From positions 29,136,001 through 29,200,000 of the forward strand of contig NC_080568.1 of the NCBI RefSeq assembly GCF_030253575.1: DNA of 64,000 bases, written 5' to 3'. This stretch comes from Rhododendron vialii (lineage: Eukaryota > Streptophyta > Magnoliopsida > Ericales > Ericaceae). This document shows, one piece after another, positions 1 to 64,000 of the stretch; within the stretch, counting starts at the first letter, position 1; the number at the start of each line of letters is the position of its first letter. Position numbers and translations under genes: made by a program. Under the pieces are notes generated by a model, which saw only the letters and a program-made list of their open reading frames with translations, was not told where the DNA came from and did not search any database.

Positions 1-770
1 AACAATGAGCAACTCCAAAAAGTCATTGCTCTTGAAATAGTAAATGAAGCTACAATTTGAATGGTCGAGAGAATCTCCAACTCAGATATACAAATACATT
101 TTTTATTTGAAACCTAGAGAAGAGAAGACAATTAAGAAATTGTGGAAAATTTTTACTGTGCTGAATTCTTTTGCTATTCTCTTCTCTACCAAACGATAGA
201 AGAGAGTTACTTTGTTATGATTTTTTCCTCTCCCCCCTTTCTTTGCCGTTTTCTTCTCTACGAATCCTAAGGTTTCTCTCATGGTTTGAAGGGAGGGGCG
301 GAGTCCGGGAGTCCAGATTTTTGGGTAGTTCATATGTGTAAGCCGTGTCTAGGTCCAATTAGAGAAGCTTGTTTGGCAAAGGATGGGAGACAGGAAATTT
401 GCAAATCAGTGGTGTCCCCAATGTTGGCCTGAACTGGGGTAAGGGAAAAACTGTTAGCAAGCTTAGAAGTTTGTACTTACACAAGGAAGTCGCAGGATCC
501 GAAGTTGCAACACGTAAGCCCGGGGGGTTCGCTAGACGATAGCAGCTGCTTCTCACCAACTGTTTGTGATCAAATTGCATGTCTGGTCTGATTCATCATG
601 AGAAAACCAAACCCTGATGAAAGAGGGAAGAAGTAAATAATAGAATGCAAATAGATTCCAGTGTCCAAACTCATGCAAGTTTAATGTTTATTGACAAGAA
701 ACTCACGAGCAAATGCACCCATGATTGAAGCTAACACCAAGAAGAAGAGCAAAAGACAAAAGCTCTATTG
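1..770. other. Intergenic, no gene recognised
   Basis: Several short open frames occur on the minus strand, but none resembles a protein I know. A GC-richer patch near 490-545 (cccgggggg) looks like part of a dispersed repeat. I see no tRNA, promoter or intact element. Confidence 0.5.
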
Positions 771-772
771 AT

Positions 773-1698
773 CTACAAACAGAGATGCCATGAGAAGTTA
801 CTTGGCCTTGGTGACGATTTGAGGCCTTCATCGACAGTACGTGTCACTTCACACAGTTGATCATATATCAAGCAATCTTTGTTCTTTGCATTCTCTCCAT
901 TATACATATCACGTTTTATTTGCAAACCGCTAAGCTTTTTCATCTCCTTCTTGACGCATGGATTTAACATACTGGAATAACGTCAAGGCATTGTTACATC
1001 GAATATAAAACGCGGACACACCGGAGTTGTTCTCATGGGATTTTGATGGAGGGTCGAGAGATGGATAGAAAGATGGGGTGATGAGTGGGGAGGAACAAAG
1101 ATGGGGTGATGAGCTGGGGGAACTTATTGGAAACCAAAAGATGGGGTGATACGTGGGGAGAAATTTATTGCAAACCGTGCAGAGAGATGTTGAAGCTTTG
1201 AGAACCTAAGAATGCAAAGCCACCATTTTTTAGTCTCAACTGTAGAAACAAGGTTTACAAATTGAAGTCAATGTGCAGGCCAATTTAGAGTACACACAGT
1301 GTTCATTACTGGTAAACCATGAGGTACTTGGTCCATGATAGTATAACTACACACGCAAGGTGGTACATCCACTCAAGGTTTACTCAGTAAGAGAACAAGA
1401 AGATGATATCCAGAGGTACATGTAAGCATGCCTTTGAATGTTAAACAGTAGTATTGATTTCAAACAAGCAATCAATGACTCAAAATCTTCACAGATAGTG
1501 TTTGTTCTACGATGATTCCATGGTCTTGTTTTTCTTCTTTTGGTAATCCGGTAGGTCAGAAGGACCGGAACTAATTCCACCAAACTGAAACTTAGGTCGC
1601 GTGGCCGCACCTTCGGATCCCCTTTCCACAGCTAATTTGCAAAAGCGTTCGCTTGCGGGGAGGGTGGCCCAAAGAATTTTTCTCTTAATGGTAGTCAA
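773..1698 (-). other. Two unidentified open frames, possible exons of an unknown gene
   Basis: The minus strand has a 63-codon frame at 1507-1698 and a 65-codon frame at 773-970. Both have mixed, protein-like composition: the first contains LPASERFCKLAVERG and KFQFGGISSGPSDLP, the second contains LSGLQIKRDMYNGENAK and DCLIYDQLCEVTRTVDEG. A plausible splice acceptor (TTATTCCAG on the minus strand) lies just upstream of the second frame. I do not recognise the family and cannot join the frames with confidence. They lie downstream of the PPR gene on the same strand, so they could be a small separate gene, a gene relic or transposon coding sequence. Confidence 0.2.
1071..1160. repeat. Short tandem repeat, three copies
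   Basis: The unit aagatggggtgatgagtggg occurs three times with small changes and irregular spacing. Confidence 0.6.
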
Positions 1699-2031
1699 AC
1701 TAGAAACTTGTGCTTATAAGATTGTAATACCTTCCCTCTCCTTACCATTTAGCTAATCCATTGTATTTACCATACTTCACATACTGGTTATCTATGATTC
1801 TATTGTGAGCTTCTTTATGTATAGGGGGAGTGATGCATTTTAAAACAAGGAAAGTGAAGAAGAAGAAAAAAAACTATATACAGTCAGCTAAACGTCATGA
1901 GAAAGGGCTTTTCCAATGCCTTACCTCTTCAAGAAGCTTCCTGCTGTTAAAACAGTTCCTCCGTATTATGCACATGGATGCAATCTGGTAAAACAGTTTC
2001 CTAGTGAAGCATCTGCTTAAAAGCTGACCGA

Positions 2032-3678
2032 TCAAATCCAGCTTATCCCTGCCATCTTTCTCATCTCAGCATTCATACCATCCCTCAACTTCTTAGCCTC
2101 ATCCCACCTCCCATCACCAGCGTATACATTAGAAAGCATAACTCTGTACCTACTTTCCTCTGGCTTATCTTCAATGAACTTGTGAGCTATGACTTCTGCC
2201 AATTCAGAATTCCCAAGAGCGTCACAGCATGATAAGAGTGCTCCCCAAACACTGGAATCCACTGGTTCTGGCAAAGACTGGATAAAACTATACGTCTCTT
2301 CCAACTCTCCAGCCATCCCGAGAAGCTTTATGAGGTAAACATAATGCTCTATTCTAGGACTGATGCCAAACTCATCTTTCATTCTTCTAAAATATTCGCG
2401 ACCTTCTTTGGCAAGACCAGAATGGCAGCAAGCGCAAAGGAGAGCTGAGAAAGTAGATTCACTCGGTTCAAATCCCTTTTCTAGCATCTCCTTGAAAATT
2501 TCAAAGGCCTCAGAAGCAAGTCCATGCAAACCTAGACCAGAAATTACTGAATTATAAGAAACGGTGTTCCTTTCAAGTATGCTATCGAAAACCTTAATCC
2601 CTAAGTGCAAGAATCCACACTTGAAGTACATGTCGATTAGAGCTGAAGATACCATTATTTCCGACTCAAACCCATGTCGAAGAACATAACAATGTAGTTC
2701 GCTGCCAGGTCCCACAATTGCTAATTGAGCAGTAGCAGCTAGCAAACTAGCGAGCAATATGGGATCAGCCTTTTTACCTTCCGCGCTCATTTTCTTGAAG
2801 AACATTAACGACTTTTCAGAGTTTCCAGATTGACCAAATCCAGTTATTAAAGCAGACCAAGTAACAAGATCCGGCTCTGATAAACTTCCAAAAACTTGTA
2901 GTGCTGAATCCAAACACTTGCATCTTGAGTACATACTAACAAGTACACTGCCTATATGAGCAATAGAATCAAAACCCAATTTCAAACAAAATCCATGAAC
3001 CCCTTGCCCAATTTCAAGCAAACTAGGATCCACTAAACTTGAAATTAACCCAACCAGAGTATACCCATCGGGCTTCTTTCCCTCGCTTCGCATCAAACTA
3101 AACAACTCTAACCCTTTATCCCAATACCCACAAAACCCATAACCAGAAACCATTGAATTCCACAAAACTAAATCTGGATCACCAATACAATTGAACACCA
3201 GTCTTGCTTCATCAACAAAGCCTAGTTTCGAATAACCTGCCACAAGTGCACTACTAACAATATGGTCCAATCCTAAACTCGAAACTACAACTCCTCCATG
3301 AACAAGTCTTAACCCTAAAACATCAGAATTTTCAGCACAACCGCGCAAAATGCACGCGAATGTGAAGTTATCAGGCTTTGTTTCTGAGCAAAGCATCTGC
3401 TTAAAAAGGCTAAATGCATCAGTAAACTTGTGGTCTGTGGCGTATGCTCTGATTATGGAGTTCCAGAGGTAGACGCTTCGGTGGGGTGTTTCGTCGAACA
3501 GGTTACGGGCAGAGAAAAGGTCGTGGTTGATGGCGTAGAATCTTATGATTCTGGTCGCGTAAAACGGGTCATGTGAGAGATGGGTTTTGGTGATTAAAGC
3601 GTGCAGTTGTTGGGTTTTTGATAGAGGTTGGTGAAGCCTCGAGAGTTCGAGGAGCAGTGAACGGAATTGGATGCACAT
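2032..3678 (-). CDS. Pentatricopeptide repeat (PPR) protein, PLS class with E-type C-terminus
   Basis: This uninterrupted 548-aa frame runs from ATG at 3678 to TGA at 2032. It is a chain of roughly 35-residue helical hairpins. Recognisable PPR signatures are LWNSIIRAYATDHKFTDAF, VLWNSMVSGYG and VTWSALITGFGQSGNSEKSL, then ALIDMYFKCG and VSYNSVISGLGLHGLASEAF. The last about 80 residues match the E/E+ motif (VWGALLSCC, ELAEVIAHKF, VMLSNVYAGDGRWDEAKKLR, ending GISWI). There is no DYW deaminase domain. E-class PLS proteins typically bind organelle transcripts and recruit a deaminase in trans for C-to-U editing; that role is inferred here. It resembles Arabidopsis At1g64310 from memory. The absence of introns and the length are normal for the family. 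The N-terminus is short and lacks an obvious transit peptide, so targeting is uncertain. Confidence 0.93.
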   Translation of the reverse strand: MCIQFRSLLLELSRLHQPLSKTQQLHALITKTHLSHDPFYATRIIRFYAINHDLFSARNLFDETPHRSVYLWNSIIRAYATDHKFTDAFSLFKQMLCSETKPDNFTFACILRGCAENSDVLGLRLVHGGVVVSSLGLDHIVSSALVAGYSKLGFVDEARLVFNCIGDPDLVLWNSMVSGYGFCGYWDKGLELFSLMRSEGKKPDGYTLVGLISSLVDPSLLEIGQGVHGFCLKLGFDSIAHIGSVLVSMYSRCKCLDSALQVFGSLSEPDLVTWSALITGFGQSGNSEKSLMFFKKMSAEGKKADPILLASLLAATAQLAIVGPGSELHCYVLRHGFESEIMVSSALIDMYFKCGFLHLGIKVFDSILERNTVSYNSVISGLGLHGLASEAFEIFKEMLEKGFEPSESTFSALLCACCHSGLAKEGREYFRRMKDEFGISPRIEHYVYLIKLLGMAGELEETYSFIQSLPEPVDSSVWGALLSCCDALGNSELAEVIAHKFIEDKPEESRYRVMLSNVYAGDGRWDEAKKLRDGMNAEMRKMAGISWI

Positions 3679-3864
3679 TTATGTGTGAAACTATATTATC
3701 ATCTGCTTTACTTATAACATATGCTGAAGATGGAAATGCAAATTTGTAGAGGAGAATGAATAGATGAAGAGAGAGAGTGAGTGTGTGTTAGCCGAGGGAT
3801 ATGTCCTCAAGGGAACAATCTTCGAATGTGCATCCAATAATTTTAAAAACATGTGTATTTCAAA

Positions 3865-4115
3865 TCGGTGTTAATAGCACTATTCAAAAAGAGAGAATGA
3901 GTCTCTTGTTTTCTTTATTAAACGGCCATGTTAGACTTTATTTGTGATAGCACTACTCAAAAAGAGAGAATGAGTCTCTTGTTTTCTTTATTAGACGGTC
4001 ATGTAAGACTTTATTTGTGGGTTTTTTTTAATCGATGTTCATAAAACTGCTCTCACTACTCATAAGGAAATAATGAGTCTCTTGTTTCTTTGATTGGGCT
4101 TATATGTGGATTCTT
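3865..4115. repeat. Three-copy tandem repeat upstream of the PPR gene
   Basis: A unit of about 77 bp (core gagaatgagtctcttgtttt) is repeated at about 3872 and 3949. A more diverged third copy starts near 4050. It lies 190-430 bp upstream of the PPR start codon and may include part of its promoter. Confidence 0.75.
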
Positions 4116-4672
4116 TCTGATCGTACTTCGATGATCACAAGATTCACAACGTTTCTTTTTCCAGACCTCGTAGTGAACCTCAATGAACAGTCTATGAAGT
4201 TCTTCGTTCACAACCAAAAACAACCTACAAAGAGCGAACAATAGATGGGAGTGGGGGAATCACGAGCAATCTCAATCTAATTTCCATTTCAAAGCGCCAG
4301 TCCTTTGAGCCATTTGGCAACATTGCAAAAAGATGCAACAAATTTGCGCACATCTAAAAATGCAGAGTTTAGTTAATCATACCAAAACTCACTCCTGTCA
4401 TCCGTAGAAACCAACTCCTTGGCTGTACAATGCCAGGACCATTATCCTTCTATGCTAATACATAATTCTACAATCTACTCCATACTACTTCAAGAGCTGA
4501 AGGGGTACAAGGAGGGTGGGGAGTAGGGAAATAGAGCAAACAAATGGTACATCAATGACTCGGCATGCGTTAAGCACCTACTCCAAATTATGTAAATTTT
4601 CCCTTCACAAAGAAAATTGACGGAGCGTGAATTGTAAACCCTAATGGTGACCCGTACAGCTTTTCATCCATA

Positions 4673-7600
4673 TCAAGATGGAGTATGTGCATCTGTCATA
4701 GTCTCGTCTTTGATCTCTTTTTTGATTCCATCTGCGGCATCCCTGGGAAACAAATCAAAACTTCCACTCAGACGAACGGATAAATACAAAGCCAGCAACT
4801 AAACCATTAGCTACTACATTCATGCAAGTTCCTCGCCGCCTTTATTTATTTAGAACTAATAAACCGAGAAGAAAAGCAACAATACAAAACGGAAAAGTAA
4901 AGTGGGAAGTTATGAAAGCATTATCCTACGCCTTGCGTTAGTTGCATACTCAAAATGAGAAAAATGAACTGCTGTGTGTTTGCGTTTGTCGGGCAATGTG
5001 TGTGAGGGAAACAAGGAGACAATTAGTGACATATCAGTATAATCGTCAAAAAACATAGACTTGTAATTGTCAAACTATTCGCAGGTGAGACGAACATGTA
5101 CAAAAGTTGCTGTCTTTGCCATCAAGATGACAATAGCATGCTGCCTCTTGGAAGATGAAATTAGCAATTAGGATAATTAAGTCCAAGCCAAATCTTTCTG
5201 CTATTGGCAATGAAATTCCCTCCTGCCCACAAAAGAAGAAAACAAATGCAAAACTCAATATGCACAACTGGTGTCTTGGTCCATTTGTATCTTGCTGCAC
5301 TACATTTGGGAAGAAAGAGGTTCGGAATCTGTGTCTCTGAAAGACTTCAGTAATCAGGTTGCACAGGAACATCGAGTAAACCTCATTCGGGATATTCAAA
5401 TGCATTCGGTTCTGAGGCAAAGGTTGTTTGAAAGGAGGCCCTAATACTTAAAGTGCCTTGTGGACTAACATTTTGAGCTCAGACTCTTATTTTCCCCTAT
5501 CTTGATGAGCATAATAAACTAGTCTAACAAAGAGAATGGTATTTTCTTTTACCACTAGAACAAAATTCATCTGCATATTGATCTGTAGATAAAACACCAA
5601 AGCTTACCTCATTTCCGTTTTCACACTAGGGCGACTATCAGAGTTTAAGCTTTGAAACCGAGGTTTCTCATCTTCATCGGCATCAGATTCATACTCCTCA
5701 CCATTCCATATGCGCTGTTTTGGTCTTCGATCCATAGCTTCTTCCGCCTACATACAAGCAAATCCTCCAGTGACAATGATGTATAATAAGGGCATAGTTT
5801 AGGATTGACATGGCAAATTTATCAAGAGTCCAGTTCAGTATGGCAAACCTCTTCAGGAACTTGAGTAATGGGAGGTGTTGTTTGAAATTGTACACTAGGT
5901 GCATTTGGCAATCTCGAGAGTTGCTCAAGAAGCATGTTCCTGCAAAAATTTAGCAAGTTCGTTTTAAATGTTAAAGTCCATTTACAAAATAGTCAAACAC
6001 AGCAATCTCACACAAAACATATGATTCAGCAACCATTTCAACTGTTACTTCATCTGAAGCAAATCCACACCAATACATGGTACCATCTCAACAATGTTTC
6101 CACCATTATCGATGGAAAAAGCACTGAAGTGGGCCAGGCTGAAAACTGAAGAGAACACCAAATGCTGTGGTTTCTCAAGGAAGAACAAAGGAAGGCCAAC
6201 AACAGAAGAAGGCATAACGGTTCTCTGTCTGACACCCTGTCTCACTTGCATATAGAATGGAGGAGAGGGCGGGGCATTCTTAAAGGAGTCTGAATTTAAA
6301 ATGGGGAAAATGGAATTAGAGAAGTTCAGGTCTTAGTGAAAATAGATGCTTCACTTGGAACTTCACAAAACCATACCTTATCAATTTTGGTACACTAGTA
6401 GCAGTTACTCCCTCCGTCCCAATTTGTTTGTCCCCTTTTAAACTTTGCATGTCCACAACTGTTTGTCCATTTGACTTTTTGGATGAATGAAATTCCCTTT
6501 TTACCCTTGCTTTTCTACAATAAAGTAACTATTCAAAAAAGTTGAAGAGCAAAAATTGGAAATTTTAGCATCTCTAGGTGCAATCACTGTGTTTACTAAA
6601 AAAGTAGGGGAAAATGACGGCCAAGGACGTGTTTTGATAATTAAAACCCGCCAAGGATATTTTCAGCATTAACAAATGTTCTCAGCATGTCCTTGACGGG
6701 TATTAATTATCAAATCATGTCATGGGCCGTCATTTTCCCAAAAAGTTGGGTTCCCAAAATTGGACAAACAAATTAGGATGGAGGGAGTATTGTTTTACAG
6801 GGATTTTGCTATAACTATGAACTCAATTGGCCATATGCAAGGATGTGTTCACAATTCTTTGAAAAAAGAACAAAGCACATGACAGACTTGCAATATTTTA
6901 TGGGAAGGGAAAAACACAATTAGCACGAAATCCATAATCCAACTGAGGGGTACCAGACATTGACATCCATGAGTATACAACTTGCAAAATATCACCCTCT
7001 TATCCTAGACATAGCCCTTAAAGCGATGCTTCTATCCACCCAACACTCTACAAAGCTACGCACACGTGAACCATCAACGCTGCTAATAAGATAGGCTTAG
7101 AGAAACACTATTGTGTGCACAATGAGAAACAGAAAATTCAAAAGTTGCTTACACTTGTATTACACAAACAATGCAAGGCAAGCACCCATTTCCTAACTGG
7201 TCAAAAGTCAAATAACTTGCTCGAACAATTGTCCTCCCGAGAAAATTTATTCAAGAAGACTATACATACATGCATCTGCATGTGTGAAGAATTAATTCCA
7301 CTGATATCTGAAAACCAAGATGATAATCCCTTTGGCTTACCAATCGACCCAATAATCCTAGACTGCCCCCAAAATCACCAGTCATAGGAAAGAGACATTG
7401 TGGCCCAGTGGCTTCCCCGTAATGGACTATAAATTCCACTTGTGATGCATCTTAGATAAATTTAAGTGCTCAATATTTAGGAAAGCTTTGGAAGGAATGA
7501 ATAAATCAAAGAAAAATGGGACGTTAGCTGTGTGCTTGAAACTTGGAACCAAAGTGCCCCAGCAGCTCTTGACAAGTTGTGCGAGATATGTCCTAAGATT

Positions 7601-10600
7601 ATACCTCTAGGCAATGATTCAGGCATATGATAGGTAGCCAAACACAATACTGCAAAATTTCCCTACAAACTCCAATTAACTAATAATGCTCATCATTACA
7701 TAGTCTCCTTGATTCACGAGCATATATGTATTGAAAACCAGTCTGGCATTGTTGCAGAAGCCAACAATGCCCTCAAACAGCATAAAATTTTTCAGTTTTC
7801 CAACTAAACCATGTTGAGTCTAAGAATACATCTCATTCAGTAGAATATGACAATTAGTCATCTAACAACTTTTTAACTATCAGAGCAGAGATAATTAGCA
7901 CTAAGCCTCTAATTGATGCTACAAAGGTCACTCAAAATTACCTTATCTTTTCCAGATCTTTGGTTGAGTTCAGGTTATCCATGGGCATTGGTTCAACATG
8001 AAGAGTGTAATCAGGCCCAAAGTATTCATAGTACTCATTGTAAGGCAATTTATTATCAGGTTCCACTCCCACAGCGACTGCAGTCTACGACAAATCAAAA
8101 AACTTAACTTAAACACAAAGGATTCATTAGACAAAAGGTTGAAGTTAAATATGAATAGCAAAGGTGCAGAGAGAGAGAAATACCTCATAACACCAGCAGC
8201 GTGCAACATTCCGAATCGTATAGCCTCCCCCACCCAATACCATTAGAGGGACATTGAAAGATCTAAGAAAACGAAGGCAATCCGCATGACCTTTGACAGA
8301 CAAGTTGAAGCACCCCAATCTGTCACCAGCCAACGAATCTGCTCCACATTGGAGGACAACTGCATCCGGCTGGTAAACCTCCATAACTTTTTGGAGGATG
8401 GGACGAAATAGACCACGGAAACTCGCATCATCAATTCCATCGTTTAAGGGGACATTCAGCGCATAGTACTTACCACGCCCTGCCCCAATGTCTTTAATAT
8501 GCCCAGTTCCAGGAAAGAAGTCTCCAAATTTGTGGAAAGACACAGTCATCACTCTGTCTGTGGTGAAAAATGCCTCCTCAACACCATCTCCATGGTGGAC
8601 GTCGATATCTACATACAGTACCCGCTGCCCGGCAAAAATGAATGGATCAGCAAAATTGTGTTCATAAGAAAGATGGAAGAGTTATAGTACTATGACCATT
8701 TATCAACCTCAATGTGTAGCACTAAAACAAGGACAAAAAAGGCACACTGTAATAGTTTATGCGCCAATAAGAAATAGAAAAGCGTTAAGAGTCTCTTCAG
8801 TTACATAATATGTTTCAAACACCTAAAATCCTTTACGTACTATCATTCAAACACCAGAAATCCTGTCCTGAACAATATATAATCCCACATATGGTTTGCC
8901 CAAAAAGTTGAAGTTACTAAAACATGGCAGATTGTGTAAAGTTTGTGGGGCAAACGAGAGAAAGAAACCAAATATGTTACTAGTGAGACAAGAAAAAATC
9001 GGATGCAACACAACAAGAACCTACACAAAGATTGAAAAAGAAAAAAATCAAATCAAATTGTAGTATTTCATTACAATGTGTCGGCCAATTATTATCAGCA
9101 AATAATTGGATAAATAATGAGTGGGTTGGGAGGTGATTATGATTAGTTTTTCATACAAGGAGTAACAACACATACTAACTTTGTGTAAAGGGCAACTGAA
9201 AAGGAGGAACAAGTTTCAGAACCAGTCAAGGAGTAACGACACATACGTACTTTATTGAGTAAAGGGCCTATGTTCCATAGATAAGCATACCAAAAAACTC
9301 AATAAAAGCTTGTTTAAGATTAGTTTGTCACGTTAACAAATCAAGTTTGAACATATTTTCTAGCTCATTAATTAGGCTCATTCAACTTATGATATATGAA
9401 GAATCCAAATTAAACAAGATAAACTCATGATCAGCTCGATTAAAGCTTGTTGAAGTTTGGCTAGCCTTATAAATAAACAAGTTTGAATAAATTGCGAGGC
9501 TCATCAAATTTTCAAAGCAAGATTGAACAATGAATCCACCACTCGCTCGTTTGACTTGTTTATCAGCCCTATTCCCACTAAGCTTGGTTTAACTAACTAG
9601 AGATGGCTAAATATTACTATAAACAAAACCAAACTTCCCTATACCTATTAGGTCATTGCTAGTTGCTACTAATTTCAAATTATGAATGTGAAAATCCAAG
9701 CTTGACTGTATTTCAATATATTTATGAAGCTCATAAGTTTTCAAACCAAACTTGAACAACTCACTACTTGTTCGTTCGACTCGTTTATCGGCCCTACTCC
9801 CACTATGTTTGGTTTAACTAGCTGGAGATGGCAACATATCACAACATATACCAAACTTCTCTATATCTGACAGGCACTTGCTAGTGATTCCACTTTTGAG
9901 TGTCAAAATGAAACAGAGATAGATATGGAGATGGAGAAAACTTATGCACCCTCTGAACCTTGAGGAGCTCAAGGTTGCCCAAGATGATATTGTTAACCTA
10001 CTAACTTTAAGTTTAATGCCACATAAACATGTCTCTATGCCTGGTTTAACTAACTAGAGATGGCTAAATAATACAAGATACACCAAACTTCTCTAAATTT
10101 TCTTTGGGTAATGCAGGGTGTCTTGGGCCAACTTGTGTGCACAAACTAATCCCTATAGCCTCTCTCACAACCATTTCACCCGCTTACATAGGGTGATCTG
10201 ACTCTAGTGTTTGGGCCAAGAGGAATCAAACCTAAAATTAGGCCCCTTTTAGTTGCACAGTTGCACAGAAAGGATGGAAAAATTAACTTTCCCATAACTT
10301 TCTGTGCGTTCAATTACCAAGAAAGTTATAGAACCCATAGCTTTAACTTTTCCACTAGAAAACACTTTTCTGCAAAATAGATCTTGTCAAAAGAGAGGAA
10401 TTTTAGTTTTTTTTGCAAGATTTCTTGTCGATATAACACACGGGAAAATAAACTTCATTTTTCTTTGCTCACCTCACTTCACTTTTCCTGACAATCCATT
10501 TCCCCTGCAACATTCCTAACATTCCTGACAACTGAACAGAGCCCAGGAGCAAACCCTAAGTCCCAAGCCGAGGCCACTAGGCCAACCCATTGGGTTGAAA

Positions 10601-11234
10601 CTTCTCTATATCTATTGGGCAGTTGCTAGAGGTAATTCCAATTATGAATGTAAAAATCAAATAGAGATAGAAATGGAGAAGAGACAAATTACATACCCTG
10701 TGAACCTTGAGGAGCTCAAGGATGCCCAAAACGATGTCGTTAACATAGCAGAACCCCGAGGCCTCGGACTTCTTCGCATGATGCAACCCCCCGGCCCAAT
10801 TGAGCGCGATATCCGCGTCCTGCCGGTTCAGCTTGACCGCGGCCCCGATGGAGCCCCCGGTGGAGGCCTGGCAGAAGGAGAAGAGGCCGTCGAAGACAGG
10901 GCAGTCCTCGCCGACGTTGAAGCGCTTGAGGTTGCGGGCGTGGGTGTGGTCGTGGACGGTCTCGGGGGTGACGGAGGAGAGGAAGTCGACGTAGTCGTCG
11001 GAGTGGAAGCGGCGGATGTCGTGGGGGCCGGCGGGGAAGGGGCGGTTGATCTCCATGCGGCGGTGGAGGGAGTAGTGGATGATGAGATTGTGGGACATGC
11101 GGATGCGGTGGGGCTTCATGGGGTGGCCCTGGCCGTAGTAGTAGTCGCCGATCGAGGGCTCGTAGAAGTAGGTCACGCGCCGCTTCTTGGCGTCGGGGCC
11201 CGATGGCAGGGAGGCTCCGCCTAGAGCCGAATCG

Positions 11235-11239
<5 letters not shown>
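4673..11239 (-). CDS. HDA6: Class I (RPD3-type) histone deacetylase, HDA6-like
   Basis: The gene has six exons on the minus strand: 10697-11239, 8184-8624, 7942-8084, 5849-5939, 5608-5747 and 4673-4742. All introns are GT..AG, and the joined frame is 475 aa, close to the length of plant HDA6. The enzyme removes acetyl groups from histone lysines in the nucleus; HDA6 in Arabidopsis acts in transposon and rDNA silencing. The N-terminus [19 protein letters not shown] and the tail [21 protein letters not shown] are closer to HDA6 than to HDA19. Catalytic features are intact: His153/His154 in [18 protein letters not shown], zinc ligands Asp189 and His191 in DIDVHHGDG and Asp277 in [13 protein letters not shown], and Tyr316 in [14 protein letters not shown]. 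The C-terminus is acidic and lysine-rich. Exon 1 is far more GC-rich than the rest of the gene. Intron 1 (2.1 kb) and intron 3 (2.0 kb) carry repeats and a duplicated piece of exon 1. Confidence 0.97.
6408..6787. mobile_element. Stowaway-type MITE in HDA6 intron 3
   Basis: The terminal inverted repeats read ctccctccgtcccaatttg on the left, mirrored by the right end (aaattaggatggagggag). A TA dinucleotide flanks each end (6406-6407 and 6788-6789), the usual Tc1/mariner Stowaway target duplication. At 380 bp it is longer than usual because a second element is nested inside it. Confidence 0.9.
6608..6739. mobile_element. Mutator-like MITE nested in the Stowaway element
   Basis: The 132-bp near-palindrome begins GGGAAAATGACGGCC and ends GGCCGTCATTTTCCC. 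The 9-bp flanks aaaaagtag and aaaaagttg match at 8 of 9 positions; a 9-bp target duplication is typical of Mutator elements. A second copy of identical length is at 12300-12431. Confidence 0.75.
9628..10000 (-). repeat. Duplicated end of HDA6 exon 1 inside intron 1
   Basis: The block 9855-9999 repeats the exon 1/intron 1 junction found at 10595-10746. Within it, 9950-9998 on the minus strand reads [16 protein letters not shown], a mutated copy of the genuine exon end [16 protein letters not shown]. It is followed by a GT (GTGCAT instead of GTATGT). A third partial copy of the intron part starts near 9628. It looks like a local tandem duplication that left a decaying pseudo-exon. Confidence 0.85.
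10115..10240 (-). mobile_element. SINE-like fragment
   Basis: The sequence gggtgtcttgggccaacttg resembles the 3' part of the SINE at 55736-56044. A box-B-like AGGTTTGATTCC occurs on the minus strand near 10228. A matching box-A-like GTTGGCCTAGTGG lies at about 10583-10595, beyond an inserted element. Confidence 0.4.
10241..10544. mobile_element. hAT-like MITE candidate
   Basis: The left end ggccccttttagttgcacag mirrors the right end, whose complement begins gggctctgttcagttg. I could not find a clear 8-bp target duplication. It splits the SINE-like sequence around it. Confidence 0.35.
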
Positions 11240-11281
<42 letters not shown>

Positions 11282-11337
11282 CTTCCTTCTTCCCTTTCCC
11301 TCTCCTCCCTCCTCTCTCTCTCTCTCTCTCTCTCTCT
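11240..11337. repeat. CT-rich microsatellite in the HDA6 5' leader
   Basis: A (TC)n run of about 35 bp and a second run of about 24 bp are separated by a pyrimidine-rich stretch, directly before the start codon at 11239. Pyrimidine-rich leaders on the sense strand appear as GA repeats here. Confidence 0.85.
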
Positions 11338-11355
11338 AATGAGCAAAACAATGTG

Positions 11356-11363
11356 CTTTATAT
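11356..11363 (-). promoter_or_regulatory. Putative TATA box of the HDA6-like gene
   Basis: The minus strand reads ATATAAAG about 117 bp upstream of the ATG, just upstream of the GA-rich leader. The position is suitable, but the transcription start is not shown by the sequence. Confidence 0.45.
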
Positions 11364-11731
11364 CTGAGCTTGTATAGATTTGACATTTGAGTCCAACTCA
11401 AACTTTTTTTTTTTTTGATCCGCAGTCCAACTCAAACTTATGAGTTTAACCAGTCGAAAATATTAGTACTAATATTTATGCTTTCATTCAAGTCTAGTCC
11501 AACAAATCAAACATTTATCTTGTAATATAAATAGGTTTATCAATATACGTATAAAATTGTAAAATATTATAATTTAAGCTTATAGTACTTTTTGTGCATG
11601 TACAAATTATAAAAAAATTTATTTTGTCTAAACGTTTATAACATATTCAATGAAATTCTTATGAGTTAATATACATATTTCAGGTTTGTGAACTTAAGCC
11701 GAATACTGTCAAATTCAAGATTGGCTCATTT

Positions 11732-11860
11732 AGGCCCAGTTCTGTTAGAATTCTTATTTTTAAATACTTATTTTTCGTTTCACGAGACATGTCATTCTCT
11801 CACAATACATCACTTTTAATAAATACATATGTAATTATTTTCTTCAACGGAACGGAGCCT
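11732..11860. mobile_element. Short hAT-like MITE candidate
   Basis: The left end AGGCCCAGTTCTGTTAGAA is mirrored by the right end, whose complement reads AGGCTCCGTTCCGTTGAAGA. The interior is AT-rich and non-coding. No clear target duplication was seen. Confidence 0.45.
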
Positions 11861-12290
11861 TATTGAAAAAGTCTAAAATTGAGGCTCAAATTCGATTCAT
11901 TTTTTTTTGGACAAAACAGACAATTTCATTGCTCAAAAAGAATAAAAGAATAGAAAATTGCCTGGAGGCTACAAAATCCCATCATCCAGAACCCGTCGTT
12001 GGCTACATAAACCTCAACGATTGAGTTATCCAAAGACGAATCCAGTTTGGTGGGCACTCACCTTTGCACATGAATTGAACTCAAAGGAATCTTGTACAGT
12101 TCGTGAACAACTCGGTTGATTTGCAGCTCTATCCGTTAAGTACAGAACTCGATGTCTTCGAAGATCCGTCGGTATTCGGCCTAGAGACCAAGGTCATGTC
12201 CAGTTTTCCCAGTATCCAAGTCTAGTTTGGGCCTGATAAAAAACGAAATCTAGATTGGGCTTTTTTTGGGCCCGTGATGGGTCCACGTCA
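11861..12290. other. Intergenic, nothing recognised
   Basis: A poly-T stretch near 11900 followed by ttcattgctcaaaaagaa could be the antisense 3' end of a LINE, but no coding remnant adjoins it. Confidence 0.4.
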
Positions 12291-12299
12291 ATAATTAAA

Positions 12300-12431
12300 G
12301 AGAAAATGATAGCCAATGATATGTTTTGACAATTAATACCAGCCAAAGACATTTTCAGTATTAACAAATATTTTTAGCATGTCTTTGATAGGTATTAATT
12401 ATCAAAATACGTCCTAGGCCGTTATTTTCCC
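12300..12431. mobile_element. Mutator-like MITE, second copy
   Basis: This is the same 132-bp palindrome as at 6608-6739, with scattered substitutions. The 9-bp flanks ataattaaa and acaattaaa match at 8 of 9 positions. Confidence 0.75.
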
Positions 12432-12440
12432 ACAATTAAA

Positions 12441-13125
12441 AGTTTAAAACGGTTCATTTTTTGCAAAATTCGTCAAGTATATTATCCACGCAGCAATGAT
12501 TGCACCATTCAATCGCCAACCAAAAATTGTTAGGTTCGTGCAACAATCGATAAGCAATGAGTTGATTTTTTATGCAAGCTGATTTTTATGTGTATAATAA
12601 TGTACTTGATGAGATCTACAAAATGAGCTATTTCCATAGTTGTTGGGTCCTAAACTGGACCGGACTAGATATTAGGAAAACAGGACAGGGCCTTGGTGGG
12701 TGCTCTGCATACTTGATATGAGATTCGGACACGTATAAATATGTTGGGTCTAAGTGCATTAGTAGAAAATTTGGGGGCACGTTCGAAACTCTTGACGGCG
12801 ATATAGAAATGCCCTGAAAGGTTGTTACCCTTTTGGTTTAAATGGACTACACATGATCCCGCCTTAACACATGATCGTTTCACGTCCTCCGGGAAATGAC
12901 CAAGAGAAACTTAAATGTTCATCGGGTTGCAGGGACGGAACCAGAATTTTACCCTAGTAGTGGCGAAATATATACTAAAAAAATAAAAACATACATTACA
13001 ATATTAATAGTCATCGGCTCTAGAAAAAATTAAAATAACATAATAAAAACTATAGTAAATAATGTTTTTCATTTGCACATGGAGTATGAAAAAAGACTAA
13101 TTTTAATTTTGGGCATCGATAATGC
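12441..13125. other. Intergenic, nothing recognised
   Basis: AT-rich sequence with only short open frames and no recognisable protein, RNA or repeat. Confidence 0.4.
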
Positions 13126-13130
13126 CACTC

Positions 13131-13209
13131 CAACAACAACAACAACAGAACTCATGTAGTCCCCAATTATTGGGGATATGAGCGGGAAGGATTGGAGACA
13201 GACCTAACT
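13131..13209 (-). mobile_element. 3' end of an Au/TS-like SINE
   Basis: On the minus strand the sequence reads tccaatccttcccgctcat, then ccccaataattggggactac, and ends in a (TTG)n run (13131-13148). From memory, this is the 3' end of widespread plant SINEs that terminate in TTG repeats. The 5' half with the polymerase III boxes was not found, so it is truncated. Confidence 0.65.
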
Positions 13210-13407
13210 TTTGATAATATGTACAAAGTGACTGATCTCAGAGTACCATTTAAATAGCAACCCCCTATATGTGTTTTGTTGCGGAACCATACATCCAGAT
13301 CAAAGCCAAATGGCATCAGAGATGACAGGCCTAAAGAGCCAATTCAATTTATGTGCACATTATCATGTTTCCTTCATTGATAGTCCAAAGCATCGGTATG
13401 CACAAAG

Positions 13408-13514
13408 ATAATGTCACTCTCTAAATTTATAATGTCACTCCTCAGATCCCTATATGGATTTTTCCAAATTGATAACCGCACTCCCAAGCATTATAAATTG
13501 AGAAGTGACATTAT
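13408..13514. mobile_element. Small foldback element
   Basis: The left end ataatgtcactctctaaatt is mirrored at the right end (aattgagaagtgacattat). The element is about 107 bp and has no coding capacity. Confidence 0.55.
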
Positions 13515-13999
13515 AATTAAATTTCCTTAATTTTTTAGGTTAAGTTATTTTAGGGTTATAATTAATGTAGAGTTTTTTTTCTTAATTACACATCATCATT
13601 TATATTATTTCACTTTAGCCCATTAAATTTAGTTTTAGAATATTTTTTTTGGTCTCCTTTCTTGAAAAAAAATAAAAGATTTATAACTAGTATATAATAA
13701 AAAATAAGAAAAAAAATCTAACAGTGGCGAAACTATATAAGTTATGGATAATTTTTTTTCATAAATAATAATTGAATTTTATAAAAAAATTTGTCGTGGT
13801 CCCGGTCCCGTCCTTGCGGAGTTGTATCTATAAATAACATGATGAGGCGTGATGTTGGTGAAGCATGCGCTCCGTGAACCTAACTGATGCGTTCATATTC
13901 TCGCGAAGAAAGCATTTTGGATGGATGAGAATTATGTTTGCAGCTTTTGCTTCTGGCATGGCTTGTTTTTCCTACTGTGTCGTGATCAGGACTGGATCC

Positions 14000-14196
14000 G
14001 GTCAATTTGGCTACCGACCAGTTCAGTTCATTTGGTGCATTTGGGCCGTCTAAAAGTGTTTTGGATGACTCAGATTTGAAGAAGGTGTTTTTGATTTTAT
14101 TTCTCTAAAACACCTCTTTAAATTTGGGCCGTCTAAAACACTTTTGAACAGCCCGAATGCACCAAATGGACCGAACTGGTCGATAGCAAATTGACC
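14000..14196. mobile_element. MITE with about 43-bp terminal inverted repeats
   Basis: The left arm starts ggtcaatttggctaccgacc and the right arm ends ggtcgatagcaaattgacc. The interior holds two copies of gggccgtctaaaa in inverted sense, part of a palindromic motif that recurs elsewhere in the window (see findings). Confidence 0.75.
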
Positions 14197-14701
14197 AAAT
14201 CTGCCCCCGTCGTGATCAACTTCGTTCGCTCGGATGGTGTAAGTGGTTCCAATGAATCCAATACCCTTGACTCATTTACATTTCCTAATGGTTGATTCAA
14301 GTTGCAGTTAAACAAGCAATACATTTGCTACAATTCTTTCCGCCAAAATAATACAGACCAAAGTGAAAAAAAAGAAAGAAAAGAAATGGCAAACCCAGTG
14401 CACGAGGTTCCTGCCAAAGCGAAAAAAACGTACAAAAAAATAACCCTTACTAAACTTGAACCGATAGGGAACAATATCGCATCGCCATGCCGAAGAATAT
14501 TTAGACCAATGGGGATGTATATTGTATCTGACTACATGAAACCAACTAAGAAGAGAAAAAAAAAAAAACAAAAAAACAAAGCAAGGCGGCATCTGGATAG
14601 GCCGGTTAGGGATATATCAGAACCCGTTTTCGCTGCAGAGTAACATGTAGTGAGAAAAGTGAAGTGGACTATGGCTGGAAAATCTAACTAACAAAAAATT
14701 G

Positions 14702-14965
14702 AGCTGTGCTACGTGCACAGCAGCGGTTTTCTCCCGCTTCGGGTCGCAAAAAGATGATCGGAGCCTCTCATTTTATTCAAAATATGTCGTTTAAGGTAGC
14801 CTAAATTCTGAAGTGATTTTGGGTGTTTTGTTAACGCCTCTAACGATATCGAACGAAGCTCATTTTTTATAGAGACCTTAAACGACATATTTTGAACAAA
14901 ATGAGCGGCTCCGATCATCTTTTTGCGACCCGAGGCGGGAGAAAACCGCTGCTGTGCACATAGCT
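14702..14965. mobile_element. Foldback element A
   Basis: About 264 bp, with long inverted arms. The outer part contains gtgcacagcagcggttttct. The inner part contains gatgatcggagcc followed by ctcattttattcaa and a match to cgtttaaggt. The left inner arm is partly deleted compared with elements B (36343) and C (56969), which share its inner motif. Confidence 0.8.
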
Positions 14966-15037
14966 TTTCTGCAAAAAATTATCATATATGCATGTTTATT
15001 TTGCTTTTTATTTGGAGTATTTTTGTTTGTTTTTAAT

Positions 15038-17887
15038 CTAGTGTGACAAAGAATGAAGATCGGCGTAGTACGTTTCGAACCATCCTTCAATGATCTTGAC
15101 CTCCACTTTTCTTTGATCTATCAACCACTGTGGATCAGTTTTCGTTGGCGTAAGAATATCCAAGCAATGGGATCCTGCAGGATTAATTAACACGCTAAAA
15201 TTTTGAACAAAATTTTAGACCAAGTGATTTTTCACACTGTATGTTTAGCTAAGAAATGGAACCAGAAATGATTTCATAAATGGTGCAGAGGCGACCGAGA
15301 CTTTTCAGAGGTCTAAAGCGAAAATGAAAGATGAGAATTTTTTTGTTGGACTAATATAAGGCTGTCAAAATAGGAAGGACCCATAAAAGCTTGTAAATTT
15401 TTGGAGGCCTAAAGTGACTGCATCTCGAGGTTACTACCATGACATTATTCTTGTAAAAGATTAAGCATAAAATATTGTGCAATGTAGTTTAAAATGGTTG
15501 AGGAGCACACACCTTTAGCAGTATGAACAGCAAGAAGAGTGTCCGATAAGTTCTCTAACACCCTGTGTTGAAAATAATTAGAATAGGATCGATGGAGCTA
15601 AGTCAAAAGTAGGTGAATCTTTCAATTTCTTTTCCTAGTATTTAAAAATGTACGTTGAGTCTAATTTACCCTCCACTGCTGTAAGGATCTCTGAGACCGT
15701 TGGAGAAAATGATGTTGCTAGCAAATCTACGGAGAACCAATTTTATATCCTGCAAATGCATTATAAATATTAGTCTTGTGCTTGGGTTAAGAATTTGAAT
15801 AAAAATAAATTATTGAGGATTAGGAGGGAGAGTTTGATTAATTATTACAAAAGTGGCTAGAAGTGAATAAATAGTTACTACTACCTCCATTCCAAAATAT
15901 TTATCTGATCTGCAGAATTTGAACGTAAAAGTAGTACATTTTTTTTAAGAACTCCAAAAAAAATTTAAATTAAAAGAATTCATTGATATCTAGTCAATTG
16001 TTGAAACTTTTTCAAAATTTTTACATTATATTTAAGTTCTTGTTCTGCGGACCCAACAAATATTTTGGTACGGAGAGAGTGTCCATCAAACATAAGGAAA
16101 AAAGAACTTACATGACCACCATAGTAGGTTGTGATCCAGTGCGGCCGAGGTGAGACCCCATACAGACTTCTGCAACCATTGATGAATTGCTTTAGATTGA
16201 AAGGATCTGGTTGAAACATTGTGTCGTTCACGCCAATGCCCACTGGTATCACCAGCTCACTGCATACCTGCCCAAAAATAATTCAATTATAATATAAGGA
16301 AAAAAAGAGTGGGCATCGGAAGGTGCTCAGTTCGAGTCCTTATTGTTTAATACAAGACCACAAGGATAGCTATATAGACTTACTTGCCAAGTCCAGCCAT
16401 CTAATTTCGATGTCGTATAGTATTCTTTGAAGGGATAGCAAGTCATGTTTCCAGCGACAGCAACAAAGCCGGCAAATATCCGGCCAAGAATATCGGTTCC
16501 TTCATTTGCTCCGTCGATTCTCTCACAGACCTGTGAAACAGGGTACGACGGCGGACTATCATATTGAGCTGCAATGGCATATATTAACTCTAAGACTCCC
16601 TTGAAGTCCCCGGAATTATCCAACGGCCTGCAAATTAAATGAAGAAAACAATTGGGCAAGCGCTACTAATTAAGGCTTTTCAAATCATGAAATAGATTGA
16701 AGATAAGGGCAGCTGGGGAATGTGCAATTTACGTGCAAGTCCTGAATTTCTTGCTAAGGATGGAGAGACCGTTCGGCTTGGAAGCGACTCTATCGATCTC
16801 AGACCATGATTTCCTTATTCTTTCGTAGCAACTATTACTAACTTCCTGCAAGAGTATTCCATGATTACTATTGTTATCACTTATGGTTGAATGTAGGTTG
16901 AAAATTAAGAAAATAAATGCAAGATTTTCAGAGATTTACTTTGAAATCCTTGGTAACAACTGAATAGTATGCATCTCGTGGGGTGGTGTCGTCAAAGTAA
17001 AGGATAGGAGCTGATGAAGCTAGAGCTCCAAGAGCAACATGGGGATACTTCAGCCGGAACCATGAAGCTAACACTTTACAATGAACATAGAAAAGATATA
17101 TTAGAACAGCTAGTACAAGAAAGCAATATTGCCTTCTCCTTAAATGTACTATGGATAATAATTTTTAGTACTTACTTCCCCCATAGGACCCTCCGACAAC
17201 AATAACCGGTGAATTATGTGCGGATAGTTTTTTCTTCAAGTAGATGATCACCTCTGCATAATCCGCAAGAGCCTGAGCCGAATTGAAATAACCACGAGTG
17301 CTGTCATTGCTCATCGCCTCGTCCGTTGTTCCAAATGGTATAGAATGTCCGTAGAATCGATGCTGATATCAGAAAAAGAATTTTCTAATGTAAAAATTTG
17401 ATGATCACTCTTTCAAACGTTCAATAGTTTGCCATCCAATACATCAATACATGTATTTGTACTAAAATATGACTTAATTTGTTTATACCTCTATGTAAAC
17501 TTGCAGAGCTTTGAAATGAGGAGCATTCTCTGAAAGAAACCCAACTGCACCCATTTGCACATCAAGTGGCTGCTCATCACCAAAGTAGACAAAGATTGGA
17601 GCACTTTCTTTTGCACCACCCCAATACTTGGAGTTGATTACATATTTTTGCTTAAAAGTTGCATAGCTCTCCGGCCTGTAGTTGAAGTGATCAAGTGTTT
17701 GGTTGTAAAAGAAGGTTTCCATGTCATTTGATGCAGAGGCTGAGATGGTATTGGATGGGCCTCTAGTGAATGTTCCATGGAGTATACTGAGCCTTGGGAT
17801 TTTGTGGGGTAAGGTAGCAGAAACAGAGGTGAGAAGGATTAGGAGAGAGAAATGAACCAATAGAAATGGAAGAGTGAGAGAGTTCAT
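15038..17887 (-). CDS. Peptidase family S28, lysosomal Pro-X carboxypeptidase-like
   Basis: The gene has nine exons on the minus strand: 17489-17887, 17176-17362, 16940-17073, 16733-16845, 16384-16627, 16112-16267, 15670-15749, 15513-15562 and 15038-15174. They join to 499 aa. S28 enzymes cleave the bond after proline at the C-terminus of peptides, usually in acidic compartments or the apoplast. Residues 1 to about 24 form a hydrophobic signal peptide. The catalytic triad is intact: Ser192 in VVGGSYGGM, Asp432 in [13 protein letters not shown] and His457 in GSHCLDI. The family hallmarks [17 protein letters not shown] and [14 protein letters not shown] are present, as are several N-glycosylation sequons (NQT, NDS, NDT, NMT). 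It is close to Arabidopsis At2g24280 from memory. The physiological substrate is unknown. The 5' side is crowded by nested MITEs that begin about 60 bp upstream of the ATG. Confidence 0.95.
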
Positions 17888-17944
17888 GGCAGAGAGCTCG
17901 ATGGAGTATCTTTGGTGCTTTATGCAAAGAGTTTGTCAGAAACA

Positions 17945-18262
17945 CACAATTATATGAGATTGCCTTATTCATGGACCAGCCATGAATAGCTTGTTCATGG
18001 AAAACGCGCAATCTCAGTCGTCCGTTTCGGCAATCAACGGTTGAGATATGTTTTTAATCTTTGACCGTTAATAAATATTTGGGTTATTTACCTAGACAAC
18101 CCTCCACGTTTACCCGTTTTTCACGGTCACCCCCTCTGCGAATTTTCGCTACGGCCAGACCCCCTCATTAAACGGGTAAACGTGGAGGGGGGTCTAGGTA
18201 AATATTTCTTATCGTTAATAGTTTGTCTTCAATTTGAATCGTCCAAAACACTTTTGGACGGC
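17945..18262. mobile_element. MITE relic interrupted by another MITE, upstream of the S28 gene
   Basis: The outer element contains caatctcagtcgtccgtttc on the left and ttttggacggccgagatttg on the right, an inverted pair. A related sequence is at 34790-34890. Inside it, 18086-18203 is a separate palindrome with arms ATTTACCTAGACAACCCTCC and GGGGGGTCTAGGTAAAT. Together they form a nested insertion within the likely promoter region. Confidence 0.6.
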
Positions 18263-18310
18263 CGAGATTTGCCTCCATAAATAAAGATTTTCCCCAATTA
18301 TATACTCAAA

Positions 18311-18500
18311 TAATCTCATTAGTGTGTAGCTGGAGTATCATATGTCATTGTTATTTGCTCAAAGAATCTCATTAGTGTGTAGCTAAAGTATCATATGTCA
18401 TCTCATTAGTGTGTAGCTGGAGTATCATATGTCATTGTTATTTGCTCAAAGAATCTCATTAGTGTGTAGCTGGAGTACCATGTGTCATTGTTATTTGGTA
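18311..18500. repeat. Tandem repeat, four copies of about 53 bp
   Basis: The unit begins aatctcattagtgtgtagct and continues through gagtatcatatgtcattgtt and atttgctcaaag. The second copy is shortened. This is a variable-number repeat with no coding role visible. Confidence 0.9.
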
Positions 18501-18509
18501 CTATTGACA

Positions 18510-20520
18510 AATAAAATATTGCCACCACACAATGTGGGTCACTCACACTCTCCCAACCACCCAATAAAAATAAATGATAATGTCCCCAACGCATAATTTG
18601 TCGCTACGTGTATGGTTATAAAGAGTACCACGTAGACAACGCCACATGGTACTCCGAAAACTCCGAATTATTACTTCTCATGAAATACCTTCAAGGTTTT
18701 TTTGAAGGACAATGTCGAAAGAAGTTGCTTCAACCCAAACACCAAAGCAGAGCAACAAATTAATTTGACGGGCCTTTCTATCTCTTCAAATACGGTGATT
18801 GAACATCACTCATCAGATAGTGGGTCCCTCCATAAACAATAATCTTGTATAATTTATTTTTGTAAACAATTATATCTATCTTAAAATTATTATCATCTTT
18901 CCTTTGTTTAATGAGCCGTTCAGCAGCCGGGAGAGAATCTCCAAGTCAATGTTTCACCTACACCTATAGGATCCTTAATCAGCTCATCGTTTTGTCATTG
19001 AACGGGGTTTGTTGACAATGCCCTCGTGAACTATGGTTGGAAATTATTGCAGTATTAATTAATTAGTAACATGGGCAAAATATTTATATGCCAGTCAAAA
19101 AAGACCTCACTAGCTGACAAGTACAATATTACGATTAATATTTATAGCGTAATTTTCATTTGATCTGACACACATAATATAGCAGGAGCTAGTAGCTAGT
19201 ATGGATTCCGAACTGATGAAGCCAAGATAAGATCGAAGACTCATGCATTAATGAGATTTAGCTACGTGTGTTGCGACGAGTTATGCTCTGCCCTAGATCG
19301 ATGAGTTCAAGAGTGAGTATACACGAGCTAATTAAGTTCAACAAGTAAAAGAAAGTGATTAAAAAACGCATACGAGGGAGTGGAGTGCTTATTCAATGAA
19401 CAAGAGTCATGCCCATCTGCCTCAATATCGTCCCAAATTGCTCGCTTTTTTGGAGAATCGAGCATTTTGCACGCAAAAATAATCTGGATTTGGTCGGCAT
19501 GTGTGAGATGGTTGATTACATTAAAATACAAAAACCAGACACGAGGTAAAAAAATCCAGTCTCGTACTAAGAACTCAAATCGGCGCTGTCGCATGTGCCA
19601 GGAGCTAGCACAGGACATCCTCGTTGGCAATGTTACCAAAATCCAAAACTACCAGTGTTATTTTCTTGATCCGCGAAAGAAGAACATATTAATAGGAAAA
19701 TAAGGAGGTAATAATGCGAAAAAAGGAAGGATAACAGCACAGGATTAGGCTTGCGTAACATTCACCATGTATCTCGAAACTGGAGGCCGGTGTGTGTTGA
19801 AGCATTTTCCTTAGTTTGGGTATTTGGTTACCGCAAAATATTTTTAAGACATGTTCTCTCTACTGAACCTTGCTTAGAAAAGAAGCAATAGTTCGATAGA
19901 TCACCAAAAACTACTCTACTGTAACTTTATTAATTCTCCTTCCGACTGGGGAGGGTTTGGCTCCGAACTCATTTTGACAAACTTTACCAATACTTGAAAC
20001 AGCATCTCCGGCAAGATATATAGAAACCTTCATAATATCTTTCACCCAAGCTGAGCCCTGCTCTTTCACAAGCTAGCATATAGAGCTTCTTTATATTTCT
20101 GCACACAAAACACGAGGGGTTCCTTGAGGCCGGGATCTTGATTTTGCGCTATTTGGGTCTTGATATAGTTACCGGTGGCTGTAACATGTCTCCGCGTCAA
20201 GTCAAGAGCGACGTATCCTAGGCCGGTATAATTTTATATGGCTGATAGAACATCGGACCTCAAAGCTGCGTGACAAAAAGGAGGACTTCTATTTTGAAGA
20301 CAAACTTTGTCAACCAAATCAAATGCGCCCATTACACATGAGAGACTCAACAAGAGTGAAACCAACGAGAAGAAAGTAAAAGGAATCTCTGTCATTTCTT
20401 CCTCTTACGTACACCCCTTTTGTAACTAGTATTATTCTTGTGTGTGCACACGCACGCACATATACCTGGAAAAGTATCCTTAAAACTAAACCTATTCTGG
20501 ATATATAAAGGCATCAAGTG
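18510..20520. other. Intergenic, nothing recognised
   Basis: Open frames of about 100 codons overlap on both strands at 19328-19703, but neither resembles a known domain and both have the look of chance frames. No RNA gene was seen. Confidence 0.4.
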
Positions 20521-20522
20521 GA

Positions 20523-20795
20523 CTATTGGGGATGGGCGACATCCGCCTTCTTGAGCACGGTGCACTGGATTTGGGGGCGGTTGCGGCGCTGGTCGCGGGA
20601 GAAGAACTTGATGTCAAAGACCGTTTCGGGATCGGAGGTGGGGACGATGGCCTCTTGGGGCACGGTGGCCGGGTAGAAGACAAAGTACTTGGTGGCCTTG
20701 GGCGCAGCGTCCATGTACTCGGGGCCAGTGATCTCCCAGGGCTTCTTGATGCACCGGCAGAGGGTTTAAAGGACGGATTTGGCGGCGGAAGGCAT
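20523..20795 (-). pseudogene. Truncated copy of a small conserved plant protein
   Basis: From ATG at 20795 the minus strand encodes MPSAAKSVL, then an in-frame TAA at codon 10, and continues in the same frame with TLCRCIKKPWEITGPEYMDA and later PATVPQEAIVPTSDPETVFD and KFFSRDQRRNRPQIQCTVLK to a stop at 20523. I recall a small uncharacterised plant protein of about 110 aa with this sequence. Here the C-terminus is missing after KKADV. The block has no intron and is much more GC-rich than its surroundings, which suggests a retrocopied or otherwise displaced gene piece. The early stop makes the full frame non-functional, although translation from the internal Met at 20714 is possible. Confidence 0.7.
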
Positions 20796-20799
20796 GGGC

Positions 20800-21550
20800 G
20801 GGGAGAGGGAGCGTTTGGTGTTTAATGATTTTCCCCGGGTTTATTTGACTGATAAGGTTGAGGAGGACATGAATGCCATTGACGGAGGGTACCAGAAATG
20901 ATGATCGAGGGACCCTCCCCCAGGCCAGTGTTCCAAATTGTCAACCAACTACCAAGCAAGGAGAAGCTTTTTGTGCCTTACCAATGGTTGCGTTGATTAT
21001 TACTCTTTCGTTTGAATAAAGACCTTTGACATTCTGTTGTATATCGTCAATACTCGCGTGGGATGTGAATTCAGGTAGGTATACAATTATAATGACACGT
21101 ATCATGATCCACGGTTGATGAGCTATTCACTTGAAGTGCAGCTTGGTAGCGCGTTTGTTTTCGGTACAAAAGGACATGTTTATCCTGTTGGCTGTGATAG
21201 GTCAGTCGGCGCTTCAATAGCTTTATAGTGTACTGTACTGTTATAGCCACTCCATATTCTGCCATTCTGTGCTGTATTTGCACTTGCGACGTTGAATGCA
21301 ATGCAGAGTAATTTGAAGGGAGCAATCCCAACGTAACGTTATTTCGAGGGTTACGAGCTCCAAGCACTTCGAGGCTCCTATTATGGGCACAAGTTAGTCA
21401 TTAATTATGAAGAGAAGTGAACTGGTATCTGTCTGTGCTTCTACCATCGGCTGTACGTGCACCAACTTCTTGACCGTTCTCGAGGTTTGGATCAAGTGAA
21501 TGCTTTAATTCCCAAGCTAGTCCTGCCAATTTACAAGGTTGTCTACTTAG
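20800..21550. other. Intergenic, nothing recognised
   Basis: Short overlapping minus-strand frames have no family resemblance. The right end runs into the copia remnant. Confidence 0.35.
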
Positions 21551-21551
21551 A

Positions 21552-21850
21552 TTGTCTTGGAGTTCTAAAAAACAAAGAACAACTGCTTTGTTATCGGCGG
21601 AAGCAGAATATATGGTAGCAACAGATGCAACCTGTGAAACAGTATGGGTAAGAAGGAAGGGCCTATACTGCAACTATATGGCAATGAGCAAAAATCTAAT
21701 TTTTCATAGAAGGACAAAGCATATTGAGCTTCAACATCACTTTATTAGAGACTTGGTGCAGAAAGGAAAAATTCAGCTTGAGTTCGTCAATACCAAAGAG
21801 CAGCTAGCAAATATCGTGACCAAATCAGTAGCATCAGAAAAATTCTTTTA
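21552..21850 (+). pseudogene. Ty1/copia RNase H C-terminal remnant
   Basis: The plus frame SWSSKKQRTTALLSAEAEYM, followed later by FHRRTKHIELQHHFIRD and EFVNTKEQLANIVTK, is the classic end of copia RNase H. The segment between the two halves is shorter than usual, so the domain is internally deleted. A purine tract and an LTR start follow. Confidence 0.9.
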
Positions 21851-21879
21851 ATTTTCAGGATCTCATGAAGATTACAAAT

Positions 21880-22180
21880 TAAGGAGGAGTGTTAGAAAAG
21901 TAAATTATAATCTTGTTCTAGAAAATAATGTAGGATATGTAACAAAATACCTATAAATAGAGATCTAGAAAATTGTAATTAAGCACATGAGTTTTAACTT
22001 AACTATTCTAGAAATGGGAAAGTCGGCAAAATTGCTCTATAAATAGAGCTAAGTTGTACTCACTTTTGTAATGTAATGAAAAAGCACTTCTTAAAAAAGC
22101 CTTGTCACCTTTGTGCGAAGAGCAGACTGGCTCACAAGAGCAGAAGCATGAACACATCCACTTTCTACTTGAACATCACC
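21880..22180 (+). mobile_element. Copia polypurine tract and LTR
   Basis: The purine tract aaggaggag is followed at 21890 by tgttagaaaagtaaatta, the usual LTR start TG. The body has two TATA-like ctataaatag stretches. The right end is not clear; a plausible CA end lies near 22176. The 5' part of the element is absent. Confidence 0.65.
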
Positions 22181-22287
22181 ACCAACGAGCGAAAGAACGG
22201 ATCCACGGTGGGAACCAGTGGAATTTTCCGGTGTAAATAAACAACCAACTAGAACTCGATCCTACGACAGCGTCATCTATCGCCTAG

Positions 22288-22708
22288 TAAACTACTACAA
22301 TGGATTGTCCAAGTCTATCACCCTCTGTTTTCATTTTCCAGTGTTTGGTTAATGTTTCTGTACAAGCTATAATTAAAATAAATCGATTTGTTACCTTCAA
22401 TTGTTGTTCGCATTAGCGGCATGGACAGTGGGCTGGGCAGCAACAGCGGCCTAGGTAGCAGTCTGGGCAGTGGCATGGGCTGGGACAACAATCAACGCAG
22501 CAGGAGGAGTGAATAAATTACTACAATGGATTGTCCTAGTCTATTACCCTCTGTTTTCATTTTCCGGTGCTTGGTTAATGTTTCTATACAAGCTATAATT
22601 AAAATAAATCGATTTGTTACCTTTCAATTGTTGTTCACATTAGCGGCATGGACAGCAGCCTAGGCAATGGCATGGGTCGAGGCAGCAATCGGCGCAATAG
22701 GAGGAGCG
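22288..22708 (+). repeat. Tandem duplication of about 225 bp
   Basis: The block starting actacaatggattgtcc at about 22292 recurs at 22517 with few changes. Each copy ends with a small plus-strand frame from ATG (22431 and about 22648) that is rich in Gly, Ser and Arg. The first reads MDSGLGSNSGLGSSLGSGMG and stops at 22514. Both frames end in clustered arginines, although their lengths differ. The sequence cttaaaaaagccttgtcacc occurs at both boundaries (22090 and 22709). Confidence 0.75.
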
Positions 22709-22739
22709 TCTTAAAAAAGCCTTGTCACCTTTGTGCCTA

Positions 22740-23329
22740 TTAACACCTCTGACCCATCATTTCTTTACAAATTCCACTATCTTGTTCAATTTTCTTCAAA
22801 TTCTAACTAAGCACCTCAACATGGGCTTCTGGTGAACATCTATTAACCATATTACTACTCTATTGAGAAGTGCAAGTCATGCAAGTCAGTTACAAGGCAA
22901 AATCATCAATTACTCTAAGAAGATTATGGCAGCTTTCAATTCCAATCCATCTTGGAAGGTAAACCATGGGAAATCTTCAAAGGTACTATCATTTTGGAGA
23001 AAGGTATCAGTAGGGGAGTTCGCGTTGAATCTATCAATTAGGTACAAGTGTGAAATCTATAAAAGCATGTTAAGTCCCGTATTTCATACATTCAAAGCAA
23101 GAGAATACAGAGGCTTTGGCAAGAGGTAGCTCTATATATAATAATTCAAGAGGTGTGACCCCTTTCTTTATTTCTTAATGAATCTCAGTAACTGCATGAT
23201 CTTAATCTTGAAAGTACTAAGTGTAAGCCTCGTTCCCTCAATCTTTACAGTACCAAGACTTAACCAAAAGAACATGAAAAGAGAAAACAAACACACACAC
23301 GCAGAACACAGAGCATGAAAGTTCCTTGC
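22740..23329. other. Intergenic, nothing recognised
   Basis: A plus-strand frame of 88 codons at 22863-23129 has no recognisable domain. The rest is AT-rich. Confidence 0.35.
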
Positions 23330-23705
23330 CTAAGTCGCTTGAGTAGCTCTGGTAGTGTCTGTGGTGGTGGAAGCAAAAAGATACATAGGCCCTCTGTTGT
23401 ATTGCCCACTGCAACAAATCAAATTTTGAAAAATTAATTTTAGAATAATTAACTTATCAAAAAAGAGAGAGTCAAGATTGTGACTCACCATTTGCATGAG
23501 TTCTAACAATACAATAACGCCAGCGGCAATGCCGACCGGGATCCACAGAGAGGTTTGTAAGAAGGTCATATAAATGGTACTGCTCAGGCTGGTCACCACT
23601 GTTGCTAGCGCACTTGCAGAGTGGACATCCCCGAACAACGCCCAATTGCAGATTACCAAAGCCTAGACGGTGTTGACACCGATGATGACTGATAGAAACA
23701 GTCAT
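23330..23705 (-). pseudogene. Unidentified membrane-protein-like fragment with a stop codon
   Basis: One minus-strand frame reads SVIIGVNTV, a TAG stop, then ALVICNWALFGDVHSASALA and TFLQTSLWIPVGIAAGVIVL, followed by LELMQM. This is two or three hydrophobic segments. It ends at a good donor (ATG|GTGAGT near 23490), and a possible acceptor lies near 23409. I do not recognise the protein. Because of the stop and the transposon-rich setting, a gene relic is more likely than a working gene. Confidence 0.3.
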
Positions 23706-23717
23706 GGATTACACTGA

Positions 23718-23787
23718 GCCTTGGGATTTTGTGGGGTGAGGTGAACAAGGGTGCAAAACCAGTCATACATATGTCAAAACGGAGCGC
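23718..23787 (+). repeat. 70-bp direct repeat, left copy
   Basis: It begins gccttgggattttgtggggt and includes agtcatacatatgtcaa. It is nearly identical to 27459-27528. The two copies bracket the gypsy-derived block exactly. The left part is also similar to exon 1 of the S28 gene. Confidence 0.85.
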
Positions 23788-23788
23788 T

Positions 23789-24422
23789 GTAGGATCCGAT
23801 TTCTCTTTTCAAGACCCTTACGTGCCAGCTGAGTTCCCTATTATGTACGGCCAGCATCAGCAGCTGAGGGCGAATTCGCCAAACCAGAGGGAGGTATACA
23901 CGGCTCAACATCCAAGCCCATGGAGAAGGGCTAATCTCGAGAGGGAAATCCGTGACATACTAGAAAGTATACCAGGCTTTGACATCAGGAGCGAACCCTA
24001 TTACTCACATTATAGGGATATGGATAACCAGCTTCCGATTCCCACCCCAGACCGGAACCATGACTCTCCCAACATTCAGGAGGAGGATGGTTTTCTACTT
24101 CCGCAGTTAGCTGGGCCATCTCATCCTCCTCCTGAATGTTGGGAGAGTTATGGTTCCGGTCTGCGGTGGGAATCGGAGGCTGGTTATCCATATCCCTATA
24201 ATGTGAGTTATTGGGTTCGCTCCTGATGTCAAAGCCTGGTATACTTTCTAGTATGTCACGGATTTCCCTCTTGAGATTAGCCCTTTTCCATGGGCTTGGA
24301 TGCTGAGCCGTGTATACCTCCCTCTGATTTGGCAAATTCGCCCTCAGCTGTTGATGCTGGCCGTACATAATAGGGAACTCAGCTGGCACGTAAGGGTCTT
24401 GAAAAGAGAAATCGGATCCTAC
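23789..24422. repeat. Inverted duplication of gypsy gag region (hairpin)
   Basis: The left arm 23789-24089 and right arm 24122-24422 are reverse complements over 301 bp with about 11 mismatches by eye, mostly transitions. They are separated by 32 bp. Both arms encode the same peptide when read outward-in (VGSDFSFQDPYVPAEFPIMY and onward). The spacer continues the coding frame of the right arm only, so the right arm is the original and the left arm the inverted copy. Confidence 0.95.
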
Positions 24423-24491
24423 GGTGTTTTCCAAGAAGTCTTGCAATCTGCTCCATTCATCGGCTAGTTGGTCTGCAAACGTGGGGTCCAT
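24090..24491 (-). CDS. Gag-like N-terminal fragment of a Ty3/gypsy element
   Basis: The frame starts with ATG at 24491 (MDPTFADQLADEWSRLQDFL), 30 bp after the primer-binding site, where gag should begin. It runs about 130 codons to AQLTAEVEN and then enters the inverted copy, where it is no longer genuine coding. There is no capsid core or zinc knuckle, so it is only the amino end. The assignment as gag rests on its position. Confidence 0.65.
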
Positions 24492-24521
24492 CTAAAAAAA
24501 AAACAAGAAAATCACATACCT

Positions 24522-24534
24522 GGCTCTGATACCA
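24522..24534 (-). promoter_or_regulatory. Primer-binding site, initiator tRNA-Met type
   Basis: The minus strand reads TGGTATCAGAGCC, the standard plant retrotransposon primer site for initiator methionine tRNA, two bases after the LTR end. Confidence 0.9.
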
Positions 24535-24536
24535 TT

Positions 24537-26994
24537 TGTAACGCCCCGACTTTTCGGGAGCAAAATAAAATACTTTCTTACGAAATTTTTTCTAAATAAA
24601 TATAATTTTTCAGAATAAAGGTTTAATTATTACAATCTCAAGATAAATTTGTTAAATCAAAATACATTAACTCCAGAGCTGACTCTAGGCTTGATACGGA
24701 TCCCAAGCAAACTCGATCTCTGTCCCTAGTATTCCTTTTGTGTCTGACTGCTCCTCCATTGAATCCTGCACCCTCTGGCAAATTGATCGCCGAAGCAATC
24801 GATTTACCAGGATACAGACGTATCCGTGAGTGATAAATCACCCAGTAGAATAATCCAACCCAACTACCCCTCTTACCTTAACAGTTAGCAAGTAACAGGA
24901 TAATAAAGATACGAAAAGTAGAATAGAAATTCACAAACATCAGCTTATTACTATTCATTATTCTAATGTGAAATCTAAGATCCATCCGCGAGATCTTTCC
25001 TCCCCAATCGCTAGTCATGCTCGGTCTCATGAGATCACTTCCCTTTGCTGTCGCAGATACACCTAAGTTATATACCGAGTGTGCATCCTAATAACTACAA
25101 CAATGGAAAGCTTATCATGCCTGAATCATGCCTAGGGTTCGCTTATCTTATGTACCACTTCACAAACTACATCACAATCACCACTGGACACCCGTCAGTA
25201 TCAATTCATCACTGGACACCAGCCAGTTTTAATTCTCATCGCAAATCTCATCACAATCTCAAAATCTGCCTGCAGACAATCTCAAAATAAAAACTTTCCA
25301 GTTTATCCATTATCTAGCATCGTTTAGATGAATTCTATTTCGCATACCACCCCATGTCTCTATGGTCCAATCTAGCATTTAAATCAAGAGTTGGAGTAAT
25401 ATACAAATAATCACATCAAAAATTGAAATAAACAAAAAGCTAGAGAATCACGTAAGTTTTTATGAATGGACCGTTGTCCTTAATCTTGTATGGCCAATAA
25501 GTTAATTATTACAGGAAATCTTTATTTAATAAACATTATTATTATTTACCTATAAAATATTAGCTAAAACAATACAATCATAATATATATATATATCAAC
25601 TATGGGGCCGAACATTACAGTTAATCACCTCCGGGTATTGATTATAATATATAAAACCCGTATTATTAACATTCAGGACCAAAATATAAACTTAATAACT
25701 TCAGCGGTCAATTTTAACAACTTATACATGCATAAGGGCCAAACTTAACACACATATCAAACTAAAAGGGCTAAAGGGTAATTTTCAACCAAATTTTCAA
25801 ATCCCACTACGTGGGTTTACAGAATACAATCGGCAAAACAGAGGAAGATGGCCGGTTCCGGCCACACAACGTCGGGGTCGATTTTTTTCATTCCAGAACA
25901 TAAAATTCGTACGTAATCACTCAATATACTTAGGAGAAGGTAAGAGAGGGATTATAATACCTTTAATCTAGACAAAACGATTCGGTGGAATTCGGTGGGT
26001 TTTCGTTTGACAGCGAAAGATCGGTATTCTAGCAGTAACTTTGGACTGGAATAACTTGACCAAACCTTTTCCGTTTTGGACGATTCTTGTGTTTAACGCG
26101 AAAATCTTGAAACGCTCTACAACTTTTGTGAAGAAGTCGAAGCCCGAAAACCATTCGAACTAGGAGAAAAGTGAGGGTTTTCATAAGTCCTGTTTGCTGT
26201 TTAGAAACAGAAATCCGAAAATTTCACTGAACTTTAGACAGCGATAATTCTTTCAATCCTTGACTGTTTTGGGTGATTCTTGGGTCGAAATCGAAGCTCG
26301 TGAAGAAACTTAGGCCAAAAAAACTTAGGCCTAAAAACGACAGCAACTAGGAGAAAACAGACTGTGAATAGAGAGACGTGATATGGACGAAAAACGAAAG
26401 GGTGTGATCCCTCTTTTCTTGTTTTTTTTTGTTTTTATAGTGGACTAGGAGTGTTGTATTGCGAGAGGGGAGAGAGGTATTTATAGAGGTGGGGTGGAGT
26501 GGGGTGCAAAGAGGAAGGAGATAAGGTCGAATTTAATGATTTGGAAAAGATAAAAAGTTTAGCCTAAAAAAATAGAAATAGGGGGATGGTTTCCTTGGGG
26601 AGAAAGAAAAAGAATTATTGGAGAGAGAGAGAGAGATAGACGGCTGGGAGAGGGAGAGGGAGAGGGAGAGGGCCGAGATATTTGTTTTTGATAAAGGGGT
26701 GATGAACGGATCAAAAAAAATAAAGGGGTGATGAAAAAAATACATATAAGGAAATTTTGATAACTCAATTTAAACTAATATAGAGTATAATCTATAATTA
26801 TCTAACTAACTTTATAAGGAAATAATTTTTTTGTATAAGATTATAATTTAACTTATTTAAATTTTTGGATCATCATAACATACGGGTAAATATATATATA
26901 TATATATATATTGACAGATACTAGTCAGTTTAAAAATACAAGATATAAATTTTTATTCAAAAAAAAAATTAGTGAAAAAATTAGAGTCGTTACA
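24537..26994 (-). mobile_element. Ty3/gypsy LTR, about 2.46 kb
   Basis: On the minus strand it runs from TGTAACGACTC at 26994 to GGGGCGTTACA at 24537, the usual TG..CA ends. Upstream is a polypurine tract (GTTAAGGAGGG) and downstream a primer-binding site, so the single LTR serves as pol-LTR-gag. The interior has a GA-rich stretch (about 26611-26675), an (AT)n run near 26890 and no long open frame. Only one LTR copy is in the window. Confidence 0.85.
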
Positions 26995-27000
26995 ACATAC

Positions 27001-27458
27001 CCTCCTTAACAAAATTTCGTCCTCGAAATTAGGGTGAAAGTTCTGGTGGAAACCGACGAAGGTAGTTTACGTGCATAATATCTTATCGCTCCCAAGTTGA
27101 TTCCTTAACTCCTCAATGTTGCCAAAAGATTCGGACGGGTTGAATGGTTTTGCGTTGGATGCACTTCTCACTATAATCATGGATCTCTACGGGCTGTTTT
27201 CTTGAGAGTGACGTCTTTGTTGAGAGTGACGGTTTTCCCAGTTTGAAAGGCCAGTGGTCTACTGACTCAGCACTGCCAAAAGTCGTTGAAAGATGATCTT
27301 AACCTTTTCTGTTGTCCCTCAAACTAACACTGGTTCTAATAGGCTTGTTTCTCCTAATTTTGTCCAACAAACTGGGGATCGACAAGGATGCCCATACAAA
27401 ACTTCGTATGGTGTCATTTCTATGCTGGTTTGATCGCTGATAGCTAATGAAATCACAT
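27001..27458 (-). pseudogene. Ty3/gypsy integrase C-terminal remnant
   Basis: The minus strand encodes MTPYEVLYGHPCRSPVCW, then KLGETSLLEPVLV and a stop; after a deletion it has traces of PVRIFWQH, ESTWER and the terminal phrase before GGACGAAATTTTGTTAAGGA. This is the conserved end of gypsy pol. Several frameshifts and stops make it non-functional. Confidence 0.85.
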
Positions 27459-27528
27459 GCCTTGGGATTTTGTGGGGTGAGGTGGACAAGGGTGCAAAAC
27501 CAGTCATACATATGTCAACATGAAGCGC
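27459..27528 (+). repeat. 70-bp direct repeat, right copy
   Basis: This copy matches 23718-23787 and starts immediately after the integrase remnant. Confidence 0.85.
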
Positions 27529-27529
27529 C

Positions 27530-28140
27530 TACGTACAAAAGTAGAGCGCCAAAATCAACATCACATGTGAAATCACCACGCAAATTAATCAGAATTGGGC
27601 CTAAGCCTAAATTATGTTTCCATAATTCCAAAGTCCAACCCAAATGGTGAGGGTCTCCGACTCGTTCCAGTCCTTTTGTGGATATGGTGGGCTACTTTAA
27701 TTACCAGTTAGATAGATCCAATCCAAAAGGCCGACACAGAAGTCCCATAACGAGGCTGGATGGAGTACTAATAGCTGAAAAGGTCAAAAATAATCAGAAG
27801 ACATTTTTTTAGGTGAAAGAGCAAGATTTTCAATATATTGACAAGGAAAAAACTACAACACCATAAAAGGAAAAAAGAAAACAATACCTGAACAAATGCA
27901 CAGACAAAAAGCAAGAGCCGTCAATATAGAAGCTTCGGTGTTGGAAACCTGCACCATTCCGGTCACGAAAGTGATATTGGAAAAACCCGGCATGGTGGTG
28001 ATCAACGAAAAAGTGCAAGGAATTAGGGAGATCGAAATGGTGTCGACAACGTACATATTCTGCATGTTTTACTGTTTTATTTGAAGCCACCAATTACCGA
28101 CCATTCAATATTCCAACTTGTAGTGGGAGTTACTGTGGCC
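27530..28140. other. Intergenic, nothing recognised
   Basis: Overlapping frames at 27830-28093 include a hydrophobic stretch, but I recognise no protein. Confidence 0.35.
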
Positions 28141-28149
28141 TTATATTTT

Positions 28150-28619
28150 TCCTACAATTGAATCTGACTGCCCAAAATCAAATCCTCCAAATCCCTCACT
28201 TCAGGAAGAACACAATGCATCTTTCGAAACATCAAACACTGTTTCTGAATAACATCCACTCCCATGGACTCCCATGATCATCCAATTGCAAGATACCATA
28301 TTTGGCTCGATCCTTTTTTCTCCATGTCCTCAAAGACCTCCTTTACATCACTCTCATGTCCTACCCGAGCATAGCCCGAAACTAAAGCAATCCAAGAAAT
28401 CACGTCTGGTTTAGACATTTCATTGAGCAGTTTATGGGCATCCTTTAATTGACTGCATTTGACATTTATGTGAACCAAGGACGACGGAACAAAGGGATCT
28501 GAACCGAACCCGGATACCGACGCAATGCCATCCAGCTTTGAGGTTAGATAGAGCAGTGCATGATTTGCCACTTTGGGGAAGATAAAGGCATTCGTGAAAA
28601 TAAACTGAGTTTTGAGCAA
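28150..28619 (-). pseudogene. PPR gene fragment
   Basis: The minus strand encodes AHKLLNEMSKPDVISWIALV, then SGYARVGHESDVKEVFEDME, which is one PPR motif and part of the next. After a frameshift near 28290 it continues with CLMFRKMHC and LEDLILGSQIQ, typical of the following PPR units. The frame change and lack of the rest of the array mark it as a pseudogene. It resembles a different PPR gene (At1g20230-like) from the intact one at 2032-3678. Confidence 0.75.
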
Positions 28620-28968
28620 GCATAGATCAGGGAGTGAATCCAGGTGTAGAGTTTGTATGTATCAGCGAAATCAGAGGTGAGGTGATAGACGTAGAGTGAG
28701 AGGAAAATCTTTGAAACACAAAATAACTATCATCAAGTATTTATATATGTTCTGGGAGAATCGTGTTCCATTAGCGCGAGTTTCGTATTTGGCTCAACCT
28801 CGCGTCTTGAACCTGGGATCTGTGTTATGACAAAAGCATGTTCGCGGGAAACGCTTTAGGCAGGAGCCAAAAAAAGCCCGAACGCGGATGTATAAAACAC
28901 GAGTTTGGTTTTCACTAGACTTCGCATTTTAACCTGCGAAGTATGAAGAAGAAGATTTCTATCCCTTA

Positions 28969-29372
28969 TTTGGTAATTTTCAAACTTATTTTGGAGTTAT
29001 TTTGATGATCTGGTTTGTCCATTTTGACGATATTGTCCATTAAAATTATTGTGTACAACATGAAGTCAATCGGATACCTGATGGTATTTAATCGGAGAAG
29101 ATATATCTCGAAAAAAAATGAAAAAAAGAAAGCTAGCCACACTTGATTACAACCTTATATAACGTGAGTAGACTTCTCCGCCATTTTTGGCAATTTCGAC
29201 CTTATTTTAGAATTGATTTGAAGATCCGATTCGTCCGTATTGTAGAGCTTGTTTATTAAAATGATTTTAAAAAATATCAAGTAAATCGAATGCCTAATGG
29301 TATTTGATCAGAGAAGATATACACCGAAAAAAAATGATAGAAAGTTAGGTGCGCACACTTGATTACAACCCG
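28969..29372. repeat. Diverged tandem duplication of about 215 bp
   Basis: 28969-29157 and 29187-29372 share gatggtatttaatcggagaa (with changes), a run of A with tgaaaaaaagaaag, and cacacttgattacaaccc. No coding role is visible. Confidence 0.7.
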
Positions 29373-30198
29373 GAAGTTTTTTTTTCTTTCTCAAAAGGCC
29401 TTTTTGGTCGTAGTCCGTTTTGATCAAAAGTCGACCTCGCCGCCGATCCGAGTTCCGATCACTGAGTCAGCCGGTAGAGGTGTGTCAGCGACGCAGCGTG
29501 TCTGATTTGGCTATCAGAAATAGACCCACATCTTAAGCCTCAGAGCGTCCGATTTCGCGGCCAAGAATGTGAGTAACAATCTAATTAATAGCTTTGTGGG
29601 TTTTGATTTTATGTGGATTACGGTGTTAGAAATTGGCCCAAGGTACTGATCGACTGCAAATTAAGCACATATAATGAGGTTTTTGTGGGTACTTTGAATC
29701 CTCTTTTAAAATTTTGGATACCTGTTGTGAAATGAAAATGGTGTTGGAAGGAAAAAAAAGATTAAATTTGAGTTAATCACTACCCTTTCAAATAAGATAA
29801 GATAGAGAAACACAAAGGATAATTGGAAAAGAAGGGGGGGAGGGGGGAATTATTGAAATGATGTGTGCAGCTCATTCCAGAGAAAGTGAAATTAGGCATT
29901 GAGCTCTCTCACCAACGTACAAGTGAACTTCAAAATTGTATGGCATGAATATTGAGGTTGTATCGAAAGGAAACGTATTTTCCATTCCAAGTGTTCTTCG
30001 ACAAAGAGGAAGGAGACGGGAGTAAAGAAAAGGAAGAGAAAATGGATTCCTCAGGATGACTAAATATGAATTCTTGAGCTGTGTGAGGGACACTAAACTC
30101 TGAAACCGAAGAAGAAGGATCTGGTTTCTCAGATAAAAATGATACAAGAGTAGAGATAGGTTTCGTTTAGTGGTATGAATCTTACGTTAGAACGAGGA
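29373..30198. other. Intergenic, nothing recognised
   Basis: A GC-richer patch lies around 29440-29560. A 91-codon minus frame at 29872-30147 has no recognisable domain. Confidence 0.35.
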
Positions 30199-31385
30199 GA
30201 TTAGGCTCCTCTGGCATATTTCCTCATAAAATAATCTTATTACAAAGTCTCCAATAGTATCATGATTATTTTGTTTGTGTGATGGCAAGGAAGAAGTAAC
30301 ACCTTAGGAAGAAAAGGAGACACAGATCATAGTAGTACAACATGAGGTGGAGTATGCACTTACATATTCAGTTTGCTTTGGTGTCCAGCTTGATGAATTG
30401 CATGATAACTGTTTTGGCGCTGTTTTTCTTTCGAGTTCATGACTGCCATTATATTGTAAACTTGTACACTCCTCTTATAGTCTATGGTCCACCTTCTCAT
30501 CATGAAGAAAGAGTGTTAAATATGAAGCTTCTGTGCTGCAGCTAATGGAGTATGATTTTGTTTCACTTGAGAACTCTTCTTCAAAAAGCTAACAACAATG
30601 GTTTCATTCTCACAAAGAAATTCTATCCGAAGTTGTAGGATCATTTTGACACCCTAAGAACTTTTAGAGTTTATTTTCGATTGAATATGGATCTCTCGAA
30701 ATCATCCCTGCATCATCTGAGGTGTTCCTCAAAAGTCTTAACAGATGTTTAAGCTAAATGGTTGAACTGCTTATTTTTGTACTCAACAGACCACCTCCAC
30801 CCCTAGCAAATTTGAGCTATCACCAATTCAGAATTGGATGGCCTCAAATTGGAGCCTATATCAAGAGAATACTAGAGTTTAGGCCCTCCAGCATATTCCA
30901 TCATAAAGATTCTTAATCCAGAGGCTCCATTCTTGTATATCATGGTTATTTCCTTTGTGCTATAATAAGGTAAAGTAACTTCTTACATGGAAAACGAGAC
31001 GTAGATCAAAGTACTACAATATGAAATGGAGTATGTATGTAAGTAGCTATTACGGTGTAATTTTGCTTTTAGGTCCAACTACAACAATTTGCTTGCTTGA
31101 TAACTGTTTTGGTTCAGCTTTTTCTATCTGATTGATGACTTGCCATTGTAGCATGGTTACGCTATGGTATATCTTCTACATGCTGATTGCCCATTTCAGA
31201 AGCTACCAATAATGGTTTTATCCTCCCAAAAAACTGTATCCAATGTTGTGCGATCATTTTGACACTGCTGGAACTTCAAAAGATTGTGTTTGATTGATTG
31301 CAGAACACTCAAAATCACTCCTGCATCATCTGAGATGATCTTCCTCAGAAGTTCTGTCAGCTGTTTCAAGCTTGATAAATATATT
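30199..31385. repeat. Segmental tandem duplication of about 0.55 kb
   Basis: 30199-30760 and 30877-31385 align along their length. Shared anchors are ttaggc..tcc..catatt, ttgataactgttttgg, atcattttgacac and tcctgcatcatctgag. Divergence is considerable, so the duplication is old. Confidence 0.7.
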
Positions 31386-31394
31386 CAAGACTAA

Positions 31395-32286
31395 ATGACA
31401 TGAATACATTAGCACATCTCCCTTTCGCCGACGACTCTTTGATTTTCTGCAAGGCAGTGGGAGAAGATTGTGCAGTGGTTAAACAAATTCTGGAATCATA
31501 TAGGGCATCCGGTTAGCAAGTGAATATCCGAAAATCCTCAATTTTTTTTAGCTTGAACACGACAGTTGAAAGAAGAATGGAGTGCCGAGTAATCCTGGGA
31601 TTTGGTACTCGTTCAGCAAATACTTGGGGTTGCCTTATATCATCGGAAGATCCAAGAGGGCAGCGTTGATGTACATCAAGGAAAGGGTGTTGAGCAAAAT
31701 CAAAGGGTGGAAAGGGGAACTCCTGAATCCTGCTGGAAAAGAGGTTTTAACCAAATCAGTCCTCTTGGCGCTGCCCACTTGTGCTATGGCCTGTGTTAAA
31801 ATTCGCCTTGGCATGTTTAAGATGTCGAATTCAAATATAGCTCAATTATTTGGAGTGGAGCTAAGGACACAAGGAAAATTCACTGTATTCAGAGCCAAAT
31901 CAGGTGCATTTGAAGGAAGCAGTTGAGCCAAAAAACCAGGGGATGATTCAGTCTAATCAGTGGAGTCCACCAGCCCTGGGCATCCTTAAGATTAAAGTTG
32001 ATGGAAGCCTTCAATTCTATGATTGGTGAAGGGGGAGTTGGAGTTGCAATGAGAGATGCGTTGGGCCGGTAATTTGCGAAGAGCAGAAGCTTTTCAATTG
32101 GCAATGCTACAGCGGTGGACACGGTTGAAGCTTTGGGGTTTCAATTTTGTGGTTTTGATGGCAAAGAACTATGGCAGGATGGAGTGTATTTTGGAAGGGT
32201 ATGCTCACAGCATTGCTCAGATGCTGCGAGGAAGGATTAGTGCCAAGGCCCGCTTGCGAGTGACCATCGGAGAATGTCTAATTTAG
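31395..32286 (+). pseudogene. L1-type LINE relic: reverse transcriptase end plus RNase H
   Basis: Broken plus frames encode LPFADDSLIFCKAVGED (the reverse transcriptase active-site FADD), SKYLGLPYIIGRSKRAALMY, KIKGWKGELLNPAGKEVLTK and ALPTCAMACVKI. They are followed by SPPALGILKIKVDGSLQF, the start of the RNase H domain of plant LINEs. Multiple stops and frame changes show it is dead. Confidence 0.88.
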
Positions 32287-32289
32287 TTC

Positions 32290-33248
32290 ATTTTCTTCAG
32301 TGTTGTTCTTTTTATTTTGTTTCTCGCAATTGTAACAGGGTAACTCATGAATCATGAGATAGCTAAATATGCCCTATCCGCTGAGACTTCTATGTCATGG
32401 CAAGGAGATTTCCCAAGCTGGATTCATATTTTCCCTTAGTCCCAACGTGGAGGGTCTGCCTTTGACTGAAACGGGGATGAGAATAATCGAGGTACGCGTA
32501 AACTGACCCAGACACCCTTAAAAACCTAGAACCATGATCGAGAGTAGATCGACGCTAAATGAGTTATGAGCATAAAAACAGATTAAATCCGAGACACACC
32601 CTAGCTAACAACTGATACCATTGATCAATGCTCCGCTGAATTTGAAATAGACTATAGAATAACCGATATGATTGAAATTTCTTGGAAAGTACTGACATTT
32701 TTTCCCTATAATGGCATTATCTGTTCCAATTGTAGAGTCTCTTTCAAGAGGCTGCAGGCTTCTTTTTCAAGTGATGATGATGATGATCACAAAATCAAGG
32801 AAAGTAATGTTTTTGGAGCCCTTTCCTTTTCCTTCATCCTAGCACCAAATGATTTTTGGTCCTACACCCATTGCTCATATGTTTGCTTGTCCCACGCGCG
32901 CGCGCACACAGATACAAGTATAGATAAATGTCTCATATATGTGTGTGTCTTGGAAAAAGATAGCTTCAATGGTTAATTTGGATCCCCATCTCCCCCTTGC
33001 TACTCTTTTGTTTTGGTTTGGTTCTCTCATGTTGGGCTATATCAGCCCTCATATTTTGAGAACTCAATTGCATCTTCTCTCTTCGATGTACTCTTATCGA
33101 GTTTTTATAAAATACTTCTTTTGCTAATCAAGAAGAAAAAAAAAAAAGCTTTAATGGGCTTTTAAGGGGATGGGAAGGTTCTGATGTAAAACTCGCAAAA
33201 AGGCACATTATATATGTCACAATGGCTTTGCTGGTTGAGAACTTCTAC
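32290..33248. other. Intergenic, nothing recognised
   Basis: Short plus-strand frames at 32668-32976 and 32939-33127 show no domain. A (CG)n/(CA)n microsatellite, gcgcgcgcaca, sits near 32896. Confidence 0.35.
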
Positions 33249-33250
33249 TA

Positions 33251-33465
33251 CTCCCTCCGTCCCTAAATAAGTGTCCGGCGCGCAAAACTAGGCTTTACAA
33301 AACATGCATATTTTCTATTAAAAAATTTAATTTTTTTTCACAATCTAATAGAACTCATTGCTATCTATTGATTTGTGAAAAAAAATTAATTTTTTTAGCC
33401 AAACAAATGCATCTTTTTGAAGGCCTAGTTTTGCGCGCCGGACACTTATTTAGGGACGGAGGGAG
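33251..33465. mobile_element. Stowaway-type MITE
   Basis: The ends are ctccctccgtccctaaataa and its mirror ttatttagggacggagggag, with arms of about 45 bp and TA on both sides (33249-33250 and 33466-33467). Confidence 0.95.
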
Positions 33466-33467
33466 TA

Positions 33468-34375
33468 TAATTTATTACTATAATCTCTTCTTAAAAAAAC
33501 AATTTAAACAACTTTTTTTTTTTCAAAATCTGCTCGTTTCGTTTCGTTTTTTTTTTTTATTTGAAATGCATGTATGTATTTGCAAATTCTTATTTTTATT
33601 GTGGGAAAACATTTTGTTGTTGAAAAAAAGTACTTTCAGTGTGTATATAAGTGTAAAGTACCTAAAAAAATTGATTTGAATTTTATTATTAAAAATTCAG
33701 TTCACAAGATGAATGCGGAGACAATATTTTGAACAAATAGAATGAAAGGAAAAATTACATGTTGTACATAATGAGATAGCCTTATATAGTGTTGTATACC
33801 CGGGGGGGCAGGTTGATCATCAAGCTCGAGTAACCTGGTTTACAAATATAATTGGACGAGTTCGAGTGAAACTGATCATCAATCTAGCTTGAAACAGTGT
33901 TCAAGATTTGTCGTCTAGGTAACCAGTCGATCTCAAACGAGCTTCTGCCAAAACAAACGCAACTATAACTCAAGTAACTTCGTTTGTTTTACAGTATGTA
34001 GACTACATCGAACCAAATTAAACACCCAAAAATTGCATCTCACAAATACCATCACACCATTTAGGATGTGATCCTTAATTTCTAGTAATTGCCAATTATA
34101 GGGAATCCAAAATGTACAAACAAATTAAGTGAGCTTTGCTTTTAATTAATTTCTTTCATCCACCAAGAGATCCTTAGACCATGAAGCCTAGGCCTTCTCG
34201 GATTACCCAAGTTAGTTTAGTAGGAGAAATATCTTGTCACAAATAATTGCATTACTTAACTTCAATAAGTGGTTATTACAAGCTAGCTTGTTTCAACACC
34301 TCAATGGAACTTTCAAGATTCCATACAAGCATGCATGGCCCCCGTGAATTAATCCATGCACCCACCCAATCCAGG
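33468..34375. other. Intergenic, nothing recognised
   Basis: T-rich sequence with homopolymer runs. No gene or element is supported. Confidence 0.35.
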
Positions 34376-34555
34376 ACGAGGAGGCTGTGTTGTGCAGTGT
34401 GTTGCGCACCATCTAGACCATCTGTCTCAGTAATCAATAATCCGGATTAAAATGAAACTTTTTCGAGAAAAAGTTAAACTCTTCCCCGAAAAAGTTTTTT
34501 AAATCTAGACCATCCATAACACTTTTGAACGGTTGAGATCGCACAGCACCCACGC

Positions 34556-34769
34556 CCCCGGTCCCCCAACGCACTAACTTATAACTCAAAAGTTGCTATT
34601 GGGGTGGTCCTTGAGAAGAGAAAACGTTCCATGTCTAATCATGAAACATTAGGTGATGACACCCGGTCCCCCAATGCACTAACTTATAACTCAAAAGTTG
34701 CTATTGGGGTGGTGCCTTGAGAAGAGAAAACGTTCCATGTCTAATCATGAAACATTAGGTGATAACACT
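34556..34769. repeat. Recent tandem duplication, two copies of about 106 bp
   Basis: The unit cccggtcccccaacgcacta through catgaaacattaggtgat is repeated almost perfectly. A third, diverged half-copy is at 35867-35920 (gtgccttgagaagaaaaacc). Confidence 0.92.
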
Positions 34770-34826
34770 GTTTTTTCTTTGAGAATAACTTGTTCACGGA
34801 GGAGCCGTGATTCACAGAGCTGACGG

Positions 34827-34888
34827 CAAATCTCACCCGTCCGTTTCTACAATCACTGGTCCGGACCGTTCAAAACACTTTTGGACAC
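34827..34888. mobile_element. Small palindromic MITE relic
   Basis: ggcaaatctcacccgtccgt, then accgttcaaaacacttttgg. This is the same family as the outer element upstream of the S28 gene (17945-18262). Confidence 0.5.
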
Positions 34889-35035
34889 GCGTAATTTAGC
34901 CCCGTAAAAGCATATTTATGGAAAACCTCCGTAGAAAAAATTCCTGTTTTTCTTTTGGATTCAAAATATGCATGATTTGACTCCAATGAAAACCCTAATG
35001 ACACCTTTTAAGAAACACAATTTGGCCCTTGTACC

Positions 35036-35037
<2 letters not shown>

Positions 35038-35095
<58 letters not shown>
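35038..35095. repeat. (CT)n microsatellite
   Basis: A run of about 27 CT units followed by ccctccctccctcc. Confidence 0.97.
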
Positions 35096-35099
<4 letters not shown>

Positions 35100-36298
35100 C
35101 CTCCCTCCTATCGGCTTAACCTAACGACTTGATAACACCGATTAATATGATAACACCCGCGGCATATGTTAAAGTCAAAAAGAAATTAAAGAAGAGACAT
35201 TTTGATGTTTTGTGTAAGATTGCTACTTTGATCTCATTTTGCTAAAGTTTGTGAACTTTTTCTGAAAGGAAAGGATATATATATAGATGTGCCGACATTA
35301 CTTTTAGTTTTGGATGGATGAAATTCTTCTGGTTCCCAAGTGGGGTGGAGTGCAATTGGTGCCTCCCTTATATTCCAACGCACATGGGCAGGGTTCGATT
35401 CCCGAAAGCGCCATCTCTCTCCCGAAATTCCCTAGGATAGAGTAGATTAGGTTTTTAACGAATGGCAAAAAAAAAATAATAATAATTGGTTCTTTAAATC
35501 ATAGTAAGGTATTTGATTTTTAGTAGCGAATGCATTAACAAGGATTCGCTTGATGAGAAATGATAAACACTGCCAAATGGATGGTGTACGTCTCCATACA
35601 AAAATATCCGGAGCCATTTGAAATATATCAGATGCTATCAACTTCTTTTTTGGGGGGCAGTCTATACGGAGCTTTCTCCAGCTTTTATTAGGCTCCTCAC
35701 AAGTGGCCGATGGGATTGTGCTCCCAAATTAATCAAGATATGCAAAAGTTGACTCGGACATATGAGTTATAAAAAAAAAAAATAGTCTAGATCTAGCCAC
35801 CATGGGCCCCACCACTTGTTTGACATTTGCATTACCATAGAGCTTAACAAAAACAAATAGAAAAGGTGCCTTGAGAAGAAAAACCATTTAATGTCTAATC
35901 ATAAAACTGAATAGATAACACTAATTACCGATGAGGGGTTGGGTACGTAAGTGGTGAAAACTCAGGATCTGGTTGAATAATTTCATAATTTTTTATTAGA
36001 GCTAAACATATTCTTAATACCATTCACAGGATCACAGGTTTTGAGACTTTAGTTTCGGACCCGACATATATAAAACTAGTGAGGTTCTCTATAAATAATA
36101 GTGTGGTTTAAGGCAATATTCCCTAACAGAGGTGAAGGAGTATTATACCTACACTTTTATCCTGTGTACCAATTAAAGAAGATTCAGAATTGCTTCAAGG
36201 TCCACGATTTGATTCAAATGGTAATAATATTTGTTCATGGTTGTACTAAAAAAATTGAAAAGGACAATTTCAAATCACTTTTAACAGTTTCTTCTTCA
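35100..36298. other. Intergenic, nothing recognised apart from a repeat half-copy
   Basis: It holds the diverged repeat copy at 35867-35920 and short chance frames. No gene is supported. Confidence 0.35.
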
Positions 36299-36342
36299 GC
36301 TACCTGAATATAGAGAAATGCTACCTGAATATAGAGAAATGT

Positions 36343-36716
36343 TGCTACAGGTACAGAGTTCTGCACAGACAGGCGTACAGCGCTCGTTTGGGCCTGTCCG
36401 GGTCCAACAAAGATAATCGGAGCCGCTCATTTTGTTCAATATGTTTTGCTTAAGGTCCCTGAAAAAAATCAGCTCCATCCGACATCGATAAGAGCGTTTG
36501 CGAAGCGTCCAAAATTGCTTTGAAAATTTTCTAAAGCAATTTTGAATGCTTTGCAAACGCTCTTTTCGATGTCGGATGGAGCTGATATTTTGCACGGACC
36601 TTAAAAAATATATATTGAACAAAATAAGCAGCTCCGATTATCTTTGCTGGACCCGAGACGAGCCAAAATGGGCGCTGTACGAGCTGTCTGTGCAGAAAGC
36701 TGCTGTACCAGCAGCA
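36343..36716. mobile_element. Foldback element B
   Basis: About 374 bp, almost entirely two inverted arms. The outer arm includes ctgcacagacag and gtacagcgc. The middle part has ataatcggagccgctcattt. The inner part has atcagctccatccgacatcg. A 21-bp direct repeat, gctacctgaatatagagaaat, precedes it twice at 36299-36341. Confidence 0.85.
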
Positions 36717-36719
36717 TTT

Positions 36720-38142
36720 TGGTATATATATATATATATAGGATTTCTCATGGTTAATGAGGTGAAAGATTTGCATAAATGCATCCAAACAATAATGAAA
36801 TGTAAGCATTCCAGGTTACATTTATTTGGAAGCTTAATTTCGTTGCTCATGCACAACATAATATTTTGAAAACAATTTGTCGAAAAGAACTTAATTTAAG
36901 ATGCATGTGAATATGTGATCCTAAGAGTTTGGCATGTCGTCAAGGATTGAGAACTTTTCCCGTATTTCGACCAGAGAATCTAATTACAGAGAATTGGGAA
37001 TTCGCTTCCTCCTTATGTCTCAGGTTTGGAATCTCCTAAGTACTTTTAACTCTTTCTCTCTTTTAGCTAAGCTAGGTACTTTCAACTCTTGTGGGGCAAC
37101 CGACAATCCATATGAGGTTTCGTCTTGATTTTAGTTTTTTCTCTGCTCTCAATACTAGTGGATGGTGGAATTGGTATCACAGAGATTAATCGAGACGTGC
37201 AAAACATTTTCCATATCAGTAAGGTAAATACATGTCAAATACATATCAGTACACACTTCGTACATTTCACTCTGATGTCACCGATTTATATACATTATAT
37301 CCTATAAATATTTACATATTTTTCAACCTTATTGATTATTTAATGATCTTATTCTTTGGTTATGAAATATTGAAAAGGTTAGTGAATTAAGTAATTGTGA
37401 TTAGCCAACTGACCAAATTTGTACCCTTCCAGTTCCAGGAGAAGCCAGGGGTGAATCATAGCTGAAAACAAGGATTAACTATTTCTTTTCCTAAATTGGG
37501 GCTATTTCTTTAATTAAATAATTTCTCCCATTTCCTTCTCCCCTAACAAACGGGCCTTTCAAGGACTATCAGTTGAACTTAGTGTGATTGTTACATTATG
37601 TCTGATATGATGTCATTCAAACAATTGTATTCTTCCACCACTTGCAATAAAATAAAATAAAAAGAAGAAGAAGAAGAAAAACTACTGAAGAAAAATGAAG
37701 ATTGGAACATATGAATTGGAGTTCATATTTCTTCACGTAAATGTATTTCGCAAACATATCAATTGATATTCGATGAACATGATTCTGATATTTCAGATAA
37801 GCTCTAAAAAGTGAACGGTTCCAATTTGAGGTGCTCCGAAAAAGGCTCTTACAAAACTCTCTCCTACCCTTTGTGGAAATTGAGAAAATCCCATTAATTT
37901 TCTTTAAGAAACAAATGACTTGTGTTTTGGGATTCTTTTTTTGGGATAGGGGGCTCTCTCACGTGTATACCGTTATCATAGAACATAGATACGTTACCCC
38001 CACAATATCACTTTCATTGAGTTGTCATTCATCTTGCCCATTACTAATTCAGAGTAGTATTTTCTAGAGATGGAGATATCTTAAAACCCAATTCAGTGGA
38101 ATGGAAAAGGCTGCACCAGATTTGCGTAAAAACCACTTGATT

Positions 38143-38143
<1 letters not shown>
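36720..38143. other. Intergenic, nothing recognised
   Basis: An (AT)n run is at 36723-36741. Remaining frames are short and unconvincing. This may include distal promoter sequence for the MYB gene. Confidence 0.35.

Positions 38144-38228
<85 letters not shown>
38144..38228. repeat. (CT)n microsatellite upstream of the MYB gene
   Basis: An uninterrupted run of about 42 CT units. It ends 37 bp before the putative TATA box. Confidence 0.97.
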
Positions 38229-38230
<2 letters not shown>

Positions 38231-38264
38231 GACTTGAAGTCTAAGTATGAGCCTCACCAGTCCC

Positions 38265-38272
38265 CTATAAAT
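38265..38272 (+). promoter_or_regulatory. Putative TATA box of the MYB gene
   Basis: ctataaat, about 190 bp upstream of the ATG at 38463, in a pyrimidine-rich promoter. A good consensus, but the start site is not shown. Confidence 0.5.
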
Positions 38273-38462
38273 CATCACATGTTGATCAATATTTTTTGGC
38301 ACTCTCAAACACCGCATGAAACCTACATTACTACATCTCACACCTCACTTTTCTGAAATTTTCACGAGCTCTCACAATATATCTTTCATATATCATCTTC
38401 TAGACTTCAATATTTTTCTAGTTGTTTTAGAAAACATTTTTTTATTGCATTTTCTTCAGCCA

Positions 38463-40123
38463 ATGGGGCGCCATACCGAAAAGAAAAGGCCAAAATTAAG
38501 GAAAGGATTGTGGTCACCAGAAGAGGATGAAAAATTGAACAATTTCATATCTAGATTCGGGGTCGGTTGCTGGAGCACAGTTCCTAAACTAGCCGGTGAG
38601 TTTCCGATCACTACACATCATATTTGTTTTAACGGTTCAGATTTTAACAAAACTCTTCCAGTGAAGAATTAACTCTTCCCTAAAAGAGTTTTTTTGTTTT
38701 TTTAAATTTAGACCGTCGAATGCAAAGATGATTGGCTACGGTGAAATGGCAGAGTCTGCAGTCCAACTGCAGAGAAGCCTGATCCCTAAATGTTGTAGAG
38801 ATGAAAACTTGCCTTCGGGTATGCATGTTTTTTTTATTTTTGGATTTTGATTGAAGCAGGTTTGGAGAGGTGTGGAAAGAGCTGTAGACTGAGGTGGATG
38901 AACTACTTGAGGCCTGATCTTAAAAGAGGAATGTTTTCACAACAAGAAGAGGATCTAATAATTAGTCTACATGAAGCTCTGGGCAACAGGTAAATTGATT
39001 GAAAAGAACCAAAATTTCAAAATCTCTCATTGCAAATTTGAAAATGGGTATTCATGTGTCCTATTTCGTTTATGTTTATTTTCAAAAACAGTTTTTTCAG
39101 AAAGTGTGCTCAAAGAGAAAACACCCATGTTTTCTTATTGTATTCATTTCAGATTGGAAGTATTTTTCGACAAATCGAAAGCTAACTTTCTGGAATTATG
39201 GACAAGCGGGCTGTTTCCGAAAGTTCGGAAACAGCTCGCCATGCGAGTTCGCATTATATTGTTAGAATGAATGTAGAAATCTGTTTCCATATATTTTTCC
39301 TGTCGTCGTTGGCAGGTGGGCTCAAATTTCAGCGCAATTGCCGGGAAGAACGGATAATGAGATAAAGAATTTTTGGAACTCTTGTTTGAAGAAGAAACTA
39401 ATGAAGCAAGGAATTGATCCCAACACCCACAAGCCTATAAGAGAAAAAGAGGAGATAGAAGGGAAGAATTCCGCAGAAAAACCACCATTGGCTTGTCAGC
39501 AGATCAAAGCAGACCGTTCCGAGGTGGGTCCAATTTGGCCCTGCCCGGAGCAGGTTTCCGAGTTACGAAAAAACGAAATTGTTCCGACTATATCATCCTC
39601 AGTTGATATGGAACAAGAAGTTCACATTACCAACACAAATTACTTTGAAGGTAGAGGGAGAGAAGCCTCATTTGAGAAATTTGGAAGCAAACCAAACTTT
39701 GATCCCCCAATCCTATATGAAATCCAAGGGAGTTATGATCCATTTGGGTACAACTCAAATTTCTCAACAAATTATCATCAAAACCATTTGGAGGGTAATC
39801 ACAATTTTGGATTCACTTCAGTTCCCGATTTAACTGATTTTTCAGATAATTCGGGTTCGATAATGAGTTCATTCTCATTCAATGAGGTGAAACAAAGTTC
39901 AAGCAATAGTTCCGATGCCAGCGTCGTGGAAAATAATGCAACAGTTTCATGGGTGCAGGAAAAATTAGAACCTGAGTTTGGGTTTCAGTTCAGTGGGATC
40001 AAATATGAAGAAATTAAGCCAAGTCTATGGCCAGGAGGGCAAATCGGGCACAATTCAGAAGCTTTCAGTAGCTATCCATTGATTACAGTATCAGAAAACT
40101 TGGATTTTTCCAGCAAATATTGA
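38463..40123 (+). CDS. R2R3-MYB transcription factor, MYB61/MYB50/MYB86-like clade
   Basis: Three exons, 38463-38595, 38860-38989 and 39316-40123, join to 356 aa with GT..AG introns at the two positions standard for R2R3-MYB genes. R2 spans about residues 14-64 with its spaced tryptophans ([39 protein letters not shown]). R3 spans about 66-115 ([20 protein letters not shown], then [20 protein letters not shown]). The following GIDPNTHKP motif is typical of the clade that includes MYB61, MYB50, MYB55 and MYB86, which act in secondary wall, sink-carbon or stomatal programs. The exact ortholog is uncertain because the C-terminal region (Ser, Asn and acidic rich, with [17 protein letters not shown]) is poorly conserved. 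Intron 1 contains a repeat-like stretch (aactcttccctaaaagagtt) also seen near 34480. Confidence 0.95.
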
Positions 40124-40619
40124 TTTTAAATCCCCTTCCCTTTTTTTTTTCCCCCCTCCACAACAAAAAAAAAAACATACTGATATTGAGAGTACAGGTA
40201 AGTCCTACGTAAAGGTCTGAGGTGAGACTGTTTTTCTCTTTCGTGTTTTTGTTTCCCTTCTGGTAATAAGATGAAGTTTTGATCTCTCCTGTTTCGCAAA
40301 CTGAAATTGTAATTCTCACCGCCTGCAAAAAACCATTGGGGCCACTGAAGATTTGCAAGGTAAACACGAAAACAGAGTTCATTCATACTGTCCAGACACC
40401 TTTTTCATATACAACGGGCAATGGCGGACACCAACATAGTTAAGAACTAATCACCATCGAAAGTCCCAAATACAAAGACAAAAGCGAATCCAACCACCAA
40501 AGATAGTTCCAAATCAGACAGAAAATGTCTAGGAATGTCCAGATTATGAACAAAAGAACCACTTAAAAACCCAAGGAGCTCCCAAACATAGCCTTCATCT
40601 GGAAGCAACAACCCGCCCT

Positions 40620-43600
40620 TCAAAGCTTTGCCACTAACCCATTTGGAATTGGCTTCACTACGGCACTATCTTTGTCACCTTCTTTGGCATCCAATTCACA
40701 TGCACTGGGAGGGACATCGACTGCCGGAGAGCAGTTGAAGAACCCATGAGGCTGCATCCACAAGCATCGTTAAAGGATCAGGAGCTAAATGTCAGATTCA
40801 TCCTATCCTCTTGTGAAGGACTTTGTATTCAAAGGAATATGGAGTTTACAAGGGTGTCAAAAATAATTTCCATGCATAATATGAGTGCCACGGTCTCGGA
40901 TTATTGAACATCCTTCTTAAGCGACATTCTATGAAAAATGTTAAAGATACACTTCTCATTCTGATACGTATGCATCAAGAAATAGTGATTTAGAGGCGCT
41001 CATGCAATATAGGTCAGGACTACAGTTATTTTGCAATCCATAGACGCATGATACAAATCTACACAATGTTTGTGAACGAATTTATTTGTAATCTTGAAAT
41101 CCAGTTCACTATTATCAATCAATCAACAATGATTACCATTACCGTAAACAGGGAAGTGCGTTCTCTGTGCAGTAGGACTTCATCTGATACGCACAACTAT
41201 GTGGGTTCAACAGAAGGGAGGAAGATATACTTCAGGGACAGGGAAGTGATTTCTCCAAGGCATTGGAGGCTTAAGGGGGTGAATATTTCTTGACCCAACA
41301 GATTAACACACGTCCAACCATATACGAAGTTAAGAGGGTAAGGGCTGGCCATTCTTTGGCACAGGCATATAAATGGCACGACTTGGCCATACTATGCATG
41401 TACACAAAAAATGACATGGCAAATAATGGATTGGGTTGGGTTAGTATTGAGGAAATTCTGAAACAACAAAAACCTGCGACACACAACATGATTCCCACAC
41501 CTACTAAGAACCTTTTACAAAACAAATCAAGATTTGCTGGCTAAGCAAAGGAGTGCTCCTAGTGGGATGACACTACCATATTCAGAAGGCTCAGCCAATG
41601 TGGCTTGTGATGGCTATAGGACAGCCACTTATTGGCATCTGCATATCAAAGGTCCACAATGGGAATTTGCGAAGGGGAGCTAACAAATAGTGAACCATTA
41701 AGTGAAATCAACAAATTTTCCTCAGTTCCTGCAACACTTCAGACATTATTTTTGACAGGCCTAGAGTTGATAGACCAACCATGGACAGATGTAGACCGTC
41801 AAACGACAGGATTGATCGCAACCAGTCAGGAAGCACACACATGCACATGAGACCTAAGCCACAAATCGTGATGTGGAAGCAGAAGTGGGAAAGCACGATT
41901 CCTAGAATTCACGTCCATATTTGGACACTCCCTCCGCCATTTAGTTAGTCCCTTTCGGAATTCCAACTTTTTGAGGCAACATGGAATTATTGTATTTCAA
42001 TTCGAATATCAAAGCATACCAGCACTACCCTGTACTTCTCATTTCAAATAGTTTGTGAACCACTTACGAGGGGAAGTTTTGAAAATCTAACACTTTGATA
42101 TTTCAAAGAGGACTAATCCTTTTAAACATTCCTAAAAAGGAATGGAGAAATAACACAGAGGACGGACTGGGCAACACAAATTCCTTGAAGTTAGAACGAT
42201 AATAATTTAACATGTATGTGAGGTAATTGTTACGTTAAAGCCCGGGTTCCAGTTGACCCGATGAAGCAACAGCATCATTTCCGGTTTGCTCAAAGGTCCA
42301 GTTTTCGAAACGCTTGCTAGGATAGCAATTAGCTATTTGTGGGGTCTTAAAACCCAAAATGTGGGGTCTAGTGATCTATTGCTATTTTCATGTATTCACA
42401 AATCCAACATCATCTAAAGAAACCTGGCCAATCAAGACTTCACCAATGTGAAGGTAACAAACGTCAACGCACACAAGTGGCATAACAGGACAGTCTGTCA
42501 AATGAGAAATTTGTTTGGTTCTAAAATAACATACCTGAAGCATAAAACCAATGTGCTCCACTGGCATAACAGGCCAGTCCTCCAACCGAGGAACATGGGT
42601 GATTCCAAATACGTACCTGCAATAAACAAGAGTCAAAGCAGGAAAGTAATCCTGAAAGTCTTAAGTATTTTATTAATTACTCAAAATCTGAAAGCGAGTT
42701 GGCTAGCTTCTGTAAAGTCATACCCATAAGACCTACTCTCTCCGTCCCAATTTGTTTGTCCAATTGTCGAAATTCGCGTCTTTCAAAAATATACTTATAT
42801 CTTACATTTTATAATGTTTTAATGATTTTGAAGATTTTGTATAATAAAACAAATTGAGATCTATCAAACAAGATCCATATTGCATGTTAAAAACATTACG
42901 AATTGAAAATTATAGACAATTCTTTGAGAGGTCAAACGCTCTCAAAAAGTCAAAGGGGACAAACAAACCGGGACGGAGGGAGTATTAAACAGTTTCAACA
43001 ACCCAAGTGAAAACAACATTTTATCAAGTACACAAAGGATCAACAAATATAGAGCAAGACATGAAATCTCAGTAATTATTATTGCATGAAGTACCAGACA
43101 CTTGCAAGATCACAAACTTACCAGAGAACGATGTCAGTTTCTTCCAGAGATCGGTTTTGTTTAACCCATGTAGCCAAACCCTCACCAACACGAGGGTTCT
43201 GATTAGGAAACTCTCCTCCAGGAAAATCTTCCCCACGTGCATATTGCGTAACCCACAGATTATGCTTCAAGAAAGCAGCCCTTCTCAAAAACTTGGCTTC
43301 AGGACCAGCTAATGGCAAACAGTTTGAACCAGGTATCAATTTGTAGCCAGTAAGCTGCCCAGTCCTGTTGACGGTTCTTGTATTCCTCACCTGAAATATA
43401 AGTTATATACCAGTAAACAACTAACACAGAACTTACAAGAGAAACACCATACACATCAAGTGATCAAACAGAACAGAGTAGCAGGAACACATTTCCTGTA
43501 AGAAATGAGGGGAATTGGAAATCTTTTGAAAAAGTTTGGAAACAAGGAAAATGATTAAAAAAATGCAACTGAAAAAAGTAAACAAAAACTAAAGCCTGTC

Positions 43601-44014
43601 TAAAATCTAAACATGAGTAACCAACCAATTAAATAACTAAACATATGAGTTAGACTGAATTACGATTGCTACTGAGCACAAGATTTCTGCCAAACAATAT
43701 TAGAGTATATAGAAAATAATAAAGGTAAGGAGGTCTGTTGGGGACAAGAACTGGGGTTGTCCATGAAAATTATAGCAAAAAAATGGACAACATATTAAAG
43801 GGTGATTCTATGTGAACCCAAGGAACGATCTCTAAAAACCTCAAATATTTTCACGCCCACTTAAAGTTTTAGTGTAACATCAAAATCTCCATATCTTCAA
43901 CAAACTCTTACCCTAAAATTGTCCACATGAGGCCCATCTACAATTCTAAAATAGTGGTGTGAGATTGTAATTCAGATGGCTGACGTGCTGCTGCTGGTGT
44001 TTGGGGTGGTGTGT

Positions 44015-44070
<56 letters not shown>

Positions 44071-45749
44071 GCGGTTCGGGGCAGCTGCTGGCGGTGGTGG
44101 GCTTGGTGGCTGGTGATTAAAGGTAGAGATAAATTAAAGATTAATTATATGAAGATACGGTAGTTTGGAAGTAGAGTAACTGAGTAATTATACGAAGCAG
44201 GAGTAAAAAGGAACTGGGCTTAGAAAGAATGTTCCTGAGTTCAAACAAAATCACCCGATATTAAGTGTCAGAAGGGAACAATATGAAAATGCATCTGTAC
44301 ATCATCAACACAAGCACAAGGGCACATCCAAAAACTCGTGAACAAAGTCAAAACAGTAGCTCTATTATAGCAGCAAACTGAAACAATTCTCTGGAATTCT
44401 GCATGAGAGCGCGAAACCAGATAGGACCATATCCACAAATATGAATCTCAGTGTGGATTCTTACAATCCAGTGGCGACCAGACAATGGGTTACAATCACG
44501 TATCGCTTGCAGTTCTGATCTAAGCAATGTCTCTTCGGCATAGAATGCATTGTTGTGAATATTATTCTTCCCAGGTTCTTCAACTTTAACATTCACCTCA
44601 ACAACCTAACATTTACCAGCACAAAAGAACGTTAATTAAATCCATAATTTAACTCATCGTATAACCTTGAAACAACATGCATTTTCGTAGATGCCCAATT
44701 GGTCAATCTATGAGATCCAAATGTCCACCACAATTGATGATCATCCAATACTAAATGTGGAACTATCAGTATGATCTGAATGAAGAACAGAACATTGTAA
44801 TCAATCACAATCCGTGCATCGTAATAGGCCAGTTGCAAAGAAGAAATCTGAATCATGGCAAATATTTTTCATGTTGGAAAGTAGTTAGTCAGCTGCTTTT
44901 TAACTGGATGCTTTCACACAGTCCATGCGTATTGACAAGGTTATAGAACATTTCTTACTTCAATTTCTGGATTATCTTTGGTAATCCTCATTATCTGTGA
45001 GTCCTGCCTGCATCGATCTCCCTTTCGTGTCTCAACATAAAAACTTGTACGAATATCATAAACCATGTTTGCAATAGACTATTGTCATTGCTCCCAAGTC
45101 ACTACAGTCAATCGACGAATCTGATCTCTTCTCTCTCATGTTTCTTCATGGCGATGAATGAACATATGCTCTTTTTACACATTTAAGTGACATGATCCTT
45201 CACACCATGTGCTCATGAATCTAGTTCTAAACATACCCAAGCTTATATCTGTCCAACCATGTACACAAATTACCTTATGAAAGACAACACTTTTTTCCTG
45301 GCCAACCCGTTGACAAGCAAATCTGCAATTGGCATAGCTTATTCGTCTTTGGGAGTCATATGAAGCATAGATGCTCTATTTTGGCCTCCGTATCACGTAT
45401 TGTATCCGTATCGGATACCGATACTCTCCGGATGCGTATCCAAATACGATTTTTTAAAGTATTCTGCTTTTAGAATTATTTTTTGGTATCCCGATACGTT
45501 TCGGATATGCGCGGATACTCTTGGATACGCTCCGGATACGTATCCAACACGTTTTTTTTTTTAAAGTTTCCTACTTTTAGAATTATTTTTTGGTATACCA
45601 ATACGTTTTGGATACGCGCGAGGGTAAATATGTTATTACTTAAAATATATGGGTTAAAATTGCAAGTAGGACTATATTTTTCTTCTTCCCCCACTAATCG
45701 ACACCAGAAACACACCGACGATATCCTCTCTCTCTCTCTCGTGTGTACT

Positions 45750-45781
<32 letters not shown>

Positions 45782-48700
45782 GTTATATATAACTATATGT
45801 AAATATATCTCTCTCGGCATGTGAAATGGTGATCTTGTGTAATGAAAAACTTTAATCATTAATGAAATTTTAGGAATTAAAAATTACATATATAATATAT
45901 TTTTTATTTACTTTTATATTCAACGTATCCCCCAACGTATGGTATCCTTCTTTTTGGAAAAATCACGTATCCGCGTATCCGTATCGTATCCGTATCCCAT
46001 ATCCATATCTGTGCTTCTTAGTAATAAGACTGTCATGGGGATAAAATGTTGAAAGTCAATACAGATCTGAAACTTTCCATTCTCTTAATTACAAGGCATG
46101 CTCTCTGTCCAATACAACAGACAACATGGATTCCTTGACATAGAAAGAAACTTAAAATCTAAGTCCTCAAGACTTAGTCCTCAGTAGCTTGAGAGGGAGT
46201 GAAACAACATATGGTTTCCCCTCCTGCATTCAGTAGAACAGTGATTGTACCCTATCATCAAGCCACTCACTAATTAGTGTAACTTTTAATGCCATCAGAG
46301 TATGCAAATCCTAAGTAATATGGAGCCATAGGTTGTCTTAGTAATGTCTCGAAATGCTCCATGTTTGAAGTTTAACGCTCCAACAATGACGAATGGTTTC
46401 ATGCAAGTCAGATTCAGAATAAAAGCACTATGTTCTCTTTGTTGAACTGCATTTTTGTATTGTCCTATGTTAGTGGATTTGGCTATGTGTCTAAGTGTCA
46501 GATTCTTATTATTTCCATCTCAAGGAGACAGGGATTTGCCAAATTATTAAAATTCCTCAGTATGTTTTTTTTTATCTTCTCGGATAAATATTGTTTACAT
46601 TGTTTCTTACGGCGTTTCATGCATAATATAGGAGTTTCATGCATAGCTAAGGGGAAATTCGAATTGGAAAATACTCTTGCTAGGTGAATGTCTAACTAAA
46701 GATGTTCAACACAGATCTCATACCCTCCATGTATAATTCTTGCAAGTAAATTTCGTAGGTCACGCCACATTCCCTATCTTACCAATGCTTTAATCTCCAC
46801 CTCTAACAGAATCTTTTTTGCTTAAAAGGCGAGCAAAAGACAAAATGTGACATCCGTATTCATGTTAAACATCAGGAAACTATAACTCAAGCATGTAATA
46901 AACTAATTTTCTAAGTTCCCCAGAAAGGCTGGACCTGCAAACCTTTACTTTTCTCAGAGGCACAATGCAGTGTTGTCACTGGGTTATGGAATGGCAGACT
47001 TTAGTGTACAGCATTACTGAAATCTAGTATCATGTCAACTTCATTTATCTCCATATAAGGTGAGAACAGCCTTTACACCAATGCAGATTATATAATTAAT
47101 GTAGCTTCCAACATTCTTCGCTAATATATGGTTCTATATTCGTGAAAGCAAACAAGAAACAATTATATGTAACCATGTAAATACAATGAAAGATACGCCT
47201 ACACACTGGTGAACACACACATACAGATGCAACATAAGTTCTGCTTCTCTACACCTATACCATTGTAGAGTTATTTTGCCACCATTTTTCAGTGATTAAC
47301 TGCCATGTCGACACATCCTTTCGCTACGTACTTCCGTATGTTAAGAGCCTTACTGGTGTCATATTTGGCACCATAGGCTTGTTTGTGGACCAATACAACA
47401 TAAATTGATCAGTCAGATCAGATCATTGCGAATATGAAAACAGGCTCAGGCAGATACCTGATTGTATGCTTCTCCTGGCTTGCAATCGACAGCCATATCC
47501 ATGCGAGCAACGAAGAAGTGCTGATGAACTGGTGCATACAACCCTGGAGCAATCATTGTACCATATTTTCGAGTTTCTCCAGGCTGCAGTGCTCCTAAGC
47601 TGAGAATTCCAGTGAGTTTCACTTCAGCTTCAATTTTTCCATCCTGTAACCGCCAAAAAAAAGTAGTTTACAAACTCCTATTCTCAGGATGGTCATCTAT
47701 AAAGCTGAATATGAGTATATTAATGTCAGAAAGAACTTCAGGGGAACTGATGAAAATAAGAAAAGACAAGCAGCAGAAAGTTCAATGAGCGAAAAATAAA
47801 TTCCGAATCCAATAATGCCGATGCCTCAACCTGAAGCAGATACAATTAGCAAAGTAGAGCCACAAATGTATGCTCACACAGAACAAAATCTAGTACAGCC
47901 AAAAGGTACTTATGCACAAATATAGATATCTAATATAGTTTCTTCAAATCTGGCAATGCTAAGATTGGCAATATGAAGCTCTAACACAATAGTTACTACA
48001 AATCTACTTCAAGTCGACAGTCCACAAACAATGACAAATACTCCTATATTTTTCACCCTTCAAGAAGCAGCGTTGTTTACCTGACTTTTTTTTCTTCAAA
48101 GCAAAACATATAGAAAAAGTAAACAAGGTTCTGGGGAACTCAACCACTTCTTCATCATTACCAAAAACAGAAGAAATAGCAAGAAGAAGTGAACATAAAA
48201 AATTTATTCCTGGAACAGCTTCGCTAAAATATCGTGCAATTGTTTCCTTCACGAAATACATGTCTGACTGATACTTGCACCAACTTTATCATTACAAAAA
48301 TACAACCACAAAATTGATTAGATAACGATGTTTATTAGAGCTCATCTTGGGAGAGGTCTTGGGTTCAAGTCTCTCAATTTGCATTTGTTCCTTGTCTGCA
48401 TTATGTTTCTCCCCTTAGCATTCTCTAGGCTTTCGAAGGCTTCTAAACTAGAATCTCTCAGTTGATTGCCCCAAGGTTTGTGCCTAAGTGCACCTTGTCT
48501 CGTTACGATCCCTATGTTATGGTTCCTTTGTTTCTCTCTCCACGTGCAAGTGAGGGGTTGCACGTGCGGGGGTGTATTAGAGCTTGACTCACCTTGGTTA
48601 ATTATCACCTCCAAAACTAGTTACGAGCTTGGGCAGCCTCTCCACTCACTACCAATTTTTTGAGTTGGATGTGATAACAATGTTAATCTTTGTTTTTAAC

Positions 48701-51700
48701 TGTTGAACCACTATTCTACAATCTGTTTCCGCTTCTAGAAGCTGAGTTCCCAAACCAGCTGCCAACTTGATACTATCTCTAAGGGCCCAAATTTCAGCAG
48801 CCAAAGCAGAAGCTGAACCAATGCATCGATTGAAGCCCCAAACGCATGAGTCACATGACCCATAAAAGTCACTAGTAAGGCCACCTGCTACAGCTATTTA
48901 CATATAGATGCTTGAGAGGCCCCATCAACATTGAGAGTTTAAACCAACCTACTGGGGGAGGTTTCCACCCAACTAAAACAGATTGGCCAGAAGGAAATTT
49001 CCCAGAATCCGTGAAAAACTGCAATTCCCAGCCTCTGCCAATGATGATTTTTGAGAGAAAATTCCCTCACTTGTTTTAGAAAATTCCAAATCAAAATGAA
49101 GCCTAACTTGCAACCAGTTTTCTAAACAACTGCAACTTTATGATTAGGCAATTAAATGGATAAGAAAACTCTGGCCAAGAACAGAAAACTGAGTTCCAAA
49201 CATTATTGAATCAGCATCAAAGAAAGTGCCGACCAACAAATTATTCATCGCAAGGAAATTAAGTATCCAGCAATGTATGCACTTTACTTACCTGATAGAA
49301 GTGCCAGAAGAATCCATACTCATAATTTGCCACGGTACATATAAATGAAACTGTCAGCCTCCTACACCTCCGACCTTCTGCTAAGCCAGTTCTCCAGTCT
49401 TGGTGTTTCCAAAGGATTCCACAATCCTCTTCGTGCAAACAAACACAATTTTCAGTTGTTTCGACACCTCCAGTAAAATTTGTGAAATGGGCATCAAAGT
49501 ACTTGATATATCCTAAACAGTCACATCCCTGTTGCGATAGTACGTATAGGAAGGGCAAACTTTAGACCTAAAACAACGAACAATAGTATCAAAGGTGAGA
49601 AAATCAACAGTATGTGAAATATCACAAACCTTCTTAAGGGAGTGCGCATTTTTTCCTAGGCCATCTTCTCCTGCATCAAATGCATTCTTCCTGTAATGTG
49701 GTTCATTTGGATCTCCATAAGGCACAACCATTTCCACAAAACTCAACCTATGTGCAACAGGTCTTCGACCTCGACTACCATCGACATATGCGATAGAATG
49801 TATAACCAAACCCTCTCTAGGAGTGAAACCAATTCGAAAATTCCACTGCCGCCAACAAGCAAGAAAAAAAACAAGCCATTACAATAAAAGAAGTTTTGAT
49901 TGTGATGGAGAAATCACACTACGGTTCAAGAAAGCAAGCTTTGAATGCTTAGCTCAATTAATAAAACAGATCAGTAAAAGCAATAACTACCTTCTGCCAC
50001 TCCACATAATGACCATTAACACGAAAGCTTGGACCCTCCGGCTGAATGATATGTAGGGGCTTTACGTCACTTCTATCAACCCCAGCTCTTGTTTCACCAG
50101 GAGTATAGTTCCTCAATGGATCAGCTGGGGGTAAGGGGACAAATTTGCGGTCTTCAAACTCTATCACCACCATGTTTTGCATATCCACAAGTACATGAAT
50201 GCCTTCAACTGGACGTGCATAACCATTTTCCATTGGACAGTCACTTTCTGTTCTACAAAATATAAGTGGTTTGGCAAGTCTGCGGCTAGGAGCATCTGCA
50301 TTACTATGATAACCAACACACCTAGAGGAAGTGCAGGGCAGAAAGTTGCATCAAAAAATATTCAAACTACAGTAGAGATCAACAGTAGAAGTATAGAAAA
50401 ACCAAAAAAATGCAGATTTAACTAACCAGGCATCAACCATTAAAAGATCCATATCCTCAACACCTCTCTTCTTCATTGACTCTCGAAACGGAGGATAATC
50501 TTTCACAACAGCTTCACATTCAGCATATTCTTCGGCATCCTGAGATTGAAAAGTAAGATTTTGAACACAAGATACCCAAATTAATATAAAGAAATAACAA
50601 ACAACAAGTACAACTAAAACTTAAAGTATTTAAGTTGTGGGAAAAGACTAGTTAATAACATCCTTTTTTGGAACTATGGGAAGCAACTTCCAAGCCAACC
50701 CATGTCGTTAGTCCTAGACTAAATCTTGCTGAACCACTTTCAGGATAACTATGGGTTTACCGTCAATTCAAGCGTAGAAGAGTTTTGTTTTGTATTTAAA
50801 CCAGATTGGCAGAAGGAAAAAAAACCAAACAAGGAGCTTCACTATGCTCCCTCTTCAACCACTCATCTGTATGGTGAATGAGACCTCAATAACAGAATAG
50901 TCTCCAAAAAAGATAAGACATACCATTGGAGGCTGAACATCTCGAACAACTTCAGTAGAAGCTACTTTCCCCCTGTGATGTCCGCCTCGAGTTGTTGCAT
51001 GTACTTCCGTCAGTTCAACTATCCATATGCTTGTCTCGTTTGATTTTTTGTTGTAAACGATCAGTCTAGCTCGCCTTGGAGGGAGCTTACTAGGAATTAT
51101 AGGCCCGCCTTTGATCCTGGGCAGTAATGATGGTTGGAAAGGGGGAAAGAAATATGCATCAGCCAAAGCAACAACATGCTTCTCTGGTTCCAACAGAACC
51201 ACTTCAACAAATCGCATGCTATCTCTGACCTGAATGGATAGAAGGATTACACTACCGTTGGGAAGAAAACAAGATAAGTACATCACACTCGAACAGCACT
51301 TGCACATAAAAAGCAAAAAAAAAAAAAAAACAAATCGGATTGTAATGACAAACCTCAGGTGTGGCTCCAGCTGCCCTCACAGTTGCCACAGCCACAGCAA
51401 TTTCAGCAGCAGATAATGGGTCCAAAGGATGGCTGCTTTGAGCCCTTAGCATGGTCTGGACCCCTGCAAAGGCAAGGCATCATTCAACCAACTTTAAAAA
51501 ACATGACATACTTTTTTGTTGACAATGGTCTCCGATGATATTAACAACAAAAGCAAGAAGAATTAATGACAGAGTCTCGGACAAACCACAAGAATAATTC
51601 TTGTAGAACTACATCTAGATGATCAGTAACATTACCAATAACAGAAATATTTTAGTCAGCCAAAAATTAGTAGAATAAAAGGTTTCTGTAGATACTATAG

Positions 51701-53964
51701 CGTATATTTAAATCATCTATATAGCAATTAGTTTTAAATGAATAATATGATTATAACAAGAAGAATATACATTGGATCATGCACTTGAAAATTCCGAATC
51801 CCTGTGTTGTTAGTGTGAAGGAGACCGAGACAATAAGCAGCATACAGTACTCACTTTTTTTTTCTTCATTGGGTGGAACTTTAAACAAGTGCAGTTACCA
51901 TTGCACTAACTTTTCTGCTCATCACACAATGATCGTCTGTCCACCGTGCATCACATTAAGCACAGTCAACTATGTGCATAAGCATTCCAGTGACTCTAAA
52001 GCATAATATAATATACCAAAATGGGAGAATGGGGACTACAAGTGGATTATCTGCATGGCCTCTGCAATCAGGGGGAGGGATCTCATGATCATCTCTTTTT
52101 TCAGTGTGGCTTCTCTAGCATTACATGGAAGTGTGGAACAATTTATTGAGGAAGAACGAGATGAACACGCTGCGTAACAACAAAAAGAATATCATACTGA
52201 ACTTCATTGGTCGCTCATCCTTTTAACAGGAATTCATGCAGAGATTTAGTTTATAAGTTATTCTTGGTTGTGCTACATACAAATTGTGAATGGAAAGAAA
52301 GGCGAGAGCTTTCAGCCATAATTCAAGAGATCCTAGTGCCTTCCAGGCACATTGAAGCTAATATTCGACAAGATCGATCTTGGAGCACGGTGGATGCCAC
52401 CTGGCCCACTGGAAACTATTTCCTTGGCCTGGAATAGATCCACTAACATCTTCAAGAGTAACAAACTCAGGAAAAATAATGCTTGACTGCCTTCTTTTGT
52501 TCCTGCCTTCTGTCTCCCTTGTTTCTCAAGGAAGGTTATTGAGATTGATTAGACGTATGCCCAGTGATGAGTTATTGTTGTTTGGGTGGATAAACTTCCA
52601 AATTACCAGAAACAAAATTGAAATTTATTACATGTTCAGACAATGCAAAAGTAGGACATATCACCATATGGCAAATGTGAAATTGCAATTATCATGCACC
52701 AAAATCAGATTAAGAAAAATATAAGACTCTAAAAACAGAAAGACCAAATAAAACCAAGGAACAAAGGCCTTTGGTAATTGCCTGGGCAATAGAAAGACCA
52801 AACAACAGTATATGGCATCCCTACAGAACAATGAGAGAATCTAAATGACAACAAGAATCTGAACGGTAACTAGTAGCTTAGTACTACATCAAATGCACAA
52901 CATAATAAAACAAAATCTGCCCGTCCCTTTGAATACAGGAAAATAGATTCTGATTCTCAAAAACAATAAACTTGCAATATGAGTCCAACAATTACAGCTG
53001 GAACTCCCCAAAAAGTAGTTCTCACATTGTAGAATATTCTACTGTTATTCTAATTAGAACTGCAGAAACTGATCTGCCCAACTTTTACTCTTTAGCGTAG
53101 TAAAGTTCAGAACAAGTATTTCCATTCCCCAACATACAGCATATAAAAGAAATATGCCTACGCTACCGGTAAATCTAAACCGTTTGATCTTGTCTTTCCT
53201 TAGATATTCCTTGCATTTTTCTATAATTTCTCAGCCATATCGTTCACCTAGATCACTGTTAAGGCCAATGACGATGAAATTGACAGAAACCTGCTGATAC
53301 ATCAGCCAAACCAACAAACACGTACGCTTGAAGAAAAATCCAGAACATAAAGAAGAACGCAAGACATGGAGCCGACCAAGAACGCGAGACACGCGGAGAT
53401 TTTTACAAAGCTCCCAACCAAGAACGCACACAGATTTTTACGTGGCTCCCCAACTGTGTAGTTGAGTACATCCATGGCTCGCCTCAGTTTTCACTGTGTA
53501 TCGAACGAAGACAGTACAAGATACATTTAAGGTGGAACCCCTGATAGTGAGTGAAGCGCGACCCAAATCAAATCAGGCTTCACAAGCCCAACCATAACAC
53601 TCAACAAAAACGATTAAACGCAAAAGCAAGACACAAAAAACACGGCGTTCTAATCTAATCACCATCCCGATCTAATACCAGGATCACCGAAATAATATCG
53701 AGATTTTATTTTCTATGAGTGAGACTGAGTGTGAGAGAGAGAGAGAGAACCTTTGGCGGGCGCATTCGCGGAAGGTTCAGCGCGAATCAAGGGCGCCACG
53801 GCAGCTTGTTTCTTCGGCTGATCCTTGGCGCGCCGATCGCCGGCCTTCCAATCCTGCACCACCACCACCTCCGCCTCCGCGGGCACGGCGGCCGAAGCAG
53901 CGCGAGGGACGACGGGGGCGGAAGAATCGCAACAAGGCGGCGCCGTTTTCGGAGCTGGGGCCAT
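40620..53964 (-). CDS. CuAO: Copper amine oxidase, peroxisomal type
   Basis: The gene has twelve exons on the minus strand: 53751-53964, 51354-51463, 50924-51229, 50427-50539, 49991-50321, 49630-49845, 49292-49528, 47458-47643, 44465-44605, 43122-43390, 42535-42616 and 40620-40751. They join to 778 aa. The enzyme oxidises amines such as polyamines to aldehydes with release of ammonia and hydrogen peroxide. All active-site features are present: catalytic-base Asp415 in [12 protein letters not shown], the topaquinone-forming Tyr499 in [10 protein letters not shown], and copper ligands His549 and His551 in VHQHFF and His715 in [11 protein letters not shown]. There is no signal peptide. The protein ends in AKL, a PTS1 peroxisome-import signal. 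It closely resembles Arabidopsis At2g42490 in length and sequence from memory. The N-terminal about 70 residues are Ala- and Pro-rich from a GC-rich first exon. Long introns hold LINE pieces, a Stowaway MITE and a 40-base G run. Confidence 0.97.
42736..42982. mobile_element. Stowaway-type MITE in a CuAO intron
   Basis: The left end ctctctccgtcccaatttgt and the mirrored right end gggacggagggag are flanked by TA (42734-42735 and 42983-42984). The first bases resemble the element at 6408 but the interior differs. Confidence 0.92.
44007..44068. repeat. (GT)n followed by a 40-base poly-G run
   Basis: A short GT repeat leads into an uninterrupted run of G from 44029 to 44068, inside the intron between amine oxidase exons 9 and 10. 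Confidence 0.95.
45390..46015. repeat. Field of GTATCC/GGATAC repeats in a CuAO intron
   Basis: The block begins and ends with dense degenerate copies of cgtatcc. Near 45428 and 45531 a unit of about 105 bp (ttttagaattattttttggtat) is tandemly duplicated, and the palindrome ggatacgtatcc occurs. The middle is AT-rich with (CT)n, (AT)n and (AC)n runs. I do not recognise a named family. Confidence 0.65.
48660..49060 (-). pseudogene. LINE RNase H remnant in a CuAO intron
   Basis: The minus strand encodes [15 protein letters not shown], then after a frame change [20 protein letters not shown] and [20 protein letters not shown]. This is the RNase H domain found at the end of plant L1-type LINEs. 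It lies between exons 7 and 8. Confidence 0.85.
52030..52345 (+). pseudogene. LINE zinc-binding domain remnant in CuAO intron 1
   Basis: The plus strand encodes [19 protein letters not shown] followed by broken frames with [18 protein letters not shown]. This is the zinc-binding region that follows plant LINE reverse transcriptases. It is antisense to the host gene. Confidence 0.7.
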
Positions 53965-54111
53965 TGTAGGGGGTTAGCAATCTCACCAAATCCACCGCAG
54001 TAGCGAGTGCAATCTACTGACATACAGCAATCCCTCTGTGGCACCACCACCACTCTCTCTCTCCCCCTCTCTCTCTCTCTCTCCTCCGCACCACTCCCCA
54101 CTCTGCTCTCT

Positions 54112-54128
54112 CTCCCCTATATATGCAT
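54112..54128 (-). promoter_or_regulatory. Putative core promoter of the CuAO gene
   Basis: The minus strand reads CATATATAGGGG about 155 bp upstream of the ATG at 53964. Several CT/GA microsatellites (about 54054-54084, 54243-54262 and 54305-54330) surround it. Confidence 0.4.
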
Positions 54129-54399
54129 GAATGTGTTCTCACCAAAACAGAGAGGACAGAAAAACCAGTGCGCGAGTCCTTTCGAGAAACTAGGGCTCCC
54201 TGTAACGGACAATGCGTCTTTAAATTCACGAGATTTGAAACGGAGAGAGAGAGAGAGAGAGATTATAGAAAGTTGGGATTTTAGAGAGAGGAAATTGGAT
54301 TTGCAGAGAGAGAGAGAGAGAGAGAGAGAGCAGAGGGGGAGTCGTTATATGGGCGAGGGTACCACTACTACCACGTGCACTGCCCCCTGATTTAGAGTT

Positions 54400-55719
54400 T
54401 TTTCCTTTCTTTCTTTTTTTCTTTTTTTTTGACTAATTAGTATTTTCTTTTTGGTTTGGAAATGGATTTTACTTATCGGAGGGACCAGGGAGATAAGTGG
54501 AGAGAGTAAAAGGGTGGGTGATAGGAGCATCTACTTTTTGCTTATGGACACAAGTTAAGGACCAAGAAAACTTTTGATATTTGCATGATAAGGCCAAACA
54601 TTTCATTGCAATTATTAAATAAGGACTCCTGGGAATCCCAACTTTCTCATTCGACCTTCGCGATCATTTTTATGCCATTCAAAAAAAAAAGTGGGGACAA
54701 GAAAATAATTTCCATTAGGCTTTTGGATTTGTTACCTTGATTGCCTCTATTGCGGTTGGTTCTTTATTTTTATTTTTTTGGCATGTGTTGTTGGATTTAT
54801 TTTTTCAAGTTATTACTATTATTCGTTGACCTTTGCAATTCTTACGTCAACCTTCACGAATTCTGGTGGGTAATGAGCCAATTTTGGGTAAGAATGAAGG
54901 TTACATATATATGTAATTTAAGTTGTGGATGGGTGAGACCAAGAGTTGCTTACGTATCTGATTTTTATTATAGTTTATATATATGAAAACGACATCAGTA
55001 AAGTAATTACTCATCTGATTCTCACAATCTCAACCGCAAGTGCTATTTTATTCACCCATCTTTTTGACCGGTGAACATTACTCGCTTCGTATGGAACCTA
55101 CATTTGATGTTACTCTAATGATTAGAATCATTCATCTTGTGAGATTTGATTTGTAAATAACTCATGAAAAAAAAATCAATTCAACTGTATAGTATTTTTT
55201 GTGTTAGACTGACTCATAATTGCCTTTTGTTTAGAATCTTTGTACGAGATTAAGAATATGAATTCAATGATTTGATTAGATAAACTTATCAATATTCAGT
55301 TCATCTGATACTATAGAGTTGTAAGAGAACGAAGCCATGTAAAAGGAAAGATTTTGGTATCCCATATTGCATCTTGTGTGGACCCCACTCAAGATGAGTA
55401 GTGTCCACTCATTCTTTGGGCGGATGAATAAAATAGTTCTTCAATCACAACAACAAACACTACGGTGAATGATGAAGAAAAATTAAATATGAAACCTGCT
55501 CGGGTTCAACAGATCTCTAAGATTCCTTTGTGAAAATACTAAAATTCAATCCGAATGGTTCACTGTATAGAGCTCATAATGGAACGTCGTTGTGAGAAAG
55601 AGAGAAAAAAAAAGAAAAAATTCAAGTTAAAGACAACTCATGACCCGACGAACAAGTTAGATTTTCCTTGAAGAAATCAACGGCAAGTAGGATTTTTATT
55701 GCACATTTGAGGATAAATT
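54400..55719. other. Intergenic, nothing recognised
   Basis: AT-rich with chance frames only. It may hold distal promoter sequence of the amine oxidase gene. Confidence 0.4.
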
Positions 55720-55735
55720 TTGATCTGATCATATG

Positions 55736-56044
55736 TTTTTTTTTTTTTTTTATAACTCAGGTATTCGGACTAGCTTACGCGCACCTCAAATAATCATGAG
55801 GGGCCAATTCTACCGCCCATGTGCAAAGCCCAATTAAATTCGAATCACCTCAAATAATCATGAGGGGCCAACCCTGCTGCCCACGTGCAAAGCCCAATTA
55901 AATTTGGATCAAAGCTCTATATGGACTAGCCCTAAAGGAGTTAATAGCACTTGAAGTTTCGAACCTAAAACCTTAGGACTTATAGGAGGAAACAAACTCC
56001 TAACCTAAGTTTCAAGCCTTGACTGTTAGGCCAACCCCTTGGGA
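55736..56044 (-). mobile_element. tRNA-derived SINE with target-site duplication
   Basis: On the minus strand it has a box A (TGGCCTAACAGTCAAGG, 56017-56033), a box B (GGTTCGAAACT, 55955-55965) and a poly-A tail (plus-strand T run 55736-55751). It is flanked by TTGATCTGATCATATG (55720-55735) and TTGATCCGATCATATG (56045-56060), a 16-bp target duplication with one mismatch. The 3' part contains an internal tandem duplication of about 65 bp (cacctcaaataatcatgagg). Confidence 0.9.
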
Positions 56045-56394
56045 TTGATCCGATCATATGGTTGTATATGCCGATAAGCTTAATTTGATTTTTTGCATGG
56101 GTGTTCTGCTCGATAAGTTTTATAAATAAAGCGAACGGTTTGAATCAAATTTTTTAACTTGTCCATTTTGAGAGCACAGTGGGACAACAGTTGTCTTCAT
56201 GGATACCACTAATTTTATCAATGCATAATCTGGTCTACTTAATCGTTTATTAATATTGAGAATGGAGTATGTCCTAAACAAATATTCGTATCTATTTTTT
56301 TATTTAAAATAAAATAAATGTGGAAACTCAACTAACAATACAAACTATTCTACTATTTGATAAATGGCGATCGAGTAAAATCAGCAGTGATATG

Positions 56395-56600
56395 GACTTT
56401 ACGAAAATGAAATACTTATAACACGGTCATTAGTGATAGAGTAAAATGCTTATAACTCGAATACTCGTATTCGGGGGGGATCCTATAGGGCGGAGCACCC
56501 TGCAGACTTTACAAAAATGAAATACTTATAACACGATCATCAGTGATAGAGTAAAATAACTCGAATACTCGATATCCGGGGATCCTATAGGGCGGAGCGC
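56395..56600. repeat. Tandem duplication of about 110 bp
   Basis: cttataacacggtcattagt and the following gggatcctatagggcggagc are repeated with few changes. The second copy runs into the MITE on its right. Confidence 0.8.
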
Positions 56601-56770
56601 CCTACAGGGATTATAATGAGGCACACAACTGTCAATCTTATCAATTAACAGTTGAGATTAAAAATTAATTTTAACCGATCGGTTAAAATTAAAAAACATA
56701 TCTCAACCATTTATTGTCAAGATCGACGATCTGTGTGCTGAACTACAACCCCTGTAGGGCGCTCCAGGAT
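56590..56770. mobile_element. MITE with terminal inverted repeats
   Basis: The left end ggagcgccctacaggg is mirrored by ccctgtagggcgctcc on the right. The centre has the palindrome taaccgatcggtta. No protein is encoded. Confidence 0.75.
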
Positions 56771-56968
56771 TTCTCAACAAATCGCAACAAACACGACAAA
56801 AGGAAATTGTGATAAATAGGACTAATTTTATTAATATAGTTATTTGACCCCGTCTAGTCGTGTTTTAATATTGATATTACGTCATTAATCATTCACAAAT
56901 ACAACAGCTACTCCTACTTATTAAAAACGGATCCACTTAGGTAACTCCTTTCTCTTTCCATGCAAAAT

Positions 56969-57339
56969 TGCTATGGGTACACCATTTGGTGTACACCAAA
57001 TGTACACTGCCTTCTATAGAACCCACTTAGAGATCTCATCTAAATGATCAGAGCCGCTCAATTTTTTCAAAATATTTTTTTAAACATCCTTGTAAAAAAT
57101 CAACTCCATTGGATATCGGTAAACGCTTGATCAATTCTACGCTTGATTTGCTGACAGAAAATTGGGCGTAAAATCGATCAAGTCTTTACCGATATCTAAC
57201 GGAGCTGAATTTTTACAGCACTGCTTAAAAAAATATTTTAAAAATATTGAGCGAATTTGATCATTTGTGTGGGACTCTTAAGTGGATCTCATAGAAGACG
57301 GTGTACACTTGGTGTACACCAAATGGTGTACCCATAGCA
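56969..57339. mobile_element. Foldback element C
   Basis: Terminal arms start tgctatgggtacaccatttg and carry the perfect palindrome tttggtgtacaccaaa. The middle part has atgatcagagccgctcaatt and the inner part caactccattggatatcggt, homologous to elements A and B. It is about 371 bp and almost wholly inverted repeat. Confidence 0.85.
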
Positions 57340-57344
57340 GGTCT

Positions 57345-57950
57345 CTTTTCCATGTCACATTTCCTTAACATCATCGGACACATCATCTCGATCAAATAAG
57401 GACAAGGATCCTCCCTGTCCCTAAAGGGATTGGACGGTCCTGTCTCAATTATTGGTTCTTTCCGGGCTAACTTTAGCGATCGAGACCGATCGCTATTCTG
57501 ATATATACGAAAACACCAACTACATCAAGAATTATGTTGATCCAATATTGCTTGATATAATTTCAAAATATTTGGTACCTGGGCCAATTTAATGTTGCAA
57601 TGTCCCTTTTTTTTAAATATAAATGTGTACTGAAAACAAACAAAACAATATCCAATCAATATAAATTTCGTTAGTTCTAATATTATCGACGAAATTTAAA
57701 ATTCGAACAATTTTGATCATTTTAATGGACCCGTTAAGAACCCAACACGAAGGTACAATCTCTTCTAGTGCAAGACATAGGCTGTACCCATCAAATAAAA
57801 GTATATAGTATAGAATACTTATAATTTGGTTGTTTGTGATACAGTCTGACTCAGCACAGTGTCCTCTACCACATTAGGTTGACATAAAAACTGATAAACA
57901 ATCTGGATTTGTTGAGATAGATTCATCTAGTGTAATGTCGTGAACTAGAA
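57345..57950. other. Intergenic, nothing recognised
   Basis: AT-rich sequence without a supported feature. Confidence 0.35.
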
Positions 57951-58090
57951 TCTTTTTTTTTCTTTCCTACGGCAGGGGGTGTTCGGTCAGCTTACGTACG
58001 TACATCTCAAATGATTTCCTTCCTGGTCCAGTCATAGATTAGTACCGGTCATTCAATGTTCGGCCAACTTACGTCCTTCTCAAATAGAGT
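57951..58090 (-). mobile_element. SINE 3' fragment
   Basis: A T run is followed by ggtgttcggtcagcttacgt, matching the 3' region of the SINE at 55736-56044. The motif recurs once within the fragment (atgttcggccaacttacgtc). Confidence 0.55.
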
Positions 58091-58824
58091 AATTTTCTTT
58101 TTAATCTGGTCAAAGACAAATTATTCATACCGGAATTAGAACCTTTTATGTTGTCAATTTGTGGATTGAGCTTTGTTTTCAATTGGCATACTTTATACCC
58201 ACTTGCCAGTACAGTTTTGAGGACGGCATGTGTACTTTAATTTGGCTTGAATCTGATCTGTGTTCCCATGATGGAGGGGGGCCCTACATTCCAACACAAA
58301 TAATTGAGCTTCTATCCCACATCATCACGGCCATATTTTTTATTCTTTTTCTTAAATGGAAAATGCTTTGGACACGGATATTCGGTTTTAAATTCGAATA
58401 AAATGGTATTTAGAGTCATTCGGAGTGTATGAGTCTTGAGTATAATTGTGGATTACGCGTCATCAAACGACCTCGAACATACTACATATAACTAATTCGT
58501 ATGTTTGTTAGTGATTGTTTTGCAAGAAAAACTCTCGAAGCATCAAGTGACATGAATTAATTGTACTATAAATAGAATTTGAAGTGACATAAGTGACAAA
58601 ATCATATTACATCGAAGCTATTTAGTAGAGTATTTTTTTTTTTTCAAATCCTCTTTAGCACGTTTTTTTTTCCTTGATGAAAAAAATCTTTGCTATTTTG
58701 AAGCACCAAGCACCGAAAACAGATGAATTTTTTTTTGTACAATCTCTCTCTACTTATCTGTAGTGAATATGTCAAGATAAACAGATAAATGCAATTTCTT
58801 ATCTAAAATAATGTCAATTTTATT

Positions 58825-58880
58825 TTCTTTTTTTTTATCGGCAACAATAATTTTATTAAAAAAACTCAACAAATTACTTT
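58825..58880 (-). mobile_element. Possible LINE 3' end
   Basis: The minus strand reads TTAATAAAATTATTGTTGCC and then a T/A-rich tail, a common end of plant LINEs. No coding part adjoins. Confidence 0.35.
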
Positions 58881-58954
58881 CATGTCAATTTTGCAATTTC
58901 TTATCCTAACTAAATGTTTAGTTCAATTATATGACTCTCCTCTTTTAAAGATAT

Positions 58955-59490
58955 TCAATTATTGGTATGATTGATGTTATTTATAATAAACGTTTTATCT
59001 TTTAATCAATTATTTACGATGAACATATATATTACTCTCCTCTTTTAAAAATCAATTATTTGTGACTTTTATTTTTTAATCAACTACTCTTTTTGATTTG
59101 GTTTGAAAGCAACTTTTAGCTTCCAATCCTTTATTATGTTTAACTTCCGTACAATTTATGTTCTCTTCTATTTTGTATATTACGAATTTTCTGTTAGTAT
59201 GATACTAATATAAATAGTCAAATAGATACACATCGCCGTGCATCGCACATGTTCATTCCTAGTATTCAATTATTGGAATGATTAATGTTATTTATGAATC
59301 TTTTTTTTTTAAATCAATTATTAACGATGGTCATATTACTCTACTCTTTTAAAAATTAATTATTTGAGACAAACATATTTGGTTTTTTATTTGGTTGAAA
59401 GCAACTTTAACTTCCAATCTTTTCCAGTTAATATGATACAATAGCTATATCGATGCACATAGTCGTACTTCTCACGGGTTCACTGCTAGT
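58955..59490. mobile_element. Two tandem Helitron-like 3' segments
   Basis: 58955-59262 and 59264-59489 are diverged copies that share ttcaattattgg, cgatg.acata and gaaagcaacttt. Each ends in a GC-rich hairpin remnant (ccgtgcatcgcac; ttctcacgggttc), a short spacer, and CTAG followed by T (59259-59262 and 59486-59489). A hairpin followed by CTAGT is the Helitron 3' signature. The 5' TC ends are not identified. Confidence 0.6.
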
Positions 59491-59499
59491 TTTTATTTA

Positions 59500-62400
59500 A
59501 AAAGGCAGAAGTGAGGTTATTATCTTCTTCTCTGGTAATAGTTTGCTAGTTGAATTATCTGTTCGCGAAATTTCTCTGTGTACCTTATGAATTAACTAGC
59601 TAATAATTTACGTAGTTTCACCTCCAAGAGTAGGTTAGACTAGGGCCCTTGTACGAGGTTCAAGGAAGACAACAACATAATTGGCAAAACAAAGGGATCA
59701 CAAATGAAAATTGTGTGTCTCATAAGGTTATATAAAGCATGTCATATATTCTGAATAGTTCAAAATTCGAATGCTAGCACTATGTGCTAGTGTCAAACTA
59801 CCGGCAAGAATAACATTGGCCGTGTTTGTAATAGCTTCGATTGTCCTAGCTCGTTCAAAAATTTTCCATCTCTGGAAACTGTCAGTGTGTGGTATAACTT
59901 CCACAGGCCTCTCAGCATCTCAAGAAAGATTAATTGTTTCTTCTCTGCACTTTACAAGCTAGCCTTGGCGAACCCAATGACTGTTTTAATTCAAAGTTAT
60001 TTGTAATGATATAATTCGGCGTAGAGTGTGCTCTGGGAAGGAAATGGTGTTCTCTCAATAGAACGTCCTAGCTCTTCGTAATGCTTTCTTGACTTTTTAT
60101 CTCTCTTTTGGACTTCAATATTGCTAGCCGTAAATATTGATTACCTTAATTTACCTTGTACTCCATATCGAAAACTGAAGTGAAAGTCTCCCCAAAATCT
60201 CCATCTTTTTCTTGATTATATGATGGAAATTCTCTCTTCACAGTTTGATTATGATGTTTCAAAATTATGATGTTTCAAAATATCAATGACAGAAAGGCTC
60301 TATAGTCTATAGCCCATAGGTCAATAAACTTATCATTTACAGATATGCAAATTAAAGCCAAATCACACACCATATAACACCATGCACCTTTTGGAGGCAG
60401 GCATAATTGAAAGATGAATAGACATTTTCTCTGTGGGTACCTTTGCAATTGTGGCTGGAGAGTCAAAATATGTTATAATTTGCTTTGATTGGTGTACCAA
60501 AAGTGTATGCAATGTCGACCCTTCTCCATATCCTATCAGAGTTTTGGAGTACATGGGAGGTCATTTTTTCTTGATGTGAAACCTAGTAGATTTGCACTTG
60601 GTATAATGATGCTTATTTGTAAGAATACAAGTGCTTCCGGAGTAATGCCTTTTTGGGGTGTTTCATGAGTCTACTAACACCATGCGTTTTCAGAAAAATC
60701 ATTACAAAGTACGTAAATCCTATATTATTATATATTGTGTGGTGGATAAGACATGCGCGACTTCACTTTTAGATGAATGGTTCAAGCGAACTCCCTAGGT
60801 TCAGAAAATGTGTTAATTTTTTTTTTTAATATTTTTTGACATGTGACATGATTTTTTTGTTAGTATTGTATGCACTGAATAGTACAAAGTCAAAATGAAT
60901 GAAATTCACTTAAATGTGTGAATAACTAGATAGTAGTATAGCTCAACAAAATAACACAAATCATGCCGAATAAATTTTTAACTGTAATAAAAAAAACCCT
61001 TCAATTTTGTGCAGAGTTTTGTATCACAAAAATCTCCTATACATTTCTATCATCGCAAAACTCAAATCTTAGAGCCGCACCTGAGAGTAGGCCTGATCGA
61101 TCCTGACAGAAATGATAGTGTGAAAAGCCCCTACAATAATGCTCCTAAAGCATTGAATAATCTCTCAGCGCTTACTTTCGAGTAGTGAACTTCACCTCAA
61201 CCCCCACCTACCTCCCTTGAAAACGACTGGAAAGTAGACAAAACTTTACACTACCATCAACCATGGTGGTCCTTCACATAAGGAGAAATAGAAAAAAAAA
61301 AATGTTTTGACTTTCTCTTTCGGCTAAACCTTTTTTTATGTTGGATTTTCCAGGTTTAAGAAAGTTTATGCATGATTGGTACCGTCATCAATATGATTTT
61401 AACATTTATCTTCAAAAACCCAGATTGACATAAGGGATATAGGAACATGTTCATATGAACCATATTTCAACTTAATTATGTCGAGAGCATGTATATATCG
61501 AAGGAAAGTCAATCATGCTAGATTTTTTATGCGATTGTTTTCTTGATGAACTCTATGAAATGAATTTCATCGAAGCGAGTGGGAAAGGAGCCTGCGAAAG
61601 GGGCCGAAGCCGAATACGATCGGAATTTAAGCATAATTAACCTTATGACCTTAGGGATTTGGTAACGGAAAGTCAACAATATGGCGGTGGGCATGGAAAA
61701 GAAGGCACAAGTGCCAACTTTAGACCCACATTATCAAAATTTCTAAAATCACATATTTTTTTGAACGACGAGAAAAAACCACAGCATGAGTGTCTGTGTA
61801 TGTAATATGAGTGTGTTAATCCCAAGGAATTGGGCTGATGTTGAAGACTTTGGATTTAGGAGTTTGCACCTTCTTAAGATTTTAAGTTTGAAACATTCCA
61901 AGTGCTATTTACTTTTTTGGAGCAAGTCCATACGAAGTTTTACTCCGAATTTAATTGAGATCAATCCCTGCAAGTTGGCAGTTGGGATTGAGCTCATCCC
62001 TCAAGATTAGTCAAGGTACAACGTGTAAGCTGGCCCGAACCCTTGAGTTTTAAAAATACGAGTGCTTGTGTAAGTGTTTGAGTATATGTGTGTATTAGCA
62101 CTTAATACTAGTTGGTAGTGCAAATGTGAATATTGTGAGTGAATCTTGCCAAATACTCCGTATAGAGTAGTATTGTTTTTATCCTCATCTTGCCAAATAT
62201 GGGAAAATAAATATTACTACCACTTTATCATATGCAGTCCACCAACCAAAATCAAGAATAACTAGAACCAATGGCCGGGCATATGGATCAAAAAAAAAAA
62301 AAAGGCCGGGCATAGGATTTCTCTTAGCTTTGTTAGAAATTTGATACCATTCTCCTCGTTTCTATTTTTCTTTGTAATAATTTCAAAAATTAATGATTTT

Positions 62401-62700
62401 TTTTTACCATTCAATAAAACAATATCTAGACCCAAAGTGCAACAACCGGTGGTTTGGCTATTCCCCGAAACCAAGTTCATGACTTGTACTATTTCATTCT
62501 TCACTTTCCATTAAGGTCATTTAAGACCCTAATCTTCTAAAATTACCCTCCCTCGCATATTAGTAGTATTGTCTTTTTTTAAAAGTCTTAAGTTCAAAAC
62601 CTCTTAGATACTATCAACTTTTTTACCAGACTAATATACGGGACTTTATTCCGGGTTTAATCGGACTATCGGCTAGTGGACGGTAAGATGAGATCTCTAG
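59500..62700. other. Intergenic, nothing recognised
   Basis: Short frames such as 59771-59962 (with a hydrophobic segment ITLAVFVIASIVLA) and 61786-62010 have no recognised relatives. No RNA gene was found. Confidence 0.4.
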
Positions 62701-63382
62701 TAATTAATTAAGGTGCATGTATGCTAGTCAACGGCGAATTTTTTTTATTAATCTTTGAATACGGATTACAAAGACTAAAGGGAACAAGGATAACCGGCAT
62801 TAAAAATCAAAGCAGATATCCCAACTAGATTGACACATAAGCTCCCGAACAATTATATGCCATCCAAGACCTAAAAGGAGAGAAGTGGTCTGTTCTTCTA
62901 GATTAGAAAAAAAAAAAAAACGCAAAAGGGACAAACGAAGGCATAAAAGATGGCCCCTCACCCGAGGGGCGTTTTGGCGGATTAAAGTTTGAATGGTCCC
63001 CCACCCCCCACGCATATGATTCTGATGCCTGGGGGTGCTGTATTTTTTTTCTGAATCTAGCTTCTTTTTTCCTGTGCTTAAAGTACTGTTGCCTTTTGGA
63101 CATCAGAACTACTCCAAGAACCAGAGTCCAACGAATATTCGTTTTGGGTTTTGGGTTTTGGATTTTGAATGAAGAGAGATAGAGAGAGAAATAATAATGA
63201 CTACAAAAAAATTTATTGAGAATCGTGCTCAAAGAGAGAATCCAAAATCCAAAACAAGTTTGGGGTCCGACCGTCTTCTGGGTGAGTAGAACAAGTATAG
63301 AACCATAAACATTATTGGGCAAACTACCCAAAGAACCACGAGGTTTCTCGCTGAATAAACAAATTCAACGTCTCAACTTTTT

Positions 63383-63728
63383 AATCTGAACATTTAAAAC
63401 GCTAGATCTTCGTGACCGAGAGCGATTCCAACTCTCCGTCAGAATCCATCCACTTTCATTTAACGGTAGTTGTTTGGGTGAGAACAAGAATTTCGACATA
63501 GTAGTTGTTTCGCAACCCACGCGCCGAATTTTGAATGGGTTAAGCTTATCTCGCATTCTATTTTTCTTCCATTTGTATATCTTCCTACGCAAGCCCTGAT
63601 AGCCAGAACCGCTAGATGAACCCTGGGGTACTTCTTGTTCGCGCAACCAACTGCCATAAAGGAAGTGGATGGATTCTAACAAAGAGTTGGAATTGTTCTC
63701 GGTTACAAAGATCTAGATTTTAAATGCT
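63383..63728. mobile_element. MITE with about 105-bp inverted arms
   Basis: The left arm starts tttaaaacgctagatcttcg and includes gattccaactctccgtcaga. The right arm has the complement (aacaaagagttggaattgtt, then gatctagattttaaatg). The arms include tagttgtttgggtgagaaca and its mirror near 63640. The short frames inside are products of the repeat. Confidence 0.8.
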
Positions 63729-64000
63729 CAAATCTATAGTCCGATCTAGGTTTGATTTGTTACTTGAGTGAAACCCTAAGACTGTGTTTGGTTTTTAATT
63801 CCCAAAACCCATTTCTTTTAAAAACGAAAAAATTGTTTGAATATTTTAATGAGCCTACATATAAAGAAAATCTATCCCAATGATGAATAGGAATTGTCTC
63901 ACCATGGGAATGGCAAAAACTTGGAAAACTTGGCTTTTGCCAAGTTTTGTTAATGGACGCGTGTGCGTGCGCTCGCCGTCACCGAACATCTAGCCGGTGC

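What the first reader, a model, noticed from the sequence alone, without database searches (positions are those of the whole stretch)
23789..24422. Near-identical 301-bp inverted duplication of a gypsy gag segment with a 32-bp loop
The two arms differ at only about 11 positions by eye, mostly transitions, so the duplication is young compared with the decayed pol next to it. A transcript across it would fold into a long double-stranded RNA matching an active gag region. Such hairpins (for example Mu killer in maize) can found small-RNA silencing of a whole transposon family. The molecular origin looks like a fold-back template switch, since only the right arm continues the coding frame through the loop.
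Basis: partly seen in the sequence, partly recalled or inferred. Interest (0 to 1): 0.75.

Follow-up and report, generated by a model that had tools for sequence, protein, structure and literature searches.

The report
LTR-led inverted retrotransposon gag duplication
A plant chromosome carries a scrambled fragment of a jumping gene, inserted between two copies of a short stretch of host DNA, in which part of the gag gene is folded back on itself; its RNA could form a long hairpin, but nothing here shows that it is made or silences anything.

Summary
But the hairpin is one end of a 3.67-kb composite insertion (23788-27458). On the minus strand this reads: pol 3' end, polypurine tract, one complete 2,458-bp LTR, PBS, shortened leader, gag 5' end, loop, gag backwards. 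That is the order across a shared LTR (tandem or one-LTR circle), not a provirus. A 70-bp host duplication (94%) flanks the whole, where Ty3/gypsy integration would leave about 5 bp (recalled). Arms and flanking repeat are similarly diverged, so one event is the simplest reading: retrotransposon DNA copied or captured at a staggered break, with a fold-back, about 1.4-2.7 million years ago (recalled rates). Both arms come from one copy. No other tight gag pair is among the 33 matches listed. The LTR points into the hairpin and each of 25 compared gag copies shares perfect 24-mers with it, so a silencing role is possible but untested. Ordinary in kind, tidy in anatomy; silencing is a lead, not a finding.

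The parts
23718..23787 (.). Left copy of the 70-bp host direct repeat flanking the insertion
   Evidence: 66 of 70 identical to 27459-27528; as a whole found only at these two places in a genome search with 23300-23788
23789..24089 (+). Left arm: fold-back (reversed) copy of the gag segment; gag sense on +
   Evidence: 11 of 301 mismatches to the right arm; sister of the right arm in a tree of 27 rows, support 0.76
24090..24121 (-). Loop; native gag continuing from the right arm
   Evidence: 19 of 25 related copies match through the loop to 24090 and then continue differently after one shared base
24122..24422 (-). Right arm: gag segment in native context
   Evidence: Contiguous with the gag start and the loop; 24089 to about 24500 at 93-96% to 6 copies
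24423..24491 (-). gag 5' end, ATG at 24491-24489
   Evidence: 98% and 99% to C9 and C11 copies; open frame 24491-23985
24519..24534 (-). Primer-binding site; about 100 nt of the leader seen in related copies is missing between it and gag
   Evidence: (window against 6 copies); pattern searches
24537..26994 (-). Complete LTR (TG...CA ends), 2,458 bp; putative TATA box near 26485
   Evidence: 91.4% to a C10 LTR over 24708-26995; that copy has 5-bp direct repeats at its ends (read by eye) and the same TATA box; ends printed
26995..27458 (-). Polypurine tract and 3' end of pol (integrase C-terminal remnant, recognised by eye), broken at 27458
   Evidence: 82% to C2:11624407-11624888; several copies match to about 27434-27442; stop-to-stop pieces
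27459..27528 (.). Right copy of the 70-bp host direct repeat

Best explanation
One mutational event put a rearranged piece of Ty3/gypsy DNA into a chromosome break. The break was staggered by about 70 nt; filling in both ends duplicated 70 bp of host DNA (inferred). Between the filled ends lies retrotransposon DNA read across a shared LTR (pol end, LTR, PBS, gag), as in a one-LTR circle, a tandem element or an unfinished cDNA (order shown, source inferred). Synthesis or joining then turned round inside gag, with 1 nt of microhomology, and ran back 301 nt before being joined to the other end (shape shown, step inferred). The locus now has an LTR promoter pointing into an inverted gag repeat. 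If transcribed it must make a hairpin RNA, but I think it most likely that it is a passive scar that makes at most ordinary heterochromatic siRNA.
For: The 70-bp repeat lies flush with both ends of the composite (1 extra nt at 23788; right copy starts at 27459). Its divergence, 4 of 70, does not differ from that of the arms, 11 of 301 (Fisher p 0.50). As a whole the repeat was found only at these two places. The window order gag-LTR-pol end differs from that of three related copies (L017, L019, L021), where pol end and gag lie about 5.4-6 kb apart inside one element; the single LTR carries both a native 5' junction (PBS, as in L053) and a native 3' junction (pol end, as in L024). Both arms share a base seen in 0 of 25 other copies and are sisters in the tree, support 0.76. 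Literature: small tandem duplications arise by fill-in of 3' overhangs and end-joining (PMC8355091, abstract and passages); fold-back insertions arise at breaks (PMC11724301, abstract and passages).
Against: The empty site could not be seen in a related genome. A 301-nt fold-back is longer than those measured in the yeast study (2 to about 150 bp, most under 14 bp), although the same paper says longer ones had been reported before. The turn has only 1 nt of microhomology. The LTR belongs to a different subfamily (91% to a solo LTR; 80-86% to the six gag-bearing copies compared, and only over part of its length) from the gag (up to 97%), so at least two templates or a recombinant parent are needed. 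The predicted junction of a simple circle of a deleted element was not found elsewhere. The arms are unequally changed, 9 against 2 by the majority of the six closest copies, p 0.065.
Confidence: 0.6

Rival explanations
1. LTR-promoted silencing hairpin. The LTR drives RNA through gag and its fold-back; Dicer-like enzymes cut the duplex into 21-24-nt siRNAs that act in trans on related gag copies, as proposed for Mu killer.
For: LTR oriented into the hairpin with a TATA box shared with the C10 LTR. Duplex MFE -603.7 kcal/mol, 0 of 20 shuffles as stable. The arms still share 95 of 278 24-mers exactly, and each of 25 compared gag copies has perfect 24-mers in common with one arm or the other (6 to 134 of them).
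Against: No expression or small-RNA data. About 2.1 kb lies between TATA box and hairpin. No sign of constraint: 8 of 11 differences break pairs in the sense transcript, 3 are wobbles. Single-copy in this genome as far as searched (a lower bound). Other sources of siRNA against such families are expected anyway (recalled).
Confidence: 0.12
2. Reverse-transcription by-product: template switching between two packaged RNAs plus self-primed fold-back made a chimeric linear cDNA, which integrase or end-joining put into the chromosome.
For: Chimera of an LTR/pol end of one subfamily with gag of another. Complex LTR elements by template switching are proposed (PMC1950507, part 1 of 2 of the text read).
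Against: Integrase insertion should leave about 5 bp of duplication outside two outer LTRs; here there are no outer LTRs and 70 bp. A cDNA captured by end-joining merges with the best explanation.
Confidence: 0.2
3. Several separate events: an LTR-pol fragment, a gag fragment and a later inverted gag copy accumulated at one site.
For: Different subfamilies for LTR and gag; unequal numbers of changes in the arms.
Against: One 70-bp repeat brackets the entire composite, with divergence like that of the arms. Arms are sisters sharing a private base. The loop is exactly the native continuation of one arm.
Confidence: 0.1
4. Assembly artefact, such as a palindromic chimeric read.
For: Palindromes are a known failure of long-read libraries (recalled); no reads could be checked.
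Against: 11 substitutions and no indels between arms, the left arm agreeing with the majority of the six closest copies at 9 of them. The arms stop at a non-palindromic flanking repeat. No N in the window.
Confidence: 0.03

Closest known systems
Mu killer (maize)
   Same: A rearranged partial transposon with an inverted duplication of its own coding region, proposed to give a hairpin RNA (PMC3440606, abstract and passages).
   Different: DNA transposon with two terminal repeats and about 1.3 kb of inverted mudrA; dominant silencing reported. Here a retrotransposon gag of 301 bp, its own LTR upstream, and no silencing data.
Complex or tandem LTR retrotransposons sharing an LTR
   Same: Internal-domain sequence on both sides of one shared LTR (PMC1950507, part 1 of 2 read; PMC11899658, abstract and outline).
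   Different: The template-switch class of PMC1950507 has three LTRs, two complete cores and 5-bp target duplications. Here one LTR, truncated internal pieces, a fold-back and a 70-bp duplication.
Tandem duplications from staggered breaks
   Same: Short host duplication at the site of repair (PMC8355091, abstract and passages; the rice study of Vaughn and Bennetzen 2014 was seen only as a reference there and is not held).
   Different: Here the two copies are separated by a 3.67-kb composite insert; it is not a bare tandem duplication.
Fold-back inversions at double-strand breaks
   Same: Inverted copy of adjacent DNA with a loop of tens of nt (41 nt in the yeast case) and end-joining on the other side (PMC11724301, abstract and passages).
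   Different: 301 bp here against 2 to about 150 bp there; 1 nt of microhomology at the turn here against an imperfect 10 nt there.

Membership tests
Ty3/gypsy LTR retrotransposon (source of the DNA) | Protease, reverse transcriptase and RNase H in related copies (assignment of these families to Ty3/gypsy is recalled) | tested here: met
   L016 open stretches match RVP_2, RVT_1, RT_RNaseH; the two gag stretches scanned match nothing
Ty3/gypsy LTR retrotransposon (source of the DNA) | LTR with TG...CA ends, PBS and polypurine tract | tested here: met
   PBS and polypurine tract recognised by eye
Intact provirus | Two LTRs flanking gag-pol with a 5-bp target duplication | tested here: not met
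   One LTR, order gag-LTR-pol end, 70-bp repeat
Mu killer-like silencing locus | Inverted duplication of a transposon coding region | tested here: met
Mu killer-like silencing locus | Hairpin or antisense transcript and small RNAs | not testable with these tools
   No RNA data; folding only
Mu killer-like silencing locus | Dominant silencing of related elements in trans | not testable with these tools
   Needs genetics
Break-repair insertion with flanking duplication | Direct repeat of target DNA bracketing the insert, longer than an integrase duplication | tested here: met
   70 bp, 94%
Break-repair insertion with flanking duplication | Empty site with a single copy of the repeat | not testable with these tools
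   No relatives held for this genome
Tandem or one-LTR-circle LTR structure | Internal sequence on both sides of one LTR in head-to-tail order | tested here: met
Tandem LTR retrotransposon (template-switch class) | Outer LTRs alike and 5-bp target duplication | tested here: not met
   No outer LTRs, 70-bp repeat
Known microRNA or other Rfam RNA | Match at gathering score in 20000-30000 | tested here: not met
   0 matches

The most novel reading that the evidence does not exclude
Break repair can in one step place a retrotransposon's own LTR promoter upstream of an inverted copy of its gag, making a self-contained natural RNAi cassette against the family; this locus would be a retrotransposon counterpart of Mu killer.
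Probability: 0.1. Interest if true: 0.65.

Novelty: new member of a known kind. Interest (0 to 1): 0.33.

Why it matters
How silencing of a plant transposon is first installed is still poorly understood (so says the abstract of PMC11624286, seen in the listing), and hairpin-making rearrangements are one candidate trigger. This locus has the right anatomy and is easy to test with small-RNA data, since the loop, the turn and 11 arm differences help to tell its RNAs from those of other copies. Even if it is silent, it is a well-preserved record of retrotransposon DNA being copied or captured at what looks like a staggered break, with a datable fold-back.

Tried and rejected
Idea that the PBS stretch was copied from the tRNA primer itself: the window matches a plant initiator tRNA end (recalled) further than its relatives do, and the exact 23-base LTR-end/PBS string is unique in the genome (1 exact match; the 55 other matches listed all have 2 mismatches; a 30-base version was found only in the window at up to 3 mismatches). 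A 2-nt deletion in a relative's PBS plus a leader deletion explains it as well, so it was dropped.

Idea that the pol-LTR-PBS part is exactly one lap round a one-LTR circle of a deleted element, because the same 9 bases begin both the pol fragment and the leader: the predicted junction was found only in the window itself, at 2 mismatches, and the leader bases are two transitions from a relative's. Not supported.

Known small-RNA family: none in 20000-30000. Six window ORFs were scanned against Pfam (host-flank ORF 23330-23662, the gag ORF, and four more); only the PPR fragment at 28278-28661 matched. A literature search for LTR retrotransposon, hairpin RNA, inverted repeat, trigger silencing and gag together gave no paper; another with six terms gave two, seen as listings only. 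This is no proof of absence from print.

The first script for comparing arms had the wrong orientation for five of six copies and was redone. The '8 vs 1' p value printed was mislabelled and is not used. The tree and k-mer counts used 25 of the 31 matches other than the two arms listed; the 6 weakest (76-82% identity) were not fetched.

Full report
What is there. The inverted duplication is real and placed as reported: arms 23789-24089 and 24122-24422, 301 bp, 32-nt loop, 11 substitutions and no indels. Exact inverted matches reach 71 bp, against at most 18 in 200 Markov controls of the same 4 kb. The window lies on contig 12 of a 532.6-Mb, 13-contig genome.

The larger structure. On the minus strand the gag ATG is at 24491; six related copies carry 93-96% identity from 24089 to about 24500. 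Upstream lie a PBS at 24519-24534 and a complete LTR at 24537-26994 with TG...CA ends. Beyond the LTR come a polypurine tract and the 3' end of pol to about 27458. In three related copies (L017, L019, L021) the pol end and gag lie about 5.4-6 kb apart inside one element. Here they sit on either side of one LTR, which has a native 5' junction on the PBS side (as in L053) and a native 3' junction on the pol side (as in L024). This is the order of a one-LTR circle or a tandem. The leader between PBS and gag is about 100 nt shorter than in related copies.

Two sources. The left gag arm is closest to copies on C11 and C9 (97%). The LTR is closest to a C10 LTR (91% over most of its length), a solo LTR judging by 5-bp direct repeats at its ends, read by eye, and then to the two LTRs of a C2 element (90 and 89% over the first 950-970 bp searched). 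The six gag-bearing copies compared have 80-86% over parts of 24819-25506 and no match in the rest of the LTR towards the pol side. So the insertion joins two subfamilies. The pol-side part of the LTR, 25600-26950, could not be searched on its own.

The flanking repeat. A 70-bp sequence lies directly outside both ends of the composite, 23718-23787 and 27459-27528, 66 of 70 identical. In a genome search with 23300-23788 it appeared as a whole only there; the other five matches are 38-41-bp pieces of a serine-carboxypeptidase-like exon (family name recalled) that overlaps the left copy. Its divergence (4 of 70) and that of the arms (11 of 301) do not differ (Fisher p 0.50). With rates of 1.3e-8 and 7e-9 per site per year (recalled) the arms give 1.4 and 2.7 million years, the flanking repeat 2.3 and 4.3 with a wide interval.

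The arms. Across 25 other copies the arms share one base seen in none of them (arm position 67), and they are sisters in a FastTree tree of 27 rows with support 0.76, so one is a copy of the other or both of one source. By the majority of the six closest copies the right arm is the odd one at 9 of the 11 differences and the left at 2; by the majority of all 25 it is 8 and 3, since at position 120 the right-arm base is in 14 copies and the left-arm base in 11. The 9-against-2 inequality is not significant (p 0.065). At the turn, 19 of 25 copies can be followed across, and native gag continues differently after one shared base.

How it probably arose. A staggered break, filled in to give the 70-bp duplication and closed with retrotransposon DNA that turned back on itself, fits all the parts in one event. 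Fill-in duplications at 3' overhangs (cultured cells, PMC8355091) and fold-back insertions at breaks (yeast, PMC11724301) are both documented; I read abstracts and passages of these. Copying from a circle, a tandem or a half-made cDNA cannot be told apart here. The template-switch complex elements of Triticeae, rice and maize (PMC1950507, part 1 of 2 read) and the tandem elements of rice and other plants (PMC11899658, abstract and outline) are relatives in form, but the former keep outer LTRs and 5-bp target duplications.

What it could do. The LTR points into the hairpin and has a TATA box at about 26485, 2.1 kb before the right arm, that the C10 LTR also has. The folded sense transcript reaches -603.7 kcal/mol against a mean of -201 for 20 shuffles. 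The arms share 95 of 278 24-mers with each other. Each of 25 compared gag copies has perfect 24-mers in common with one arm or the other, from 6 to 134. These are conditions for a silencing locus, not evidence of one. Among the 33 matches (a lower bound), no other pair lies close together, and in each of the 25 fetched copies only one gag match was found in the span held (19 of them about 1 kb on each side, 6 of them 9.9 kb in all). In the sense transcript 8 of 11 differences break pairs and 3 are wobbles, which shows no constraint. No Rfam family matched in 20000-30000.

Verdict. A genuine, well-preserved fold-back inside what is most simply a break-repair insertion of retrotransposon DNA. 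The Mu killer comparison holds for anatomy only.

Noticed in passing
L021 6535-6914 and 8500-8879 (G000:C7:33.92 Mb): Another fold-back in the same family: a 380-bp inverted duplication of LTR sequence, 94.7% identical, with the LTR partly reversed.
   Followed up: partly
L020 4350-4522 and 4602-4773 (G000:C1:39.09 Mb): A 173-bp inverted pair, 93%, about 80 nt apart, some 200 bases past the point where a gag copy loses similarity to its relatives.
   Followed up: no
window 23703-23742: A 40-bp piece 92.5% identical to 17776-17815 in a serine-carboxypeptidase-like gene (recalled family) of the same window, overlapping the left 70-bp repeat; similar pieces at four places on C13.
   Followed up: partly
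window 27458 inward and 24517 inward (minus strand): The same nine bases begin both the pol fragment and the shortened leader beside the PBS; chance or a trace of template switching.
   Followed up: partly
window 56969-57339, 36399-36655, 33249-33467: Palindromes of 185, 128 and 104 bp per arm with 1-11 nt between arms, 80-88% complementary, like MITEs.
   Followed up: no
window 22288-22707: Two 110-bp direct copies at 95%, 226 bp apart, continuing into an 85-bp pair at 74%.
   Followed up: no
L049 (G000:C2:11620000-11629900): A two-LTR element with a short internal region (about 3 kb), in which no copy of the window's gag was found; a relative of the window's LTR and pol end.
   Followed up: partly
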